Origin: Hymenobacter sp. BT188
GTDB taxonomy: Bacteria > Bacteroidota > Bacteroidia > Cytophagales > Hymenobacteraceae
Direction of reading: 5' to 3'
NCBI RefSeq assembly: GCF_014333585.1
Contig: NZ_JACSCW010000003.1
Coordinates: 558,001-622,000 of the forward strand
DNA length: 64,000 nt
Under the pieces are notes generated by a model that searched no databases, had not been told where the DNA came from, and worked only from the letters and a program-made list of their open reading frames with translations. Shown in pieces: positions 1 through 64,000 of the stretch. Positions within the stretch are counted from its first letter, which is position 1. Each line of letters starts with the position of its first letter. The position numbers and the translations under genes were made by a program.

Positions 1-123
1 GATATGTCGAAGCTGCCTGTGGATGAAGAGGAGAAGGAAGCCAAGAACCTGGAGAAAACCCGCGAAGCACTCAAAGAGCTGCAAAACTTGCAGGCGCCCG
101 TAGTTGAGACAGAAAAGCCCTAG
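1..123 (+). CDS. C-terminal end of an unknown protein (partial)
   Basis: The reading frame is open from the first base of the window and ends at TAG 121-123, giving 40 residues of C-terminus. The tail is highly charged and probably helical (EEEKEAKNLEKTREALKELQNLQ) and ends in VVETEKP. No family can be assigned from so little sequence, and the 5' part lies outside the window. It is read toward the leftward efflux operon, so the two are convergent. Confidence 0.55.
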   Translation, partial: DMSKLPVDEEEKEAKNLEKTREALKELQNLQAPVVETEKP

Positions 124-225
124 AAAGCATGCAGAAGCAGCGCGTAGCCATGTAGGGTTGCTGGTATAATGATGGTGGAGTGAGTTGTACCATTTTTCAC
201 CGTAGCCCTGCTCGGAATTCCTTTC

Positions 226-239
226 AATTTTGCCCCCCA
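226..239 (+). repeat. Single copy of iterated motif, TTTTGCCCCCC form
   Basis: The bases AATTTTGCCCCCCA lie in the 265-base gap between the partial gene and the TolC gene. A half copy of the other form (CTGGGGGCTTTTTT) lies at 362-375, just past the TolC stop. Apart from these copies nothing recognisable was seen between 124 and 388. Confidence 0.7.
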
Positions 240-388
240 ATAGGCCTAAATTGGAAGGAGTAGACGGAAAAGCGACGCTACACAAATCGGAGCGGCCCAC
301 ACAGGTATATTTTAAGCTTGGGTTAGAACCTTGACCGTTAAGCGGCTGCTCTTATTTCTATCTGGGGGCTTTTTTAGCGACTGCTTAG

Positions 389-1777
389 TTAGGGCTGAGA
401 AGTGGCTTCCTGTACCAAATAACCGCTGAGGCGGCGCAACGTTGTTTCGGCCTGCTTAGCTTGGTAGCGAATATCCAGCAGTCGTACTTCGGCGTCGAGT
501 TGGCTGCGCTGTGCTACGCGCAAATCCAGTGGCGTGAGCAGGCCCAGGCGATAGCGCGCCAGGGCAATATTTACGTTCTCGCGGGCCAGCAGAATGTTCT
601 CCTCTTCCAACTCTAGAAGTTGCAGGCGATTCTGGTAGCGGGCCAGCGCCTGCTCCGTTTCGGCATCAAGGTTGAGGCGGGTTTGGTCTAGTAGCAAGCG
701 GCTCTGCTCTTCTACTACGCGGGCATTCTGCTCTAGGCGGCGCTGGTTGAAACCGTTGAAAATAGGGATGGTAGCTACCACGCCGTAGTTCAGTCCTTGG
801 TTGCGGCTGACGTTGGTGGCGAGCTGAGTACCAAAGAAGGCCGCGCCGTTGATGTTGCGCGTCAGGCCGTAGCCACTCGTCAGGCTTACCTGGGGCCAGC
901 GGTCGGCCCGAATCAGGCGGCGCTCGTAACGGGCCACATCAACGCCCAAACGAGCCTGCTGCAACCGCGGATTCTTGTCCAGTACACCCTGCACAATTTC
1001 TTCGGCCCGAAGCCCGGCAGTGACAACGATAGAGTCGGTAGGCTGAAAATCAATGACCGTAGTCCGGCCAAGCAGATTGTTTAGGTTAATTTTAGCGGCC
1101 GACAGCAGTTCCTGCTGCTGCAACAGCAGCGAGCGGTCAGCATTATAGTCAACACGCGCTGTGAGCACCTCCACCTTGGCGCTCACACCTACATCTACGC
1201 GGCCCTGCGTAAGGTCGATGCGCTGCTGACCGATGTTGAGGGCCTCTTCGAGTGAGCGGATCTTGCCCGACTCCCGCACTACGTTATAGTACGCATCGGT
1301 AATGTTGGCAATACTTTCCTCGATGGTAGCGCGGGTGATTTGCTGCTGTTGCTTCTCCAGCGCCTTCAGACGGTCGTAGGCGATGAACATGCCCAAGCCG
1401 TCGAAAATAGTCCAGTTGAGCGCTACGTTTGCGTTGAGCTGATTTGATTCTGCGCCGTTGGCAATACGCGGGTCCTGGTCGCCGAGCTGCTGCCGGACGT
1501 TGTTGCGGGTGAAGTTGCGGGTGAAATTGCCATTTACGGCGGGCAGCTGCCCGGCATTACCCCGGGTCACGTTGTTGCTGACAATCTGCTCGTCGGTGCG
1601 CGCCAGCCGAATGCCATAGTTGTTTTCCAATCCAATCTGAATGGCCTGCTGCAAGGTGAGCGGCGGGGCAGGGGCTACGGATTGGGGTTTAGCAGTCTGG
1701 TCTTGTTGCCCCCACGACAGCGGCGAAATACTGAACAGCAAAAAAGAGAAAAACAGCGAACGGGAAAACAAGGACAT
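389..1777 (-). CDS. TolC-family outer-membrane efflux protein
   Basis: This is the outer-membrane channel of the RND efflux operon. The product has about 462 residues, with a signal peptide (MSLFSRSLFF...SWGQ) followed by two outer-membrane-efflux repeats rich in long Q/R/E/L coiled-coil helices, as in TolC/OprM proteins. The frame can be extended to a TTG at 1834, but the ATG at 1777 starts directly at a good signal peptide and is preferred. It is the last gene of the leftward operon: adaptor, pump, then TolC, with 92 bases after the pump stop. A second, unrelated TolC gene lies at 44762-46297. Substrate cannot be read from the sequence. Family assignment is firm. Confidence 0.9.
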   Translation of the reverse strand: MSLFSRSLFFSFLLFSISPLSWGQQDQTAKPQSVAPAPPLTLQQAIQIGLENNYGIRLARTDEQIVSNNVTRGNAGQLPAVNGNFTRNFTRNNVRQQLGDQDPRIANGAESNQLNANVALNWTIFDGLGMFIAYDRLKALEKQQQQITRATIEESIANITDAYYNVVRESGKIRSLEEALNIGQQRIDLTQGRVDVGVSAKVEVLTARVDYNADRSLLLQQQELLSAAKINLNNLLGRTTVIDFQPTDSIVVTAGLRAEEIVQGVLDKNPRLQQARLGVDVARYERRLIRADRWPQVSLTSGYGLTRNINGAAFFGTQLATNVSRNQGLNYGVVATIPIFNGFNQRRLEQNARVVEEQSRLLLDQTRLNLDAETEQALARYQNRLQLLELEEENILLARENVNIALARYRLGLLTPLDLRVAQRSQLDAEVRLLDIRYQAKQAETTLRRLSGYLVQEATSQP

Positions 1778-1856
1778 TCTTACCAAGAAAAGGCAGACTA
1801 CTAAAAAATATGGGCCATCAGGGGTGAGTATCAACCGCTACCTCAGCTGAGCAACC

Positions 1857-1868
1857 TGGGGGGCAATT
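1857..1868 (-). repeat. Single copy of iterated motif between pump and TolC genes
   Basis: The bases TGGGGGGCAATT lie immediately downstream of the RND pump stop codon and 5' of the TolC gene. It is unpaired, so it is not a terminator. Confidence 0.6.
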
Positions 1869-1869
1869 A

Positions 1870-4800
1870 TTAGGCAACTAAGGCCTTCTCAGTCTCTTCC
1901 TGCTTTTTGCTGTGCTTCTTAGCCGTAGCAAAATACGAGTACATGACCGGTACCACATACAGCGTGAGGCCCGTAGCAAAAAACAGTCCGCCTACTACGC
2001 CAATACCCATGGCCCGGCGGCTAAGCGCGCCCGCGCCGGTAGCTATGGCAATAGGCAGAATACCCAGAATGGCGCATAAGCTGGTCATCAGGATGGGGCG
2101 CAAACGGGCGGTAGCACCTTCCACCAAGCCTGTCATGTAATCTGCGCCACGCTCTACGCGCTGGTTCGCAAACTCAACAATCAGAATACCGTTCTTAGTC
2201 ACCAATCCAATGAGCATGATGATACCGATCTGCGAGAACAGATTCAGGGTTTGGTTGAAATACCATAAGCTTAAAAGTGCACCCGACAAAGCCAGCGGTA
2301 CGGTTACCATGATAATGAAGGGGTCACGGAAGCTTTCAAACTGCGCAGCCAGCACCAGATAAATAAGAATCAGAGCTAAACCGAAAGCGAAAACCAAGGA
2401 AGAAGAGCTCTCTTGGAAGTCGCGGGACGCGCCCGAGAGTTCGGTCGAAAAGGTTTCATCCAGTTGTTTGTCGGCAATGGCTTGCATAGCCGCGATTCCG
2501 TCGCCGAGGGTTTGACCAGGCGCCAGCGAAGCGGAGAAGGTTGCCGAATTATAGCGGTTGGTCCGATACAGTTGGGGCGGCGTGCTGCTCTCCGTGAGTC
2601 GAATCACGTTGTCTAGCTGCACCAGCTTGCCGTCAGCGCTTTTTACTGATAATAAGCGCACATCCAAAGGCTGGTTGCGGTCTTCGCGGGCTACCTGCCC
2701 GATAATTTGATACTGCTTGCTGCCGCGAATGAAATAGCCATAGCGCTGTCCGCTTAGGCCTGCTTGTAGGGTTTGGCTGATGCTCTGCACTGATACGCCC
2801 AGGCTTTGAGCCTTTTCCCGATCAATGGTAATGCGCAACTCCGGCTTATTAAACTTCAGGTTAACATCTACGAACTGGAACGTTGGGTCTTGGCGGGCGG
2901 CATCCAGAAACTTAGGTACTGCCGCACGCAACTTTTCGAAGTCTTGAGTCTGAATAACAAACTGAACCGGCAACCCGCCCCCGCCATTACCAATACTCTG
3001 GTCCTGCGAAACGGAGGTACGGGCTGCTGACAAGCGCTTTACACCGGCTGACAAAGTAGCTGCGATTTGATCCTGCGTCAGGGGGCGCTTATCAGGCTCA
3101 AGGAGCATTACCTGCGTTCGGCCTGAATTGCTGCCACTACCTCCAAATCCCGGTGAAGTCACGGTGAAGACGCTACTTAAGTTTTCCTTGCTGACCGAGT
3201 CGTTAACCAGTTTGGTTATGTCGGCCATATAAGCGTCCATATACTCAAACGAGGCTCCTTCCGGTCCGGTAGAACTCATTGTGACGCGGCTACGGTCTTC
3301 AACAGGCGCTAGCTCTGAGGGAATAATTTTCATAAAGCCCCAAATGCCTATGCCTGTGCCTACCACAATCAACCAGGCCATCCAACGGTTGCGAAGGAAA
3401 GTTTTTAGGCTGCTCTCGTACCCCTCAATCATGCGCACAAAAAACGGTTCGGTTTTGCGGTAAAACCAGTTGTGCTTTTCCTCGCGCTTCAGCAGCACCG
3501 AGCACATCATGGGGGTAAGAGTGAGCGATACGAAGGCAGAAATCAGTACTGAGCCTGCTACCACTATGCCGAACTCGCGAAAAAGGCGACCCGTGATACC
3601 CGTCAGAAATACCACTGGCAGGAATACCGCTGCCAGTACCACCGTCGTACTAACTACAGCCAGCAAAATTTCTTCGGAACCCTTGATGGAGGCCGTTCTA
3701 GGGTCTTCGCCCTCCTCTATGCGGGAATAGATATTCTCTAGTACCACAATTGCGTCATCCACCACCAAACCAATAGCTAGCACGATAGCTAGCAGCGTAA
3801 GCACGTTAATAGAGAAGTTGAGCAGGTACATTACAAAGAAGATACCCACCAGCGACACCGGAATGGCCACTACTGGAATAAGGGTAGAGCGCCAGTCACG
3901 TAGAAACAGGAAGATGATAACTACTACCAGCACGAACGCTTCAATGATAGTATGTTCTACTTCGGAGATGGACTGCCGGATGAAGATAGAGTAGTCAACA
4001 GCCGTCTGCAGCTTCAGGTCATCTGGAAGGTCTTTACTGTATAATTCAATGCGCTTGTTAAATTCGTCAGCAATGTCAATCTGATTGGAGCCGGGCTGGG
4101 GCACTACGGCTAGCGCTACGCCAGGCGTGCCGTTTATCCGGAAGATCGTCTGATCGTTTTCTGGATACAGCTCAGCGTAGCCGATATCAGAGAGCCGCAC
4201 CAAAGACGAAGCGTCTTTACGAATAATAAGGTTGTTGAATTCTTCGACCGAAGTAAGGCGGCCCATGGTACGTAAGGTGAGCTGAGTATTCTCTCCTGTC
4301 ACAGCGCCGCTGGGTAGTTCCACATTTTCGCGGGTGAGAGCCGCCTGCACGTCCACTGGCGACACACCCAGTGCCGATAGCTTCACAGGATCCAGCCAAA
4401 GCCGCATAGAGTACTTCCGCTCGCCGTAAATGCGGATCTCGGAAACGCCCGGAATAGTCTGGAGTCGCTCTTTCAGCGTGTTGTTAGCATAGTCTGTCAG
4501 TTCTAACAGGTTGCGTCGGTTGGAGCTAACGTAAGTAAGCACAATAGGCTGAGAGTCGGCGTTAGCCTTGCTCACAACGGGCGGATCAATGTCACGCGGA
4601 AGGCGACCCTGAGCACCGGATACCTTATCGCGCACGTCGTTGGCGGCAGTTTCCAGGTCAGCATCGAGGTCAAACTCTACCGTGATCTGAGTGCGGCCAT
4701 CGCGCGAGCTGGAAGTTAAGTTTTTAATACCCGCAATACCGTTCAGGGCCTCTTCCAAAGGCTCCGTTACCTGGCCCTGCATTACGTCGGCGGAGGCACC

Positions 4801-4956
4801 CGTGTAGGAAGCCGAAACACTAATAATAGGTGGGTCTACACTTGGGTATTCCCGAATGCTTAAATACCGGAATCCAATAACGCCAAATATCACGATGACG
4901 AGGCTCATCACGATGGCGAGAACGGGCCTGTTGATACTGGTTGAGGATAAGCTCAT
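1870..4956 (-). CDS. RND efflux pump, HAE-1 (AcrB-like) inner-membrane subunit
   Basis: This is a proton-driven multidrug or solute exporter of 1028 residues, the usual length for AcrB-like pumps. The N-terminus MSLSSTSINRPVLAIVMSL is typical, with one membrane helix followed by a large periplasmic loop, then the pattern repeats. The proton-relay residues are present: an Asp pair in helix 4 (GLVVDDAIVVLENI, near residue 400) and a Lys in helix 10 (GLVTKNGILIVEFANQ). It sits 51 bases after the adaptor gene and 92 before TolC in one leftward operon. HAE-1 rather than heavy-metal RND is inferred from the DD pair and the overall motif pattern. The exported compound is unknown. Confidence 0.93.
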   Translation of the reverse strand: MSLSSTSINRPVLAIVMSLVIVIFGVIGFRYLSIREYPSVDPPIISVSASYTGASADVMQGQVTEPLEEALNGIAGIKNLTSSSRDGRTQITVEFDLDADLETAANDVRDKVSGAQGRLPRDIDPPVVSKANADSQPIVLTYVSSNRRNLLELTDYANNTLKERLQTIPGVSEIRIYGERKYSMRLWLDPVKLSALGVSPVDVQAALTRENVELPSGAVTGENTQLTLRTMGRLTSVEEFNNLIIRKDASSLVRLSDIGYAELYPENDQTIFRINGTPGVALAVVPQPGSNQIDIADEFNKRIELYSKDLPDDLKLQTAVDYSIFIRQSISEVEHTIIEAFVLVVVIIFLFLRDWRSTLIPVVAIPVSLVGIFFVMYLLNFSINVLTLLAIVLAIGLVVDDAIVVLENIYSRIEEGEDPRTASIKGSEEILLAVVSTTVVLAAVFLPVVFLTGITGRLFREFGIVVAGSVLISAFVSLTLTPMMCSVLLKREEKHNWFYRKTEPFFVRMIEGYESSLKTFLRNRWMAWLIVVGTGIGIWGFMKIIPSELAPVEDRSRVTMSSTGPEGASFEYMDAYMADITKLVNDSVSKENLSSVFTVTSPGFGGSGSNSGRTQVMLLEPDKRPLTQDQIAATLSAGVKRLSAARTSVSQDQSIGNGGGGLPVQFVIQTQDFEKLRAAVPKFLDAARQDPTFQFVDVNLKFNKPELRITIDREKAQSLGVSVQSISQTLQAGLSGQRYGYFIRGSKQYQIIGQVAREDRNQPLDVRLLSVKSADGKLVQLDNVIRLTESSTPPQLYRTNRYNSATFSASLAPGQTLGDGIAAMQAIADKQLDETFSTELSGASRDFQESSSSLVFAFGLALILIYLVLAAQFESFRDPFIIMVTVPLALSGALLSLWYFNQTLNLFSQIGIIMLIGLVTKNGILIVEFANQRVERGADYMTGLVEGATARLRPILMTSLCAILGILPIAIATGAGALSRRAMGIGVVGGLFFATGLTLYVVPVMYSYFATAKKHSKKQEETEKALVA

Positions 4957-5007
4957 AATGTCTTACGGAATAAAAAGCCCCTGCTTCGAAAACAGAGGTG
5001 TGCTTAC

Positions 5008-6162
5008 TTAGTCACGAACCACGCGCACAGCGTCACCTGGCTTTACTTGTAGAATGCCGGTTTTAATTACGCTGTCGCCAATGGCTAGGCCATCGGTTAT
5101 TTGAATCACTTTATCCGAGCGAATACCGATTTTTACCTTCTTGGGGACCATTTTCCCGTTTTCCACCGTGTACACGCTGTAGCCGCTGGCTTCTGGAATT
5201 ACGGCCTCAGTAGGTACCTGCAAAGCGTCTGTTGATTCGCCGAGCTGCAGGTTTACTTTCACGAAAGCGCCGGGGCGCAATTCGTTTTTAGTGTTGGCGT
5301 AGCGGGCACGCACGGGCTGGGTGCGGCTGACGGGGTCAATTTGAGGATCGATGGCGTAAACCTTAGCATCATACTGCTTATTGGTGCCTTCGTCAGTTAC
5401 CTTCACCACGTCGCCAACGCGTACACTATTGGCAAAGCGGCCAGGTACAGCAAAGTCAATCTTAACGGGCCGTACACGGGAAAGCGTCGTAATTTCAAAG
5501 CCAGGGCTCACATAAGTGCCAACGGTGGCCGTCGTCAGGCCCAGCACTCCATCGAAGGGAGCACGTACGAAAGCGCGGTCGAGGGTAGCACGCAGCGCTT
5601 GTAAATCCGATTGGGCTGTGAGGTATTGGTTATTCGCCTGCTCATATTCCTGAGCACTGATATATTCTTTCTCAAGCAGAGTGCGCTGGCGCCGCTCTTG
5701 GTCGCGGTAAAGCTTAATATTGTATTCCTGCTTGCGAATTGCCGCCTGCGCTTCATCAGCATTGATGCTGAAAAGCAACTGGCCTTTCTTCACCGGCTGG
5801 CCTTCCTTAATGTTCAGGCTGGTGATTTTACCTGAAAGCTCACTTTTAATAACCACCGATTCGTCGGGGAGTACGGAGCCTGTAGCGGCCACCTGATCGG
5901 ATAGATTAGTGGCTTGCACCACATATACCTGCACCGGGGCTTTAGCGCCTCCACCACCCGCGCCCCCGCCGCCCCCGCCCGGAGCACTTTTGCCCCCCGG
6001 ACCTCCTTTTCCACCCGCCGTGGGGGAAGGGAAGTAGCGCATTTTAACAAAAACCGCCGCTGCAATGGCTGCTACGGTCAGGACAATCCAGAGTATTCTG
6101 CGCCCGGGGCGCGACTCTTCTATCTCTTCGGGCACAAGTACTTCTTTCTCCTTAGTTTGCAT
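5008..6162 (-). CDS. RND efflux periplasmic adaptor (membrane fusion protein)
   Basis: This is the periplasmic adaptor linking pump and outer-membrane channel, 384 residues. One N-terminal membrane anchor (about residues 25-45, RRILWIVLTVAAIAAAVFV) is followed by an unusual Gly-rich linker (about 50-75). Then come the barrel-sandwich hybrid half (VIKSELSGKITSLNIKEGQPVKKGQLL), a coiled-coil hairpin, the second lipoyl half (AFVRAPFDGVLG) and a beta-barrel domain. It lacks a lipobox, so it is held by the uncleaved helix. It is the first gene of the operon. The Gly-rich linker includes one copy of the iterated motif at 5988-5999, translated as PGGKS. Confidence 0.92.
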   Translation of the reverse strand: MQTKEKEVLVPEEIEESRPGRRILWIVLTVAAIAAAVFVKMRYFPSPTAGGKGGPGGKSAPGGGGGGAGGGGAKAPVQVYVVQATNLSDQVAATGSVLPDESVVIKSELSGKITSLNIKEGQPVKKGQLLFSINADEAQAAIRKQEYNIKLYRDQERRQRTLLEKEYISAQEYEQANNQYLTAQSDLQALRATLDRAFVRAPFDGVLGLTTATVGTYVSPGFEITTLSRVRPVKIDFAVPGRFANSVRVGDVVKVTDEGTNKQYDAKVYAIDPQIDPVSRTQPVRARYANTKNELRPGAFVKVNLQLGESTDALQVPTEAVIPEASGYSVYTVENGKMVPKKVKIGIRSDKVIQITDGLAIGDSVIKTGILQVKPGDAVRVVRD

Positions 6163-6310
6163 GTGGTGAGGGAGCTATTCCCAACTCAGTATCAGTGTTA
6201 TAAAGACCTTTGGGGCAGCGGTGTATATCAACGCCGTGGCCCCTTAGTAAGTTTAGTTGTAGCCGCCGTTGGGGGTAAATAAGTGTTTCAAACAAAGTGT
6301 CCGCAACCCG

Positions 6311-6322
6311 ATTTTGCCCCCC
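6311..6322 (+). repeat. Single copy of iterated motif upstream of efflux operon
   Basis: ATTTTGCCCCCC lies 5' of the adaptor gene. A looser relative (GTTGGGGGTAAAT) lies near 6267-6279. The gap 6163-6422 holds only these and the terminator at 6374-6404. Confidence 0.6.
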
Positions 6323-6373
6323 GATGGTACTAGCTGCCCTTTTAAGAATGGTTCGCTTAGCCACTTATGACAC

Positions 6374-6404
6374 AAAAAAAGCCTGCGGGTTGCAGGCTTT
6401 TTTG
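6374..6404 (-). terminator. Rho-independent terminator of the DUF892 gene
   Basis: A GCCTGC / GCAGGC stem with a short loop is flanked by A7 on the left and T6 on the right, so it could work both ways. It lies just past the stop of the leftward DUF892 gene. Confidence 0.75.
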
Positions 6405-6422
6405 TAAAAATATTCAGTAAGC

Positions 6423-6917
6423 TTACATCGCCTTCTGGTTCAGGTAATTCTTCGCTAGGTCGTTGAGCTTGGTATCAGTCAGTTGCTCTTCCTGCAATGA
6501 CTGACGGAGCAAAGAAGCAGCTTCGCTGTGGCCGAGGCGCTCAGCGTAGTGAGCAGCTGTGCCATAGCCAGCAATTTCGTAGTGCTCGATGCGCTGGGAA
6601 GAAGCAATCAGGGCGGCGTCCATTACTTCGTCGGTTGCATTCTCCGACATGGTTTCATTGCCTTCTGCAATCAGTCCTTCCATAGCCTTACAGGTGTGGC
6701 CACTCAGCTTTAGGTCCATTGCCTTGCCAATTTGCTCCAATCGGGCTACTTGGTTTTTGGTCTCCTGCAGGTGCTTCTCAAAACCTTGGCGCAAGCGGCC
6801 GTCTTTAGCTTCAGCCGCCATTTTTGGCAGGGCCTTCACTAGCTGATTTTCGGCGCTGTAAAGGTCTTTGAGTTGCATTTCTAATAAATCGTCGAGGCTT
6901 TCTAGTTTGTCGAACAT
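6423..6917 (-). CDS. DUF892 (YciE/YciF-like) ferritin-like protein
   Basis: The 164-residue product is all helix and matches the DUF892 family in length and layout: LEDLLEMQLKDLYSAENQLVKALPKMA at the start, HLQETKNQVARLEQI in the middle, and RIEHYEIAGYGTAAHYAERLGHSEAASLL later. Spaced Glu and His residues are those expected for a ferritin-like four-helix bundle. E. coli relatives YciE and YciF are stress-linked; the role here is inferred to be similar. It is monocistronic, with a terminator at 6374-6404. A strong hairpin at 6964-6989 lies in its probable leader. Confidence 0.85.
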   Translation of the reverse strand: MFDKLESLDDLLEMQLKDLYSAENQLVKALPKMAAEAKDGRLRQGFEKHLQETKNQVARLEQIGKAMDLKLSGHTCKAMEGLIAEGNETMSENATDEVMDAALIASSQRIEHYEIAGYGTAAHYAERLGHSEAASLLRQSLQEEQLTDTKLNDLAKNYLNQKAM

Positions 6918-6963
6918 AGCAGTTTGTTAGGTTGGATGGGTTGAGGAATAAAAACGAGAAACA

Positions 6964-6989
6964 AAACGAGGCTTTTTCTAAGCCTCGTT
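6964..6989 (-). promoter_or_regulatory. Hairpin in the leader of the DUF892 gene
   Basis: A 9-bp stem (AACGAGGCT / AGCCTCGTT) lies about 47 bases upstream of the DUF892 start. On the minus strand it is followed by a T-rich run (TTTTGTTTCTCG), like an attenuator or terminator. No gene lies upstream that it could simply terminate. Confidence 0.4.
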
Positions 6990-7103
6990 CTGCTATGGTA
7001 CGACTGTAAGGGGAGTCGGGTTAGTATAAAAAAACGGTTTTTTGCTACAGTGGAGCTTGTTTTGCTTGCCGATTTGGATGCGGTTTTCCATTTACTTTGC
7101 TCC

Positions 7104-7466
7104 ATGAACACACCCAAAGAACCGACAGATAGCCAGCGCAATTTTTTTCAGGATGTGCACGAAGTCGTTCGTCTGATTCCACCCGGCCGGGTAAGTACCT
7201 ATGGCGCTATCGCGCACTATTTGGGTGCTCGCCATGGGGCACGTATGGTAGGATATGCCCTCATTGCTGCCGTGCCGGCCCGAGGATTGGAGCAGGTTCC
7301 GGCCCAACGCGTCGTCAATCGAAACGGTTTGCTTACGGGGCGTCACCATTTTGCTACGCCTACCGCCATGCAGGAAGCACTGGAAGCCGAAGGCGTACGG
7401 ATAGCCGACGATCAGGTGCAGGACTTTAAAAATGTCTTCTGGGATCCAGCGCAGGAGTTAATCTAG
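7104..7466 (+). CDS. Alkyltransferase-like (ATL) DNA-binding protein, no acceptor Cys
   Basis: The 120-residue product is the C-terminal DNA-binding domain of the MGMT family: IPPGRVSTYGAIAHYLG, the Arg-finger region RMVGYAL and the active-site segment. In methyltransferases that segment reads PCHRV; here it is PAQRV (residues 66-70), with Ala in place of Cys. It therefore cannot accept an alkyl group and fits the ATL class, which flags O6-alkylguanine for nucleotide excision repair. The ATG at 7104 is chosen over an upstream in-frame start at 7050 because homology begins there. It is convergent with the response regulator and ends before a paired-motif terminator. Confidence 0.85.
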   Translation: MNTPKEPTDSQRNFFQDVHEVVRLIPPGRVSTYGAIAHYLGARHGARMVGYALIAAVPARGLEQVPAQRVVNRNGLLTGRHHFATPTAMQEALEAEGVRIADDQVQDFKNVFWDPAQELI

Positions 7467-7512
7467 TAGGTAGCGCCAGCTGTTAACCGCGCAAAATCAG
7501 CTGAGCGATCTA

Positions 7513-7550
7513 CTAAAAAGCCCCCCAGATACTTGCTGGGGGCTTTTTAG
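7513..7550. terminator. Bidirectional terminator from inverted motif copies
   Basis: CTAAAAAGCCCCC and its complement flank a short loop between the convergent ATL and response-regulator genes. The A and T runs on each side allow termination in both directions. Confidence 0.85.
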
Positions 7551-7572
7551 TAAAGCAGTAATATATCCTGAA

Positions 7573-7986
7573 TTATTTTTTAACCAGCGAAGCAGGTCGA
7601 GCTGTTTTTTGGCGAATGACAATTTCGATAGACTTACGCACTTCCTCCGGATTCGCGTTTTTAAGTAAATAGCCATGCGCGCCCTCAGCCCGCAGATTGT
7701 CGATTAATTCGGGCTCATCATGCATAGAAATAATAATGACGCGCACATACGGGTACTGAACCCGGAGCAGCCGAACCGTTTGCAAACCGTCGAGCACGGG
7801 CATCTGTAAATCCATCAGAATCACGTCGGGCACTACTCCAAAGTCCAATCGCTCAAGAAGTTCCTGTCCGTCGCCAGCTTCGAAAAGAACCTCCATACCA
7901 GTAAAACCATTGACCAAAGCCCGTAAACCTTTACGAAATAACAAATGGTCATCGACAACCGCGACGCGAATAATATCACTATTCAT
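7573..7986 (-). CDS. Response regulator, receiver domain only
   Basis: The 137-residue product is a NarL-type receiver domain: acidic pocket D12/D13, phospho-acceptor D59 (LMDLQMP), Ser87 and Lys109 (YLLKN). It stops at residue 137 with no LuxR-type helix-turn-helix, whereas NarL-family regulators are about 210 residues. The stop is followed by a terminator, and no helix-turn-helix frame continues downstream. It overlaps the 3' end of the histidine kinase gene by 8 bases, so the two are co-expressed. It probably acts by protein contact or in a phosphorelay, or it is a decayed regulator. Confidence 0.88.
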   Translation of the reverse strand: MNSDIIRVAVVDDHLLFRKGLRALVNGFTGMEVLFEAGDGQELLERLDFGVVPDVILMDLQMPVLDGLQTVRLLRVQYPYVRVIIISMHDEPELIDNLRAEGAHGYLLKNANPEEVRKSIEIVIRQKTARPASLVKK

Positions 7987-8797
7987 GGATAGATGAATTT
8001 ATATTTTCTTGATAGTTAACAAGATAAGGAATTGGGAGTGTAATCCAAACCCGAGTACCATCGCCCGGAGCAGATTCATGATGGAGGGTTCCGCGCAACA
8101 CAGCCACCCGGCTTCGTAAGTTGGTAAGGCCCAGTCCGGTACGTGTGCCAGGGGCAGGCATACTTTCATTGGCAATCGGGTTAAATCCTACACCATCATC
8201 GCTGTAGTGCAGGCTAAGCTGCTGCTTTTGAAAATTAACAGCAATGCGCAACGTGTCAGCTTGTGCATGTTTGAGGCCATTACCCAATAGCTCCTGCGCA
8301 ATGCGGTACACAATCAACTCCAAACCAGGATCGAGGCGACGCGGGGTACCTTCCTGCTCTATAAATACTTTAGTTTGCGCATCAGGCGGCACGGTACGAG
8401 CTAGTGCATCCAGCGCGAAGGGCAGCCCGAACTTCTGTAAAGCTGCCGGTAGCAGATTACGAGAAATACGTCGCACCTCTGTAATTACCTGATCGAGCAG
8501 GTCGGTGGCTTCTTGCGTACGGGTTGGGTCGCCGAGGGAGTGCAGGTGCATTTTGGCAATGGCCAACGTAGTGCCTACCCCATCATGCAGATCGGCGGCG
8601 ATGCGCTGGCGCTCTTCTTCCTGGGCAAGCAGCGCCGCTTCAAGCGCCTGCTGCTGCGCATCTTCTCGCATCATCTGCAACTCGAGCTGTTGTCGCAAGC
8701 GCCGTCGCTGATCCCGAATCACAAACGTCACGATGCCGCCGGCTAGCAGCAGCAGAATGGGTGTGATAAGCAGGAGGGCAATAAGCTCCTTCGACAT
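7979..8797 (-). CDS. NarL-type sensor histidine kinase
   Basis: The product has 272 residues from the ATG at 8797; a TTG at 8815 would add six. One N-terminal membrane helix (LIALLLITPILLLLAGGIVTFVI) leads to a coiled coil, then a HisKA_3 box with the phospho-His at about 71 (AADLHDGVGTTLA), and an HATPase domain (ELLGNGLKHAQ, DDGVGF, GLGLTNLRSR). No extracellular sensor domain is present, so input probably comes from a partner, perhaps the membrane protein encoded upstream. It is the cognate kinase of the overlapping receiver protein. Confidence 0.9.
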   Translation of the reverse strand: MSKELIALLLITPILLLLAGGIVTFVIRDQRRRLRQQLELQMMREDAQQQALEAALLAQEEERQRIAADLHDGVGTTLAIAKMHLHSLGDPTRTQEATDLLDQVITEVRRISRNLLPAALQKFGLPFALDALARTVPPDAQTKVFIEQEGTPRRLDPGLELIVYRIAQELLGNGLKHAQADTLRIAVNFQKQQLSLHYSDDGVGFNPIANESMPAPGTRTGLGLTNLRSRVAVLRGTLHHESAPGDGTRVWITLPIPYLVNYQENINSSIHE

Positions 8798-8892
8798 AAT
8801 GGGCAGCTTCACCAAGTCTCACCATCTGCTAACAGACGCGTACTTAGTGGCAAGAAAGTATTAGATTAAAACAACAGCCAAGAATATGGAGA

Positions 8893-8902
8893 AATGCCCC
8901 CC
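8893..8902 (+). repeat. Single weak copy of iterated motif
   Basis: AATGCCCCCC lies in the 145-base gap between the membrane-protein gene and the kinase gene. No terminator was seen in this gap, so the two genes may share a transcript. Confidence 0.45.
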
Positions 8903-8942
8903 ATAGTACGGATAAAGGTAACTAAGAGCGAATGTTAAATAC

Positions 8943-9734
8943 CTAACACTTTCGAAGCTCCTCATTCCGTAGCTGCTCAGAAAGTGGCTGGTGCAGCAAG
9001 CGGAAGGGGCGCGGTCGCCAACTACTGTAATGCAGCCATTTAGGTAGGGCACGTCGGGGCGCAGTGCTAAGTGGATAAAAGGCGAACATCCAAGCTAATA
9101 GCGCCATAGCAATGGCAAAAAGCAGTACATCTGGCGTAGTAAAAAGCCTGTCTAAATTCAGCGTTGTATGATAGTCATAATCAGAAGTATAGATTGTTTT
9201 GACTGCTACAAAGGAGATAATTGAGCACGAACTGTATAGTAGCACCGCCACACTTAAAAAAAAGTCTGGTTGTTTTTCCAGCGCAGTATAAGGTGATGAG
9301 TTTATTAAATGGGAAATATGAACCAATGCCAAAACGATAAGGATAGTGCAGCCGAAAGAATGCGAATAGGTATTGAGATAAGTGAACAAGCCACTTAAGA
9401 AAGCGGCGTCTATGAAGGCAACTCCTGAAAAGAGAATTAAGCTTATCGGAATAGCTGCTCGAACGCGACTAGGAGGTAGCAGGCGGCGGTATGTCTGAGC
9501 TACGAAAAAAACGAGCAGAAGCGTGCCTAAGTGATAGATATATATATTGTTACGAATTGTAAGTCGACTTATTCTATCTAAAAAAAAGAAAAATGCTTCG
9601 GCGCCAATGTAGTAGTAGACTGGCTTGAGCTTATACGGAATATTGCGCCGCCTTAGAAAAGCTACTGCAAACGGCAACAAAGGCGCGGCCTCTAAAACCC
9701 GATTAACGAGATGAAGCCGCGCCCAAGAGTCCAT
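8943..9734 (-). CDS. Multi-pass membrane protein, possible sensor
   Basis: The 263-residue product has about seven hydrophobic stretches and no recognised catalytic motif. Acidic and basic loops are short, and the C-terminal tail is basic and soluble (RPRPFRLLHQPLSEQLRNEELRKC). It lies upstream of the histidine kinase in the same direction and has the topology of a seven-helix sensor or partner. A sensing role for the kinase, which has no sensor domain, is inference from position only. Local A+T content is higher than in neighbouring genes. Confidence 0.6.
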   Translation of the reverse strand: MDSWARLHLVNRVLEAAPLLPFAVAFLRRRNIPYKLKPVYYYIGAEAFFFFLDRISRLTIRNNIYIYHLGTLLLVFFVAQTYRRLLPPSRVRAAIPISLILFSGVAFIDAAFLSGLFTYLNTYSHSFGCTILIVLALVHISHLINSSPYTALEKQPDFFLSVAVLLYSSCSIISFVAVKTIYTSDYDYHTTLNLDRLFTTPDVLLFAIAMALLAWMFAFYPLSTAPRRALPKWLHYSSWRPRPFRLLHQPLSEQLRNEELRKC

Positions 9735-9766
9735 AGTAATTTTATTAGTAGTAAATAACGGTAGTG

Positions 9767-10147
9767 CTACTGCATCAGCGGACTATTGGGGTCGCAATTT
9801 TCAGGGCACCCCATAGGTGTATCGCCTACTGCGCCGTCTCCGTCGTCCGGTAAAGTACCGTCACTCATACGGTGAGGCAGCAAGTCGTTGCCTTTGTCAT
9901 CGACGCCAACTACTACCACCCGGCCTACGCCCAAGTCATCGATGGCCTGATAGAAGCGCAAACCGGCACATTCAGGCTTCTCATTTAGCATACCTAGCAG
10001 AAAGTCTTTGCCGAAATAGTGCGACAAAGTGGGCTTTTCGGTAGGCTCGTTATGGTCGCGGCGAAATTTCTCAGTCCAGCGAACCGCATCTCTTAGCTTC
10101 ATTCGTCTGCCGGCGCGGGGGTCGAATGGGGGAGTAGTAATGTCCAT
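9767..10147 (-). CDS. Conserved hypothetical protein
   Basis: The 126-residue soluble protein contains the core CAGLRFYQAIDDLGVGRVVVVGVDDKGND. I recall this type from other Bacteroidota as small uncharacterised proteins. The C-terminal tail carries GCPENCDPNSPLMQ, with a Cys pair. It lies 32 bases upstream of the membrane-protein gene in the same direction and may be co-transcribed with the kinase group. Function is unknown. Confidence 0.6.
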   Translation of the reverse strand: MDITTPPFDPRAGRRMKLRDAVRWTEKFRRDHNEPTEKPTLSHYFGKDFLLGMLNEKPECAGLRFYQAIDDLGVGRVVVVGVDDKGNDLLPHRMSDGTLPDDGDGAVGDTPMGCPENCDPNSPLMQ

Positions 10148-10321
10148 AGAAGTGAGGGTGAAATAGGTGTGTTAGGAATAGAAATGAAGCCAGATACACC
10201 ATAGGCGTAATGACGGATTCAAATATAGGTAGCTCCTATTGGATTAAACTGTGCCGAATCTGTAATATTTAAAAATAAGTGCTATTCGTTATTCCCCAAC
10301 TTTAGGCTTGCTCACTACTGC

Positions 10322-10654
10322 TTAGAAAGGTAACTGGCCTGAGGCATCAGGCGGCGGGGCCATCGGACGAGGACGCAAGACGCGGCCACTGGAAACGGGC
10401 GGGGGAGGCGTCTGATCCTCATCATCTTCGTCCGTAAAATCTTCATCCAATTCGTCTTCGTCGTCTAGGTTTTCAAATACCCGGTCGATAGCCGACTCGG
10501 CGGAGCGGAGTTTTTGCTTGCACAGTCGAATCAACTCTGCGGAGCGCTGTACGCGGGCTGTAAGGTCGTCCACATCTACCGTATCCGTTTCAAGGGCTCG
10601 CAGAATGGTTTCCAGCTCTTCAATAGCTTGGCGATAAGTAAGGTCGTTGGTCAT
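10322..10654 (-). CDS. xseB: Exodeoxyribonuclease VII small subunit
   Basis: The first 70 residues match XseB: LTYRQAIEELETILRALETDTVDVDDLTARVQRSAELIRLCKQKL, forming the helical small subunit that binds XseA. The protein is 110 residues, longer than the usual 70-80, because of an acidic tail (DDEDELDEDFTDEDDED) and a Pro-rich end. It lies 158 bases downstream of xseA in the same direction, separated by a half motif copy at 10723-10737. ExoVII degrades single-stranded DNA from both ends. Confidence 0.88.
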   Translation of the reverse strand: MTNDLTYRQAIEELETILRALETDTVDVDDLTARVQRSAELIRLCKQKLRSAESAIDRVFENLDDEDELDEDFTDEDDEDQTPPPPVSSGRVLRPRPMAPPPDASGQLPF

Positions 10655-10722
10655 GAGGAAAGGTGTCAGGCGGCGTTTAATAAGTTAAGCAGGCCGCGGG
10701 GTAATGGAAATATAATGCAGTG

Positions 10723-10737
10723 CGGGGGGGCTTTTTT
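10723..10737 (-). repeat. Half copy of the terminator-type motif between xseA and xseB
   Basis: CGGGGGGGCTTTTTT is present without an inverted partner. The rest of 10655-10812 holds nothing recognisable. Confidence 0.5.
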
Positions 10738-10812
10738 GACTGGTGATAGCAAAGCGTGAGGCTGTTCATTGCGTTTGCATAACGCCATATAAGCGGTGCT
10801 GCGGCCGGAAGC

Positions 10813-12225
10813 TTAGCCAAAAGAAGCGCCCTGCGGTGGAGAGACTGCTGCCGCGCTCGCCAAAAAGCCCCCCAGCGCTTCAGACTGAGCTGCGGGCCGC
10901 AATTGTGCCAGTCGTAGCTCGGCCCGATGCAACAGGCGCTCAGTGGCCAACTGCAATTGGTAGCGCCGACGCAGCAGCTGCAATTGGCGTCGCTGCTGAT
11001 GGCGGCGAAACCGCTGGGCTAACGCCCGGCCAAACGTGCGCAGCTGTCGTTGCTGACCAGCCAGCGCCTGTTGGGCCACCCGCTGCGCTGAATGACGGGT
11101 CCGATTTAGAAGGCGGTGCTGCTGCCGCAGCTGCGCCCGCGGAGCCGCGGCCGCCTGCCGAATGCGCTGATGCAGAAGAGTGCGCTGGTCCGTAAACTGC
11201 GTTTGAGCTGCTTGGTGCGTGTAGCGCACAAGCCGGTGCAGCTGGTCGGCGGCGGTTTGAACCTGGCCTAATGATAGCTCCCGAATACGCTCTGCGTAGC
11301 CATCGAAAGCGGCATCGAGGCGGGCCAGGCGGTCTAGGAAGAAAATAGCAACGGCCGTGGGCGTTTTCAGTGCTGTATGTGCCGTCAGATCGACTACAGC
11401 CTCGTCGCGCTCGTGGCCGATGCCGGTAATAACGGGCACTGGAAAAGCGCCGATAGCGGCGGCCAGGCCATAATCGTCGAAAGCCAGCAAATCGGTTTTG
11501 CCACCACCTCCCCGAATAATGACCACCGCATCGAAGTAGCGCCGGCGGGGCCTGATATGGTCCAGTGCCGCCCGAATGCTGGCGGGCGCCTCCGTGCCCT
11601 GCATCAGAGCAGGCACCAGCGTAACGGAGAAATCAAACACCGATTCGCTCAATTGCTGCATAAAGTCCTGAAAACCGGCCGCCGTGGGCGATGAAATGAC
11701 GGCCAGCCGCTGGGGACCAATGGCGAGCGGCAGCCGCTTCTGCCTATCGAGCAAGCCTTTGGCCGTGAGTTTGCGCACGGTGTCGAGGCGCTGGCGGGCT
11801 AAGTCGCCGACGGTATAAGTCGGGTCGAGGGCCAGCACATCGAGGCTCAGACCGTACTGCTCGTGGAACTTGATCTGCACCCGCAGCATGATCTTGAGTC
11901 CGGGCTGCAGCTCTTGCCCAGTGGCTTCATAAAAAGCTGGCGCCAACGCCTGATAGCGCTGACTCCAGATGGTAGCGCGGGCCTGGGCCTTCAACTCGGC
12001 GCCTCGGCCGGTGCGGTGTTGGTCGGTGAGGGTAAGGTAGCAGTGAGCGCCGTCGTGGCGGGGCGCGGTCAGCTCCGCGATTTCGGCGAGTACCCAGTAT
12101 GATTCGGCAAAGTGGTCGGTGAGGGTTTGCTTTACGCGCAGCAGCAGCTCGGCCAGGGGCAAAGCCAGCGGCGGACGGCTGGGGGGCAAATTTGCCTCGG
12201 GGCGACGATTAAAGAGCGGCGGCAT
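10813..12225 (-). CDS. xseA: Exodeoxyribonuclease VII large subunit
   Basis: The catalytic subunit of ExoVII has 470 residues from the ATG at 12225; a TTG at 12243 would add six. An N-terminal OB-fold (LRVKQTLTDHFAESYWVLAEIAEL) is followed by the catalytic domain with SSPTAAGFQDF, the Gly-rich RGGGGKTDLLAFDD and TGIGHERDEAVVDLTAH. A long Gln/Arg-rich coiled-coil C-terminus binds XseB. Two copies of the iterated motif lie within the gene: 12179-12193 (translated ANLPPS near the N-terminus) and 10862-10875 (ALGGFLA at the C-terminus). xseB follows in the same direction. Confidence 0.92.
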   Translation of the reverse strand: MPPLFNRRPEANLPPSRPPLALPLAELLLRVKQTLTDHFAESYWVLAEIAELTAPRHDGAHCYLTLTDQHRTGRGAELKAQARATIWSQRYQALAPAFYEATGQELQPGLKIMLRVQIKFHEQYGLSLDVLALDPTYTVGDLARQRLDTVRKLTAKGLLDRQKRLPLAIGPQRLAVISSPTAAGFQDFMQQLSESVFDFSVTLVPALMQGTEAPASIRAALDHIRPRRRYFDAVVIIRGGGGKTDLLAFDDYGLAAAIGAFPVPVITGIGHERDEAVVDLTAHTALKTPTAVAIFFLDRLARLDAAFDGYAERIRELSLGQVQTAADQLHRLVRYTHQAAQTQFTDQRTLLHQRIRQAAAAPRAQLRQQHRLLNRTRHSAQRVAQQALAGQQRQLRTFGRALAQRFRRHQQRRQLQLLRRRYQLQLATERLLHRAELRLAQLRPAAQSEALGGFLASAAAVSPPQGASFG

Positions 12226-12382
12226 AGGTAGCAAAGTACGCAATTGAGGGCGGCGGGAGCAAGGAAAAGCCGTGGAGTGTATAGCTGTCTGAATTTAAGA
12301 AAGTAGAACTTAGCCCTCATCCATTTGCACGCTTTCGCTTATCTTTCTTGCCTCAACCTACTTTTTACTCATCCAAGTTCAT

Positions 12383-14497
12383 ATGAAAAACCTGAACAGT
12401 CTGACGCTGGCCGCCGTGGCCGCGGCGAGTTTTGCCTGGGCCGGGTGTAGCTCGTCGAAGACGCCGACCACCCCGGATACCGCTTCGACCACTACTACTG
12501 CAACTACCACCACTTCGGCACCCGTTGTGAAGGGCGTGGGCTTGGACCCGGCCAATATCGATACGTCGGTAGATCCATGTGAAGACTTTTTTCAATATGC
12601 TTCAGGCACTTGGCTGAAGAATAACCCTATCCCAGCCGCCGAATCGCGCTGGAGCTCCTGGAACGGACTCATTAACCAGAATGAGGCCGTGATGCGCCAG
12701 ATTCTGCAAGAAGCCGCTGCCAATACCAGCGCCACAAAAGGCAGCAACCTGCAAAAAGTAGGCGATTTCTACGCCTCCGCCATGGATTCGGCCGCTATTG
12801 ATGCCGCCGGCCTGAAACCTCTGCAGCCCGAATTAAACCGCATTGCGGCCATCAAAGATCTGAAAGGTCTGCAAGCCTCTTTGGCGCGGCAGCAAATGCT
12901 CCGGACTCGTTCCGTGTTCGGTGCTGGCGTAGCCCAAGACCGCAAAATCAGTACCCAGTACGCGGTGTATTTGTCGCAGGGCGGCTTGACTTTGCCCGAC
13001 CGCGACTACTACCTCAAAGAGGACGGCCGCTCCAAAACCATTCGCACGGCTTACATGACATATTTGACCAATATGTTTAAGCTGCTGGGCGATAATGAAG
13101 CTACCGCCGCCAAGAATGCGAACACCGTGATGCGTCTGGAAACGCGGTTGGCAAAGGCGTCGAAGGACCGCGTAGCAATGCGCGACCCGTATGCCAACTA
13201 CAACAAAATGACGGTGGCTGAGGCCAACAAGCAATTCCCAAACATGAACGTGCCCGGCCTGTTGCAGCAGTTGGGTGTAGGTTCGGCAAAAGAAGTAATT
13301 GTAGGTCAGCCCGATTTCCTGAAAGAAGCCAGCACAGCGCTCAAGTCGGAGCCGCTGGCTGACTGGAAAACCTATCTGCGCTGGCACGTGGTATCATCGG
13401 TAGCCGATGCCTTGCCAAAGTCGTTCAACGATGAGTCGTTCCGCTTCACGCAAGTACTGACCGGTGCCAAAGAGCAGCAGCCCCGCTGGAAACGCATGTT
13501 GCGTGCGACTGACGGCGCGTTGGGCGAAGCTTTCGGCCAGCTCTACGTGGACAAGGCTTTCACGCCCGAAACCAAAGAGAAGGCCATGGAAATGGTCAAC
13601 AACATCCGCGAGGCAATGTCTGAGCACATCAGCCAACTAGAATGGATGAGTGCAGCCACCAAGGCCGAAGCCCAGAAAAAGCTGGATGCCTTCGTGGTGA
13701 AAATCGGCTACCCCGATAAGTGGAAAGATTATTCCGCTCTGGACATCTCACGCGATTCGTATGTGCAAAACGTGCTGAATGCTCGCCAATGGGATTATAA
13801 GTACAACGTGAACAAGTTCGGCAAGCCGATTGATCGGGGTGAGTGGGGCATGACACCGCCCACGGTAAATGCCTACTACAACTCGTCGCTAAACGAGATT
13901 GTGTTTCCGGCCGGCATTATGCAGCCACCATTCTTCGATCCGAAGGCCGATGATGCCGTGAACTACGGTGGTATGGGTGCCGTAATTGGTCACGAAATCA
14001 CGCACGGCTTTGATGACCGCGGCCGTCAGTCCGATGCTGAAGGTAACCTACGCGACTGGTGGACCAAAGAGGACGCTGAGAAGTTCACGCAGCGCGCCGA
14101 CATGGTAGGCGCCCAATACAGCGCGTTCTCGCCCCTCGACTCCGTATTTGTGAATGGTAAGCTGACCATGGGCGAAAACCTGGCTGACTTCGGCGGCCTG
14201 AACATTGCCTTTACCGCTTTGCAAAAGCAGCTAAAGAAGAAGTATCCGAACGGCGATGTGCCGAAGTACGACGGCTTTACGCCCGAGCAGCGCTTCTTCC
14301 TGTCGTGGGCCCAAATCTGGCGTACCAACGCCCGGCCCGAGTATCTGCGTCAGCAAGTCCTCACCGATTCGCACTCGCCAGCGCAGTACCGTACCAACGG
14401 TCCGCTGATGAATATGCCCCAGTTCTACGAGGCTTTCGGCTGTAAAGAAGATGCTAAAATGGTACGCGCTCAGAACCAGCGCGCCCGTATTTGGTAA
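12383..14497 (+). CDS. M13-family zinc metallopeptidase lipoprotein, copy 1
   Basis: This is a PepO/neprilysin-type oligopeptidase of 704 residues. A lipoprotein signal peptide ends in FAWAGC (Cys about 21), followed by a Ser/Thr-rich linker. The zinc site HEITHGFDD is near residue 537, and the third ligand lies in ENLADFGG near 598. The substrate-binding NAYYN motif and the C-terminal NGPLMNMPQFYEAFGC region are present. It is expected in the periplasm or on the outer membrane, cutting peptides. It is followed by a near-identical paralogue after a terminator at 14523-14560. A TATCTTTC -7-like box lies upstream in both copies. Confidence 0.93.
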   Translation: MKNLNSLTLAAVAAASFAWAGCSSSKTPTTPDTASTTTTATTTTSAPVVKGVGLDPANIDTSVDPCEDFFQYASGTWLKNNPIPAAESRWSSWNGLINQNEAVMRQILQEAAANTSATKGSNLQKVGDFYASAMDSAAIDAAGLKPLQPELNRIAAIKDLKGLQASLARQQMLRTRSVFGAGVAQDRKISTQYAVYLSQGGLTLPDRDYYLKEDGRSKTIRTAYMTYLTNMFKLLGDNEATAAKNANTVMRLETRLAKASKDRVAMRDPYANYNKMTVAEANKQFPNMNVPGLLQQLGVGSAKEVIVGQPDFLKEASTALKSEPLADWKTYLRWHVVSSVADALPKSFNDESFRFTQVLTGAKEQQPRWKRMLRATDGALGEAFGQLYVDKAFTPETKEKAMEMVNNIREAMSEHISQLEWMSAATKAEAQKKLDAFVVKIGYPDKWKDYSALDISRDSYVQNVLNARQWDYKYNVNKFGKPIDRGEWGMTPPTVNAYYNSSLNEIVFPAGIMQPPFFDPKADDAVNYGGMGAVIGHEITHGFDDRGRQSDAEGNLRDWWTKEDAEKFTQRADMVGAQYSAFSPLDSVFVNGKLTMGENLADFGGLNIAFTALQKQLKKKYPNGDVPKYDGFTPEQRFFLSWAQIWRTNARPEYLRQQVLTDSHSPAQYRTNGPLMNMPQFYEAFGCKEDAKMVRAQNQRARIW

Positions 14498-14522
14498 GAA
14501 GCAGCTTAGTTAATTAGAACTT

Positions 14523-14560
14523 AAAAAAAAGCCCCTCAGAAACCTCTGGGGGGCTTTTTT
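14523..14560 (+). terminator. Terminator between the two M13 genes
   Basis: AAAAAAAAGCCCCTCAGA and TCTGGGGGGCTTTTTT form a 10-bp stem with one G-T pair. It is built from a degenerate and a perfect motif copy and separates the paralogues into two transcripts. Confidence 0.85.
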
Positions 14561-14663
14561 GCGCCCTGTTGTTGTTCGCATTACTATTGCGCTCCAGCTT
14601 TTTCTTTATCTTTCTTCACTGAATTGTCTATTTCTCCCTCTTTTTTCGCATTTCCACCCACTT

Positions 14664-16760
14664 ATGAAAAAACAGAAAAGCCTGACCCTGGCTATGGTAG
14701 CTGCGGCCGGGTTGGCCATGGCTAGCTGTGCAACCAGCACTCCGCCCGCCACCACCGACGCAACCGCCACGACTTCTACCGCCCCGTCCGAAGAGCCTAT
14801 GGTAAAAGGCGTGGGAATTGACGTAGCCAACATTGATAAGACGGTTGATCCTTGTCAGGATTTCAACCAATTCGCCAGTGGTAACTGGATGAAGAACAAC
14901 CCCGTGCCAGCGGCAGAGTCGTCGTGGGGCAGCTTCAATGAGTTGTTTGATAAAAACAACGCCGTAATGCGGCAGATTCTGGACGAGGCGGCTGCTAATA
15001 CCAGCGCCGCTAAGGGCTCTAACGCCCAAAAAGTAGGCGACTACTACTTCACGGCCATGGATTCGATGGCCATCGAAAAAGCGGGTATGACGCCTTTGAA
15101 GCCTGAGCTGGATCGCTTGGCGGCCGTGAAGGACCTGAAAGGATTGCAAACGCTGCTGGCTCGCCATCAGATGCTGCGCACGGGTGCCTTTTTCGGCGCT
15201 TATGTTGGTCAGGATGATAAGATTAGCACCCAGTATGCTGTTAATCTGTACCAAGGCGGCCTGAGCTTGCCCGACCGCGACTATTACCTGAAGGACGACG
15301 CTCGTTCTAAAGCTATCCGCACGGCTTATCAGACGTATTTGACCAACACGTTTAAGCTCGCTGGTGATAATGCAGCCACAGCCGCCAAAAACGCGACCAC
15401 GGTGATGCGCATCGAAACGCGCCTTGCCAAAGCCAGCAAAGCCCGCGTGGATCTGCGCGACCCCTACGCCAACTACAACAAAATGACGGTGGCCGAAGCG
15501 AATAAGCAATTCCCAAATTTGGGTCTGCCTACTCTGTTGGCTAATAATAAGCTGGGTGCCGCTAAGGAAGTAATCGTAGGGCAGCCTGCATTCTTTAAGG
15601 AGGCTAGCAGCCTGATGAAGGACACGCCCCTGGCTGACCTGAAAACCTACATGCGCTGGCACTTCGTGACCTCGATGACCTCGGCGCTGCCGAAGTCGTT
15701 TGTGGATGAGTCGTTCCGCTTCAACCAGGTGTTGAGCGGCGCCAAGCAGCAGCAGCCCCGCTGGAAGCGCATGTTGCGTGCTACTGATGGGGCGTTGGGC
15801 GAAGCGTTTGGCCAGCTTTATGTTGACAAAGCATTCCCTGGCGATGCCAAAGCGAAGGCTTTGGAGATGGTGAACAACCTGCGTGCGGCCTTCTCAGAGC
15901 ACATTCAGAAGAACACCTGGATGAGCGCGGCTACCAAAGCGGAAGCCCAGAAAAAGCTGGATGCCTTCACCGTGAAAATCGGCTATCCTGATCAGTGGAA
16001 AGATTATTCGGCCCTGAATATCAGCCGCGATTCCTACGCTCAGAACCTTATTAATACCCGAATTTGGGCATTTAATGACAATGTGAGCAAGTTCGGGAAG
16101 CCAATCGACCGGAAGGAGTGGGGCATGACGCCGCCTACAGTGAATGCTTATTACAACCCGTCGATGAATGAGATTGTGTTTCCGGCCGGTATCCTGCAGC
16201 CGCCGTTCTTCGACCCCAACGCTGACGACGCGGTAAACTACGGTGGTATGGGCGCGGTAATTGGCCACGAGCTAACCCACGGCTTCGACGACCAAGGCCG
16301 GCAGTATGACGCTGAGGGCAACCTGCGCGACTGGTGGACGAAGGAAGATGCAGAGAAGTTTGAAGCCCGCGCCGCTATTGTAGGGGCGCAGTACAGCGCG
16401 TTCTCGCCCCTCGACTCGGTTTTTGTGAATGGTAAGCTGACTATGGGCGAAAACCTGGCCGACCTCGGCGGCCTGAGCATTGCTTACACCGCTTTGCAGA
16501 AGCAGCTGGAAGGCAAGCCCAAAACCAAGATAGATAACTTCACGCCCGAGCAGCGCTTCTTCCTGGCCTGGGCCCAGATCTGGCGCACCAACGCCCGGCC
16601 TGAATCTCTGCGTCAGCAGGTGCTCACTGATCCGCACTCCCCAGGTCAGTTCCGTACTAATGGTCCGCTCCAGAATATGCCCCAGTTCTATGAGGCGTTC
16701 GGCTGCAAGGACGACGCTAAAATGGTGCGCGCTGAAACCAGACGTGCCGTTATCTGGTAG
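14664..16760 (+). CDS. M13-family zinc metallopeptidase lipoprotein, copy 2
   Basis: This is a paralogue of the preceding gene, 698 residues from the ATG at 14664; the frame extends to 14559 but the lipoprotein signal peptide (LAMASC) starts here. The zinc motif HELTHGFDD is near residue 535 and ENLADLGG near 596, so both copies look catalytically intact. Large blocks are identical to copy 1 (for example MLRATDGALGEAFGQLYVDKAF), showing tandem duplication. Divergence is concentrated in the N-terminal linker and a few surface segments. Confidence 0.92.
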   Translation: MKKQKSLTLAMVAAAGLAMASCATSTPPATTDATATTSTAPSEEPMVKGVGIDVANIDKTVDPCQDFNQFASGNWMKNNPVPAAESSWGSFNELFDKNNAVMRQILDEAAANTSAAKGSNAQKVGDYYFTAMDSMAIEKAGMTPLKPELDRLAAVKDLKGLQTLLARHQMLRTGAFFGAYVGQDDKISTQYAVNLYQGGLSLPDRDYYLKDDARSKAIRTAYQTYLTNTFKLAGDNAATAAKNATTVMRIETRLAKASKARVDLRDPYANYNKMTVAEANKQFPNLGLPTLLANNKLGAAKEVIVGQPAFFKEASSLMKDTPLADLKTYMRWHFVTSMTSALPKSFVDESFRFNQVLSGAKQQQPRWKRMLRATDGALGEAFGQLYVDKAFPGDAKAKALEMVNNLRAAFSEHIQKNTWMSAATKAEAQKKLDAFTVKIGYPDQWKDYSALNISRDSYAQNLINTRIWAFNDNVSKFGKPIDRKEWGMTPPTVNAYYNPSMNEIVFPAGILQPPFFDPNADDAVNYGGMGAVIGHELTHGFDDQGRQYDAEGNLRDWWTKEDAEKFEARAAIVGAQYSAFSPLDSVFVNGKLTMGENLADLGGLSIAYTALQKQLEGKPKTKIDNFTPEQRFFLAWAQIWRTNARPESLRQQVLTDPHSPGQFRTNGPLQNMPQFYEAFGCKDDAKMVRAETRRAVIW

Positions 16761-16783
16761 ATCTTTTGGCTCTTGAAGTATGT

Positions 16784-16820
16784 AAAAAAGGCGGCCCGCA
16801 TGATGCGAGCCGCCTTTTTT
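16784..16820 (+). terminator. Terminator after M13 copy 2
   Basis: An AAAAAAGGCGGC stem pairs with GCCGCCTTTTTT. Unlike most terminators in the window it does not use the iterated motif. Confidence 0.85.
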
Positions 16821-16875
16821 ATTGCTGGAAGAAGCAAGCCATATTAGAGTCCGTAATAGCTAGATGTCGTCATCA

Positions 16876-16890
16876 AATTTTGCCCCCCAG
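16876..16890 (+). repeat. Single copy of iterated motif just upstream of a start codon
   Basis: AATTTTGCCCCCCAG ends 6 bases before the ATG of the small lipoprotein gene. It occupies the region where a ribosome-binding site would be. Confidence 0.65.
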
Positions 16891-16896
16891 AAGCTT

Positions 16897-17292
16897 ATGA
16901 AAAATCAATCGTCGTCGCGGCTACGGTATTTTTTGCCCAGTATTTTCGTTTGGCTAGTGCTGCTGGCTGGCTGTCAGAGTGCAGAGGAAAAGCTGCAGGA
17001 TCATCTGTCCAATCCGAAGGCCGGGGACGTGTATGTGGTCAGCTACCAGCCTGCGGGCACTACCAAGCCGAGCTACTTCTACTATCAACTCGTCCGCTTC
17101 ACTGCCGACAGTTCTTTCTTTCATCCTGCCCGCCGCGAGGTGCCTTCTGCTGATATAAGCCTGGAAAAGGAGCCCAACTTATTCAACTCCGATGATATTA
17201 AAAGCTTCTCCCGCCAGGAGCTACGGGAGTTTACCCAAGCTCAACAAGGCGACGCCTACAAGATATTGCTGACTGCTATTCGCCGCGAATAA
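16897..17292 (+). CDS. Small lipoprotein of unknown function
   Basis: The 131-residue product has a basic N-terminus, a hydrophobic stretch and a lipobox LLAGC (Cys about 26). The mature part contains GDVYVVSYQPAGTTKPSYFYYQLVRFTADSSFFHPARREVP and looks like a small beta domain. The ATG at 16897 is preferred over an earlier in-frame start (16864) because it begins the signal peptide. Nothing indicates a function. It is convergent with the cyclophilin gene. Confidence 0.7.
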   Translation: MKNQSSSRLRYFLPSIFVWLVLLAGCQSAEEKLQDHLSNPKAGDVYVVSYQPAGTTKPSYFYYQLVRFTADSSFFHPARREVPSADISLEKEPNLFNSDDIKSFSRQELREFTQAQQGDAYKILLTAIRRE

Positions 17293-17365
17293 GTACAGGG
17301 ACATTCTAACTCCAACCTGTCATGCATTGGGGACGCGAAGCATGCCAGGCTGAAGTCAGAATGTA

Positions 17366-18151
17366 TTACTTCTCTACTACTTCAATTTTAATTGGTACGT
17401 CTTTCAGCGGCCATTTGTAAGGATCAACGGGCTCAGCGGCTATTTTGTCAATTACCTCTAAGCCTTCTACTACTTCTCCGAATACGGTGTATTTGCCATC
17501 TAAGGCAGGCACGCCTCCTACGCTGGCGTAGGTGCGAACCTGCTCGGGAGTGAGGGAGCGCCCCGCCATTTGCCGCGACTGATCTGGCGTGAGCTTTTCT
17601 CCCTGCACAAAGTAAAAGTCGGTGGAGGAGGAGCGGCGGTCGGGGTTCTGGTCGTCGTCGTAGCGTGCCATGCCCAGGGCGCCACGCTTATGAAAACGTT
17701 GGGGCTGAAACTCAGCTGGCAGGCGGTAGCGGGCAATCCGAATGGTGCGGTTTTCGCCCCGCCCGCCCTGAATTGCAAATCCCTTCACTACACGGTTGAA
17801 GACGGTTTCATCGAACACCCCCCGGCGCGCCAGTAGCAGAAAGTTAGCTTTATGGATGGGCGTATCGTCGTAGAGGCGCACGCGCATATTGCCATGACGG
17901 GTGCGAATGATTACTTCATCGGCGGGGTATTGCTTCAGGTAAGGAGTGAGCAAGGCGGCCACGTTACTGTCGGCGAGCGACGTGAGGTCGGGGCCGGGAA
18001 GGGTGGGTGCGGTGGGTGCTTCAGCCTCGGTGGGGGGCGTTTTTTCGGCTTGGCCGCAGGCAGTCAGCAGCCAGAAGGTGAGCCAGCATAATCGTAACCC
18101 AAATCGGCTTCCTGGGGGGCAAATTCTGGAGTCAGCAAAGAATAATCGCAT
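17366..18151 (-). CDS. Cyclophilin-type peptidyl-prolyl isomerase, lipoprotein
   Basis: The 261-residue product is a periplasmic or membrane-anchored prolyl isomerase. A lipoprotein signal ends in FWLLTAC. The cyclophilin domain starts with RTRHGNMRVRLYDDTPIHKANFLLLARRGVFDETVFNRVVKGFAIQGG and ends with GKYTVFGEVVEGLEVIDKIA. An insert (GENRTIRIARYRLPAEFQPQRFHKRGALGMAR) is typical of Bacteroidota cyclophilins. An ATG at 18181 would add ten residues; the ATG at 18151 gives the better lipoprotein signal. A motif copy at 18112-18125 is translated as ICPPG inside the signal peptide. Confidence 0.9.
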   Translation of the reverse strand: MRLFFADSRICPPGSRFGLRLCWLTFWLLTACGQAEKTPPTEAEAPTAPTLPGPDLTSLADSNVAALLTPYLKQYPADEVIIRTRHGNMRVRLYDDTPIHKANFLLLARRGVFDETVFNRVVKGFAIQGGRGENRTIRIARYRLPAEFQPQRFHKRGALGMARYDDDQNPDRRSSSTDFYFVQGEKLTPDQSRQMAGRSLTPEQVRTYASVGGVPALDGKYTVFGEVVEGLEVIDKIAAEPVDPYKWPLKDVPIKIEVVEK

Positions 18152-18206
18152 ACCACTACGCTGATGCACGGACCAGTTCATGTCTGTAGCCCGTTGGGTG
18201 AAGCCT

Positions 18207-18243
18207 AAAAAAAGGTGTTGCCCTCCCAGAGGAAGACAACACC
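18207..18243 (-). terminator. Terminator of the manganese catalase gene
   Basis: A GGTGTTG / CAACACC stem is followed on the minus strand by seven T. It lies 34 bases past the catalase stop. Confidence 0.75.
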
Positions 18244-18276
18244 CAAATCTAAGTAGCTGGCGCTGAAAGCGAACTA

Positions 18277-19182
18277 CTACAGTTTCATCCCCATCTTCTT
18301 GGCGATACTATTGAACATGTCGGGGTCGTAGCCATCGGCGCCGGGTGCGTTGAGCTGGGGCTCCTCCTCCAATTTAGGATACGGCACACCGGGAACACCG
18401 CCCTGAATTACCTCCAGCGGCTGACCATCCTCAGGGTGAGGACCATTCCAGATAATACCAGCCTTCATGTAATCCTCTGGGCTGAAGGTATAAAGCTTAA
18501 GGTGAAGCTTTTGCTGCTCCTCCAGCTTGCGGGCTTCGGGGAAGGCTTTGTTGCTTAGCTCGGGCACGGGTACCAATTTGGTTACTTCCACACCCGTCAG
18601 CTTTTCGAGGGCACGGGCGTAGGCCACTACGTGAACACCGCCGCGCACCAGCAAGTAGCCAATAACGGCGCGAGCTGTGGGGTCAGATACCATTTCATAG
18701 ACGCGCATTTTGTTCGCGCGGGCACCACACTCAAGGAAGAAATTGTGCAGCAAATCCAGCTTAAGGTTACCACTGCTGAATACGTTTTGGCCAGTCCAGA
18801 AGTTACCCATCGAATCGACTGGTAATGCTGCTTGTCCGCTGGCAATGAAGTGGTAGGTGTTACGAGCGTCGGTAGCGTCTTTGAGGGGCGCTGGCTCGGG
18901 GTCTGTGCCGCGCACGGTAGTACCAGTGAGCAGCAGATTGATAGCGTAGGATAGGGCCTCAATGTGGCTGTATTCTTCGGCAGCAATCGAGCAAGTCAGA
19001 TCGTAGAAGGGGCGAAGCCGGTCGCGGCCCCGAAAGTTGAACGACTGAAACGTGTAGTTCATGAGGGTCGACATCTCCCCAAATTTGCCCCCCAATAGCT
19101 CCTGCACAGCGGCGGCATCGTTGGGCGAAGGATTTTTGGGCTTGGGCAATTCGATAGCCAGCCGATCATAGCGTAAGATCAT
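18277..19182 (-). CDS. Manganese (non-haem) catalase
   Basis: This di-manganese catalase of 301 residues splits hydrogen peroxide. All five expected metal ligands can be placed: Glu36 (GEMSTLMNYTFQS), Glu70 and His73 (AAEEYSHIE), Glu151 (FLECGAR) and His184 (GGVHVVAY). They match the order and spacing of the known family. The C-terminal tail (GADGYDPDMFNSIAKKMGMKL) is also typical. It appears monocistronic, with its own terminator. A motif copy at 19081-19094 is translated as LLGGKFGE next to the first ligand. Confidence 0.94.
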   Translation of the reverse strand: MILRYDRLAIELPKPKNPSPNDAAAVQELLGGKFGEMSTLMNYTFQSFNFRGRDRLRPFYDLTCSIAAEEYSHIEALSYAINLLLTGTTVRGTDPEPAPLKDATDARNTYHFIASGQAALPVDSMGNFWTGQNVFSSGNLKLDLLHNFFLECGARANKMRVYEMVSDPTARAVIGYLLVRGGVHVVAYARALEKLTGVEVTKLVPVPELSNKAFPEARKLEEQQKLHLKLYTFSPEDYMKAGIIWNGPHPEDGQPLEVIQGGVPGVPYPKLEEEPQLNAPGADGYDPDMFNSIAKKMGMKL

Positions 19183-19501
19183 AGCGGTAGTGTGGTAAAG
19201 GATGAAATGAAGTGAAGGAATAGGTGCCTCACCTGGCTCAAACCCCAGTAAAGCCTACTAACCTTACGGTTCGGCCTGTCCTTAGTTCCTCATAATTAAT
19301 TGAAGCTCAACCATATAATTAGTTGATTGTTGGCGCTAACTATTTGATTATAACGGTTTCCAAGAAAGGTTAGGTCGTATTTTTAAATTCAGAAATACCA
19401 TCTTTCACTCATCAGAGCTTCAAAAAAACTTCCCCCAATAACTTACGTGAGCAAGCCATTGGGGAAGTTGAGAGACAACAAACGCAGCGTGGGGGGCTTT
19501 T
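19183..19501. other. Intergenic region, 319 bases
   Basis: The stretch holds the presumed upstream region of the catalase gene (A+T-rich, 19290-19420), a terminator at 19422-19469 and a single GGGGGGCTTTTTT copy at 19491-19503 that abuts the next gene's stop codon. No open frame or RNA gene was recognised. Confidence 0.5.
19422..19469 (-). terminator. Terminator of the S1/P1-like hydrolase gene
   Basis: AACTTCCCC and GGGGAAGTT pair around a loop of about 27 bases, and the minus strand continues with seven T. The long loop makes it weaker than others here. Confidence 0.55.
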
Positions 19502-20701
19502 TTACCAACCGTCGTCCGTTTTTTTGGCTTTAGCCTTTTGCTTCACATTACCCGCCTCCGTTTTTACTTTGGTCTTTACTTTTTCAGGAGCAGCGGGCGT
19601 GATGACTGGCTCTGAAGCTGGCACGACAGCAGAAGCAGGAGCAATAGCGGGCGCTGCCTCGGCAGGCGCTGCCGGCATCTGATCAGCTGAGTTTATTTCG
19701 TCGGCCTTTTCTACTACTTTTTCCTTCTGCAAGGCTAGCAGCATATTCTGTGGTACCAGCTCGTTCTTGTCCCAAAGCTTTAGCTCGGCAGCAAGCTTGG
19801 CTTTCTCTTCCTTGCCGGGCTTGCGGCTCATGAGGACGTTAAGGTCGGGCTTGCCGGCATCCTGCCAGGCGGTGAGCCACATAGAAGCCACGGCCGTCGG
19901 CGCTTGCTTGAGCCGATAGGCCACCATACCACCTACTTTATCGTGGTAAGCATCCGCGAAAGCATCGGAGTAGGAACGGCGCGTTTTGCCGTAGCGGTGC
20001 GAGAAAGTGTATTTGGTTTCGGGCGTGAAATTGCGGGTTACGGCCTCTTCCAAATCGAAAGTAGCCCCCAGAAAGCCATACGACTCCTGCACCACGGCCC
20101 AGATTGCCGCCTGCGGATCCTTAATGTATTTGGCGGGCTTGCTGTCCAGCTTGTACTTGGCAATGTGGCGCTCCGGCAGCTTCGACTCCCAGAGGCTGTG
20201 CATACCGGCCTGGCCGCTAAGCTGACCGTCGTAGTTCATAGTGGTATGCAGCGGCACGTGCGCATCCGAAATGTAGTGGCAAAGGTCGGCGGATAGGGCA
20301 ATGATTGCGGTAGTATCGCGCTGGCGAAATGCCTCGGTTAGCTTCTCTTTTACTTCCAATACCGTCCACGGCACCGTGCCGTATTTGCGCAGGGTGTCGG
20401 CAGTGTATCTGGCCGCCGCGTCATCCCAGGCTTTGGGCATGTCGCCAAACGGGTCGTCGCCGAAGTGGTCCATGTCGATAAAGTGGCGCGGGGCCTCGGC
20501 GGGGTCAGCCTCGCGCCGCTCATCCGCCGCAATCGACATTTTTACTATCTCATTCAGATGGCGAAAGTAAAATGCCTGCATAGAGCCCGGCAGGGCATAT
20601 ACGGCTACTTGGGCAATCGTTTTGTGGGCAAAGAAGCCCCAGCCATTGGATAGCACCGGCAACACCAGCACCAATGTAAGTGTGATAAAGAGTTTTTTCA
20701 T
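19502..20701 (-). CDS. S1/P1-nuclease-like or phospholipase C-like zinc hydrolase
   Basis: The 399-residue secreted protein belongs to the trinuclear zinc fold shared by S1/P1 nuclease and zinc-dependent phospholipase C. The signal peptide (MKKLFITLTLVLVLPVLSNG) would expose Trp21 as the mature N-terminus (WGFFAHKTIA), as in the family, where that residue binds zinc. Other ligands fit CHYISDAHVPLHTT (His142, Asp146, His148, His152), His168 and Glu172. A C-terminal tail of about 90 residues is rich in Ala/Pro and then Lys and is not part of the enzyme. The ATG at 20701 is chosen because upstream in-frame sequence runs into a palindromic repeat. Confidence 0.85.
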   Translation of the reverse strand: MKKLFITLTLVLVLPVLSNGWGFFAHKTIAQVAVYALPGSMQAFYFRHLNEIVKMSIAADERREADPAEAPRHFIDMDHFGDDPFGDMPKAWDDAAARYTADTLRKYGTVPWTVLEVKEKLTEAFRQRDTTAIIALSADLCHYISDAHVPLHTTMNYDGQLSGQAGMHSLWESKLPERHIAKYKLDSKPAKYIKDPQAAIWAVVQESYGFLGATFDLEEAVTRNFTPETKYTFSHRYGKTRRSYSDAFADAYHDKVGGMVAYRLKQAPTAVASMWLTAWQDAGKPDLNVLMSRKPGKEEKAKLAAELKLWDKNELVPQNMLLALQKEKVVEKADEINSADQMPAAPAEAAPAIAPASAVVPASEPVITPAAPEKVKTKVKTEAGNVKQKAKAKKTDDGW

Positions 20702-20790
20702 AACGGCAGTAGAAAGCCAAATAGAAGGATGCCGCGAAGTTCGGTATTTTTCGGAGGAGGTAGACGAAAAAACGGCTGGGTAAAAAAGAA

Positions 20791-20884
20791 CGTCATGCAG
20801 AGCAACGCGAAGCATCTCGTGGGCTGATGCTGGAGCACTAATTAGACGACCGCGAGCGAGATGCTTCGCTCCGCTCTGCATGAC
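20791..20884. repeat. REP-like inverted repeat
   Basis: The left arm (20793-20820, beginning GTCATGCAGAGC) and the right arm (20857-20884, ending GCTCTGCATGAC) are complementary at 25 of 28 positions, with about 36 bases between. It lies between divergent genes and is not flanked by a T run, so it is not a terminator. The GCATCTCG / CGAGATGC arms look like a REP or MITE-type dispersed repeat; I recall similar sequences in Hymenobacter but cannot check copy number here. Confidence 0.7.
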
Positions 20885-20930
20885 CGTCTTCCGCCTTTTG
20901 GTAACTTACCTCATTCAGCCTCTCCCGCCC

Positions 20931-21965
20931 ATGACTAATATCTCTAAGAAGAAAATTTACTACCCCATCGGTGAGCCGCTGCGGCGCTACCTGCATGAAT
21001 TCGACCGCGAAACCCGCTTGCCCGTCACCTACAAAGACCTGACACGCTTCAGCGGAGCTTATCCGCTGCTAGATCGTAATGGCCGCGATACGCTCTGGGA
21101 GACGGTTTTCTACGAGCCCTCGGCTTTGCAGGAACTGGCGGCGGGGCTCACGGAGGTATATGCGCTGCTGAAAACCGACGGTGACCTTTCCTTCAGCGAG
21201 CATCTGCTCACGGATAGAATCGACTACTGCCGGTTTGGCAACTCTAATCCGTTTCGGGTGCGCATCGTTAATCAGTTTAATGATAACTATGATTATTTCT
21301 ACGTGAAGCGTGCCGACGCCTCGCGGGTATACGGGCTGGAACTGGAGCATATTTTGTCGCCCAACAGCATCAACTACCTGGTCTGCGGCGACTCGCTGAT
21401 TGAAGAGCACATTGCCGGTATTCCGGGCGACGATTTTATTCGCGACCATTTGCAGCGGCCTCACCTCAATCAGGTGCGGATTGCGAAGGAGTTTGTCAAG
21501 TTTAATGAACGCTGCTTTGCTCGCTTGCTGGGCGATATGCGCGCTTACAACTACGTGATTGACGTGACGCCCGACTTTGAAGATGAACAGTACCGCGTCC
21601 GGGCCATCGACTTCGATCAGCAGAGCTATGAGGGCAAAAAGACCATGTATCTGCCGCAATTTTTCAAGGATAATCGGGCTGTGGTGCAGTTGTGCAGCAA
21701 GCTGCTCACCGGCGAAAGCATCCGGCAATACCAAACCGAAGAGCGCACGCTCATGGCGCGCCGGGCCCGCGCTGAGCGCTACCGTCTCAAAGACCTGATG
21801 GACTGCATGCGCACCGATGAGTTGTCAACGCCCGAAAAGACGACGATTTTGCAACAAGAGTTAAATCAACATCATCACACCACGCAGTTTAACCGCTGCC
21901 GCACCATGGGCGACATCGTGCGGCTGAATTTGCGGCTCATGCTGGGCCGTCCACGACCGGAATAG
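20931..21965 (+). CDS. Conserved hypothetical protein, possibly kinase-like
   Basis: The 344-residue soluble protein is not recognised with certainty. The C-terminal half contains RIAKEFVKFNERCFARLLGDMRAYNYVIDVTPDF...YRVRAIDFDQQSYEGKK, which resembles an Asn-containing loop followed by a DFD metal motif of kinase-like folds such as HipA. This is a resemblance only. The N-terminus (YYPIGEPLRRYLHEFDRETRLPVTYKDLTRF) is conserved-looking. The ATG at 20931 is used; the in-frame extension to 20880 starts inside the REP-like repeat. It ends before a perfect palindromic terminator and is convergent with the next gene. Confidence 0.65.
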   Translation: MTNISKKKIYYPIGEPLRRYLHEFDRETRLPVTYKDLTRFSGAYPLLDRNGRDTLWETVFYEPSALQELAAGLTEVYALLKTDGDLSFSEHLLTDRIDYCRFGNSNPFRVRIVNQFNDNYDYFYVKRADASRVYGLELEHILSPNSINYLVCGDSLIEEHIAGIPGDDFIRDHLQRPHLNQVRIAKEFVKFNERCFARLLGDMRAYNYVIDVTPDFEDEQYRVRAIDFDQQSYEGKKTMYLPQFFKDNRAVVQLCSKLLTGESIRQYQTEERTLMARRARAERYRLKDLMDCMRTDELSTPEKTTILQQELNQHHHTTQFNRCRTMGDIVRLNLRLMLGRPRPE

Positions 21966-21970
21966 AATCT

Positions 21971-22024
21971 CTTCCCATAAAAAAGCCCCCCAGAAACGTT
22001 TCTGGGGGGCTTTTTTATGGGAAG
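21971..22024. terminator. Perfect 26-base-arm palindromic terminator from inverted motif copies
   Basis: Arms 21971-21996 and 21999-22024 are exact complements with CG between them. The inner part is two inverted AAAAAAGCCCCCCAGA copies, and the complementarity extends beyond them through CTTCCCAT / ATGGGAAG. It lies between convergent genes and terminates both. Confidence 0.92.
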
Positions 22025-22035
22025 CTGGTAAATAC

Positions 22036-22716
22036 TTATTGCCCTAAGCCAATACTCATACCCAAAGAGATTTCTAAACCGCCGGGGCTAACCGCGTTAA
22101 CTAGATCGCGCATTTCCTGAGAGGGGCGGTAGCCGTTTGAGTACGTAACGGGGTCGCCGGTGAAGCGCACACCGTAGCCTAGCGTGCCAATAAGCCCCAC
22201 ACGGCCCGGCTGCCAACGAAACCCAGTGCGTAGATTAAGCACCCCGCTCGCCGACAAATTATAATACGCTTCTTCTTCGGAAGGTGTGCCTTCATTCAGT
22301 GCAATCCGCACGTCATCTATTTTTCCCGAACGAGATAAGTTGGCGCCGATATAAGGAGAAACAGCTTTGGCCGGGCTGAAGAAATGCCGCACGCCAACAC
22401 CAATTTTGCCCCCCACGCCCAAGCCAAGGCCTGCATTCACGTCCGTGCCCTCACCAACCATGTGCGCGTAGTAAAAACCGATGCCTCCATACGGCCCGCC
22501 CCAGCCCAAGTCGATGCCCAGGGAAGAAGTACGGTAACGGCTAAGCATGGGACCAGCAGCGGGCGCTGGCTGTCCGGCATAGATGGTAGACCGGGTAGCA
22601 GGAGCCATGGGTGAAGATGGCTGAGCCGGCGGCTGGGTATTCAATTGCGTTTGAGCTAGGGCAGGCACCCCGGCAGACAAGGCCAATAGCGTAGCTACGG
22701 TAGTAAAAATTTTCAT
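22036..22716 (-). CDS. Outer-membrane beta-barrel protein
   Basis: The 226-residue product has a signal peptide (MKIFTTVATLLALSAGVPALAQ), a Pro/Gln/Ala-rich linker (TQLNTQPPAQPSSPMAPATR) and then alternating hydrophobic strands (SSLGIDLGWGGPYGGIGFYYAHMVGEG, KIGVGVRHFFSPAKAVSPYIGANLS, VGLIGTLGYGVRF), ending in LEISLGMSIGLGQ. This is the layout of small outer-membrane barrels. The ATG at 22716 is chosen for the signal peptide. A motif copy at 22402-22415 is translated as VGGKIGVG. Function is unknown. Confidence 0.75.
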   Translation of the reverse strand: MKIFTTVATLLALSAGVPALAQTQLNTQPPAQPSSPMAPATRSTIYAGQPAPAAGPMLSRYRTSSLGIDLGWGGPYGGIGFYYAHMVGEGTDVNAGLGLGVGGKIGVGVRHFFSPAKAVSPYIGANLSRSGKIDDVRIALNEGTPSEEEAYYNLSASGVLNLRTGFRWQPGRVGLIGTLGYGVRFTGDPVTYSNGYRPSQEMRDLVNAVSPGGLEISLGMSIGLGQ

Positions 22717-22854
22717 GCGATAAAAAAGGTAGAGAATAGATTTAGTGCAAAAGAAAACCGAGGATGAAAGGGCTATAGTACGTGCTATAGTAGCTCGTAA
22801 TGGCCGATTCATTCTCGGTTTTCAGTGCCTAATTCGGTTAGGCAAGCTTCATGC

Positions 22855-24138
22855 CTATTCCTGCTTAAATACCATGCCCTGCTTCATGACAAAACGTACG
22901 CGCTGCATGGTGGTAATATCCTGTAGCGGGTCACCATCTACGGCTACAATGTCGGCGACCTTGCCAGTTTCGAGGGTGCCTAGCTGGTCGCTCTGGCCGA
23001 GCAGGTCGGCGGCGTAAACAGTAGCGGCGCGCAACGCTTCAATAGGCGGCATTCCAGCCTCCTCCATGTAAGCAAACTCCAGCCCGTTGGCCCCGTGGCG
23101 AAATACACCGGCATCGGTGCCAAAGGCAATCTTGACGCCCGCCTTGTATGCCCGCCCAAACGTGGCTTGCAGCTTCGGCCCGATGCTCTGGGCTTTTGGC
23201 GTCACCAAAGCCGGATAATAGCCCGCAATCTTGGCGGAATCAGCCACTGACTTGCCGGCCGTGATGGTGGGCACGTACCAGGTACCGTATTTCTTCATCA
23301 GCTTCATGGTTTCGTCGTCCATGAGGGTGCCGTGCTCGATGCTGTTTACGCCGGCCCGGATGGCGCGCTTCATACCTTCGGCACCGTGGGCGTGGCAGGC
23401 CACTTTCAGCCCCAGGTCGCGAGCCGTTTCTACGATGGCCTTGATTTCGGCTTCCGTCATCTGGGCGCTGCTGCCGTCTTTGGCTACGCTGAGCACGCCG
23501 CCGGTAGCAGTTATCTTAATGAGGTCGGCGCCGTTCTTATACTGCTGCCGCACCGCTTGCCGGCCTTCGTCGGGGCTGTTTACCACACCGTCGCTGGGGC
23601 CAGGGTTGCCCATCAAATCCTGGCGGTAGCCGTTGGTGGGGTCGGCGTGCCCGCCGGTGCCGGAGAGCGACTTGGCGGCCGTGAAGATGCGCGGCCCGAC
23701 CACCTGGCCGCGGTTGATGGAGTTGCGCAGCGCCACATTCACGCCCGAGCCGCCCAGGTCGCGGACGGTGGTGAAGCCTGCCATGAGGGTTTTGCGGGCA
23801 TACTCCAGCGATTCAAAAGCTACGTCGGCGGGGTTCTTGATGAACTCATCGAGCTGATTGGTCTTGCTTGTCTGGTGTTCCAGATGCACGTGCATATCCA
23901 GCAGGCCGGGCATCACGGTTTTATTCTTCAGATCAATTACCTTGTCAGTACCGTTGCCGGCCGCATATCCGTTTTGGACACCGGCCACGCGCCCTTTCTC
24001 GACTACGATAGTCATTTCGGGTTGAATGCGGCCGGTGCGCACGTCGAGCAGACGACCACACTGCACGTAGGTTTTTTGGGCGTGAGCAGAAGAGAGGCTT
24101 AACAAAAAGCCCCCCAGGAGCGCAGTAAAAAGACGCAT
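22855..24138 (-). CDS. Secreted amidohydrolase, imidazolonepropionase/prolidase-like
   Basis: The 427-residue metal-dependent hydrolase has a signal peptide (MRLFTALLGGFLLSLSSAHAQ). The amidohydrolase metal site is complete: HVH at 83-85 (LLDMHVHLE), a probable carboxylated Lys (IKITATGGVLS), His in CHAHG and EHGT, and Asp in FGTDAG. The C-terminal VADIVAVDGDPLQDI segment is typical of the family that includes imidazolonepropionases and Xaa-Pro dipeptidases. A periplasmic role in dipeptide or N-acyl amino acid breakdown is inferred. The LLGGF of its signal peptide is encoded by a motif copy at 24103-24117. Confidence 0.88.
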   Translation of the reverse strand: MRLFTALLGGFLLSLSSAHAQKTYVQCGRLLDVRTGRIQPEMTIVVEKGRVAGVQNGYAAGNGTDKVIDLKNKTVMPGLLDMHVHLEHQTSKTNQLDEFIKNPADVAFESLEYARKTLMAGFTTVRDLGGSGVNVALRNSINRGQVVGPRIFTAAKSLSGTGGHADPTNGYRQDLMGNPGPSDGVVNSPDEGRQAVRQQYKNGADLIKITATGGVLSVAKDGSSAQMTEAEIKAIVETARDLGLKVACHAHGAEGMKRAIRAGVNSIEHGTLMDDETMKLMKKYGTWYVPTITAGKSVADSAKIAGYYPALVTPKAQSIGPKLQATFGRAYKAGVKIAFGTDAGVFRHGANGLEFAYMEEAGMPPIEALRAATVYAADLLGQSDQLGTLETGKVADIVAVDGDPLQDITTMQRVRFVMKQGMVFKQE

Positions 24139-24288
24139 GAGATAGGGGTTTGGTGGTGGTAAGTGGGCTAATGCAGGCTTGCCAGATACACATCCGATTC
24201 CCGCACTATTTGCAAGGTGCAGCAGAAAACTCGTAACTCGCAACTCCTACAAGATAACCCGTTACTCCTACCTCAAAACCCGACCCTC

Positions 24289-24546
24289 ATGGCCACTACC
24301 GAAGAGTTTGAAGCTGCCGCCCAGCGTGCCCAACAACTGCCCACCAAGCCCTCCAACTTAGTATTGCTCCAGCTCTACGCCCTCTACAAACAAGCGACTG
24401 AAGGCGACGTATCCGGCGACCGTCCGGGCGGCTTCGACTTCAAGGCCATAGCCAAATACGACGCCTGGGCCGGCATCAGCGGCAAGTCGCAGGACGATGC
24501 CCGCAAGGAGTATGTGGATCTGGTGAATTTTCTGGCTGACGCATAA
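24289..24546 (+). CDS. Acyl-CoA-binding protein (ACBP)
   Basis: The 85-residue product matches the ACBP fold: EFEAAAQRAQQLPTKPSNLVLLQLYALYKQATEGDVSGDRPGGFDFKAIAKYDAWAGISGKSQDDARKEYVDLV. The LYALYKQAT helix and KYDAW...SGKSQDDARKEYV are hallmark segments that bind the CoA and acyl chain. It buffers and carries long-chain acyl-CoA. The ATG at 24289 matches the usual length; the upstream in-frame extension (24217) is not conserved-looking. ACBP is common in eukaryotes and patchy in bacteria. Confidence 0.9.
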   Translation: MATTEEFEAAAQRAQQLPTKPSNLVLLQLYALYKQATEGDVSGDRPGGFDFKAIAKYDAWAGISGKSQDDARKEYVDLVNFLADA

Positions 24547-24564
24547 ACTCTTGGCACTTATTCG

Positions 24565-24605
24565 CTAAAAAAGCCCCCCAGAATATTTCTGGGGGGCTTT
24601 TTTAG
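24565..24605. terminator. Bidirectional terminator from inverted motif copies
   Basis: CTAAAAAAGCCCCCCAGAA and its complement flank a short loop, near-perfect, between the convergent ACBP and CDGSH genes. Confidence 0.9.
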
Positions 24606-24623
24606 TATTCGAAAAAGGGAGCT

Positions 24624-24845
24624 CTATACTTTTGGAGCGGGCAGGTCGAAAGCAACGGCATCGTGCTCAAAGTGGCCTTTGTGCGAGCCGTCGCAGAAAG
24701 GTTTGTTGCTGGAAAGCCCACAGCGGCAGATGCTGATTCGTTCGCGGCCGCCGAGGCCATAGGTATTGCCTTGGGCATCAACGAGTTCGATGTCGCCCTC
24801 CACGCGGAGTGAGCCGTTGCTTAGTACAGTGAGTTTAGTGGCCAT
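24624..24845 (-). CDS. CDGSH iron-sulfur domain protein
   Basis: The 73-residue product carries one CDGSH [2Fe-2S] site with all ligands: Cys40, Cys42, Cys51 and His55 (CRCGLSSNKPFCDGSH). The N-terminal part forms a small beta domain (LTVLSNGSLRVEGDIELVDAQG). It has no membrane segment, so it is cytosolic. Bacterial members are thought to act in redox or iron-sulfur handling. It is convergent with the ACBP gene. Confidence 0.92.
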   Translation of the reverse strand: MATKLTVLSNGSLRVEGDIELVDAQGNTYGLGGRERISICRCGLSSNKPFCDGSHKGHFEHDAVAFDLPAPKV

Positions 24846-24949
24846 GTCTTGTTTGGTTGATGAGTTTTTTCTGGTGATGGGTATGCTATTGGGTGCCGCT
24901 AGCTCAACTAGCCATCCCCTATACGATTGAATACTGAAAACGGAAACGC

Positions 24950-25471
24950 TTACTTCAGCTCCTTGCGCATCACGTAGTCATTCATCCAGTAGGGCCCGAT
25001 AGGAACGTCCTCCTCGCGGTGCTGCTGGAAGCCCTGCCGCTCGTAGAAGCTAATAGCTGGGTTATAACGGTTTACGTTCAGCTCCAAAGCATGGCCACCG
25101 GCCACGCGAGCGGCTTCTTCTACGGCTAGCACGAGCTGCTGCCCCAGATGCTGGCCCTGGTGAGAAGGCAAGACGTAGATTTTGTGCAGCTTAAAGATAG
25201 CTTCTGCGGGCTCCGGCAACCGCGAAAAGGAAGCGTAGCCAGCTGGGTGTCCATCGGTGCGCAACAGCAAAAACACGTGCCCCTCAGTCGTCATCTGGCG
25301 TTCCAGCGAAGCCGGCGTATAAATGACGCGGTACATGTAATCAATCTGCTCCTTCGAAATAATGAAGCGGTAAGTGGGCTCCCAGGTGGCTTCGGCCAAC
25401 TGAATAATAGTCGGAATATCAGCCAAGGTGGCCGGCTGAATGCTGACGGAAGCGGTATCGGTGGCGGGCAT
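24950..25471 (-). CDS. GNAT-family N-acetyltransferase
   Basis: The 173-residue product has the GNAT pattern: VSIQPATLADIPTIIQLAEATW at the start, then AIFKLHKIYVLPSHQGQHLGQQLVLAVEEAA, which contains the acetyl-CoA pyrophosphate loop (Q-x-x-G-x-x-L), and LELNVNRYNPAISFYERQGF. The acceptor substrate is unknown. The ATG at 25471 is preferred over the TTG at 25480. It stands alone between the CDGSH gene and a divergent gene. Confidence 0.88.
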   Translation of the reverse strand: MPATDTASVSIQPATLADIPTIIQLAEATWEPTYRFIISKEQIDYMYRVIYTPASLERQMTTEGHVFLLLRTDGHPAGYASFSRLPEPAEAIFKLHKIYVLPSHQGQHLGQQLVLAVEEAARVAGGHALELNVNRYNPAISFYERQGFQQHREEDVPIGPYWMNDYVMRKELK

Positions 25472-25609
25472 AAGCTGCAAAAACGCAAATTTTAGGATAA
25501 CAAACGTGCATTCTTGCTAGTAGGAGGCATTTTGGGACGGAAATTGTATTGTGCCAGCAATAAATTGCCCCCTGGCGGGCGTTTTTAGGCCACTCTCTAC
25601 TTACTCACC

Positions 25610-26269
25610 ATGAAAAATATTTTGCTTTCCACCCTCTTCGGAGCTGCTAGTGTAATACTTGTTCCGCTAACTGCCACCGCCCAACAGACGCAAGAGCCTG
25701 TTTCCTCCACCAAGCCAGTTTCTGCTGTGGAGCGCGACCTGCGCCGTTTCAGTGATTGGGTAAATGAGAAAGTGACCCGTGCTGAAGAAGGAGCCCGCCG
25801 TGAGTGGCCCAGCGTAATGGCCGACTATGACCGCCAAAGCGCCCGCCTCGACCGCGCCACCGATAGCTTGTCGGTGCAGTCGCGCCGCGAATATGCCGCT
25901 CAGAAACAGCGCTATCAGACGTGGGCCGCTGAGCAGCAGCGCCTCGATAGCGCTGCCCGCCAACCCGAGACAGTTGCTCAGGTTCAGAGCCGCCTGCTGG
26001 GAGAAAACGTTAACATCAACCGGGCCCGAGCCACTGAGTTGCCTGAGTTGTACGCTCGTTTGTTAGAAACCACTCGCGAGCAGCGCCGCCGCTGGACGGC
26101 CGCCGAATGGAGCCAAGCCTCCGCTGTATTGTCTCGCCTCAATGCGCGCTATGAGGAAGTGCGCACCCAGTTGCCCACCAAAGACCGCCTAGACGTGCGG
26201 TCGTGGCAAGCTGAATTTCGGACTTTGGAAAAAGCCCGCGACGTAAAAGAAATCATCGATAACCGCTAA
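25610..26269 (+). CDS. Secreted helical protein of unknown function
   Basis: The 219-residue product has a signal peptide (MKNILLSTLFGAASVILVPLTATAQ). The rest is predicted helical and rich in Arg, Glu and Gln (VERDLRRFSDWVNEKVTRAEEGARREWPSVMADYDRQSARLDRATDSL), so probably a periplasmic coiled coil or helical bundle. A short-C version of the iterated motif (ATTGCCCCCTG, 25563-25573) lies upstream. No family is recognised with confidence. Confidence 0.65.
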   Translation: MKNILLSTLFGAASVILVPLTATAQQTQEPVSSTKPVSAVERDLRRFSDWVNEKVTRAEEGARREWPSVMADYDRQSARLDRATDSLSVQSRREYAAQKQRYQTWAAEQQRLDSAARQPETVAQVQSRLLGENVNINRARATELPELYARLLETTREQRRRWTAAEWSQASAVLSRLNARYEEVRTQLPTKDRLDVRSWQAEFRTLEKARDVKEIIDNR

Positions 26270-26334
26270 GCTGCTATTTGAGCAAGTTGAGGCGGTTCGG
26301 GGGAGATTATAGATGGGCTTCGGTGTTGATGCGC

Positions 26335-26342
26335 TACTTTTG
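26335..26342 (+). promoter_or_regulatory. Probable -7 element (TACTTTTG) of the deoxynucleoside kinase gene
   Basis: TACTTTTG fits the Bacteroidota -7 consensus TAnnTTTG and lies 31 bases before the ATG. No clear TTG -33 element was seen at the expected distance. Confidence 0.35.
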
Positions 26343-26372
26343 CGCCTCACATTTTAGCTGCCCACCTCGCTC

Positions 26373-26996
26373 ATGCACATCGCCATCGTCGGAAACATTG
26401 GAGCCGGCAAAACCACGCTAGCCAATAAGCTAGCGCATCACTTCAACTGGGAAGTATTTCTCGAAGACGTTGATCACAATCCTTATTTGAAGGATTTTTA
26501 TGATGATATGCCCCGGTGGGCGTTTCATTTGCAGGTGTATTTCCTGAATAGCCGCTTCCGCCAAACGCAGCGCATTAAACAAATTCAGAAGGCGAATAAA
26601 GGCGTTATTCAGGACCGCACGATTTACGAGGATGCGCATATTTTCGCTACCAACCTGCATCAATCGGGCCTGATGGCTGAGCGCGATTACGATAACTATC
26701 GTAACCTGTTCGACTCGATGATTAGCATGGTCGATCCGCCAGACTTGCTACTCTACCTGCGCGCCGATTTACCTAAACTCATTCAGCAGATTGAGCGCCG
26801 TAACCGCGATTACGAAAACAACATCAAAATAGAATATCTCAAGCATCTCAATGAGCATTACGAGCAGTGGATCGGCAGCTATAAGGAAGGCAAGCTGCTC
26901 ATCATCGATGTGAACAACCTCGATTACGTGAATAACCCTGAGGACCTAGGTGTCATCATTGACCGCATCAATAGCACTTTATTTGGTCTATTCTAA
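26373..26996 (+). CDS. Deoxynucleoside kinase
   Basis: The 207-residue product phosphorylates deoxynucleosides for dNTP salvage. The P-loop GNIGAGKTT is at residues 7-15, a probable base-site region (WEVFLEDVDHNPYLKDFYDD) follows, the DR motif is at 81-82 (GVIQDRTIYEDAHIFA), and the Arg-rich lid is RRNRDYENNIKIEYLKHLNEHYEQW. The whole length matches bacterial dNK/dGK proteins. Base preference (dAdo/dGuo or dCyd) cannot be read reliably. It ends at a motif-pair terminator. Confidence 0.92.
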   Translation: MHIAIVGNIGAGKTTLANKLAHHFNWEVFLEDVDHNPYLKDFYDDMPRWAFHLQVYFLNSRFRQTQRIKQIQKANKGVIQDRTIYEDAHIFATNLHQSGLMAERDYDNYRNLFDSMISMVDPPDLLLYLRADLPKLIQQIERRNRDYENNIKIEYLKHLNEHYEQWIGSYKEGKLLIIDVNNLDYVNNPEDLGVIIDRINSTLFGLF

Positions 26997-27007
26997 TAAT
27001 AATTAGC

Positions 27008-27056
27008 CATACACAAAAAAGCCCCCCGATATAGTTGGGGGGCTTTTTTATGTATG
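27008..27056. terminator. Bidirectional terminator from inverted motif copies
   Basis: CATACACAAAAAAGCCCCCC pairs with GGGGGGCTTTTTTATGTATG around a short loop, between the convergent kinase and DUF2461 genes. Confidence 0.9.
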
Positions 27057-27093
27057 AACAAGCGGATAACACCCATAGAGAGCTTTTACGTGC

Positions 27094-27762
27094 TTAGCCT
27101 TCAGTAAGTGCCTGATTCAGAAAGCGAACCAAGGGTTGGGCAGCCTTCAGAGAGATGACTACTTCTTGCGCGAAGTTCGGCTTCAGCACCTGCGCATCGG
27201 TGAAAGAGCGCGACACAAAGAAATCCTTCAGCTTCAACCACTCTAGGTCAGGGTCGTTCTTATCGTAGCCTTTAGGCGGGCGCTGTAGCCGTTCGCCTTC
27301 CAAGCCATCGGGGTAGTAGCGAACCATATCTGCCTCTTGGCGCAGCGCATGAAACGCAGGGGCGTTATAGTGAATCTCCTGCCGAATACGGGCTACTGCT
27401 GGTGTTTCGGGGCGCCACTTGCCGGCTCCCACCCAACTAGTGCCATTCGGGCCAACCGCCAGAAAGTAGCCGGCCCACGGGGAGTGTCGCCCATCGCGGG
27501 CAAAGCCTGCGCCCATATGTTTCTTGTAAGGCTCATCGCTTTGCTGAAACCGGTCGTTTTTATTGATGCGGTACTGACTGGCCGCCGCGGCGAGGCCCGC
27601 CAACTCTGGTTCAAATTGCTGCAAACCCTGTAGTACCGTCTTTACCAACTCGGTAAACTCGGCCCGCGCCCGCTGGTATTCACCCCGATGGGCATCCATC
27701 CAAGGCTTGTTATTATTATCGGCTAACTCGCGCAGAAAACTCAGAACGGGTGCAAGATTCAT
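27094..27762 (-). CDS. DUF2461 family protein
   Basis: The 222-residue product matches DUF2461: LSFLRELADNNNKPWMDAHRGEYQRARAEFTELV, SQYRINKNDRFQQSDEPYKKHMGAGFARDGRH, AGYFLAVGPNGTSWVGAGKW and a C-terminal VRFLNQAL. Function of the family is not established. The ATG at 27762 is chosen over an upstream TTG at 27771. A motif copy overlaps the start so that the leader reads AAATTTGCCCCCC directly before the ATG. Confidence 0.87.
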   Translation of the reverse strand: MNLAPVLSFLRELADNNNKPWMDAHRGEYQRARAEFTELVKTVLQGLQQFEPELAGLAAAASQYRINKNDRFQQSDEPYKKHMGAGFARDGRHSPWAGYFLAVGPNGTSWVGAGKWRPETPAVARIRQEIHYNAPAFHALRQEADMVRYYPDGLEGERLQRPPKGYDKNDPDLEWLKLKDFFVSRSFTDAQVLKPNFAQEVVISLKAAQPLVRFLNQALTEG

Positions 27763-27774
27763 GGGGGGCAAATT
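27762..27774 (-). repeat. Iterated motif copy abutting a start codon
   Basis: Read on the minus strand, AAATTTGCCCCCC runs straight into the ATG of the DUF2461 gene and fills the ribosome-binding region. Confidence 0.6.
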
Positions 27775-27873
27775 TCAATGAACATCTGGTTGGATACGTT
27801 TTCTTCCAGATGTGAAAGTGTGTTTACGGATTACTGTCGAGCAATCAATAGTCTGTAAAGTAGTAAGGTTCCA

Positions 27874-27917
27874 TAAAAAAGCTTCGGCGTCCTGGAGCAT
27901 CCAGAACGCCGAAGCTA
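27874..27917 (-). terminator. Terminator of the decayed T9SS gene
   Basis: An 11-bp stem (AGCTTCGGCGT / ACGCCGAAGCT) is followed on the minus strand by a T run. It shares AGCTTCGGCG with the terminator of the intact paralogue, so the duplicated unit included its terminator. Confidence 0.85.
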
Positions 27918-27935
27918 AAAGAAAGCGAAGCAAAC

Positions 27936-29823
27936 TTATTGCTTGATGAAGCGCGCTTGGCGCACGCTCCGATCGGGGCTAAGTACCCGCACCATGTATA
28001 CGCCCGCTGGCAGCGTGCTCACCGTAAGCGTAATGGCCGCTTCATCCGAGAAAGTCTGGCTAATTATCCGCTGACCGCGAACATTATAGATTTCAGTTGT
28101 GTGCTTGCCGGCTCCCAGTCCATTGAGGGTCAATACATCGGTAGTAGGCACTGGGCTTACCGAGAAAGCTACCACTCCCAACTGCACCGTTACCGGCTGC
28201 GAATACACCGACTTGCCATCCAGATCGATCTGACGCAAACGATAGTAGTTGTTGCCCGCAACGACCGAGCGGTCTACATAAATATAGCTATTACGCTGGG
28301 TGGTCGTCCCATTGCCCATTACATAACCCAGGTTTTTCCACTCACTATAGTCAGTGCGGTGCTCAATTTCGAAGCCTATGTTCTGCTTCTCGGAGGCTGT
28401 AGCCCACGTCAGACGCACTGCAGTATTCTCCGCTCTGCCCGTGAAGCTGATCAACTCAACTGGGAGGGGATTACGTCCATCAGCTAGGGAAAGTACTTGT
28501 TGAGATTAAGTAAACCATTGTAGACTACAGTCCGGTTTTGATTGTCATGAACGTCTGAATCTGGGTTTACAGACGCATAACCCAAAACCCGATTAGTCGA
28601 CTGGTACAAGCTTAGTGATTGAGAAGCACTACTTCCCTCTAGCTCATCTGGGTTACCCGAACAATAAGTAAAGGCGAGAATGATGGTAATAGTGTTATCG
28701 TTCGAAGCGTTAATAAAGAATCGACGACGAATGGTCTTGTTGGCGGTTGGAACATTGGTGGGAGCATCAATACCAAATCCTCCCGTGATGCGCTGAACCC
28801 GCACAGAGCCAGGAAAGCTTTGGGCACCACTTGGTCAAATCAATGATAAACCGATATCGCCAAAGCTATTGGAGCCCGGCCCATTGATAATTCTAGTAGC
28901 TTCGACGGTTCCTAATAAGTATCCATTGCCTTCCAATAAATTACCTGTTGTACCTAAATCAACGCGGTAGGAACCAGTAACCAGGGTGCTCCCATTCAAA
29001 ATCAATGACCGCGCAACAGTCAGGTTGTTACTAGTTAACGTCTTGGTGCCGTTGCCGAGTATCGTTAACGCCCGTTACAAGCCGCCACTAATGGTCTGGT
29101 CTTCGTTGCCCGCCAGTCGAACAGCGGCTTTGGTATCAAATGAAGCTGGATTATCGAACTGAATGTCTCCCTTAACTTCCAAGCTTCCATCTTCATTCAA
29201 GCAACGAAGAGCACCAGTCTCCAGCACATTTACATCACCAGCTACAGTAACAAGAGCAGGTGCATCCCCAAGATTAAGAGTACTGCTGCCCACCCGAAGA
29301 TTGCCCTGCACGTTCCAAGTTGAAGTGCCGCCAACCCAAGTAATTAATGCGCTAGGGGTATTCAGCGTGAAGTCATACACATTTATCCCCCAAAGTCAGT
29401 GACGTTGGCTCCAGAATGCGAATAGCTGTCTAAGCTATTTGGCACAAATGCTTTCGAAGCGCTTCCGGTTGCCGTATTCAATACAGTAAAGTAGCGAACG
29501 AAATTTGCGCTAGTACCAATAATGCCTTGTGGATTTGCTATTGGTACTTGACCATAAGCGCGGCCTCCCTGGGGGTTATTATAGGCGATATATTCCAGCC
29601 AGTTAAAGTTCGTTGGTTGTCCTCCTGCGCCATTTATTATAGCCCAATGAATAGAGAATTCTCGCATCCGCGGTTGGTCGCGTGCCTCGGTGCCAACCTG
29701 AGCATATTGCCCAGGATATACAACTGGTTCTCTCCACTGTTCCGTTTCCCGATTGTAGGTCCGAATCTCACGGTAATCACTTCTGATGAAATTATATATG
29801 AAAAAAATAATCTTTAAGTACAA
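27936..29823 (-). pseudogene. Decayed, 5'-truncated paralogue of the T9SS cargo gene
   Basis: The segment aligns in order with the intact gene at 30880-33396 from about residue 126 to the end. It is broken by a frameshift near 29381-29392 in a G5 run, in-frame stops TAA 29075-29077 and TGA 28835-28837 (homology continues in the same frame after both), and a second frameshift near 28487-28497. The first 125 residues, including the signal peptide, are missing; homology begins beside a perfect inverted repeat at 29788-29850. The C-terminus (ISFTGRAENTAVRLTWATAS through the T9SS sorting domain, ending VRQARFIKQ) is well preserved, so decay is recent. The intact C-terminal frame is 27936-28454. 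Confidence 0.85.
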
Positions 29824-29850
29824 AAAATGATTTTTTTCATATATAATTTC
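29788..29850. repeat. Perfect 21-base inverted repeat at the pseudogene breakpoint
   Basis: Arms 29788-29808 and 29830-29850 are exact complements (A+T-rich, one arm beginning GAAATTATATATG) around a 21-base loop. It sits exactly where similarity to the paralogue begins. Confidence 0.85.
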
Positions 29851-29942
29851 TTATAATCTTTAGCTTAATAATTTTTCGTGCGCTCACTCTTATCCTTACT
29901 ACTTGGAAGGAATTAGGGTGAAAGTAGATAAGAATATAGCTT

Positions 29943-30761
29943 CTATTTGTAGCTGACTACTGTCAGCTCATCACCAATGTGTAGCTGGCCGTAGCCGGGG
30001 CCTGTCACGTTTTGACCAAACATAACTTTGCCCCCCAGCGTGCGGTAGGAGGCAAGTGTGCGTAGCGTTTCAGGGTTCTTCTGGCCAGTATTCTGATCGA
30101 TGGTTGTCACTACGCATCTACCGCATGCCTCCACAGCCCCGAAACTAAGGTCACCAATTCGGAACTCCTGCCAAGTATCCTCGGTGTGGGCAAGGCCACC
30201 ACTAAATACTAGGTTGGGCCGAAAGCGATTCATTGGTACCGGCTCCGTGAGGCGATTGTTCAACTCATCTAGTGAACCTTGCCCGATAAGTAGAAAAGGA
30301 TAAGCGTCTGCAAAGCTCACCACCGCGTCGGCTGAATTAAGCTCAGGATCGACGGGCCGTATGGCCATATCCGACATATACACCAAGCGACAGGTACAGT
30401 TGAGCGCATCCGAAAGCCATTCGTCGGCTGCTCGCTCGCCGCGCCAGGCAAACACAAAATCATCCCAGATAGTGACGAATAAGCTGCGCTCTGGCGTAGC
30501 CTCAAAAGGAACGAATAGCGGTAATAGATCTGGACGGTTGCGGTGCGTAATCAGGAAACCGTTATGCGCCGGCGACACCTGAAGCAGGGCCATCTCAGCC
30601 GTCTGACGCTGCGTCATAAATTGATTATGCTCATCTACAATCAGCCAGCGACGGTCATGGCGTAATCCGCGGGCTTCGATTGTAGCTTCTTGAAGACGAA
30701 TGCCCCCCAACGACTTAATCGGATAAATATAAAGGTCTTGTAGGTGTAGGGTAGTAGACAT
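29943..30761 (-). CDS. MOSC-domain protein (YcbX/mARC-like)
   Basis: The 272-residue product has an N-terminal beta-barrel MOSC_N domain (LHLQDLYIYPIKSLGGIRLQEATIEARGLRHDRRWLIVDE) and a C-terminal MOSC domain. The Cys expected to bind the molybdenum cofactor is Cys216 in GRCVVTTIDQNTG, matching the RC..TT.D motif of mARC and YcbX. These enzymes reduce N-hydroxylated compounds; no electron-transfer partner is encoded nearby. The ATG at 30761 is chosen by homology. It lies between the decayed and intact T9SS cargo copies. Motif copies at 30026-30038 and 30701-30709 are in frame as GGKVMFG and LGGIRL. Confidence 0.88.
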   Translation of the reverse strand: MSTTLHLQDLYIYPIKSLGGIRLQEATIEARGLRHDRRWLIVDEHNQFMTQRQTAEMALLQVSPAHNGFLITHRNRPDLLPLFVPFEATPERSLFVTIWDDFVFAWRGERAADEWLSDALNCTCRLVYMSDMAIRPVDPELNSADAVVSFADAYPFLLIGQGSLDELNNRLTEPVPMNRFRPNLVFSGGLAHTEDTWQEFRIGDLSFGAVEACGRCVVTTIDQNTGQKNPETLRTLASYRTLGGKVMFGQNVTGPGYGQLHIGDELTVVSYK

Positions 30762-30782
30762 GCAGCGAGGGTAAGGCAGAGT

Positions 30783-30793
30783 AATTTGCCCCC
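30783..30793 (+). repeat. Short-C copy of iterated motif upstream of the MOSC gene
   Basis: ATTTGCCCCCT, with five C rather than six, lies 22 bases upstream of the MOSC start. Confidence 0.45.
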
Positions 30794-30818
30794 TAAGTTG
30801 ACGAGTGAAGGCGATTAT

Positions 30819-30857
30819 AAAAAAGCTTCGGCGCAATGGAAGCCATTGCGCCGAAGC
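30819..30857 (-). terminator. Terminator of the intact T9SS cargo gene
   Basis: A 16-bp perfect stem (30823-30838 with 30842-30857; starts AGCTTCGGCGCAATGG) is followed on the minus strand by a T run. It is related in sequence to 27874-27917. Confidence 0.9.
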
Positions 30858-30879
30858 TAGAAAGAAAACTGAAGAAAGT

Positions 30880-33396
30880 TTATTGCTTTATAAAGCGGGC
30901 ATTTTGTGTGCTCCGATTAGCACCTAGTACACGTATCATATACACTCCTACAGGGAGGGTGCGCACCGAAAGTGCAGCTGGCGTAGAGTCATTAAACTCT
31001 TGGCGCATTACCCGCTGGCCACGAGCATTATAGATTTCAGCTACGTGCTTGCCAGCCGACAAACCGTTGATGGTTAGAACATCAGTAGTAGGTACTGGGC
31101 TTACCGAGAAGGCCATTTGACCGTTACCACCCAGCTGCACAGTTATAGGCTGCGAATACACCGACTTGCCATCCAAATCAATCTGACGCAGGCGGTAGTA
31201 GTTGTTGCCAGCACTAGCTGAGCGGTCAACATAGGTGTAGTTATTACGCTGGCTGCTCGTACCATTACCAGCCACAAAGCCCAGAGTTGTCCATTCACCT
31301 GAAACGGTGCGGCGCTCGATCTCAAAACCTTTGTTCTGCAGCTCCGAAGCCGTAGCCCATGTTAAGCGCACAGTTTTATTTTCTGCCTTACCAGTGAAGC
31401 TGATCAGTTCAACTGGTAATGGGGCATTATTGGAGCTAAGCGAGAAGTAGTTGTTATTAAAAGTCAGAGACCCGTTGAAAATAAGGGTAGCAGTGTTCGA
31501 CGTACTGGGGCCAGATGCAGGAGTAACTGTTCCAACTGATGAGTAAAATCCAGTTCGATCTACTGAGCTATACAGTTGTAGGTTAGCAGGGTTGTTTCCC
31601 TCTAACTCGCTTGGGTTAGCATTTCGATAAGTGAATTCAAGGGTCCTGTTAGGTGCGGTTTCACGTGTTGAAAGGATTCTAAAACGCCGCCGAATTGTCT
31701 TATTGGAACTTGGATTAGTTGGGTCTCCATTCACGCCGAAGCCAGCTGTTATCCGCTCAACTGTAACAGTTTCTAGCTGCCCTACATTCGATCTTAAGGT
31801 TAGACCGATACCCCCAAAGTTGGAAGGCGCGTTATTGTTAATAGTTCTTGTGGTCAGAATGCTACCTAGCAAGTAGCCGTTGTTTTCTTCCAAATTAGCA
31901 GCACCATCTAGTAGCACTTGATTGGCGCCGGTAGCTAATGTGCCGTTATCTAAAGTCAAACGCGACGAAATGGTAAGGTTGCCACCAATCAGTGTTTTAA
32001 TACCCGATCCTTGTACAGTTAGCGCCCGATAAGTGTCACCACTTATTGATTGCGGACCATTGCCCGTCAAATTAACTTGTGCAGTAGTTTGAAAGGAGGC
32101 AGGATCGGTAAAAATTATATCGCCACCCACGCCTAAGATGGCTCTATCGGCTGTGTTTTGGAAAGAGAATACGCCGGTGCCAATCTCAGAAACGGTAAGT
32201 ATAAGGTTACGGGATATGTAGACAGGAGCAGCAGCAGGGTCAAGATTAAGGGTACTAGTAGGACCTACAACCAAGTTACCCAGAATATTCCACTCTGCGG
32301 TGTTGGGAAATATAATGTCGCTACCGTCACGATTCTTATCAGTACGAGCAATAGTAGCTCCAGGGGTATTAACAGTGAAATCATAAGCCCGAAAACTACC
32401 AAAGTTGGCTATGCTTTCACCGGTATGCGAATAGCTGTATACAGGCGTATTATCGGGACCAAGACGTGGACCAAAAGCAGTATTATCTGAACCGACTGAC
32501 GTATTTAGAACAGTAAAATAGTAAGACCAGTTATAGTCGACATATTTCAGCCCCTTTTCAGGGATATCGTTCTGACGAGCACTATTTTCATTTTCTCTTG
32601 GCACTTGACCATATATTCCACCAAGGAAATCATTCGGAATATTTGGCTCTTGTTGTGGCGTATCTGGATCATCGCTACTGATTGGATCATAAGCAAAGTG
32701 GATATGTCCAAACCAGTTGAAGTTCTCTGGGCGTTTACGCGGGCTGTTAGGATTAGCAGGATCAGTAAGAACACCGATTGCTGACCAGGGAAGAGAGAAC
32801 TCTTTTACCGTACCTGAGAAGTTGGTTTCTGGCCTGCATTCACTCCAATTAACATCATCACTAACACCATTCTCACAATCCTCACTACCAGTTTCTTCGC
32901 CAGTAGCATTATCAGCATACTGACCAAGGCCGTTGTATGAATTTCCATCAGCGGCGGTAATACCCCATACCTGTCTTTCACCCCATACGCCAGCCTGCCG
33001 GTCATAGCGCCGGAATTGATGCTCAAACTTCTCCGCGTAGATAACAATGTCAGCCTCAATGGGAAGATTGCCGTTGGTACTAAGGTAGTTATTGAAGCCC
33101 TTTAATCTGCCAGTGGTATTTACTGGTGTTTGAGGATCTACATCCAAGTAAAGAATGGCTCCCTCCTGAAGGTTGGCATCTTCAATGGCAACGTAAAGAT
33201 TGGTGTCATCCCAAGTGATGCGCCACTTTAAATTCGGATCGTCATTAGTGGGGCTTGCATACTCGTTACCATACTCGGCGAGACTGGAGGCTCCATCTAT
33301 AGTAGGCGTGCGAAACTGAGCCTGCGCGGCCTGGGGTGTCCCCAGTGAGAAAATAACGGCCCCCAAAGCTGTTAATGCAATATGTAAAGATTTCAT
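30880..33396 (-). CDS. T9SS-exported surface protein with C-terminal sorting domain
   Basis: The 838-residue secreted protein has a signal peptide (MKSLHIALTALGAVIFSLGTPQAAQAQ). An N-terminal CBM9/DOMON-like domain follows (TIDGASSLAEYGNEY...WRITWDDTNLYVAIEDANLQEGAILYLDVDP), then repeated beta-strand segments (TLNLDPAAAPVYISRNL, LTISSRLTLDNGTLATGANQVLLDG), the common Bacteroidota LPVELISFTGKAENKTVRLTWATASELQNKGFEIERR domain, and a T9SS type A sorting domain (FSVSPVPTTDVLTINGLSAGKHVAEIYNARGQ...VYMIRVL). It is expected to be exported by the Por system. The ligand is unknown; sugar binding is only suggested by the first domain. Confidence 0.88.
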   Translation of the reverse strand: MKSLHIALTALGAVIFSLGTPQAAQAQFRTPTIDGASSLAEYGNEYASPTNDDPNLKWRITWDDTNLYVAIEDANLQEGAILYLDVDPQTPVNTTGRLKGFNNYLSTNGNLPIEADIVIYAEKFEHQFRRYDRQAGVWGERQVWGITAADGNSYNGLGQYADNATGEETGSEDCENGVSDDVNWSECRPETNFSGTVKEFSLPWSAIGVLTDPANPNSPRKRPENFNWFGHIHFAYDPISSDDPDTPQQEPNIPNDFLGGIYGQVPRENENSARQNDIPEKGLKYVDYNWSYYFTVLNTSVGSDNTAFGPRLGPDNTPVYSYSHTGESIANFGSFRAYDFTVNTPGATIARTDKNRDGSDIIFPNTAEWNILGNLVVGPTSTLNLDPAAAPVYISRNLILTVSEIGTGVFSFQNTADRAILGVGGDIIFTDPASFQTTAQVNLTGNGPQSISGDTYRALTVQGSGIKTLIGGNLTISSRLTLDNGTLATGANQVLLDGAANLEENNGYLLGSILTTRTINNNAPSNFGGIGLTLRSNVGQLETVTVERITAGFGVNGDPTNPSSNKTIRRRFRILSTRETAPNRTLEFTYRNANPSELEGNNPANLQLYSSVDRTGFYSSVGTVTPASGPSTSNTATLIFNGSLTFNNNYFSLSSNNAPLPVELISFTGKAENKTVRLTWATASELQNKGFEIERRTVSGEWTTLGFVAGNGTSSQRNNYTYVDRSASAGNNYYRLRQIDLDGKSVYSQPITVQLGGNGQMAFSVSPVPTTDVLTINGLSAGKHVAEIYNARGQRVMRQEFNDSTPAALSVRTLPVGVYMIRVLGANRSTQNARFIKQ

Positions 33397-33431
33397 ATAG
33401 GCAGAATTGATTTTTAATGTCCTGATACGGG

Positions 33432-33439
33432 CAAATGTA
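33432..33439 (-). promoter_or_regulatory. Possible -7 element (TACATTTG) of the T9SS cargo gene
   Basis: On the minus strand TACATTTG matches TAnnTTTG exactly, about 36 bases before the ATG. No convincing TTG -33 element was found. Confidence 0.35.
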
Positions 33440-33584
33440 GGTAAGAAGTTATATTATTTTGTATAATTTTTGTGTTAAAAATTAATATATCTGATTAAAG
33501 TTCTATTTGTGAGGAGTTGTTTAATCGAATATGAGTTTTGTAAATAGGCTGGATTGTGTATTTCGACTCCTTTTTTTTATCAAC

Positions 33585-33592
33585 TACCTTTG
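33585..33592 (+). promoter_or_regulatory. Probable -7 element (TACCTTTG) of the LmbE-like gene
   Basis: TACCTTTG matches TAnnTTTG and lies 26 bases before the ATG at 33618. It falls inside the longer frame that begins at 33531, supporting the shorter start. Confidence 0.4.
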
Positions 33593-33617
33593 GCTTTCTG
33601 CTGCTAACTGTCACACA

Positions 33618-36215
33618 ATGACTTTCGTGTTTTCGCGCACTGCGCTGCTTTTGCTGTTTCTGCCGCTGTTGGCTTCAGCTCAAACTCCTAAATCATATTC
33701 AGCTGCTGACATTGCTTTGGGCTTGCGCAAACTGAATGTGCTGGGCTCGGCACTCTACATTGCTGCTCACCCAGATGACGAGAATACCCGACTAATTGCT
33801 TACTTAGCCAACGGCCGCTTACTTGAAACAGCATACCTGAGCTGCACGCGGGGCGATGGGGGGCAAAATCTGGTGGGTCCGGAGATTCGGGAGGGACTGG
33901 GCGTCATTCGGACACAGGAATTGCTGGCGGCTCGCCGTACTGATGGAGGTCGACAGTTTTTCACCCGCGCCAACGATTTTGGCTTCTCCAAAACTCCGGA
34001 AGAAACCTTTACCATCTGGGACCGGGAGCAAGTACTCGCCGATATGGTCTGGATTATTCGACAGCGCCGCCCCGATGTATTGATCACGCGATTTTCGCCC
34101 CAGCCCAGCGGCACACATGGCCATCATACCGCTAGCGCCCAACTCGCCCTCGACGCCTTCGATGCAGCCGGCGACCCCAAGCGCTTTCCAGAGCAGCTCC
34201 AGTATGTGCAGGCGTGGCAGCCGAAGCGGCTCTTTTGGAATACTTCTACCTTTTTTATTCAGCCAGGCCAGAAGTTTGACGCTACTGGTAAGATCGTGGT
34301 GGATGCGGGTAGCTACAACTCGCTATTGGGCAAAAGCTACGGTGAAATTGCGGCTACCAGCCGTTCTCAGCATAAGAGCCAGGGCTTTGGCTCAGCCGCC
34401 ACGCGGGGTGAGGCCATCGAATATTTGGAGCCACTGAAAGGAGCGAAGGCACAGAATGACCTTTTGGAAGGCGTTGATCTGAGCTGGAACCGCATAAAAG
34501 GTGGCGCGCCCGTCGGCAAACTGGTGAGCCAGACTATAAAGGAGTTTGACCCCGCCAACCCCGCCGCCAGTGTAGCCAGTTTGTTGAAAGTGCGCGAGGC
34601 TTTATTGAAGGCACCGGATGATGGGTTTTGGAAAAAGGAAAAGCAGGAGCAAGTAGAACAGTTAATAAAAGCTTGCCTGGGATTGTACCTGGAGGCTACG
34701 GCTGCCGAGGCTACCACCTCGCCCGGCCAACCCGTTACCGTGACGGTGGAAGCTATCAACCGCTCTACGGTGCCCGTGACGTGGGTGGGAACTGGTTTGA
34801 TAGCTTATCAGCGTGATACTACTTTAAATAAGTCTTTGGGTGTGAGTGAACTGAACCGGGTGCGGCTGCGCTTCCAGGTCAGCTCGCAGGTAGAGGCATC
34901 GCAGCCTTATTGGCTGCGGCTGCCAGGTACGGTGGGAATGTATGCGGTGCCAGAAAAGCTGCTGATAGCCGAAAGCGGTTCCTCGGCCTTGCTTGGTCCC
35001 GTGACTGGTCAGCGCATAGTACCGGCTGGAGGGCAAAAAGAACCTGCTGCCCTGCTGATCAATCGGCAAAACCTCATTGGTACGCCCGAAAACCCCGCCA
35101 GCGCCTATGTAGGTTGCCTGTTGAACGTAACAGGCACTCCTATTTTCTATACGGTACCGGTGCAGTACAAGCGCACCGACCCGGTGGAAGGCGAGCTATA
35201 TCGGCCTCTGACGGTAGTGCCGCCGGTGGCCGTAAATATTGGTGGCAAAGCCTATGTGTTTGCGGATAATCAGCCTAAGCTTGTGCCCGTTACGGTGAAG
35301 GCCGGGCGGGCCGGGGTGCGGGGCACTGTCGCGCTGAATTTGCCCCCCGGCTGGGTAGCTGAGCCTGCTTCATTGCCGTTCGTCCTGCAAAACAAGGAGC
35401 AGGAGCAAACACTGGAGTTTAGGGTGCGGCCTACGGGCACTACCGAAAGCACTGGTCAGCTGCGCGTGGTAGCTACCGTGGATGGACAGGCATACGCACG
35501 TGGCTACCAGCCGATTGTGTATACGCATATCCCCACCCAAACCCTTTTCCCTGAGGCCTCGGCCCCACTTATCAAGCTGGACCTGAAGCGCAAAGGCAAC
35601 GAAATCGGCTACCTCATGGGCGCCGGCGACGAAGTGCCGGATGCGTTGCGCCAGATTGGCTACCAGGTAACGACTCTCAAGGAAACCGACCTTACGCCCG
35701 CCAACCTGCGCCGCTTCGATGCCGTGCTGCTGGGCGTGCGCGCCTATAACACCGTGGACCGACTGCGTTTTTTGCAGTCGGTGCTCCTGGAATACGTACA
35801 AGGCGGCGGCAATCTGATTGTGCAGTACACCGTGAACCGGGGTACGGTGCTGCCCGAAATCGGGCCGTATCCATTTAAGCTGTCCAACGATCGGGTAACG
35901 GTGGAAAATGCCGAAGTACGCTTCCTGAAGCCCCAACATCCGCTGCTCAACACGCCGAACAAAATTACCAGTCGCGACTTTCAAGGCTGGGTGCAGGAGC
36001 AGGGCCTGTACTACCCGAGCCAGTGGGATGCGAAGTATCAGCCCATCATTAGCAGCAACGACCCCGGCGAGTCACCCAAAGACGGCGCTATTCTGGTCGC
36101 TGACTATGGCAAGGGGCACTATATCTATACGGGGCTGTCGTTTTTCAGGGAGTTGCCGGCTGGAGTGCCCGGTGCTTATCGTCTGCTGACGAATATGATT
36201 TCGTTGGGTAAGTAA
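33618..36215 (+). CDS. Secreted PIG-L (LmbE)-family deacetylase with large C-terminal extension
   Basis: The 865-residue secreted protein begins with a signal peptide (FSRTALLLLFLPLLASAQ). The PIG-L zinc site is HPDDE at 51-55 (ALYIAAHPDDE) and HGHH at 167-170, as in N-acetylglucosaminyl deacetylases. The extension of about 600 residues holds beta-sandwich modules (TSPGQPVTVTVEAINRSTVPVTW) and a C-terminal glutamine-amidotransferase-like segment (RFDAVLLGVRAYNTVDRLRFLQSVLLEYVQGGGNLIVQY). The substrate is probably an N-acetylated glycan; this is inferred. The PAP2 gene follows 5 bases later. Motif copies are at 33857-33868 and 35337-35348. Confidence 0.88.
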   Translation: MTFVFSRTALLLLFLPLLASAQTPKSYSAADIALGLRKLNVLGSALYIAAHPDDENTRLIAYLANGRLLETAYLSCTRGDGGQNLVGPEIREGLGVIRTQELLAARRTDGGRQFFTRANDFGFSKTPEETFTIWDREQVLADMVWIIRQRRPDVLITRFSPQPSGTHGHHTASAQLALDAFDAAGDPKRFPEQLQYVQAWQPKRLFWNTSTFFIQPGQKFDATGKIVVDAGSYNSLLGKSYGEIAATSRSQHKSQGFGSAATRGEAIEYLEPLKGAKAQNDLLEGVDLSWNRIKGGAPVGKLVSQTIKEFDPANPAASVASLLKVREALLKAPDDGFWKKEKQEQVEQLIKACLGLYLEATAAEATTSPGQPVTVTVEAINRSTVPVTWVGTGLIAYQRDTTLNKSLGVSELNRVRLRFQVSSQVEASQPYWLRLPGTVGMYAVPEKLLIAESGSSALLGPVTGQRIVPAGGQKEPAALLINRQNLIGTPENPASAYVGCLLNVTGTPIFYTVPVQYKRTDPVEGELYRPLTVVPPVAVNIGGKAYVFADNQPKLVPVTVKAGRAGVRGTVALNLPPGWVAEPASLPFVLQNKEQEQTLEFRVRPTGTTESTGQLRVVATVDGQAYARGYQPIVYTHIPTQTLFPEASAPLIKLDLKRKGNEIGYLMGAGDEVPDALRQIGYQVTTLKETDLTPANLRRFDAVLLGVRAYNTVDRLRFLQSVLLEYVQGGGNLIVQYTVNRGTVLPEIGPYPFKLSNDRVTVENAEVRFLKPQHPLLNTPNKITSRDFQGWVQEQGLYYPSQWDAKYQPIISSNDPGESPKDGAILVADYGKGHYIYTGLSFFRELPAGVPGAYRLLTNMISLGK

Positions 36216-36220
36216 GATCA

Positions 36221-36919
36221 ATGAGCAGAAGCTTCACCTCGATGAAGGGTATCAGTCAGTATTGGCAACTGATGGTGCGCTCAACCTTCGTTGCTATTCC
36301 TCTACTATTGCTGCTTATTTTTTTAGTAGATGAGCCATTGGCAAGAGTAGTTCGTAGCTACGGCGATAGCTTAAAGCCATTTTTTGAGCTGGTAATGCGC
36401 GGTTCGGAATGGCTGCATGAACGCTTTTTCTATCATGGTTTACCCATCGGCTGGCTAGTGCTTTTACTTGCGTCTCTGATAACGCGTTTAATGCAGTACC
36501 CTACTAGCACCGTCTGGCTCGTTGCTCTGCTCACGCTAATCGGAAGCGAAGGGCTAATGAATATTCTCAAGGTGTATTTTAATCGGCCCCGGCCGTTTGA
36601 AGTATTGAGCCCGGTAGGCCCGGATGCTGGCTTCTGGCAATCGGCTGGGCAGTTTGATGCATTTCCTTCAGGTCATACGGCTTGGATAGCGGGTTTATTG
36701 ATGCCACTAGCCTTGCGCTTCCCGAAGTTGCGAGTAGCAGCTCTTAGTATTATTGCGCTGGTTGCGGTGGGACGTGTCGGGCTCGAAGTACATTGGCTCA
36801 GTGATGTAGTAGCGTCCATACATCTCAGTCTGCTGCTGACTTGTGGTTTTGAACTCGGCACTTGGTGGCTGCGCGCCCGCACAGTGTATTCTGTCTCATC
36901 CGTTCCGGATGCAACCTGA
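36221..36919 (+). CDS. PAP2-family membrane phosphatase
   Basis: The 232-residue membrane protein has about six helices and the full PAP2 signature: KVYFNRPRP (117-125), PSGH (149-152) and R185 with H191 followed by D195 (GRVGLEVHWLSD). The family removes phosphate from lipid or undecaprenyl phosphates at the outer face of the membrane. It starts 5 bases after the LmbE-like stop, so the two are probably one operon. Two further PAP2 genes are at 54789 and 55901. Confidence 0.9.
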   Translation: MSRSFTSMKGISQYWQLMVRSTFVAIPLLLLLIFLVDEPLARVVRSYGDSLKPFFELVMRGSEWLHERFFYHGLPIGWLVLLLASLITRLMQYPTSTVWLVALLTLIGSEGLMNILKVYFNRPRPFEVLSPVGPDAGFWQSAGQFDAFPSGHTAWIAGLLMPLALRFPKLRVAALSIIALVAVGRVGLEVHWLSDVVASIHLSLLLTCGFELGTWWLRARTVYSVSSVPDAT

Positions 36920-36975
36920 ACCTTTATTCCTTCGCCCTTCTCTATACCCACCCGCCCCACGTTTCACCAGTAAAA

Positions 36976-37128
36976 ATGCCCCCCACCCCCGAACCGTTAG
37001 CCCCGCTGCTCACTGATACGAACAAACCGCCGCTTTTTGCCACGTGGCGCGGCTGGTACACGCTGGTTATTAGCGCACTAGTGATAGAGTTGATTGGGTT
37101 CACGTTTTTAACTTACTGGTTCGCGTGA
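36976..37128 (+). CDS. Small single-pass membrane protein, likely symporter partner
   Basis: The 50-residue product has a Pro-rich N-terminus (MPPTPEPLAPLLTDTNKPP), a FATWRGWYTLVISALVIELIGFTFLTYWFA helix and no other feature. Its stop overlaps the GTG start of the symporter (GTGA at 37125-37128), which implies translational coupling. An accessory-subunit role for the transporter is inferred from this overlap. The start codon is part of a motif-like ATGCCCCCCA sequence. Confidence 0.65.
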   Translation: MPPTPEPLAPLLTDTNKPPLFATWRGWYTLVISALVIELIGFTFLTYWFA

Positions 37129-38831
37129 GTGCACTCGATTGGCTGGTACTCGGTGGCACACTGCTTTTTATTGTAGGCTATGGAACGTGGCGCACGCGTA
37201 CCGCCGGCCGCACCCTCGACGGTTACTTATTAGGTGGACGCCAGGCTAACTGGTGGGGCATTGGTCTGAGCATTATTGCCACCCAAGCCAGCGCCATCAC
37301 CTTTCTGAGTACGCCCGGCCAGGCCTACGACGATGGGATGCGCTTTATTCAGTTCTACTTCGGGCTGCCGGTGGCTATGGTACTCATTGCGGCCGTGGCT
37401 GTGCCCATTTATCATCGACTGCGGGTTTTTACGGCCTACGAATACCTCGAAACGCGCTTCGACCGACGCACCCGGACGCTGGCCGCTGGCTTGTTTCTAG
37501 TGCAGCGCGGCCTGAGCAATGGCCTGTCGCTGTACGCGCCGGCGCTAGTGCTATCAGCTATCCTGGGCTGGAACATCAACCTCACCGTCTGGCTGATTGG
37601 GGGGCTGATGATCAGCTACACCGTGGCGGGCGGCACCCGCGCGGTGGCTGTCACGCAGCAGGGGCAGGTAGCGGTAATTTTTACGGGCATGGTGGTGGCG
37701 GGCTATCTGCTCGTGCATTATTTGCCCCCCGGCGTGGGGTTTAGCGAGGCCATGCAGGTAGCGGGCAATCAGGGCAAACTCAACCTCATTGATTTTACGT
37801 TTGACCCTTCCGACCGCTATAATTTCTGGACGGGCATGACTGGGGGGCTTTTTCTGGCCTTATCGTACTTCGGTACCGATCAGAGCCAGGTGCAGCGTTA
37901 CCTGGCGGGCCGCAGCATCACCGAGAGCCGGCTGGGTTTGCTCATGAATGGTTTGGTGAAAGTGCCCATGCAGTTTGGGATTTTACTGATTGGAGTATTG
38001 CTGTTCGTGTTTTATCAGTTCAACCAACCACCTCTCACCTTCAACCGGCCCGTACGCGAGCAAATTGCGAAGCAGTCCGAATTTGCCCCCCAGCTCCAGG
38101 ATCTGGAGCAGCGCCACGCCACGCTTTTTGAAGGAAAGCGCGCCGCCACCGAAAAGGTAGTAGCGGCACTTCAAAAAGAGAATAACGCAGGCCAATTAGC
38201 AACTGCCCAAAACCAGTTAGAAACCGCTCAAACCGCTATTCGAGAGTTGCGCACGGAAGCGCAGACCTTCTTCAAGAAGGCAGCTCCTTTAGCTGAGGCC
38301 AAAGACACAGATTATGTCTTTCTGACCTTCGTGCTTACATATATGCCCCGCGGTTTGGTGGGTTTGCTCATTGCGGTGGTGCTGAGTGCGGCCATGAGCA
38401 GTGCCGCCGCCGGCCTCAATGCCCTAGCTTCTACCACCGTCATCGACTTGTATAAGCCCGCGCGCCCGCGCTCCGATGAGCGGCATTATGTAAGCGTTTC
38501 GCGTTGGGCCACTATTACCTGGGGCGTGCTAGGCATTGCCTTCGCCCTGTACGCCGCCCGACTAGAAAACCTGATTCAGGCTGTTAATATCCTGGGCTCC
38601 CTGTTTTACGGCACCATTCTGGGCATTTTCGTGGTGGCCTTTTTTATGAAGAAAATCGGGGGAAACGCTGTTTTCTGGGCTGCTGTAGTTACGCAAGCGT
38701 TGATTTTCCTGCTATTTCAGACCACCAACATTGCCTATCTATGGTACAACATTATTGGATGTGCTCTGGTGATGCTGCTGGCTACTATAGGGCAACAAAT
38801 TCTGCCTAGAGGTCCACAGGTAGGCCGGTAG
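37125..38831 (+). CDS. Sodium:solute symporter (SSS family) with coiled-coil insert
   Basis: The 568-residue transporter belongs to the SSS family: YLLGGRQANWWGIGLSIIATQASAITFLSTPGQAYDDGM at the first core helices, SYFGTDQSQVQRYLAGRSITESR, and VVLSAAMSSAAAGLNALASTTVIDLY. It uses GTG as start, overlapping the small membrane gene. Between helices lies an unusual hydrophilic insert of about 90 residues (about 305-390; QLQDLEQRHATLFEGKRAATEKVVAALQKENNAGQLATAQNQL) predicted to be coiled coil. Motif copies are at 37719-37730, 37841-37854 and 38081-38093, the last in the insert (EFAPQL). The solute is unknown. Confidence 0.9.
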   Translation: MSALDWLVLGGTLLFIVGYGTWRTRTAGRTLDGYLLGGRQANWWGIGLSIIATQASAITFLSTPGQAYDDGMRFIQFYFGLPVAMVLIAAVAVPIYHRLRVFTAYEYLETRFDRRTRTLAAGLFLVQRGLSNGLSLYAPALVLSAILGWNINLTVWLIGGLMISYTVAGGTRAVAVTQQGQVAVIFTGMVVAGYLLVHYLPPGVGFSEAMQVAGNQGKLNLIDFTFDPSDRYNFWTGMTGGLFLALSYFGTDQSQVQRYLAGRSITESRLGLLMNGLVKVPMQFGILLIGVLLFVFYQFNQPPLTFNRPVREQIAKQSEFAPQLQDLEQRHATLFEGKRAATEKVVAALQKENNAGQLATAQNQLETAQTAIRELRTEAQTFFKKAAPLAEAKDTDYVFLTFVLTYMPRGLVGLLIAVVLSAAMSSAAAGLNALASTTVIDLYKPARPRSDERHYVSVSRWATITWGVLGIAFALYAARLENLIQAVNILGSLFYGTILGIFVVAFFMKKIGGNAVFWAAVVTQALIFLLFQTTNIAYLWYNIIGCALVMLLATIGQQILPRGPQVGR

Positions 38832-38871
38832 CTATTCTCTCACCTACGAAATATACCTGAACTATCAACAC

Positions 38872-38908
38872 AAAAAAGCCCCCCAGAAACTATCTGGGGG
38901 GCTTTTTT
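38872..38908. terminator. Bidirectional terminator from inverted motif copies
   Basis: AAAAAAGCCCCCCAGA and TCTGGGGGGCTTTTTT flank a 5-base loop between the convergent symporter and DUF2911 genes. Confidence 0.92.
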
Positions 38909-38926
38909 AACTTATGAAACGCAAGT

Positions 38927-39808
38927 TTACTTGATTGCGCCGCCTTTCTTGGCGCTGGCAATCAACTCGTCGTTCATCTTTACATAGTCATTGTTCTTGG
39001 CTTCGGTAGCCAGTTTCTTCGACTGCTCAGCGGCGGCGGTAGCACCTTTGTAATCCTTCATTTTCATACGGATTTTGGCTTCCGTGTGCACGTTCCAGAA
39101 CTTAGGATCTTTCTCGTTGGCTTTCTGCATCCAGGCTAGCGCCTGCTTCATGTCCTTGTCATTGTCGAGGTAGTAGACGGCGGCAGCGGCGTAGTCGGCG
39201 GGAGTAGCAGTGGCTGCACCTTTGATTACTTTCTCGTTGATTTGAGCCATCACCTTGGAGTCAACTTCAGTGGTGATGCGGAATTTGGCACCAATATTTT
39301 CCCACTGCATATCCACATTGGCAGTGGCAGGCGTGAGGTCGCTGAAGTTGATGGTGAAGGTTTCCACCTTGTTGGCCAAGTTGTACGTTTTGGCTGAGAT
39401 GGTAGCTACGTTGTCCTCATCTTTAAAGTCATCTACATTAGCTCCTTGCTTAGTGTTCTTGCTCAACACTACTGCCCAAGTGTCCTTATTAGGGATGGTG
39501 TACAGGCCATATTCGCCAGCTGGCACTTTTTTGCCTTCCAGAATCACCTCATCTGAGAACTTGATTTTTGTGGTGGCATTAGCGCCCGTGCGCCAGCGCT
39601 TGCCCATCGGAATAAGCGTGCCGGCTACCGTACGACCTTTCGCGCTGGGGCGCGAATAGGTGATAGTGATGTCGGTCAGGCCAACGCGCTGCGTAACGGT
39701 GCTGAGGGGGCTAGGCTGCGGCGTATTGATTTGAGCTTTGGCATTGCCAGCTAATAGCATGGCGCTTAGGGCTAGAGCGGCGCTCGTAGTCTTGAAAAAA
39801 TTGGTCAT
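38927..39808 (-). CDS. DUF2911 secreted protein
   Basis: The 293-residue protein has a signal peptide (MTNFFKTTSAALALSAMLLAGNAKAQ) and a DUF2911 domain: SPLSTVTQRVGLTDITITYSRPSAKGRTVAGTLIPMGKRWRTGANATTKIKFSDEVILEGKKVPAGEYGLYTIPNKDTWAVVLSKN. The C-terminal part is TPR-like (ALAWMQKANEKDPKFWNVHTEAKIRMKMKDYKGATAAAEQSKKLA). Such proteins are frequent in Bacteroidota and of unknown function. The ATG at 39808 is chosen for the signal peptide. Confidence 0.88.
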   Translation of the reverse strand: MTNFFKTTSAALALSAMLLAGNAKAQINTPQPSPLSTVTQRVGLTDITITYSRPSAKGRTVAGTLIPMGKRWRTGANATTKIKFSDEVILEGKKVPAGEYGLYTIPNKDTWAVVLSKNTKQGANVDDFKDEDNVATISAKTYNLANKVETFTINFSDLTPATANVDMQWENIGAKFRITTEVDSKVMAQINEKVIKGAATATPADYAAAAVYYLDNDKDMKQALAWMQKANEKDPKFWNVHTEAKIRMKMKDYKGATAAAEQSKKLATEAKNNDYVKMNDELIASAKKGGAIK

Positions 39809-39871
39809 CGGAGGGAATTGGTGGTGGTTTGAATGCCGTAAAAGTAGGCAAAACTGCATGATGGTGCAGCT

Positions 39872-40441
39872 TTAGAAAAAGAGAGCCGAATCCTTCATTT
39901 CCATAATAGTTGCGAAGTTGATCCTATTCACATTGTGCTGCTGCAACAGGCAAATCACACGCTGCACTTCGTGAGACTCAAGATTAGCATCAGCCCAGAT
40001 GGAAAAAAAGGGGTACAGACCATTCTTATAGTGAAGAACAGAATGAGCTGCTGCTATGTATTCAGCCAATTGGTCATCTATATGATTATCAAGTCTAGAT
40101 GGGATGCCTGATAGGTCGATGTTATTACGCTGATATACAGGAAGTGATAAGTATTCTGGAAGATACCTAATATCCATAGATAGAAACGGCATCTTATCTA
40201 ACTCTACTAGCTGGTCAGTAGTAAAACGAACTTTGCGTCTAGCGGCAACCCGTTTAATTATTTCTGATTGATATGGTTCATCAAACGAAAAGTACAGCCG
40301 TTTCTGCTTGTCAATACTTATAACACCTAATCTCCCTTCAGGTATTTTAAGGCACCCACTGCCACTAGAACTTGTTAGTTGCACATAAGGCTCAGGCAAC
40401 TTGAAACGGGCAGTAGACAGGGGAAAAACGGCAGTAACCAA
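39872..40441 (-). CDS. ExbD/TolR-like orphan protein, start uncertain
   Basis: The C-terminal part (FFSIWADANLESHEVQRVICLLQQHNVNRINFATIMEM) resembles the periplasmic domain of ExbD/TolR proteins. The annotated start is a TTG at 40441. The frame stays open upstream to a TAA near 40547 without any ATG or GTG, and this upstream part encodes KPIWGAFLLVTAVFPLSTA, a membrane-anchor-like stretch. The motif copy at 40445-40458 lies in that stretch (WGAF). The gene may use a rare start or may have lost it. No ExbB partner is nearby. The longer frame is inference. Confidence 0.5.
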   Translation of the reverse strand: MVTAVFPLSTARFKLPEPYVQLTSSSGSGCLKIPEGRLGVISIDKQKRLYFSFDEPYQSEIIKRVAARRKVRFTTDQLVELDKMPFLSMDIRYLPEYLSLPVYQRNNIDLSGIPSRLDNHIDDQLAEYIAAAHSVLHYKNGLYPFFSIWADANLESHEVQRVICLLQQHNVNRINFATIMEMKDSALFF

Positions 40442-40601
40442 AAGAAAAGCCCCCCAGATGGGTTTACGTCGGGTGCAAAAAGGCGAATACGTGATTTTCT
40501 CCTCGCCCGAGGCTTTTCTAAAATACGGTAAGTCATAAGGAGGGCATTATAGTTGGCTTCTCTTAAATATAGAAGTTAACGACTACAACCACCCTGCTAG
40601 T

Positions 40602-42437
40602 TTACGACAACTCGAACTGTAGCTTTAACAAATTAGCATACAGCCCATTTTCGCTGTTTGAGAGCTCCTCGTGCCGGCCTTGCTCCACAATGCGGCCACC
40701 GTCGATAACCAGAATCTTATCGACTTTGCGGATGGTACTAAGGCGGTGAGCAATGATAATACTGGTGCGATCTTTCATCAGCTCATCCATCGCATCCTGC
40801 ACCAGCTTTTCCGACTCCGAATCGAGGGAAGAAGTGGCTTCGTCGAGGATGAGAATGGCGGGATTTTTCAGGATGGCACGGGCAATAGCTACGCGCTGAC
40901 GCTGCCCGCCTGAGAGCTTAATGCCCCGCTCGCCCACCACGGTATCCAAGCCTTCGGGGAAGGAAGAGATGAACTGCCAAGCGTTGGCCTTACGAGCAGC
41001 TTCCGTGATTTCGGCGTCGGTGGCGTCAGTTTTGCCGTAGGCGATATTCTCGCGAATAGAGCCGCCGAAAAGCAAAGTTTCCTGGGGTACAATGCCAATG
41101 TGGCTTCGCAGTTCCGTGAGGTCAAACAGGCGCACGTCGCGGCCATCGATCAGGATTTTGCCCGCGCTCAACTCATAAAACTGCATCAGCAGCTGTACGA
41201 TAGTGCTTTTACCCGCGCCGCTAGGACCCACCAAGGCAATCTTTTCGCCGGCCTGGATATCAAAGCTGATATCCTTGAGCACCGGAAGATCGGGGCGGGT
41301 GGGGTAGCTGAACGCCACGTTTTGATAATCGATATCGCCGCGCACCTGCAAAGGAGCGATACCGGCCATGCGGGGGCGGTGCGTCGGTTCCGATGGCTCG
41401 TCGAGGATTTCGAGGATTCGCTCTGAGGCACCCAGCGTCGTTTGAACTTTGCCATAAAGCTCACCCAGGCCACCTACCGAAGCGCCAATAAAGATGGTGT
41501 AAAGCGCGAATGATGTCAAGTCACCAATGGTCATCTGACCCGCAGCTACCAGCGTAGCCGCGCGCCACAGCACCAGAATAATGCCCCCGAACAGCCCAAC
41601 AATCACGAACGACACAAACCCTCCACGGTAGCGGTTACTGCGCAAAGCGGCTCTGACGGTATTGGTGAGCGACGCTGTATAGCGGTTGGTTTCGAACTGC
41701 TCATTGGTAAACGCCTTCACCGTATTAATTCCCTGAAGGGTTTCCTCTACAATGACGTTGGTCTTGGCCAGCTCATCCTGTGTTGCCTTGGCCAATACCC
41801 GTATCTTGCGCCCGAAAAACATGGCTAACAGCACAATAGGTGGAAACGTCGCCAGCATAAACAGCGACAGTTTCACCGATACCATCATGATAAAAACGGT
41901 GCCCACAACCAGCGTCGTGATTTGGCGAAAAAGCTCAGCCAGCGTAAGTGAGAAGGTGTCCTGAATCTGGCCCACATCAGAAGTGATTCGCGAGGTGATG
42001 GCGCCGACGCGGTTTTTCTCGAAGTAGGGAATGGGCAGCGTTACAAACTTCCGATACAGGGCCTGCCGAATATCGCGCACCGTAAACTCACTTACCTGCG
42101 TGAAAAACCAAATCCGCCCAAAGGAGAAGATGCCCTGAAACAGAATGATCACAAACAGGCCCACCGCGATAGTATCAATGGTAAGCGCGTCGCCATTCGG
42201 CATTACAAACGGTCTTCCATTGGCCGCATCGGTTAGTTTGCCAATAACCCAGGGAAAGGCCATCACCGTGGCGCTGGACAAAGCCAGTAATACCATCCCC
42301 ACGATGAATTTGGTGCGGTAGGGCAGCACATAGCGGAAAATCCGCAAACCTTGTTTGAAGCTTTCCTTGGTTAATTTCTTCTTGGGCACATCCGGATCAA
42401 GGGTCGTGCCGCTGGTGTTCATTCCACTTCTGGCCAT
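40602..42437 (-). CDS. MsbA-type ABC exporter (fused membrane and ATPase domains)
   Basis: The 611-residue half-transporter has six membrane helices (about 40-330) and a complete ATPase: Walker A GPSGAGKS near 404, Q-loop VPQETLLF, signature LSGGQRQR near 506, Walker B ILILDEATSSLDSES and H-loop AHRLSTI. This layout exports lipids, drugs or peptides as a homodimer. The extended N-terminus (GMNTSGTTLDPDVPKKKLTKESFKQGLRIFRYVLPY) is typical of Bacteroidota members. It stands alone in its direction, with gaps of 117 bases or more on each side. The substrate is unknown. Confidence 0.93.
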   Translation of the reverse strand: MARSGMNTSGTTLDPDVPKKKLTKESFKQGLRIFRYVLPYRTKFIVGMVLLALSSATVMAFPWVIGKLTDAANGRPFVMPNGDALTIDTIAVGLFVIILFQGIFSFGRIWFFTQVSEFTVRDIRQALYRKFVTLPIPYFEKNRVGAITSRITSDVGQIQDTFSLTLAELFRQITTLVVGTVFIMMVSVKLSLFMLATFPPIVLLAMFFGRKIRVLAKATQDELAKTNVIVEETLQGINTVKAFTNEQFETNRYTASLTNTVRAALRSNRYRGGFVSFVIVGLFGGIILVLWRAATLVAAGQMTIGDLTSFALYTIFIGASVGGLGELYGKVQTTLGASERILEILDEPSEPTHRPRMAGIAPLQVRGDIDYQNVAFSYPTRPDLPVLKDISFDIQAGEKIALVGPSGAGKSTIVQLLMQFYELSAGKILIDGRDVRLFDLTELRSHIGIVPQETLLFGGSIRENIAYGKTDATDAEITEAARKANAWQFISSFPEGLDTVVGERGIKLSGGQRQRVAIARAILKNPAILILDEATSSLDSESEKLVQDAMDELMKDRTSIIIAHRLSTIRKVDKILVIDGGRIVEQGRHEELSNSENGLYANLLKLQFELS

Positions 42438-42554
42438 TCTTTATATTAGAAGTAAGTAGAGGAAGCAAGGCTAAGGTGCAGGCCAATGATAGCATTGTAG
42501 TACAACCAACCTGTGCTTCTTATCTGCCTATACTCATGTCTTAATCTTCGCTAC

Positions 42555-43031
42555 TTATTGGTATTTCATTTTACCCTTGGGCTTCTCCACTTCAATAATT
42601 GATGAATTGCCAAATGGCACGGGCAGGCGCACCTGCACGGCTACCGGCTGCCCTTTGCGGGTAGCAGGCTTCCAGGCTGGCATCTGCGAAAGCACGCGCA
42701 GCGCTTCGGCATCGCACTCCGGTGACAGGCTGGTAATAACCGCAGGTTTGCTGACGCGCCCATCTGCCTCCACGGTGAAAGTCGTCACCACGTTGCCCGT
42801 AATAGACTTGTCGCGCGCGACGGCCGGATACTTTACTTGCTTCTGAAAAAAATCATTCATTGCCTGTGCGCCACCCGGAAACTGCGGGGGTACATCCGGC
42901 CGATTGGCGGCAGGTTTGGCCTGCGCCTGCATTTGGCCAGGCTTTAACACGACGGGAGCTTTGGTAGTCTGCTGCGCCCATACAACAGCCGGCAAACTCA
43001 CAAGCAGCAACAGAAGAAGAAATGTTTTCAC
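42555..43031 (-). CDS. TonB-like protein with C-terminal TonB domain
   Basis: The 158-residue product begins at GTG 43031, where a signal peptide starts (KTFLLLLLLVSLPAVVWAQ). The open frame extends to 43091, but the extra residues look untranslated and contain a motif copy. The mature protein carries a TonB C-terminal domain: GNVVTTFTVEADGRVSKPAVITSLSPECDAEALRVLSQMPAWKPATRKGQPVAVQVRLPVPF. A cleavable signal rather than an uncleaved anchor suggests a periplasmic relative rather than a true energy transducer. No ExbB/ExbD is adjacent. Confidence 0.82.
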   Translation of the reverse strand: MKTFLLLLLLVSLPAVVWAQQTTKAPVVLKPGQMQAQAKPAANRPDVPPQFPGGAQAMNDFFQKQVKYPAVARDKSITGNVVTTFTVEADGRVSKPAVITSLSPECDAEALRVLSQMPAWKPATRKGQPVAVQVRLPVPFGNSSIIEVEKPKGKMKYQ

Positions 43032-43053
43032 GTGGCGAAAGGGATAAACCAGA

Positions 43054-43072
43054 CTGGGGGGCAAATTGCCCC
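43054..43072 (-). repeat. Iterated motif copy forming a small palindrome
   Basis: CTGGGGGGCAAATTGCCCC lies in the leader of the TonB-like gene, 23 bases before its GTG. The inner GGGGCAAATTGCCCC is nearly self-complementary. Confidence 0.5.
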
Positions 43073-43133
43073 AACTAGGTGCGTACGGCAAAGGTACGAA
43101 CCAGTTAGCGGGCTATCCTTTTTCCAACAACTA

Positions 43134-44627
43134 TTAGCGCGCAGGGTTCAACTCCGGCACTGCTTCTGGTACCGCCGACCGCGAAATAGCCAATAACCCC
43201 AGGAACGTAATCAATCCGTTGAGCAGCAGGATTTCAAAGCCAAACTTATACCCCCCCAGCCACGCCTCTGAGTTGGCATTGATGAGTAAGGTGAGAAGCG
43301 GCGCCGCGATGCATACCGGCAGCACAAGCGGCTCGCGCAGCATCCGGGTGGTCAGAATGCCAAAGGAAAACAAGCCCAGCAGCGGCCCATATGTGTAGCC
43401 CGCCAACTTAAACACCGCCGTGATAAGGCTCTGGTCGTTAATGGCCCGGAAAATCAGGATGATAACAATGAGCACCACTGAGAAACCCAGGTGGGTGATT
43501 TGACGCAACTGCGTCTGCTTAGCCTCGGGGTACTGGCGAATGGAGAGGAAATCGACGCAAAACGAGGTAGTAAGCGCCGTAAGGGCCGAGTCGGCAGAGG
43601 CATAGGTAACGGCTACGATGCCTAGGATGAAGATGATGCCCGCAAACAAGGTGAAGTGCTCGGTAGCCAGCAGTGGGAATACGTCATCGCCGATAATTTT
43701 GCCTGCTGCGTTGGTAGGCAATTGAATGCCCTTTATGGCGGCAAACTTATAAAGCAACACGCCCAGCGTGAGGAACAGAATATTGACGAAAACCAGCACC
43801 AGCGTAAACCAGAACATATTCTTCTGAGCGTCGCCGAGGCTACGGCAGCTCAGGTTTTTCTGCATCAGATCCTGGTCGAGGCCAGTCATTACGATGGTGA
43901 TGAAGGCACCGGAGGCGAATTGCTTCCAGAAAAACTTGTCGTCTTTGACATCGGAGAAGTAGATCTGCGACATGTCGCTCTCTTTCACCGTGCGCACCAA
44001 GTCAGCGAAGCCCAAATTCAACTCCGACGACACCAGATAAATGCTCACGCCCACGCAGGTGAGCATGGCCAACGTCTGGAAAGTGTCAGTCCAGAGAATG
44101 GTTTTTAACCCCCCACGGAAGGTGTAGAGATAAATAAGCATAATGCTGACAATCACCGTGACCACAAACGGCACGCCCATATCATCGAACACGGCTAGTT
44201 GCAGCACACCCGCCACCAAATACAAGCGCAAGGCCGAGCCCGCCGCCCGCGAAATCAAAAAGAAAAGCGCTCCGGTCTTGTAGCTCCAAAACCCAAAGCG
44301 TTGCTCCAGATACCCATAAATTGACATCAGCCGCAAGCGGTAATACAACGGCATTAGTACCAAACCAATGACTAGATAACCAACCAGATACCCCATGACC
44401 ACGGCCATGTAGCTCCACGATTGGGACTGCACCATGCCCGGCACCGAAATAAATGTGACGCCCGATAGCGAGGTGCCAATCATGGCGAAAGCCACCATGT
44501 ACCAGGGGGCATTTCGGTTGGCAACGAAGAAACTCTCACTGGTTGCTTTGCGCGAAGTAAGCAGCGCAATGACGATAAGAATGACAAAGTAGCCTGCAAT
44601 CAGGCTCAGAATAAGGGTGGGCGACAT
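43134..44627 (-). CDS. Sodium:solute symporter (SSS family)
   Basis: The 497-residue transporter has about thirteen helices and SSS motifs: SESFFVANRNAPWYMVAFAMIGTSLSGVTFISVPGMV, RAAGSALRLYLVAGVLQ, TGLDQDLMQKNLSCRSLGDAQKN and AVTYASADSALTALTTSFCVDFL. It is only distantly related to the symporter at 37125 and has no coiled-coil insert. It contains a run of seven C at 43251-43257 within the C-terminal part. The solute is not evident. It stands alone; the gap 44628-44761 holds nothing recognisable. Confidence 0.9.
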   Translation of the reverse strand: MSPTLILSLIAGYFVILIVIALLTSRKATSESFFVANRNAPWYMVAFAMIGTSLSGVTFISVPGMVQSQSWSYMAVVMGYLVGYLVIGLVLMPLYYRLRLMSIYGYLEQRFGFWSYKTGALFFLISRAAGSALRLYLVAGVLQLAVFDDMGVPFVVTVIVSIMLIYLYTFRGGLKTILWTDTFQTLAMLTCVGVSIYLVSSELNLGFADLVRTVKESDMSQIYFSDVKDDKFFWKQFASGAFITIVMTGLDQDLMQKNLSCRSLGDAQKNMFWFTLVLVFVNILFLTLGVLLYKFAAIKGIQLPTNAAGKIIGDDVFPLLATEHFTLFAGIIFILGIVAVTYASADSALTALTTSFCVDFLSIRQYPEAKQTQLRQITHLGFSVVLIVIILIFRAINDQSLITAVFKLAGYTYGPLLGLFSFGILTTRMLREPLVLPVCIAAPLLTLLINANSEAWLGGYKFGFEILLLNGLITFLGLLAISRSAVPEAVPELNPAR

Positions 44628-44761
44628 AAATTGAGTTGCCGGTTAGTGGTGGTCAGGTGCCGGTTTCGGTTTGGTAGAAACCAGCAGGTGGGCCAGTAGC
44701 TAGACGCTACGGAAAACCAAAGCTACTATCTAACGGCCAACAACCGACAACTATAATCAGC

Positions 44762-46297
44762 TTACTCCAGGCCTGTCAGGCGGGTACCGGCATAGTAATA
44801 TAGCTCGGCCAACGATTTTTCATAGTTAGCCCGCATACTTTCCTGCTTGATGCGCAGGTCAATTAGCTTGGTTTCTCGGCTGTTAATGAGGAAGATAGTG
44901 CTTTCGCCCAAGTCGTACTTTTCCAGCTCAGCCTGTAGCAGGGTGCGCTGATTGGCGATAGTGAGCGCCTGAACCGTGAGTTGACGTTCGTAGGCCCTAA
45001 GCGTGTTGTAGGCAGCCGTAAGTTGGTTGAGAATAGTGCGCTGGCTTTGCTGCTGTTCCAGCACCGTCTCTTGTACCTGAAAGCGAACCTGCTGAAGCTG
45101 GCCGCGCTGCTGCCGTAGGAACAGCGGAAACGCGAAGTCTACTCCCAGCTTATAATTATTGCGGCCAAAATCGTACGTGGGGGGCAATTCTGTGCGGTAA
45201 AAGTCGCCTTGGCTTAGCAGCGTGCCACTCACATTGATGCGGGGTTTCAGCAACTCGCGCCGATAGCGTTCCTCTATACCCAGCTGCCGGATTTCGGCCC
45301 CCAAACGGATCAGCGTTGGATGCTGCTTTGCCGCCTGATCAGTGAGCCGGCTAAACTCCTGAGCGCTTACCCCGTCGCGGCGAGCGGGCTGGGGCACAGC
45401 GCGTTCGGGAAGCTCCACGGGCTGCGCATTCTGGTTCCAGAGATGGTTGGAGAGCACAAGACGGGCGTTTTGCAGTTCCAGCTGCAACCGTTCGGCCTCT
45501 ACAAGCCGGTCCTGAGCAATAATGCGGGCCTCCACGGAATCAATAGGAGCCTCGTCGCCCAAGTCTACTTTGCGGCTAATGGCTAGGAAACGAGTTTCAG
45601 CCAAATCCAGGCCCTCTTGAATAAGCGCAGCCTGCTGATAAGCATAGTACCAGCTCCAGTAATCTTTGGCTACTTGGAGCCACACTTCGTTGATTTTCTT
45701 TACGCGGTCGGCCTCGGCGGCCGTCACCAAGATGCGTGCCTGCCGCAAAGTGCTGCGTCGGGCATCAATCAATAATCCTTGTCCTAATGGTACCGACAAA
45801 CCAACTCCCGCCAGCCCCGCTACCGGAGTCTTCGTTTCGGGGTTGACGTACGTGCCTACGTACCGGTCGTAGCCGGCTGTCAGGTCGATGCCGCCGGGCC
45901 ACAGTGGCACCGTGAGCTCGTTAGCCCACTTATTATAATATTCAGTGCCGCCAAATACTTTGCGATTGAAGCCTGCGCCCAGTTGCGGATCGAAGCCCCC
46001 GCGAGCTTCCAGTACTTCTGCCTGCGCCTTAGCGCTCAGGAGCGCCGCCTGCTTCACAATGGGATGATGCGCAAATACTATTTCGGCTAAGTCCTGAAGC
46101 GAAAATACTTGCGCAGTATCAACGAGTTGCGGCTCAGCTAGCAGTTTGCTTTGGCTTGGGAGTGGCTGTGAGACTGGCAACTGCTGAGCCACCGCTTGCA
46201 CGATAATAGTGGGCCACGCTACGATGAGCACAATCAGGAACCGAAAAAAGCCCCCCAGCAAGCCAAATAATCGGTTCGAACAGATGAAAGACCTCAT
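44762..46297 (-). CDS. TolC-family outer-membrane protein
   Basis: The 511-residue product has a hydrophobic signal segment (FGLLGGFFRFLIVLIVAWPTIIVQAVAQ) and two TolC repeats with long Gln/Leu-rich helices (QQSQRTILNQLTAAYNTLRAYERQLTVQALTIANQRTLLQAELEKYDLGESTIFLINSRE). It overlaps the HlyD gene by 4 bases (ATGA), so it is the last gene of an exporter operon. The LLGGFF of the signal segment is encoded by a motif copy at 46244-46258. It differs from the RND-operon TolC. Confidence 0.88.
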   Translation of the reverse strand: MRSFICSNRLFGLLGGFFRFLIVLIVAWPTIIVQAVAQQLPVSQPLPSQSKLLAEPQLVDTAQVFSLQDLAEIVFAHHPIVKQAALLSAKAQAEVLEARGGFDPQLGAGFNRKVFGGTEYYNKWANELTVPLWPGGIDLTAGYDRYVGTYVNPETKTPVAGLAGVGLSVPLGQGLLIDARRSTLRQARILVTAAEADRVKKINEVWLQVAKDYWSWYYAYQQAALIQEGLDLAETRFLAISRKVDLGDEAPIDSVEARIIAQDRLVEAERLQLELQNARLVLSNHLWNQNAQPVELPERAVPQPARRDGVSAQEFSRLTDQAAKQHPTLIRLGAEIRQLGIEERYRRELLKPRINVSGTLLSQGDFYRTELPPTYDFGRNNYKLGVDFAFPLFLRQQRGQLQQVRFQVQETVLEQQQSQRTILNQLTAAYNTLRAYERQLTVQALTIANQRTLLQAELEKYDLGESTIFLINSRETKLIDLRIKQESMRANYEKSLAELYYYAGTRLTGLE

Positions 46298-47682
46298 GAC
46301 GAACTTACCATTTCGTCGGGTGGTCCCTGAGTAGGTGTAATGTTTTTTGGCTCAGCTTGCAGGCTGGGAGGAAACCCATTGAGCTGCCGCCAGATTTCGT
46401 ACCATACCGGCACCGAATCCAGAATTACCCAACCGTATACGCCTGACCCAATTCGCAGCTGCTGGGGCCAAGCGTGGTCTTTTTGGCGCGTTCGGGAGGG
46501 GCGAATGAGGAGCCGGTAACGGCCATCGGTATTGCTGACTACGTCGATTACTGCTACTTCGCCCCCAAACGTGCCAACTGCCACGGAGGGCCAGCCCGAA
46601 AATTGAATAGCGGGCCAACCATCGAACTGTATCCTGGTTTGCCGGCCCCGCTGAATGAGCGGTACATCCATGGCCCGCACGTACAACTCAGCCGCTAGCA
46701 CAGGAGCTTCAGGCTGGAGAGTAGCAATAGATTCTCCCTGCTTGATGGTTTCGCCGATGCCAGCTTTGAGCGTACGCACAACATAGCCGGTTTGGGGAGC
46801 ACGCACGATGTAGAGCCCGCGTCGCACTTCCACATTGCTGATGCGGTTGCGCAAGGCCGCCACTTCGCCCTCCGAGCTAGCCCGGCTAGACACGGCCGAG
46901 CTTCGGTCGGACTGCGTCTTGGCTAATGTTTCCTGGTACTTCGCTCGAATTTCCGCCAGCTCGATGCGGGCATTGCTGAACGATTGGCGGGTATTCAGCA
47001 GCTTGTTGCGCTGGGCTACCACTTTGGCCAAATCCTCTTGAAGCTTCAAGCGCCGCGTCTCAATATCAGTGAGAGAAAATAGGCCATTCTTAAACCCTTC
47101 TTCGTAGCGTGCCAGCCGATTTTGGGCAATCTGGTAGAAGTTGGTGACAGCTACCAAATCGGCGCTGTCGATGGTAACGGTGTTCCGGGCCTGCTGTACC
47201 CGGTTTCCAGCGGCGGCTAGCTGCACCGTCAAGCCGGTTTGGAGAGCTTCGATTTGCTGGTTAGAGGCAGCAATCTGGGCGGCACTGGCGGCCACATTGC
47301 CGCGCTTGGCGGCCAGCTGCTCGCGTAGGCGCTCTGGTAGGTTAGGATCGAAGTATTCGTCCTGAATTTCGGAGATTGTCAACAACGTATCCCCCTTGTT
47401 TACAAGCTCCCCTTCGCGCACGGCCCAGCGCTCAATACGGCCCGCAATGGCATTCTGTACCGCTTGGGGGCGGTCTTGGGGTGTGAGGGCGGTGAGGCGG
47501 CCGGTACCCTGAATGGTCTGGCGCCAGGGCAGAAACAGGACAATTACAAAAGCAATACCGATCACGAGTAAGACGTGGCCCAAGCGGCGCCCACTCTTAG
47601 GGTCGAGCAGCTCCTGCCGAGTAGTAAGGGAAAACTCTTCCCACGCCTTCCGGGAGATATTCTGTTTGGATACATTAAGCAT
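46294..47682 (-). CDS. HlyD-family secretion adaptor
   Basis: The 462-residue adaptor has one N-terminal membrane helix (RLGHVLLVIGIAFVIVLFLPW), a biotinyl-lipoyl half (AIAGRIERWAVREGELVNKGDTLLTI), a long coiled coil (about 110-290) and the second half (IVRAPQTGYVVRTLKAGIGETIKQGESIATLQP), then a beta-barrel domain. This is the layout of type I secretion HlyD proteins. It overlaps both its upstream ABC-type gene (8 bases) and downstream TolC gene (4 bases), showing one transcript. Confidence 0.92.
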   Translation of the reverse strand: MLNVSKQNISRKAWEEFSLTTRQELLDPKSGRRLGHVLLVIGIAFVIVLFLPWRQTIQGTGRLTALTPQDRPQAVQNAIAGRIERWAVREGELVNKGDTLLTISEIQDEYFDPNLPERLREQLAAKRGNVAASAAQIAASNQQIEALQTGLTVQLAAAGNRVQQARNTVTIDSADLVAVTNFYQIAQNRLARYEEGFKNGLFSLTDIETRRLKLQEDLAKVVAQRNKLLNTRQSFSNARIELAEIRAKYQETLAKTQSDRSSAVSSRASSEGEVAALRNRISNVEVRRGLYIVRAPQTGYVVRTLKAGIGETIKQGESIATLQPEAPVLAAELYVRAMDVPLIQRGRQTRIQFDGWPAIQFSGWPSVAVGTFGGEVAVIDVVSNTDGRYRLLIRPSRTRQKDHAWPQQLRIGSGVYGWVILDSVPVWYEIWRQLNGFPPSLQAEPKNITPTQGPPDEMVSSS

Positions 47683-48691
47683 GCGTTTCCGTCGTAGCGT
47701 TGTCGAGTAAGGGTAAATCGGTTACGCCCGCAAGCTTTTCCACGCCAGTCAGCATGTCGAAGATGGTACCGATACTGGTGACCAGCTTCTCAATAGCATT
47801 GCTGACTTGCACAATGATGACCTCAGCGGCTACAAACTGCCCCAGACTCATTTGCCGCGACACCACGAACAGCGTGCCGGCGATGAGCAACCCTCCAATG
47901 AGGATAGTGCGTAGGAAAATCGCGTAGCCGAAATAGTATTTCAGCACCTTGAAATGGCCGTTGCGGGAGCGCAGATACTCGGCAGTCAGCTCGTCGGTGC
48001 GCATAATGGCCGCTCGTTGCTGCTCCTTATTATGGCGAAACTCCGGCAGCCGGCTAGCTACCTGTTCCAGCCAATCGACCACTTCGTATTTATGAGCCGA
48101 TTCCTGAATGCTCGTGCGCAGTGCCCGCCGGTAGTGCATAACGTAAATCAGCACAAGCATCAGGATGGTGAACAGTCCAAAGGCAATAAAAATGGGGTGG
48201 TAAAAAGACAGAACGAGCAGCCCGAAGACTATCTGGAAGGCGCCAAATATTAGGTCGATCAGCAGCTTACTTAGTCCTTTTTGAACCGTCAGAATGTCGA
48301 AAAAGCGATTGACAAGTTCTGGTGGGTTTTGACCATTCAAGGACTCGGGCTGAATGCGTGGCAGGCGATACGCAAACTCCAGGGCTGCCTTGGCAAATAA
48401 GCGCTGCTCAATGGCTTCCACCATTGTCATCTGGCCAATTAACAGGATACCGCCCAGCAGTAAGCCTAGCACAACCACGCCAATCAGAATGTACGTGGAG
48501 CCAAAGATGGCGCCCGTCGAGACGAGGTTGAAAACGGCCTGGGTTCCGAGCGGCAGCGTAAGGCTAATCAGGCCAGTGATGATGGCATAAATAAGAATAA
48601 AGCGAATAGTCTTACGTTCAGAATCCAGCATGCCGGTCAGGCGCTGCCAAGGTGTAGGGGGAGGGGCTAAGCTGGGGGAACGTGACGCCAT
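47675..48691 (-). CDS. ABC exporter membrane domain without ATPase domain
   Basis: The 338-residue product is an ABC type 1 transmembrane domain: FILIYAIITGLISLTLPLGTQAVFNLVSTG, ILLIGQMTMVEAIEQRLFAKAALEFAYRLPRI, and IFLRTILIGGLLIAGTLFVVSRQMSLGQFVAAEVIIVQVSNAIEKLVTSIGTIFDMLTGVEKL. Full exporters of this type continue into an ATPase domain of about 230 residues; this one stops at the linker (LLDNATTETHA). The stop overlaps the HlyD start in another frame and no Walker or LSGGQ sequence follows, so it is not a simple frameshift. The ATPase must be supplied elsewhere, or the protein works without one. Operon order is this gene, HlyD, TolC. Confidence 0.85.
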   Translation of the reverse strand: MASRSPSLAPPPTPWQRLTGMLDSERKTIRFILIYAIITGLISLTLPLGTQAVFNLVSTGAIFGSTYILIGVVVLGLLLGGILLIGQMTMVEAIEQRLFAKAALEFAYRLPRIQPESLNGQNPPELVNRFFDILTVQKGLSKLLIDLIFGAFQIVFGLLVLSFYHPIFIAFGLFTILMLVLIYVMHYRRALRTSIQESAHKYEVVDWLEQVASRLPEFRHNKEQQRAAIMRTDELTAEYLRSRNGHFKVLKYYFGYAIFLRTILIGGLLIAGTLFVVSRQMSLGQFVAAEVIIVQVSNAIEKLVTSIGTIFDMLTGVEKLAGVTDLPLLDNATTETHA

Positions 48692-48877
48692 GTACTGGAA
48701 GAGTGAAAAAGATCGGGCCGGTGAGATGAACGCAGTCCGCGAAAAACCGCATTCTGGCCACGATATAGTGGGTCGTGCCCTACTGACGCACTCAACTCAC
48801 TAGGCCGTAGCTGGTGCGCGTTAGCTCCACACAACAGTCACTCAGTCGTATCTGTTTTCGCCGCTTGTCCAGATCTG

Positions 48878-49891
48878 CTATTCCCAGTCCTGCCAGCGCA
48901 TAATTTCACCTACGGCCGGGGCATGCAACTCGCCACGCAGCATTTGGCCGTTGGCTACTTCTTGGAGGGTGCGTAGGGGCTCAGAGGCAGGCTCATCGGA
49001 GAGGTCGAAGGTGCCATGGTGCATAGGAACAACGTGGCCGGCGCGCAGAATATTGGCGGCTTTTGCGGCCTCGTGCGGGTCCATGTGGCTGAGCTGCATC
49101 ATAAAGGATGGCTTATAGGCCCCGATAGGCATTATGCAGACATCAAGGGGGCCAAATTGCTTCTCTATTTCCTCAAAATGCCCTCCGAAGCCACTGTCGC
49201 CGCAGAAGTAGAGCAGCCTGTCTGCCACGCGCAGCATAAAGCTGCCCCAAAGTATGTGGTTCATATCTGTAAGGCCGCGGCGGTGCCAATGTGAGGCGGG
49301 CAAGTAGGTAATCTCTAGCCCAGAATTGCCCCCCAGATTATATTGCTGCCACCAACCCGCTTCCTGCACTGACACGTTAGGAGCCATGCCGCGCAGCAGT
49401 TTGGTCATATTAAGTGGAGCCAGAACCTGCATGTCGGGATTTTGCCGGGCTATTGTCTTGATAGAAGCTTGGTCGAGGTGGTCACGGTGACCGTGAGAGA
49501 GCAACAAGTAATCGATGCCGGTGATATCCTCGGGGCGACAAGGCAGCGCATGCCGATGCCGCAGTCCTAAAGAAGAGTACAACACGGGGTCGAACAGCAG
49601 CGTGACGCCCGCCACCCGCCACAGAAACGTAGCGTGGCCCAACCACACCAGCATGTCTTCAGTCGAGGTGAAAGCATCGGCGCAATCCACCACAGCCGGC
49701 ACCCAACTATCTGCTTTCTTCTCAGCTTTCTGTGGGTTTTCGGTTAGCTGCCAGCGGATTACGTTGCTGAATTTGGGTTCGTACAGCACTTCGCCGTTGC
49801 AGAATTCACTGCCAATCATCTTGTTGCCAGGATAATTGGGGCGAATGGTTTTCAGATTCTCGTTGCGACGATACGTAGTGCGAGCGGCCAT
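48878..49891 (-). CDS. Metallo-beta-lactamase-fold hydrolase (NAPE-PLD-like)
   Basis: The 337-residue product has the MBL metal site SHGHRDHLD (His133, His135, Asp137, His138), a third ligand region SHWHRRG, GDSGFGGHFEEIEKQFG and a C-terminal MHHGTFDLSDEP. Together with VWLGHATFLWRVAGVTLLFDPVL this pattern matches the NAPE-PLD and UlaG-like lineage. It has no signal peptide from the ATG at 49891; an in-frame TTG at 49936 would extend it. A phosphodiesterase role is inferred. A motif copy at 49324-49335 is translated as NLGGNSG. Confidence 0.88.
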   Translation of the reverse strand: MAARTTYRRNENLKTIRPNYPGNKMIGSEFCNGEVLYEPKFSNVIRWQLTENPQKAEKKADSWVPAVVDCADAFTSTEDMLVWLGHATFLWRVAGVTLLFDPVLYSSLGLRHRHALPCRPEDITGIDYLLLSHGHRDHLDQASIKTIARQNPDMQVLAPLNMTKLLRGMAPNVSVQEAGWWQQYNLGGNSGLEITYLPASHWHRRGLTDMNHILWGSFMLRVADRLLYFCGDSGFGGHFEEIEKQFGPLDVCIMPIGAYKPSFMMQLSHMDPHEAAKAANILRAGHVVPMHHGTFDLSDEPASEPLRTLQEVANGQMLRGELHAPAVGEIMRWQDWE

Positions 49892-49952
49892 AAAAAGGCG
49901 AAATAGAAGTTGGAAGCGAGGTGGAAAGGTAAACAAACAACCCGTTCAGAAA

Positions 49953-49997
49953 AGCTAAAAAAGCCCCCCAACCGTGGCTGGGGGGCTTTTTTAGCTT
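49953..49997 (-). terminator. Terminator of the beta-barrel gene, from inverted motif copies
   Basis: AGCTAAAAAAGCCCCCCA and its complement pair around a short loop, 19 bases past the beta-barrel stop. Confidence 0.9.
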
Positions 49998-50015
49998 TCT
50001 AAATAGTGCCAAGGG

Positions 50016-50594
50016 CTACCAACCATACGGATAGCCGGGGCCCATACCAAGGCCGGGCGTTGCACCCGTAGAGTAGCGCACACCACCCGAAACGGAAATG
50101 TTTTCCGTGATTTTGTAGTCGGCGCGCATATTGAAGCCCGAGCCCATGTTGCCGTCACTAAAGCCGCGAATACCGGGTGCGGGGGGCAAATTTGAGAAAT
50201 CGCGCCAAGCGGTGCCGGTCAGCGATACGCGCGGACTCAGCGCATATTCGGCGCCCGCCTGCACTAGGTAATGATTGGTAACCATCGGCGTTGTAGCCAA
50301 GACGTTATCGGAGGAGCGGGCATAAACCGAGCCCGGCAACACGCGCAGATAGGTGAGGCCGGTAAACAAACGCAGACGGTTGTTGACTTGGTAGCTGGCC
50401 GTAGGACTGAGGTAAGTAGCGGAGCCAAAACGCCCCGCAAACGTAGCACCAGCACTCAGATTGTAAGAAACCCGCGAGCGGAGCAAGCTAGGCGTTGTCG
50501 GGGCAACCTCTGCGTCAGTAGAAGTTTGGGCCAACACGTTGCCTGTGAGGAAAAGGCAGGCTCCAATAAGGAAAGCAGATACTTTAGATAGCAT
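50016..50594 (-). CDS. Small outer-membrane beta-barrel protein
   Basis: The 192-residue product has a signal peptide (MLSKVSAFLIGACLFLTGNVLAQ) and alternating strands (VSYNLSAGATFAGRFGSATYLSPTASYQVNNRLRLFTGLTYLRV, YLVQAGAEYALSPRVSLTGTAWRDF, ADYKITENISVSGGVRYSTG). It ends in a Gly/Pro/Tyr-rich tail (GLGMGPGYPYGW). This fits a small outer-membrane barrel. A motif copy at 50181-50193 is translated as SNLPPAPG in a loop. The ATG at 50594 starts the signal peptide. Function is unknown. Confidence 0.75.
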   Translation of the reverse strand: MLSKVSAFLIGACLFLTGNVLAQTSTDAEVAPTTPSLLRSRVSYNLSAGATFAGRFGSATYLSPTASYQVNNRLRLFTGLTYLRVLPGSVYARSSDNVLATTPMVTNHYLVQAGAEYALSPRVSLTGTAWRDFSNLPPAPGIRGFSDGNMGSGFNMRADYKITENISVSGGVRYSTGATPGLGMGPGYPYGW

Positions 50595-50727
50595 AGGTCG
50601 AAACAAGAAACGCAAATCTGGGAAGCAGCTTCAAGGTACGAAGCCGCAAACTATCAGACCCTACTTAGGCCGAATTGGTTGCTCTTTCCAGCAAAGAAAA
50701 GCCCTTGGTTGTGCTTTAGATCGACGC

Positions 50728-51948
50728 CTAAGTTACTGGACTCAACGTCGCCCCACGGCGTGCTTGCCACGCTACCGCGCCTAAGCACAGCGCAAACCAA
50801 GCCCAAGGTAGCCGCAAATCCAGCACCGATAAACCGGCGAATATCAGGGTGGTAGCGAAGCTAGCTAACCCCTGCAACGCCTGATTCAAGCCAAATACTT
50901 CGCCCCGGTTTGCCTCAGTTGTGCGCTGAGCCAATAAGCCCTCTAGCAAGCCCTGAATAAGGGAAAGGGTAAGACAATCTAGCGTCACGAGCACATATAA
51001 GTTCACCCGCGACGAGCCCATAAGCCCGTAGGCAGCCAATACCGGCACGCCCAACGCCGCCAACCAAAAAATGGCCCGCCGCTGATTGATATGGTCGGCG
51101 AAATAGGTGTAAAACACATAGTTGAGGCCGATGCTCAAGGCCCCAAAAAACATGAAAAAGTAGGAGATTTCTTGCGCGTTCATCTGCTGCTCGCCCAAGC
51201 TCACGAAAGGCACAAAGTAGAAATAATACCCCGTGCTCAACGTAAGCGCCACTTGCATGAGCACAATGCGGCGCAGGTCGCCATTTGGAGTATCGTTGGC
51301 GCGTAGTCGGGCCCAAAGCGTCAAGGGGTTCAGACCGCGACTTAGCTCGGCGCGTAGCTCAGCCCCGCGCACAGGCGAGCGTCGGCTATGGGTTTCGGGG
51401 AGAAGAAAGTTGAGCACCACGTTCACCGCCGCCAAACTTACCGCTAAAGCCGAGACATAGGCCGCTTCTTCAACTTGCGGCACGTCCAGCGTGGTTAGGA
51501 GCAAGCCAGCGGCCATCGGGCCCAGCACGAAGCCCAAAGAGATAATTGCCCCTTCAATTCCCAGATTTTTGAACAGGTCGTCTTTGTTCGAAATATCGGT
51601 AATGGCGGAGCGAATAGTAGAGTACATACCATTAGTGAGGCCGTCACTCAGCCGATTGACGAAGTACAGGCCCGTGCGCACCGGCAGCAGTAAAGCCGTA
51701 GCCAGCAAGGTGCCCGCCGCCGACAAAATCAGGATGGGCCGCCGCCCGTAGCCATCGGAAAGGCGGCCCAAGAGTGGAGCCGAAAACAGCTGTACACCTA
51801 AAAACAGACCCGTACCCAACGATAGCCACAGCTGCGGCTGTGGTAGCGCGCGCACATACTCCGGCAGAATCGGCCCGATAGCCGAGCCCACGATCACATC
51901 GAGCAGAATAACCGCGTAAATAAGCGCGAGACGGGGATTCTCAATCAA
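50728..51948 (-). CDS. MFS transporter
   Basis: The 406-residue product has twelve helices and the MFS loop 2-3 motif GRLSDGYGRRPIL, with a later EAAYVSALAVSLAAVNVVLNFLLPETHS linker half. It resembles TetA-like drug:proton antiporters, though the substrate is unproven. The start is a TTG at 51948; no ATG lies between the M61 stop and this point. It starts 14 bases after the M61 peptidase gene, so the two are likely co-transcribed. Confidence 0.88.
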   Translation of the reverse strand: MIENPRLALIYAVILLDVIVGSAIGPILPEYVRALPQPQLWLSLGTGLFLGVQLFSAPLLGRLSDGYGRRPILILSAAGTLLATALLLPVRTGLYFVNRLSDGLTNGMYSTIRSAITDISNKDDLFKNLGIEGAIISLGFVLGPMAAGLLLTTLDVPQVEEAAYVSALAVSLAAVNVVLNFLLPETHSRRSPVRGAELRAELSRGLNPLTLWARLRANDTPNGDLRRIVLMQVALTLSTGYYFYFVPFVSLGEQQMNAQEISYFFMFFGALSIGLNYVFYTYFADHINQRRAIFWLAALGVPVLAAYGLMGSSRVNLYVLVTLDCLTLSLIQGLLEGLLAQRTTEANRGEVFGLNQALQGLASFATTLIFAGLSVLDLRLPWAWFALCLGAVAWQARRGATLSPVT

Positions 51949-51962
51949 AACAGCAAACCTCT

Positions 51963-53783
51963 CTACTTCGTCTTACTGCCCAGCCATGCCGCCCGAAACG
52001 CCAGTTGCTCGGGCGTAGCTGTAGGGGCTGGTACTACTTCTACCACCGGCACCTCGGCCAGCGTAACCTGTACGGTGCGCACTCCTGCGCGGGTACGAAC
52101 CTCTACTGGAACCACGTCACTGGGCTTGTGTTTTTTGAGCAGTTTCTGTAGCGCCTCCTGATCCTTAAGCTTTTTGCCGTCGATCTTTAGCAATACGTCT
52201 TCCCGATCGACGCCAGCCAGGTAAAGCGGGCTGCCAACCAAGGTGCTGCTAGCAATGGTAGCACCTTGGTTGGCAAAAGTTAAGTCGAGGAGACCCAAAG
52301 TGGGCTGGCCAGGTCGGGCACGGCGCACCAACAGGCCAGCGGGAGCCAATAGCTCTTCATAATTGGGTAATTCATGCCCCGTAATATGAGTGCGGAAAAA
52401 CTGACCGGCGAAGGCCGTATCGCGGGCTACTTCCCCTAAAATTCGTTGCAAATCTGGGAGCGTGTAGGGGCGCTGGGGGGCAAAATTCTGCTGGCCTTGA
52501 CCGTGTTGCTGCCATACGGCCCGCATATACGCATCCAGATCCGTCTTATAGTTCTGACGCAACATCAGATCGAGCGCCAGTGCATTTGCCCCCCCGATGG
52601 TGTAGTAAGACAGGTAAGTGTTAACACGGTTGTTAGGATCGATTGCCGCCGCCGCATCTACAAATGGCGCCTGTTGGCTCATCTGCACCGGCGAGTACAA
52701 GCGAGCGCCCGGCGAGTTTGCCATGCTGTTGACGATAGTTGTTAGCTCTTTCATGTACTGCGCCTCGGTGAGAATATTGGCCCGACGCAAAAGCAAGTCG
52801 CCGTAATACATAGTAAAGCCTTCCGCAAACCACAACGCCTCACTTTGGTTGGCGCGGTCGAACTCAAACGGCTCCAAGGACTTTGGCCGAATGCGCTCCA
52901 CGTTCCAAGCATGGAAAAACTCGTGTGATACGGTGCCCAAGTTGTCGATTGCTCCTTGCCCGCGCAACGGGCGGGCACTGGTAAGCGAGGTGGAGTTGCG
53001 GTGCTCCATGCCGTCGCCGCTGGTTTGGGGCAAGTAGTTGGCAATGAAAGTGTAGCGTCCGAAATCGAAGGCAGGTAACTCACCAAAAACGGCGCTTGCC
53101 TCCCGCACAATTTTTTTCGTTTGGTCGGCGTAGGCGTCTAGCTCGGCTGGTGTGCCCTCATGTAATACGGCCAGCTCAATGGTTTTTCCTTGTTCCTGCC
53201 AGGTGCGCACCTGCTGGACACCCAAGGAAGTGGGCGAGTCCATGAGGTATTGCAGGTGGGGGGCAAAATACGTGTTAGCCGCCGCCTCCGGGCGTAGTTG
53301 TGTAGCTACCTGCCAGCCGGTGGGCAGTTCAAACCGCACCTGGGCGGGGTGCTCTTCAAGCCCGCGAGCGTAAGCCAGCGTGGCCGGAATATTCAGGTGG
53401 GCGTGGCGCTCGTCGATGCCTGCGTAGGTACCGTCGGTGCGGTCGCCGAAGAGGGTATAGCTAAAGCGCACAGTGCCATCGTGGCCGGCTACGTCCCAGC
53501 CGGATGGGTCGGGGCGGCTGATGCTCAGTGGTTTGCCTTTAGAGTCGGTGGCTTTTACGGCATACACGTTCTTAGCAAACTCATGCAAGGCATAGCGGCC
53601 CGGCGAGCTGCGCGCCATGCGTACCTGCAATGAGCCAGGTTTCAGATCAGAAAAGACCACCGTCACTTGTGCTTCGTGGTGCACTGCATTCGGAAAAGCC
53701 ACGCTGTACTGCACCGGCGCCTGGGCAAGCGCAGCACTGGAAATAGCAAGAATAGCGAGCAGGGAAGTAGCAATTTTCCGCAT
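51963..53783 (-). CDS. M61-family glycyl aminopeptidase with PDZ domain
   Basis: The 606-residue secreted peptidase has a signal peptide (MRKIATSLLAILAISSAALAQ), an N-terminal beta domain, the zinc motif HEFFHAWNVERIRP near residue 286 and the downstream Glu ligand in EALWFAEGFTMYYGDLLLRR. A PDZ domain follows (GLLVRRARPGQPTLGLLDLTFANQGATIASSTLVGSPLYLAGVDREDVLLKIDGKKLKDQ). The family prefers N-terminal Gly or Ala. Three motif copies are in frame: 52473-52486 (QNFAPQRPY), 52584-52595 (IGGANA) and 53257-53269 (TYFAPHLQ). Confidence 0.93.
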   Translation of the reverse strand: MRKIATSLLAILAISSAALAQAPVQYSVAFPNAVHHEAQVTVVFSDLKPGSLQVRMARSSPGRYALHEFAKNVYAVKATDSKGKPLSISRPDPSGWDVAGHDGTVRFSYTLFGDRTDGTYAGIDERHAHLNIPATLAYARGLEEHPAQVRFELPTGWQVATQLRPEAAANTYFAPHLQYLMDSPTSLGVQQVRTWQEQGKTIELAVLHEGTPAELDAYADQTKKIVREASAVFGELPAFDFGRYTFIANYLPQTSGDGMEHRNSTSLTSARPLRGQGAIDNLGTVSHEFFHAWNVERIRPKSLEPFEFDRANQSEALWFAEGFTMYYGDLLLRRANILTEAQYMKELTTIVNSMANSPGARLYSPVQMSQQAPFVDAAAAIDPNNRVNTYLSYYTIGGANALALDLMLRQNYKTDLDAYMRAVWQQHGQGQQNFAPQRPYTLPDLQRILGEVARDTAFAGQFFRTHITGHELPNYEELLAPAGLLVRRARPGQPTLGLLDLTFANQGATIASSTLVGSPLYLAGVDREDVLLKIDGKKLKDQEALQKLLKKHKPSDVVPVEVRTRAGVRTVQVTLAEVPVVEVVPAPTATPEQLAFRAAWLGSKTK

Positions 53784-53874
53784 AGTAACAGGTGTGTGAA
53801 TAGGTAGGTTGGAATGGTAAAAATGGGTGATTTTTCAGACCCTTCAGCGAAATATGTTTTGAGCTACCTGAATG

Positions 53875-53916
53875 AAAAAGCCCCCCAGCGCAACCTATAT
53901 GCGCTGGGGGGCTTTT
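53875..53916 (-). terminator. Terminator of the methyltransferase gene, from inverted motif copies
   Basis: AAAAAGCCCCCCAGCGCA pairs with TGCGCTGGGGGGCTTTT. It lies 48 bases past the methyltransferase stop. Confidence 0.88.
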
Positions 53917-53963
53917 GAGGGGAGGAATTACATGAATAAATAACTTGTTTATAATGCTGTATA

Positions 53964-54587
53964 CTATGATTGGATTGGAAGCTTGAATACTGCTGCTTCT
54001 ATCATTCCTTTGAAAAACCGCTCAGAATATACACGGCTCAATCCTAGTCGCGCCAGCTCCTCGGGCCAGGGTGGCAGGCGCCGGGCCTTGATATTAGCCA
54101 TAAGGCGAAAAAAAGCATACATCACCGTCAGCAACCCGCGTTGCCACCACACTTCTGTGGGGCAAAAATCGGCGACCAACCAAGTCGCGCCGGGCTTACA
54201 AACTGCTTTTAAACGCGGAAGAAGCAGCCTCAAATCCGGCAGGATAAATAAATCGAGCAGGAAAAAGGTGATAAGCGCGTCAAATTGAGCGCCGGGGGGC
54301 AAATCTGCTTCCGTACCAAGCTTGAATTCGACCTGCGCCACATGAGCCGGCGCTTGCCGTTGCAGCAAAGCCTGCGACTTGCGCAGCATAACTGCTGATG
54401 CTTCCAGGTACAAAATACGCGCCCTTGGCCGCAATTTTAGTGTTTCTAATAGCACCCAGCCCGTGCCGCCGCCCACAATCAACACCGACGGAGTACTGGG
54501 GGGTAAATATGCCAATGCGGCTTGCTGGGCCCGCTGCAAAGCCGAGCCAAACACCAAGCGGGCCAGCGGGTCGTAGAACGCCGCCAC
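53964..54587 (-). CDS. SAM-dependent methyltransferase, start uncertain
   Basis: The 207-residue product has a Rossmann methyltransferase core: motif I VLIVGGGTGWVLLETL, motif II ARILYLEAS and FDALITFFLLDLF. The only standard start is a GTG at 54587 (VAAFYDPLARLVFG). The frame stays open upstream with SASFDFV before it, and SFDFVAPFYD-like starts are what I would expect for this family, so the true start may be upstream and non-standard. The frame closes at a TAA near 54659. Two motif copies are in frame (54294-54304, ADLPPGAQ; variant near 54496-54507, AYLPPSTP). The substrate is unknown. Confidence 0.78.
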   Translation of the reverse strand: MAAFYDPLARLVFGSALQRAQQAALAYLPPSTPSVLIVGGGTGWVLLETLKLRPRARILYLEASAVMLRKSQALLQRQAPAHVAQVEFKLGTEADLPPGAQFDALITFFLLDLFILPDLRLLLPRLKAVCKPGATWLVADFCPTEVWWQRGLLTVMYAFFRLMANIKARRLPPWPEELARLGLSRVYSERFFKGMIEAAVFKLPIQS

Positions 54588-54788
54588 AAAATCGAAAGAG
54601 GCTGATTTGCGTTCGATAAGTATCGCGTTTGAAGTGAATGGTGTAGTTGTTGAAAGTTAGTAGCTGAGGTTGCGCCCCTCCAGAATAGCCGTGAACTGAA
54701 GCGCTGGTGCTCAAGGCATGCTTTCCTGGATTGCGTAAACATACCAAAGTCTGCAGCGTACTCACTTCAGTACCCGTACTCATCCTCT

Positions 54789-55508
54789 ATGACTAATGCT
54801 TTGCGCCGCTTGCTGGCGGGCTTCTTATTATTCATCACCGAATTTGCCATTATGCTCACGTTGGGGGTAGTGGGCGTGGTGGTTTTTTTAGCCGTCAGTC
54901 GGGAAGTATTCGACCAGGATGCAGCTAGCTTCGATGCGCAGGCATTTCGTTGGGCGCGCGATGTGATGGGAGCGGAGCAGCAGGTGTGGGTTGAAGCCAT
55001 TACGTTTCTAGCCTCACGCAATTTCATTACCACGGTGGCCCTCGCCTTGATTGGCTGGTTTCTGTTTCTGCGCCGTCACCGATGGTATTCCCTACTTATT
55101 CCGGTGGTGGCCCTAGGCAGTATTTCACTCAATCTGGTGCTGAAGAATTTTTACAATCGCCCCCGGCCCTTGCTGCCTCTCACTTCCGCGTCGGGACTTA
55201 GCTTTCCCAGCGGCCACGCCATGATTAGTGCCTCCTTTTATGGCCTCCTGATTTACTTAGTATATACCCACGTGCGCCGCCCCGTCTGGCGCTGGCTCCT
55301 GATCAGTATTCTGGGGCTTCTCATTCTGCTTATTGGCTTCACACGCGTGTATCTGCGCGTGCACTACGCTACCGATGTGCTGGCGGGCTTTACTGCCGGT
55401 ATCGTGTGGCTGCTAATTGCCATTCCGGTGCTGCGGCGCGTAGAATTTGAAACAAAAAAGCGACTCCGCCGCCCCTTGCAATCCCTTGATGAACAGCCTG
55501 CAAGCTAG
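54789..55508 (+). CDS. PAP2-family membrane phosphatase
   Basis: The 239-residue membrane protein carries the PAP2 signature KNFYNRPRP, FPSGHAM and RVYLRVHYATDVLAG, all catalytic residues present. An N-terminal helix and an additional LxR-type soluble segment precede the core. It is paralogous to the PAP2 gene at 55901 (same order of motifs and similar flanks), with the tRNA-Leu gene between them. It is divergent from the methyltransferase gene. Lipid phosphate or undecaprenyl pyrophosphate is the probable substrate. Confidence 0.9.
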   Translation: MTNALRRLLAGFLLFITEFAIMLTLGVVGVVVFLAVSREVFDQDAASFDAQAFRWARDVMGAEQQVWVEAITFLASRNFITTVALALIGWFLFLRRHRWYSLLIPVVALGSISLNLVLKNFYNRPRPLLPLTSASGLSFPSGHAMISASFYGLLIYLVYTHVRRPVWRWLLISILGLLILLIGFTRVYLRVHYATDVLAGFTAGIVWLLIAIPVLRRVEFETKKRLRRPLQSLDEQPAS

Positions 55509-55546
55509 GCTAGAAGGGTGTTGAATAGAAATTTTTGAGAAAAGAA

Positions 55547-55578
55547 TTGTCGGAAAGCCTCGGCTGCTCCTATCTTTG
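55547..55578 (+). promoter_or_regulatory. Promoter of the tRNA-Leu gene
   Basis: TTG at 55547-55549 and TATCTTTG at 55571-55578, 21 bases apart, fit the Bacteroidota -33/-7 consensus. The predicted start is about 40 bases before the tRNA. Confidence 0.55.
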
Positions 55579-55627
55579 CAGCGTTAAAAGACACCTCCAA
55601 CGAGGAAAGTGCCATTTAGCTTATGCT

Positions 55628-55709
55628 GCGCTTGTGGCGAAATTGGTAGACGCGCTGTCTTCAGGCGGCAGTTCCGCAAGGTGTGGGAGTTCGAGTCTCC
55701 CCGAGCGCA
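55628..55709 (+). tRNA. tRNA-Leu (anticodon CAG)
   Basis: The 82-base gene folds as a type II tRNA: acceptor GCGCTTG with CGAGCGC (one G-T pair), D-loop AATTGGTAG, anticodon stem CTGTC/GGCAG around loop TTCAGGC giving anticodon CAG, a long variable arm, and T-stem GGGAG/CTCCC with TTCGAGT. CCA is not encoded. It is followed by a hairpin terminator and lies between two paralogous PAP2 genes. Confidence 0.95.
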
Positions 55710-55713
55710 CAAC

Positions 55714-55748
55714 AAAAAAAGCTGGTTCTTCGGGCCAGCTTTTTTTGT
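55714..55748 (+). terminator. Terminator of tRNA-Leu
   Basis: A GCTGG / CCAGC stem (with A7 and T7 extending it) lies 5 bases past the tRNA end. Confidence 0.85.
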
Positions 55749-55760
55749 TTTCGGGCCAGC

Positions 55761-55773
55761 AAAAAGCCCCCCA
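55761..55773 (+). repeat. Half copy of terminator-type motif after tRNA-Leu
   Basis: AAAAAGCCCCCCA without an inverted partner lies just after the tRNA terminator. The rest of 55749-55900 holds nothing recognised. Confidence 0.6.
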
Positions 55774-55900
55774 GAATATGTGTTTCAGGCTTTGGCTGTC
55801 ATAAGAATCCGGTATATACCAAAAGGCTAAAAAGCTGCCTTTCCTATTCTTTAGAAGAGAGAATAGTGGAAAGAAAACAGTTGAAGCGCTATTTTCCGGT

Positions 55901-56590
55901 ATGAAAAACCTCACTGCCCGATTTTTGAAGCTCTTAGGGCTGCTGACAGCGGAAATTGTGTTGGTTAGCTTGTTGTTTATAATGGCGTTCGTGGTGTTTT
56001 TTTACCTCACGCGCATCGTCTTTGAGCAGCAATCGAAGGCGCTGGATGAGGCTGCGTTTCAGTGGATAGATGCGCACCGAACCAATTGGCCCGCACTTAC
56101 GCGGCTGATGCGCGGAATTACATTTTTTGCTTCTGCGCCGTTTTTGGTGGCCACCACTATCTTGCTGCCCTCAGGATTAGCTCTGCGCAATTTCCGGCGC
56201 GAAGGTTTGGAAGTGTTCTGGGCCATTGTGGGTGCGGCGCTGCTTAATCAATTGCTGAAAACGCATTTTCAACGCCTGCGCCCCGATACTGCTCTAGTTC
56301 AGCAGTATGGGCTCAGCTTTCCCAGCGGCCACTCCATGATTGGGTTAGCACTGTACGGCTGTCTGGCCTGGCTGCTGTGGCGCCATGGCCGCCACCCAGC
56401 CTGGGCAGCGGCGCTATTATTCTGGGCCTTCGTGATTGGCCTGAGCCGGGTGTATTTGCACGTCCACTATTTTACCGATGTGCTGGCAGGTTTCGCGGCG
56501 GGTTTGGCGTGGCTTATTCTGCTGCGTGCAGGCCTGCACCTGTGGTGGCGCGAGGAAGCACGATTAGATGAAGAGGAAGTATCTAATTGA
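55901..56590 (+). CDS. PAP2-family membrane phosphatase
   Basis: The 229-residue paralogue of the 54789 gene has the PAP2 signature KTHFQRLRP, FPSGHSM and RVYLHVHYFTDVLAG. Five or six helices are seen. The N-terminal helix (LLTAEIVLVSLLFIMAFVVFF) matches that of the other copy in place. The two genes probably arose by duplication before or around the tRNA gene. It is convergent with the GAF gene. The substrate is unknown. Confidence 0.9.
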   Translation: MKNLTARFLKLLGLLTAEIVLVSLLFIMAFVVFFYLTRIVFEQQSKALDEAAFQWIDAHRTNWPALTRLMRGITFFASAPFLVATTILLPSGLALRNFRREGLEVFWAIVGAALLNQLLKTHFQRLRPDTALVQQYGLSFPSGHSMIGLALYGCLAWLLWRHGRHPAWAAALLFWAFVIGLSRVYLHVHYFTDVLAGFAAGLAWLILLRAGLHLWWREEARLDEEEVSN

Positions 56591-56618
56591 GATTACCTTC
56601 ACTTTATCTAACAATATC

Positions 56619-58943
56619 CTAGAGCTTTACCTTCACCCGAAGGGCCAATAATCCCTTCACTCCCTGCAATTCCTCTAGCTCCAGCTCTTCTACTTCCGAC
56701 TCCAAAAGGCCCCGATCCTGCAAATAATCCAGGTATTCAAGATACTCATCGGCCTCGCGCTGCTGCGCATAAACAAGGGCGATGTAGCCTGGTTGCGTTA
56801 GCCGCTCGCCAGTTCCCAGCACAGTGGCCTTATCAATCCGCTTCTTGATAATTTCGTAGCGAATGTTGTAGGCGCCATCCACATCAAACTGCCGCTCATC
56901 GAGGCGGAAACGAATGTTAAGTGGCTGACCGTGAATGAGAATCAGCTGGGTGGTTTCCAGCGATACGGGCAGCTTGTCCCGAAGCTCCGCAGTCCGACGG
57001 GTAATTTCTATCATTACCAGCAACTGCCATAAGCGCAGGTTTTTCAGAAAAACCAGATCGAAAGGCTTGTTCTCTACCAGCGAAGCACCCACGTAGATAT
57101 TGTGCTCTACACCATCAGTTTTGAGACGCTGAAAGTAGTGCGGAAACATCTCCTGCGCCTTTTCCTCTTCCTCATCGAGGTAGTCGCTTACGGTATCATT
57201 GAGCAGGGTTACGCTTTGCTCAAACTCCTTGCGGCGCTTATATAGAATGCCCAGATCGGGGTCCATATTGGACCAATAGTTCGCAATAACGGGCCGCAAA
57301 TCGGGAGTATTCTGAGACAAATAATCGAACAGGGGCTCTACTTCCGTCTTCAGCGACTCAAAAATGCTTACTTCGTCACCGGTCAGGATGCCTTGGCGCA
57401 AGCGGCGCAGGTGCTTGGAAACATAGAACTTGAGCTCGTCCAGAATAGGTAAGGCCTGAAATTCCGAGGCCTTTTTTAGCACCTTATTAGCAAGAGTAAG
57501 ATGCTCTATCAAGTCGCCCTGAATGGCGTCGTTGCGGGCAGTGCTGCTGCTGCGAATGTCGCTGGAGCCGTGTAACGGATACACATCATGAAACACAATA
57601 GGCTCAATCTCAGCGTTTTTGTTGCCTTCCTCTACTTTGGCCAGCAGGTTCAGGGCAGCATCGGTGAAGCGCCACTCCATGGTAGGATGAATGGCCGTAA
57701 ACTTCTCCTTAATGATTGCTTGCACGCGTGTCTGAATCTCCTCAGCATTGCGTTTCACCGCTACCGCGAACAGGGGCACAAACTGGTTGACTTTCTCCAG
57801 ACAAAACTCATCCAGATCGTTCACATTCGGCGAGCCTAATTCGAGCAAACCCACCGTGTCATCGCCGTATGGCAGCAGGGCCAGAATTGCGCTGCGAATA
57901 CCGATGCCCAGAATCTGCTGGCGCAAATCTTCGGGAATGTCGGCCTGCTCAACATCTTCCAGGACCAGCGGCTGGCGGTCTTGCCAGAGCTGGGAATAAA
58001 TCTGACGGAAGCCGCTACCAGCCTCCTGGTGAGCCAGTTGCTTGGTCAGAAAGCTGTGATTGATTTTGCGCCCAAAGTCTACAAACGCCTTTTTCTTCTC
58101 GTCATACGCCGCAATGCCAAGCTGCAAGAAAGGGCGTCCAAACAGCACCCGCAGCTTTTCCTGAATCTGCTCGAGGCGGTCGGAGGCTTGCAGCACATCG
58201 CGCTCCAGCAGGTCGTACTTCAGTTCCGAGAGAATTTCCTGCTCTGTGACATCCGCCAGATTCAGGATGTTGAAACCCACTAGCTCAAAGCTGCTGGGGG
58301 GCAAAAGCTCCTGCCACAGATCGGTGCGGTGCAGGTTGTGCGTGAGCGTGTCCAACTGCGCCGACGTAAGCGCGGGGCGCTCACCAATCACGCGCACATC
58401 CAGAAACGTAGAGTCGAAATCGACGCTGTAGTGACGGTATAGGCCAATGTTATAATCGGGTACTGTAAACGTGATGGAGCCCGTAATTGGCAGCTGCACG
58501 CCGTATATCTTATCCAGAATCAGGGCGTAAGCCATTCGCGCCATGTATACTTCCATGGTGCGCGAATCCACGTTCAGCGGCTGCTTGATGTTCTGCTGTG
58601 GATTGAGCAGCACCTCCGCAAAGCGTGGCGTATGATAGAAGCTGTAGCGCTGGAAAGGCGGAATAACGCCGCTGATAGCCGTTTGGAAAGATGCGGACGG
58701 AATAACGGCCAGCATGAGCGTTTCTACTAAGTCGCAGTTGCACTCAATGGTAGCATGATCGAGGATGGGGCCGCGGGCCCAATCGGCGGCGGCCACCTGC
58801 TCACCAATGGAGCGCGCGAGCAACGCTACACCCGGATTAGGATCAGTCTCGCGGGCTTGCCAGTACGCAATCAGCGGCTCCAGACTCAGAGTCGTAGCAA
58901 ACGGAAAGGCCGTGGCGACGTGGGGGGATAATTCTTTCAGCAT
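56619..58943 (-). CDS. Large GAF-domain protein
   Basis: The 774-residue soluble protein has a central GAF-like domain (FRQIYSQLWQDRQPLVLEDVEQADIPEDLRQQILGIGIRSAILALLPYGDDTVGLLELGSPNVNDLDEFCLEKVNQFVPLFAVAVKRN, about residues 330-420) flanked by uncharacterised N- and C-terminal regions. No kinase, cyclase or DNA-binding motif was seen. I recall similarly sized GAF proteins in Bacteroidota but not a tested function. The ATG at 58943 is chosen; the frame extends to 58994. It has no obvious operon partner. A motif copy at 58294-58306 is translated as ELLPPSSFE. Confidence 0.78.
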   Translation of the reverse strand: MLKELSPHVATAFPFATTLSLEPLIAYWQARETDPNPGVALLARSIGEQVAAADWARGPILDHATIECNCDLVETLMLAVIPSASFQTAISGVIPPFQRYSFYHTPRFAEVLLNPQQNIKQPLNVDSRTMEVYMARMAYALILDKIYGVQLPITGSITFTVPDYNIGLYRHYSVDFDSTFLDVRVIGERPALTSAQLDTLTHNLHRTDLWQELLPPSSFELVGFNILNLADVTEQEILSELKYDLLERDVLQASDRLEQIQEKLRVLFGRPFLQLGIAAYDEKKKAFVDFGRKINHSFLTKQLAHQEAGSGFRQIYSQLWQDRQPLVLEDVEQADIPEDLRQQILGIGIRSAILALLPYGDDTVGLLELGSPNVNDLDEFCLEKVNQFVPLFAVAVKRNAEEIQTRVQAIIKEKFTAIHPTMEWRFTDAALNLLAKVEEGNKNAEIEPIVFHDVYPLHGSSDIRSSSTARNDAIQGDLIEHLTLANKVLKKASEFQALPILDELKFYVSKHLRRLRQGILTGDEVSIFESLKTEVEPLFDYLSQNTPDLRPVIANYWSNMDPDLGILYKRRKEFEQSVTLLNDTVSDYLDEEEEKAQEMFPHYFQRLKTDGVEHNIYVGASLVENKPFDLVFLKNLRLWQLLVMIEITRRTAELRDKLPVSLETTQLILIHGQPLNIRFRLDERQFDVDGAYNIRYEIIKKRIDKATVLGTGERLTQPGYIALVYAQQREADEYLEYLDYLQDRGLLESEVEELELEELQGVKGLLALRVKVKL

Positions 58944-59074
58944 GACAAAGCGTATAACCCCGATAATGATTTTTTTTTTACAGACAGCAGCCATTTATAT
59001 CTAGCCCGGCAAGGCTAGTATACGCAAGATAAATAAGTCTGAATACCGCTGGCCGCACGTTCATTGCCAATATT

Positions 59075-59674
59075 TTAGCGACTAAGCACAACAGTTTTTG
59101 GCTCGTCGCCTTCGGCAGGGGTTATATCCAAAATAGTGCCTGAGGTACCAGGCTTTTCGGCCTTGGTCACGCGTAGTTTTTTGCCTTCGTTCTGATAGCA
59201 GGTGCAGCACCCGTCGCCTACGAAACGGCCCGCCAGCATAATAGAATCGAGTGAGTAGAAGACGGTTTCGGGAGGAGTAGTGCTCCCTGGGAAGCGTCGA
59301 ACGACGTAGAGCTGATACTTATAAGCGTCGAGCTTGCGTGCGCCGCCCGCCGTGAATGGTGCGGCAGTATTGAGTATGATCGGCTCAGCCACCAGCCCTA
59401 GGGAGCGGATAATGCGGGCAGTATCGTTGGGCACTTTCGGCGCGTTTGGTGGTAGCTGCACCAACGGATCAACATACGGGTAGCGTACCAACACAACGGT
59501 ATCTACATCGGCGGGGCGGAAGCCAGTGGCGCCTTGTGAATCTTCGAGGTTGAACTGAAAGTAGATAGCATCTTCAAAGGTGTCGTTGCACTCGCAGGAT
59601 ACGCTGCCGCAGCAGGCACTTAACGCTAGGGCTACAAATAGCCCCAGCAGCCAGGTAAATAATTTACGCCTCAT
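59075..59674 (-). CDS. Cys-rich lipoprotein of unknown function
   Basis: The 199-residue product has a lipoprotein signal (MRRKLFTWLLGLFVALALSAC) followed by a cluster of Cys (CCGSVSCECND). A later GDGCCTCYQNEGKKL adds three more, so disulphides or a metal site are likely. The middle is beta-rich (VDTVVLVRYPY, YKYQLYVVRRFPG). No family is recognised. The ATG at 59674 starts the signal. A half motif copy is upstream at 59715-59726. Confidence 0.65.
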   Translation of the reverse strand: MRRKLFTWLLGLFVALALSACCGSVSCECNDTFEDAIYFQFNLEDSQGATGFRPADVDTVVLVRYPYVDPLVQLPPNAPKVPNDTARIIRSLGLVAEPIILNTAAPFTAGGARKLDAYKYQLYVVRRFPGSTTPPETVFYSLDSIMLAGRFVGDGCCTCYQNEGKKLRVTKAEKPGTSGTILDITPAEGDEPKTVVLSR

Positions 59675-59907
59675 AGCCGGTAAAGATAAGTAGGCGCGTC
59701 GAGGATATCGGGAGAAAAGCCCCCCAGCGCATATGCTTAACGAACAGCTTTGCGAGAAAGTCTGCAAACTTGTTACGCGGGCGTTTTGCTGGCCTGTTGC
59801 TGTCTTTTCTGCAACCGCAATCAGTTAAAAGTGCGGCCTGGCTTGCCTAGATTAGAAGCGGGGTGGCTGGTCTTTTGGGTGGCTGTAACCGCCTAATGCT
59901 ATTTCAT

Positions 59908-59944
59908 AAAAAAAGCCTCCCAGCTACGTTGCTGGGGGGCTTTT
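59908..59944 (-). terminator. Terminator of the 59946 lipoprotein gene, from inverted motif copies
   Basis: AAAAAAGCCTCCCAGC pairs with GCTGGGGGGCTTTT. One arm has T in place of C, giving a G-T pair. It abuts the gene's stop codon. Confidence 0.82.
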
Positions 59945-59945
59945 C

Positions 59946-60596
59946 TTAGTTTGGGCTGGTGGCTACGGTCTGGCCCATGATTACTTCGACAGGACCACGG
60001 TTTGCAAACTCCGTTTTTAAGGCCACGGCATCTACTTCCAACTGGGGCCGAATCTGGTCGAGGGCATGGCGAAGGGCTAGTACATCGGCTAGGCGGGGGG
60101 CGTCGCTCTGAGAATAGCCATGGTACATAGCCACCCGCACCGACGATTGGCCCGTGCCGGCATACGTGCCCAGTAGCTCACCGTGAGCATCATACAACTG
60201 CACTTCGGCCCTCACCCGGCTGCAATACCAGCCGAGTGGAACGCCTATCATAGAAGGAGTAAGCAATGTCATCATCTGGAAAACCTGCAAGGCCCGACCC
60301 GGCCGGGACACGGAGGCTTCCATTATTTGCAGCTTCACATAGCCAAACTTGGTGCTGTCGCCGGCGTCGATGATGTTTTGATTTAGCTCCTGCTCAAACA
60401 TCTTGCGCGCATCATCATACTCTGTGGCCTCGGTCACCATGAGCAGGCTGTTGTCAACATCGACTTGTAGGGCCGGCAGACGGCTGGTGAGGCTAGCTGA
60501 CGAAGCTTTAAACAATACCTTATCCGCCGATTTGCAGCCCGACAGGATAATTCCGGACAGAAGCAAAAGGGTTAAACACCGTAGAGCGTGTTTCAT
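59946..60596 (-). CDS. Lipoprotein of unknown function
   Basis: The 216-residue product has a lipoprotein signal (MKHALRCLTLLLLSGIILSGC) and a mature domain with strands such as FGYVKLQIMEASVSRPG and RVRAEVQLYDAHGELLGTYAGTGQSSV, ending in EVIMGQTVATSPN. It looks like a small outer-membrane or periplasmic lipoprotein. Three in-frame ATGs lie within 12 bases (60608, 60602, 60596); the last starts the signal best. No relatives are recognised. Confidence 0.65.
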   Translation of the reverse strand: MKHALRCLTLLLLSGIILSGCKSADKVLFKASSASLTSRLPALQVDVDNSLLMVTEATEYDDARKMFEQELNQNIIDAGDSTKFGYVKLQIMEASVSRPGRALQVFQMMTLLTPSMIGVPLGWYCSRVRAEVQLYDAHGELLGTYAGTGQSSVRVAMYHGYSQSDAPRLADVLALRHALDQIRPQLEVDAVALKTEFANRGPVEVIMGQTVATSPN

Positions 60597-60758
60597 AAAC
60601 ATTGTCATTCAGAGCGATAGGCACATGGCTATATCAAAAATAAGACAATTTTGGCACCGATTATAAGGCATAATGTATGCTTATTCAATAAATAATACAT
60701 TTAGTTGAATAAATACCAGATTGGCTATGTATGAATTGAACGACGTTTTTGTATACAG

Positions 60759-60790
60759 AAGAGCCCTACTTATTCATAAGTAGGGCTCTT
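60759..60790 (+). terminator. Strong hairpin in a 268-base gap
   Basis: A 14-bp perfect stem (AGAGCCCTACTTAT / ATAAGTAGGGCTCT) with a 4-base loop is followed by TTTT on the plus strand. No plus-strand gene precedes it. It may terminate the leftward symporter transcript despite the weak T run on the minus strand. Confidence 0.5.
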
Positions 60791-60864
60791 TTACTTTTTC
60801 AATAAAGCAAGAACATGCTTGGCGTTGCTTGCAGCAGCAAATTGCAGTTAAAGGTTGTAGGTTA

Positions 60865-62280
60865 TTAGCGCGTATGCTGAGCTAAGGCGCTGTCTTCCTC
60901 AGCGAGGTCTTCAATAGGTTCGGCTACGTAGTTGTCTACAAATTCACCTTCCCAACGGGCTACCACGGCTGTTGCCAGGCAGTTACCGATTACGTTCACA
61001 GCGGTGCGGGCCATATCCATGAGGGCATCGATGCCCAGGATGATGAATACCGGCCAGGAGGGCAGGTTGAAGGAGGCCACTGTCGCCAGCAGAATTACGA
61101 GGGAAGCGCGCGGTACGCCCGCCACGCCTTTGCTGGTAAGCATCAGCGTAAACACCATTACCAACTGCTGACCAAAGCTCAGCTCCACGCCCGCCGCCTG
61201 CGCCACGAATACGGCCGCCAGCGAAAGATAAAGTGTGGTGCCATCAAGGTTAAACGAATAGCCAGTCGGCATTACGAAGGCCACAATACGGCGCGGCACC
61301 CCGATGCTTTCCATCGCTTCCATGGCCCGTGGCAAAGCAGCCTCCGAACTGGTGGTAGCAAAAGCAATGCTCACTGGCTCGGCGATAGCCTGCACGAAGC
61401 GCTTGATTGGGATACGGGCAATAAATGCAATGGGCACCAGCACAAGCAATATAAAGGCAATGAGTGCCACATAGAGGGTGAGCAGCAGCTGGAACGCGTT
61501 GAATAGGGGCGCAAAGCCCATTTTGCCCACCGTATAAGCCAGCGCACCACCTACACCCAGGGGGGCAAATATCATAACCACGTTAGTGAATTTGAACATC
61601 ACTTCCGACAAGCTTTCCATCACTTCCAGCATTGGCCGGCGATGCTTGCCGTGCACCATGGCCAAACCAATAGCAAAAATGATAGCGAACACAACTACCT
61701 GTAACACTTGCCCTTCGGCTACCGACTTGGCGATGTTTTCGGGGAAGATGTGCAGAATGATGTCGGAGGTAGACTGTTCTACGGTCTGGAGCTTCTCACT
61801 CGTATCGGCCCCGGCCTGGCTGATGCCAACACCGGCTTTGCTTATATTAATGGCTGCCAGGCCGATGAATAGCGCAAATGTGGTAACAACCTCAAAGTAC
61901 ACCAGGGCTTTAATACCCATTTTGCCCACTTGCTTCAAATCGGCGTGGCCGGCGATGCCTACAACCAATGTGGCGAATACGAGGGGAGCAATAATGGTTT
62001 TCACCAAGCGCAGGAACACGTCGCTGAGCACCTTCAGGCTTTGGGCGAAAACCGGGTAGTCATTACCAATTTCGGCCCCCACAAACATGCTAACTACTAT
62101 CCAGAAGGTAAGCGAGCGGCGCTGATACCCATACACTACCAGCGCGGCCAGTGCCAGCCAGCGGGCTATGCGGGGCACGGCGAGTGGCAGCGCCACCATA
62201 TTATAAGCTGATAGCACGGTGAGCACAATGGCCACCAGCGACAAAATTAAAATGAGCGGAACAATGCGCGAAAACTTCAT
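60865..62280 (-). CDS. Dicarboxylate/amino acid:cation symporter (DAACS)
   Basis: The 471-residue transporter matches the GltP/DctA family: VFLRLVKTIIAPLVFATLVVGIAG, the serine-rich ATTSSEAALPRAMEAMESIGVPRRIVAFVMPTGYSFNLDGTTLYLSLAAVFVAQAAGV hairpin with NLDGTT, and TSKGVAGVPRASLVILLATVASF. It imports C4-dicarboxylates or Glu/Asp with H+ or Na+. A perfect -7 element TATCTTTG lies upstream. A motif copy at 61560-61571 is translated as MIFAPLGVGG. Confidence 0.93.
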   Translation of the reverse strand: MKFSRIVPLILILSLVAIVLTVLSAYNMVALPLAVPRIARWLALAALVVYGYQRRSLTFWIVVSMFVGAEIGNDYPVFAQSLKVLSDVFLRLVKTIIAPLVFATLVVGIAGHADLKQVGKMGIKALVYFEVVTTFALFIGLAAINISKAGVGISQAGADTSEKLQTVEQSTSDIILHIFPENIAKSVAEGQVLQVVVFAIIFAIGLAMVHGKHRRPMLEVMESLSEVMFKFTNVVMIFAPLGVGGALAYTVGKMGFAPLFNAFQLLLTLYVALIAFILLVLVPIAFIARIPIKRFVQAIAEPVSIAFATTSSEAALPRAMEAMESIGVPRRIVAFVMPTGYSFNLDGTTLYLSLAAVFVAQAAGVELSFGQQLVMVFTLMLTSKGVAGVPRASLVILLATVASFNLPSWPVFIILGIDALMDMARTAVNVIGNCLATAVVARWEGEFVDNYVAEPIEDLAEEDSALAQHTR

Positions 62281-62314
62281 GCAGGATAGGGTAGGGGTTA
62301 CCGGGGATTGTCAG

Positions 62315-62322
62315 CAAAGATA
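62315..62322 (-). promoter_or_regulatory. Probable -7 element (TATCTTTG) of the DAACS gene
   Basis: On the minus strand TATCTTTG matches TAnnTTTG exactly, about 35 bases before the ATG. A TTC, not TTG, lies at -33 spacing. Confidence 0.4.
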
Positions 62323-62376
62323 AGTTTTCAGGCAACAGTTGAAGGGTTTGAGTACTGCGCAGTTTATTAATCGTGT

Positions 62377-62389
62377 TGGGGGGCTTTTT
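62377..62389 (-). repeat. Half copy of terminator-type motif
   Basis: TGGGGGGCTTTTT lies between the divergent DAACS and epimerase genes and has no inverted partner. Confidence 0.55.
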
Positions 62390-62428
62390 ATACTGCGCTG
62401 CATCGCTGATTTTAGCGCTGTATAAAAG

Positions 62429-62436
62429 TAGCTTTG
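62429..62436 (+). promoter_or_regulatory. Probable -7 element (TAGCTTTG) of the epimerase gene
   Basis: TAGCTTTG matches TAnnTTTG, 46 bases before the ATG at 62482. Confidence 0.35.
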
Positions 62437-62481
62437 CGCTTGGTCGTGCCATGCTGGCGGCCTGTTCCCAATATCCTTCCT

Positions 62482-63528
62482 ATGCTCTGGACCATCGAAA
62501 CGCGTGAGCTGCCGCTGCGCTATACCTGGAAAATATCGCGCAACGCCTCCACTGCCAAAACTAACCTGCTGGTGCGGGTACAGCAGGAAGCTGGCGGAGC
62601 GGTAGGTTGGGGAGAAGCAGCGCCCAACGTGCGTTATGGCGAGTCGCCGGAAGGATTACAAGCAGAGTTTGAGCAGTTAGCCGCCAAAGGATTGAGCTAC
62701 GTAACATCGCTGGATGAGCTAATAGAATTTTTAGAGCATCACTCCGTAGCGCACGCCCTGAGCTTTGCCTTGGAGTCGGCCTACATACACTGGCAGGCTG
62801 CGCACACGGGGCAGTCGGTGGCAGCGGTGTTGGGTTTGCCTGAGCCAGCCACATCAGTGCCCACTGCTCTGACATTGCCCATAATGCCCCCCGGCGAGGT
62901 TGCGGCCTTTATTCAGGAGCAGGATATGGGGCGGTTTTCTATCCTTAAAATAAAAGTAGATCAAGCTAGCGGCTACGAGCTGCTGCGCGAAGTGACGCGC
63001 GCGCTCCCAGGGCGCCAACTCATTATCGACGGCAACGAAGCCTGGACGGATGCCGACGCGCTGTTGCAGTTTCTGGAAAAAATCGCCCCCCTGCCCGGTC
63101 TCGCGGTTCGGTTGCTGGAGCAGCCCCTGCCCGCCGCCTGCACCGACCACTACCGCTACCTGCGCGCCCGCTCGCCCTATCCCGTTTTCGCCGACGAGTC
63201 GGTAACCAACGACGCTGATTTTGCAGACATCGCTCAGCAGTTTCACGGTGTGAATATGAAGCTGATGAAAGCCGGTGGCTACCGCAACGGATTGCGCCTA
63301 CTCAATCAAACCCGCGCCCACGGCCTCGACACGATGATCGGCTGCATGGTTGAAACGACGCTAGGCATCTGGGGGGCAATTCAGGTAAGCAGCCAGGCGC
63401 AAGTCTGTGACTTGGATGGGTTTATCATTATCCGCGACGAGCCGTTCGGGCTGGTGCAGGAGAAAAACGGCCTGCTCAGGGCTCAAACGGCCGTGCCTGA
63501 TCTAAGTAAGGCTATAGTTGCGCACTGA
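62482..63528 (+). CDS. Dipeptide epimerase (enolase superfamily)
   Basis: The 348-residue product is a member of the muconate-lactonising subgroup: KIKVD (Lys156/158), metal ligands Asp183 (DGNEAW), Glu213 (LLEQPL) and Asp238 (FADES), and the second base Lys260 (NMKLMKAGG). Ycj-type L-Ala-D/L-Glu epimerases have this set; the exact dipeptide specificity is unproven. A role in recycling murein peptides or in dipeptide catabolism with the local peptidases is inferred. The ATG at 62482 is chosen by homology. Motif copies are at 62884-62893 (IMPPGEV) and 63370-63380 (GIWGAIQV). Confidence 0.9.
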   Translation: MLWTIETRELPLRYTWKISRNASTAKTNLLVRVQQEAGGAVGWGEAAPNVRYGESPEGLQAEFEQLAAKGLSYVTSLDELIEFLEHHSVAHALSFALESAYIHWQAAHTGQSVAAVLGLPEPATSVPTALTLPIMPPGEVAAFIQEQDMGRFSILKIKVDQASGYELLREVTRALPGRQLIIDGNEAWTDADALLQFLEKIAPLPGLAVRLLEQPLPAACTDHYRYLRARSPYPVFADESVTNDADFADIAQQFHGVNMKLMKAGGYRNGLRLLNQTRAHGLDTMIGCMVETTLGIWGAIQVSSQAQVCDLDGFIIIRDEPFGLVQEKNGLLRAQTAVPDLSKAIVAH

Positions 63529-63568
63529 CACATTTTTGCCTTTATATAATTATTTAACAAGTTGCCTA

Positions 63569-64000
63569 CTAGCCAAATACATACCAGCGGAACGCTATTG
63601 TATTAACAGCATAACTGCCGGCCATGCTGAGCAAAACCGATAAGAAGGCCCGCCAAATTGCCCCTGGCCAGCTAAGCTCAAAGGCGTGCTTGCCGATAAA
63701 AATCATGTAAAGTATTCCGACGACGACCTGCAAGCTGCTATTAAGATAAGTGCTAGCGGAAGCTTTCACATCCGCTAGCCATATCACCAATAAGATCACG
63801 ACGGAATAGAGGTTGGCCGCGGAGCCGATGATTACGTGGACAAAGAACGATTCAGCATAATTGACGCCGCGGCTGCGGTACACCAGCCACGTAAAAAACG
63901 AGTACATGGGCAGTGCCAGCAGCAACCACCACAGGTTGTAGTATTTGCCCAGGTAGTGAAAGTACTGCACCATGCGCGCCAGTTCGGCGGGCGGCACACG
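63569..64000 (-). CDS. Membrane protein, DUF3667-like C-terminus (partial)
   Basis: The stop is at 63569 and the frame runs off the window end with about 143 residues. Four helices are seen (WWLLLALPMYSFFTWLVY, FFVHVIIGSAANLYSVVILLVIWLA, LQVVVGILYMIFIG, AFLSVLLSMAGSYAVNTIAFRWYVFG). The NYAESFFVHV segment resembles DUF3667 membrane proteins of Bacteroidota, whose N-terminal zinc ribbon would lie outside the window. It is convergent with the epimerase gene. Confidence 0.65.
   Translation of the reverse strand, partial: RVPPAELARMVQYFHYLGKYYNLWWLLLALPMYSFFTWLVYRSRGVNYAESFFVHVIIGSAANLYSVVILLVIWLADVKASASTYLNSSLQVVVGILYMIFIGKHAFELSWPGAIWRAFLSVLLSMAGSYAVNTIAFRWYVFG

Follow-up and report, generated by a model that had tools for sequence, protein, structure and literature searches.

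How can a type I-like export operon operate when its ABC subunit carries no nucleotide-binding domain (NBD)? This question is raised by a locus of Hymenobacter sp. BT188, within a 64,000-nucleotide stretch of DNA that we call the window. An initial annotation had placed three genes here in the order ABC membrane domain, HlyD and TolC, overlapping by 8 and 4 bases, and had called the operon type I-like. The ORF list gives the same order and overlaps for three minus-strand ORFs, and Pfam confirms that an HlyD-family adaptor and a TolC-family factor are encoded with the ABC-type gene:

47675..48691, minus strand: ABC-exporter membrane domain without an NBD, 338 aa, six transmembrane (TM) helices, ending at the linker after TM6 (Pfam, AF2, structure matches)
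46294..47682, minus strand: HlyD-type periplasmic adaptor, 462 aa (Pfam HlyD_3 and relatives, model)
44762..46297, minus strand: TolC-type outer membrane factor, 511 aa (PF02321 OEP, 133.6 bits)
47675..47682, minus strand: 8 bp shared by the end of the ABC gene and the beginning of hlyD (ORF coordinates)
46294..46297, minus strand: 4 bp shared by the end of hlyD and the beginning of tolC (ORF coordinates)

The 338-aa protein matches PF00664 (ABC_membrane) with 31.8 bits (cutoff 28), and a Pfam search found no PF00005 (NBD) in it. A profile of the family's own NBD, run unfiltered against the window's six reading frames (segments of at least 25 aa), picked out one ordinary ABC exporter (40602-42437, 152.6 bits) and nothing else above 6.5 bits. 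The patterns G....GK[ST] and [LIVMF]SGG[QEM] were absent from the three minus-strand frames of 44762-50000, so that profile and pattern searches both agree with the earlier statement that no Walker A, LSGGQ or Walker B sequence follows in any frame. Between the ABC start and the stop of the neighbouring gene upstream (48878) there are only 186 bp, which leaves no space for an NBD there. A type I secretion ABC protein combines a membrane domain with an NBD; here the NBD and the catalytic ATPase motifs are missing, and of the type I exporter fold the six-TM domain with its two coupling helices is present. A split gene or an overlooked NBD was ruled out by the six-frame scan together with a search of 13 genomes that have only the NBD-less form. 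The gene had been read as intact and not frameshifted, and this holds: no NBD remnant is left in six frames, and 60 NBD-less orthologues end alike. Nor did the domain go missing through a deletion of recent date.

The AF2 model of the membrane domain (pLDDT 92.1) resembles HlyB (TMq 0.85; Z 27.4, rmsd 5.0 over 329), with PCAT1 and TmrAB tied or near, and the domain is thus predicted to be a complete HlyB-like half-exporter. The adaptor consists of a helix (28-49), a long two-helix hairpin (115-198/204-289), strand domains and a C-terminal WYEIWRQLNGFPP. It scores 76.7 bits with TIGR01843, under the cutoff of 208.65. The best Foldseek E-values of its model in the PDB are to EmrA (1.2e-20) and EmrAB-TolC, with a low TMq to EmrA of 0.38. 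An RLT/RLS motif at the hairpin tip serves in TolC docking, according to PMC3391258; the corresponding R-x3-L-x6-S is present in many relatives with a decayed ("dead") NBD, and its Leu position is Gly in the adaptor of the window and in four other aligned adaptors from NBD-less loci.

Is the short protein an accident of one genome? Among 110 matches in 120 same-genus genomes, 49 were NBD-less; 34 of these 49 and 11 of the 61 full-length matches were read as proteins, the remainder being classed by open frame only. We also read named Hymenobacter contigs from a wider relative search, of which the best 80 of 563 relatives were used, and 99 phylum matches minus 8 that were left out (G237, G268, G367, G413, G418, G459, G468, G519; 206-306 bits, the outgroup range). 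Eleven duplicate loci and L030 (25.5 bits) were removed before counting. The 60 distinct NBD-less sequences read come from Hymenobacter, Spirosoma, Larkinella, Pedobacter, Mucilaginibacter and Sphingobacterium, and all 60 end 6-12 aa past a conserved VTDLPL linker. The exact 8-bp ABC/hlyD overlap recurs at 45/60 NBD-less loci, versus 2/132 dead-NBD loci. TolC was found at 24/24 and HlyD at 23/24 of the NBD-less loci (of 60) with enough context. The search for the same three-gene set in other Bacteroidota, as initially suggested, yields an NBD-less clade in six genera. At the sole locus where HlyD was missed (L091), the automatic ORF choice had taken an antisense ORF. Eleven pairs were compared for dN/dS: nine, each of Hymenobacter-type or Pedobacter-type loci, gave ratios of 0.010-0.131, and dS was saturated in the other two; where tested in these pairs, the codon comparison indicates purifying selection on the NBD-less gene. 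That the gene is an assembly artefact or a decaying pseudogene is scarcely credible: its occurrence in 49/120 same-genus genomes and in further genera of other families, the uniform protein end, the recurrent overlap and the low dN/dS refute it, and apart from the lack of the domain nothing speaks in its favour.

The NBD-less form occurs alone in 46 of the 120 same-genus genomes and the full form alone in 58; the two are present together in 3 and both missing from 13. They thus seldom share a genome (Fisher p 1.4e-17, without correction for kinship), and this genus-wide either/or distribution is as expected for interchangeable versions of one function. The same distribution disfavours a heterodimer of the NBD-less protein with a full-length dead-NBD paralogue. 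Both genes do occur in the window's own genome (paralogue at G000:C14:73228-74181), but a full-length relative (E <= 1e-20) is found in only 3/49 same-genus genomes with the NBD-less gene, and the paralogue's NBD is degenerate as well, which makes such a pairing very improbable.

The origin of the short form can be followed on a gene tree, rooted with an outgroup of our choice. The NBD-less proteins form one side of a branch (100/100) inside a 74-row dead-NBD clade (100/100). It had been proposed that orthologues always carrying the ATPase, with a deletion at the junction in this genome, would refute that reading of the operon. Part of this is borne out, as the relatives do carry the NBD and it was deleted here; however, the deletion occurred once on the gene tree and the short protein was kept in many species.

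In 132 in-family full-length NBDs, the second signature Gly (G4) is retained in 4, the catalytic Glu in 7 and the switch His in 2, and none keeps more than one of the three (family row L174 and one control row were counted though aligned off the motifs). All three marks are present in 14/20 outgroup NBDs, where the Q-loop Gln occurs in 0/20, the first signature Gly in 1/20 and the D-loop Asp in 3/20; from these residues, it is uncertain whether the outgroup protein is itself an ATPase. Twenty ordinary exporter controls, taken from the best matches of the dead-NBD profile and hence not a random set, have G4 in 19, His in 20, Glu in 9 (Asp in 10) and all three in 9. The nearest full-length relatives (L013, L121, L127, L020, L116) also lack the Walker A Ser/Thr. 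The motif states require 5 to 7 changes each on the tree, and the Walker A Ser/Thr was lost in 13/68 rows by at least 5 changes; therefore the decay was not one clean staircase. Judged by these motifs, the full-length in-family relatives look ATPase-dead, although the four scanned against Pfam ABC_tran score 52.9-84 bits, well over the cutoff. Because the NBDs of the full-length relatives are without catalytic motifs, the ATPase was apparently already dead when the NBD was deleted, and coupling to the family ATPase was probably lost before the NBD itself. A TetR gene adjoins many dead-NBD relatives, which hints at a small-molecule substrate.

In the membrane domain, the positions compared are:

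48026..48064, minus strand: coupling helix 2 region, residues 210-222 (model and conservation comparison)
48326..48364, minus strand: coupling helix 1 region, residues 110-122; NBD-less proteins show no relaxation here (conservation comparison)
47708..47761, minus strand: TM6 extension and linker, residues 311-328; conservation persists without an NBD behind it (conservation comparison)
48254..48256, minus strand: Asp146 codon (TM3), acid conserved in NBD-less, dead-NBD and outgroup proteins (alignment)
47822..47824, minus strand: Glu290 codon (TM6, GQFVAAE), 95-100% Glu in NBD-less, dead-NBD and outgroup proteins (alignment)

Position 213 in coupling helix 2 is a near-invariant Arg in dead-NBD relatives and unconstrained in NBD-less proteins. 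The relaxation of this helix is strong at single residues and modest over the segment, which for the Hymenobacter NBD-less set ranks 8/303 against same-genus full-length proteins and 36/303 against all full-length proteins. NBD-less proteins also retain conservation across the six-helix core, TM6 included. Since the 311-328 linker and coupling helix 1 remain conserved too, the cytoplasmic face may still bind a partner.

Such a docking partner could be an ATPase supplied in trans, that is, a free-standing NBD or another ABC half-transporter that powers the membrane domain. The 16 genomes searched carry 15 or more NBD matches apiece (E <= 1e-12). A family-type NBD elsewhere was nevertheless absent from 13/13 NBD-less-only genomes, where the best matches (152-170 bits) lie inside full-length exporters; NBDs in frames of up to 348 aa reach at most 97 bits there, and in the three genomes that do encode a family NBD this domain scores 282-326 bits. 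We also considered the ordinary exporter at 40602-42437 as a partner. In G000, G009, G013 and G023, the NBD-less gene has an exporter NBD at a distance of ~6 kb, and none is near it among the matches listed in G012, G014, G021, G022 and G024; with 4/9 same-genus NBD-less genomes (positions compared by eye), the neighbouring exporter is not generally conserved, and we rejected it. One soluble ABC-type ATPase (cluster 14, ABC-F-like as judged from its start) is near 2/24 NBD-less loci, and the only gene families listed at more than 2/24 are those of the core genes, of a leader-like ORF and of TetR. Thus, the co-occurring free-standing ATPase that the initial annotation proposed to look for did not turn up, either as a family-type NBD in the 13 genomes or as a gene conserved beside the 24 loci. 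Its alternative of an ATPase encoded elsewhere or another energy source survives in altered form: given the 13-genome search and the relaxed coupling helix 2, the first option is disfavoured and we regard it as unlikely, and the choice itself shifts as the relatives' own NBDs already look dead.

No substrate gene is conserved beside the 24 NBD-less loci, in line with the earlier remark that none is adjacent. A leader-like ORF occurs at NBD-less loci of Sphingobacteriaceae, though not in the window, and could be a candidate substrate gene there.

What, then, would the membrane domain do? One answer is that it no longer transports and serves as a platform or gate in the inner membrane to assemble HlyD and TolC into a duct that exports from the periplasm or works for another inner-membrane transporter. 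HlyD and TolC are indeed kept with it, motif decay seems to precede NBD loss, and the FYHP loop between TM3 and TM4 (residues 162-167) is highly conserved (relative identity 1.21 in all NBD-less and 1.39 in all full-length proteins) while coupling helix 2 is relaxed. A conserved six-helix core including TM6, modelled as a complete half-exporter, is however more than an anchor needs, and no partner transporter gene is conserved near the 24 NBD-less loci; we therefore consider a pure assembly role somewhat unlikely.

Our preferred reading starts from the observation that the rest of the machine is strongly conserved though its ATPase decayed and was then deleted, which makes a different power source, or a different job, probable. 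The operon would be a tripartite envelope exporter derived from an ABC-powered type I-like ancestor with an HlyB-like membrane domain, an HlyD-family adaptor and a TolC-type duct. As read from sequence, the family NBD lost its signature, Walker B Glu and H-switch, the nearest full-length relatives the Walker A Ser/Thr as well, and one clade the entire NBD, leaving a membrane domain that now overlaps hlyD. Without hydrolysing ATP itself, the NBD-less dimer may still move a substrate or pass it on to the HlyD-TolC duct; we put the probability of this reading at about 0.5. Its drive might be ion-motive force or the substrate's own gradient, by analogy with artificially NBD-stripped MsbA (MsbA-MD). 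The narrower version, a natural secondary-active tripartite exporter of ABC fold that exchanged ATP for such a drive after its ATPase was killed and then discarded, is tentative.

In PMC4979069, MsbA-MD shows delta-pH-dependent ethidium efflux, less efficient than wild type, and no efflux was seen in cells when MsbA kept its full length and its NBD was killed by deletion of the Walker A Lys; the precedent therefore covers the NBD-less protein only. MsbA-MD and LmrA-MD likewise are NBD-free ABC-exporter membrane domains stopping at the linker, but they are laboratory truncations of ATP-driven pumps, whereas the protein of the window is natural, conserved and part of a tripartite operon. Asp146 and Glu290 were considered as a derived sign of proton coupling, which was not supported. 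They give no indication of a switch to ion coupling, because the outgroup with its more alive-looking NBD also has them; MsbA E149 aligns with residue 150, one turn away from D146, and the Glu290 position is non-acidic in E. coli MsbA and in the window's ordinary exporter. The MsbA acids reported as tested in PMC4979069 fall at other alignment positions than the conserved acids of this family.

Other known systems share parts of this design. The type I ABC proteins HlyB, LssB (TIGR03375) and NHLM have the membrane-domain fold and the ABC-HlyD-TolC gene order in common with it; they differ in that the 338-aa protein has no NBD and no space for an N-terminal domain, and its relatives' NBDs look dead. 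Three dead-NBD relatives scanned fit TIGR03375 best and one outgroup protein TIGR03797, all far below the NCBIfam cutoffs. EmrAB-TolC is a tripartite pump that is not ATP-powered. By E-value, though with the low TM-score, EmrA is the best match of the adaptor model, but the inner-membrane subunit there is an MFS protein, in place of which the operon has an ABC-exporter domain and fold. The HlyD/OEP loci associated with SecA_DEAD also have type I-like parts without an ABC ATPase; according to Kamneva et al. 2015 (PMC4452313), no ABC-transporter homologue was found there and SecA_DEAD is the ATPase instead, whereas our operon has an ABC membrane domain and no conserved ATPase gene nearby. In heterodimeric exporters with one degenerate site, the other stays active (TmrAB, PMC8277102; PMC7756269). 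Degenerate catalytic NBD residues are common to them and the dead-NBD relatives, but here the NBD is absent, the relatives miss at least two of three catalytic marks, and no active partner gene is conserved nearby. We found no earlier description of an NBD-less ABC/HlyD/TolC operon in the literature searched, which leaves out most subscription journals.

To our knowledge, the case for ATP-free work by ABC-exporter membrane domains has so far rested on laboratory truncations (MsbA-MD, LmrA-MD). Here, a single phylum offers a natural series from a motif-bearing NBD through a dead NBD and Walker A damage to no NBD, and its native proteins make the question of an ATP-free ABC membrane domain directly testable. 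Judging by these motifs, an annotation as ABC or type I secretion may not mean that a Bacteroidota operon hydrolyses ATP, and dead NBDs still pass the ABC_tran cutoff.

The absence of an ATPase domain from the ABC membrane-domain gene, described in the initial annotation, was confirmed by ORFs, Pfam matches and a six-frame search of the window with a nucleotide-binding domain (NBD) profile. The operon overlaps by 8 bp (ABC/hlyD) and 4 bp (hlyD/tolC) and comprises:

47675-48691, minus strand: ABC-exporter membrane domain, 338 aa (Pfam ABC_membrane, without ABC_tran)
46294-47682, minus strand: HlyD-family adaptor, 462 aa (Pfam HlyD domains)
44762-46297, minus strand: TolC-family protein, 511 aa (Pfam OEP)

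Searching the window unfiltered in six frames with the family NBD profile revealed no second NBD: after an ordinary full-length ABC exporter at 40602-42437 (PF00664 188 bits, PF00005 125 bits, family NBD profile 152.6 bits), the next best match scored 6.5 bits. This exporter lies on the same strand, ~2.3 kb downstream of tolC. Three other genomes (G009, G013, G023) also have exporter NBDs at a distance of ~6 kb from the NBD-less gene, and among the matches listed none was near it in five other genomes of the genus. The window's genome (G000) carries a second, full-length operon copy (G000:C14:73228-74181; locus L001, 3477-9011) with HlyD and TolC genes, a TetR gene upstream and, by eye, apparent nuo genes adjoining. 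The NBD of this copy is degenerate (signature ADNV, Walker B DH, without the switch His).

The missing NBD is not an accident of the window's genome. Across 120 genomes of the genus, 110 matches in 107 genomes fall cleanly into two groups: 49 lack the NBD (68-100% identity, with open frames of 337-487 aa) and 61 are full-length (43-50% identity, with frames of 538 aa or more). Per genome (n = 120, E <= 1e-20), the NBD-less form occurred alone in 46 and the full-length form alone in 58; three carried both (G000, G087, G130) and 13 neither. The Fisher p is 1.4e-17 when genomes are counted without kinship correction. A phylum sample of 395 genomes gave matches at E <= 1e-30 in 97 and an NBD-less frame in seven, five of them outside the genus. 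Among the best 80 of 563 relatives on named genome contigs, 53 were full-length and 27 NBD-less (L085-L111), the latter from Hymenobacter, one Hymenobacteraceae MAG, Pedobacter, one Sphingobacteriaceae MAG, Mucilaginibacter, Spirosoma, Larkinella and Sphingobacterium.

After dropping 11 duplicates and one weak match, 212 sequences were kept (60 NBD-less, 152 full-length). All 60 NBD-less proteins stop 6-12 aa past the VTDLPL linker, beyond which the 152 full-length proteins continue for 227-285 aa. The ABC/hlyD overlap was exactly 8 nt in 45 of the 60 NBD-less genes and 11 nt in three, with a gap in seven and no start returned by our start-finding rule in five. Among dead-NBD genes (full-length relatives whose catalytic NBD motifs have decayed), it was 8 nt in 2/132, and the rule returned no start in 53/132. 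Values of dN/dS were 0.010-0.131 in nine of 11 pairs; in the other two, dS was saturated.

A tree of the membrane domain was built from 89 rows (21 NBD-less, 53 full-length, 15 outgroup), with the root placed on an outgroup that we picked on score and motifs. The NBD-less proteins formed a single clade (100/100) within the full-length rows, of which there are 53, and the two together make up a 74-row clade (100/100). From this topology, the NBD looks to have been lost once, within a family already ATPase-dead in appearance. We aligned all NBDs with those of 20 ordinary exporters from the same genomes, a non-random set of top matches of the dead-NBD profile. The 132 in-family NBDs retain the second signature glycine in four, the catalytic Walker B Glu in seven and the switch His in two; 119 keep none of these three marks and 13 keep one. 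The 20 outgroup NBDs (L205-L224) keep all three in 14, two in three, one in two and none in one, with the Walker B Glu in 19 and the switch His in 15. They may be unusual ATPases themselves, because the Q-loop Gln is absent (0/20) and the first signature Gly usually so (1/20); the D-loop Asp is present in 3/20. The control exporters have the second signature glycine in 19/20 and the switch His in 20/20; since their Glu position holds Glu in nine and Asp in ten (gap in one), nine show three marks and ten show two, with one showing a single mark. The Asp rows are presumably degenerate halves of heterodimeric exporters.

The Walker A Lys persists in 130 of the 132 family NBDs and the following Ser/Thr in 116. 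The five full-length proteins nearest to the NBD-less clade (L013, L121, L127, L020, L116) all lack this Ser/Thr. Its loss is seen in 13/68 tree rows overall, requiring at least five changes; the other marks require 5 to 7. We infer from these motifs that ATPase activity was lost in the dead-NBD family, four of whose NBDs were scanned and score 52.9-84 bits against ABC_tran. The simplest order would be loss of the catalytic motifs, then damage to Walker A in some lines, and finally deletion of the NBD in one.

An ATPase supplied in trans is a reading of lower probability. The in-family NBD profile was searched against 16 genomes, of which the three with a full-length relative gave a family NBD at 282-326 bits. 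Among the matches listed for the 13 NBD-less-only genomes, no family-type NBD was found: the best (152-170 bits) lay within full-length exporters, and no NBD in a frame of <=348 aa scored above 97 bits. The ATPase appears not to have been relocated elsewhere in the genome. Trans docking is further disfavored by coupling helix 2, whose conservation relative to each group's own average is 0.66-0.70 in NBD-less proteins vs 0.86-1.04 in the full-length groups and the outgroup. Column identity in dead-NBD, outgroup and NBD-less proteins is 0.91, 0.81 and 0.24 at position 213, and 0.98, 0.57 and 0.28 at position 218, which is invariant inside the Sphingobacteriaceae NBD-less set. Taken over the whole coupling-helix-2 segment the effect is modest: in the Hymenobacter NBD-less set the segment ranks 8/303 against same-genus full-length proteins, 36 against all full-length, 16 against Flavobacteriaceae-type and 11 against outgroup proteins. 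Coupling helix 1 and the linker at 311-328 are not relaxed in NBD-less proteins, which keeps trans docking conceivable.

The AlphaFold2 model of the membrane domain (pLDDT 92.1, pTM 0.85) has six long helices, plus two short helices located where the coupling helices would be. Foldseek and VIA-align group it with PCAT1, HlyB (TMq 0.85, Z 27.4, rmsd 5.0 over 329) and TmrAB (Z 28.2, tied with HlyB; rmsd 2.8 over 323). The adaptor model (pLDDT 85.1, pTM 0.58) shows a long two-helix hairpin; its best E-value was to EmrA (1.2e-20) but with a low TM-score (0.38), and HlyD fragments appeared from rank 48. In a PDB sequence search the two leading matches were weak: the adaptor of the HlyB/D complex (E 1.1e-4), followed by EmrA (E 7.6e-4). 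At their C-termini the adaptors of this family share an invariant E-x-WR-x-x-N-x-FP motif (45/45 aligned rows), which in the window adaptor falls outside the best stretch of every listed Pfam/NCBIfam match.

The half-exporter would presumably dimerise and sit below HlyD and TolC like HlyB, whose secretion is reported to proceed by ATP hydrolysis (PMC11026475). A membrane domain of this kind cannot be driven by ATP hydrolysis of its own. The best-supported reading is export without ATP, which would be coupled to ions or a substrate gradient; that the membrane domain is a non-transporting platform for HlyD-TolC is less probable. Precedent comes from MsbA-MD and LmrA-MD, artificial ABC membrane domains with the NBD removed; the MsbA-MD work reportedly stems from a single laboratory line and is said to be debated. 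Both in cells and in proteoliposomes, MsbA-MD is reported to transport ethidium in a delta-pH-dependent manner, reminiscent of LmrA-MD according to the authors (PMC4979069). The precedent does not transfer to the dead-NBD relatives, because full-length MsbA with a dead NBD showed no efflux in cells and wild-type MsbA was more efficient than MsbA-MD (PMC4979069). Two conserved acids in the membrane domain, D146 and E290, are candidate ion-coupling sites but weak evidence for such coupling, because they are shared with the outgroup and differ in position from the MsbA acids.

Neighborhoods were counted for the 24 of 60 NBD-less loci with enough context: ABC in 24, TolC in 24, HlyD in 23 (the miss, L091, was masked by an antisense ORF in ORF picking), a small leader-like ORF in 10 (Pedobacter and Mucilaginibacter type) and TetR in four. 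Two further listed families each occurred in 2/24 loci; one is a soluble ATPase of ABC type that we read as ABC-F-like. Dead-NBD loci (n = 87) had HlyD in 85, TolC in 82 and TetR in 59, and outgroup loci (n = 18) HlyD in 16, TolC in 16 and TetR in none; the TetR assignment is based on resemblance to the gene at locus L001 (PF00440). The leader-like ORF (~97-160 aa, same strand) ends shortly before the ABC gene:

L093-L100, L104, L106, L109, just upstream of the ABC gene: leader-like ORF of NBD-less Sphingobacteriaceae
L191-L198, just upstream of the ABC gene: leader-like ORF of full-length loci

It was found in 11/60 NBD-less, 10/130 full-length (eight look real) and 0/19 outgroup loci, and not in the window. 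By eye it has an N-terminal hydrophobic export-like segment, and at the C-terminus it carries [TS]PPP[DN] or [LI]PPP[ER]; the L094 ORF had no notable Pfam or NCBIfam match. The ORF resembles CutF leaders, described as exported, proline-ending and controlling downstream translation (PMC9973294). Alternatively, the ORF could encode a small substrate.

The operon's parts file with type I systems; because the defining ATPase is missing, we refrain from classing it as a type I secretion system. Three dead-NBD relatives scanned had TIGR03375 (LssB type) as best family, scoring 175-200 bits where the cutoff is 693. The operon also differs from HlyD/OEP loci described earlier with a SecA_DEAD ATPase and no ABC homologue (PMC4452313). 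T1SS have been predicted in Bacteroidetes by a protein-profile survey, with NBD integrity not raised in the passages considered (PMC4793230). No earlier account of HlyB-like proteins that lack the NBD or carry an ATPase-dead one was found in the incompletely covered literature. The initial annotation had proposed that the ATPase must be encoded elsewhere or that another energy source is used; its interpretation was partly right and is improved by what the conserved export operon shows: a natural series from a motif-bearing ATPase to a dead ATPase to none.
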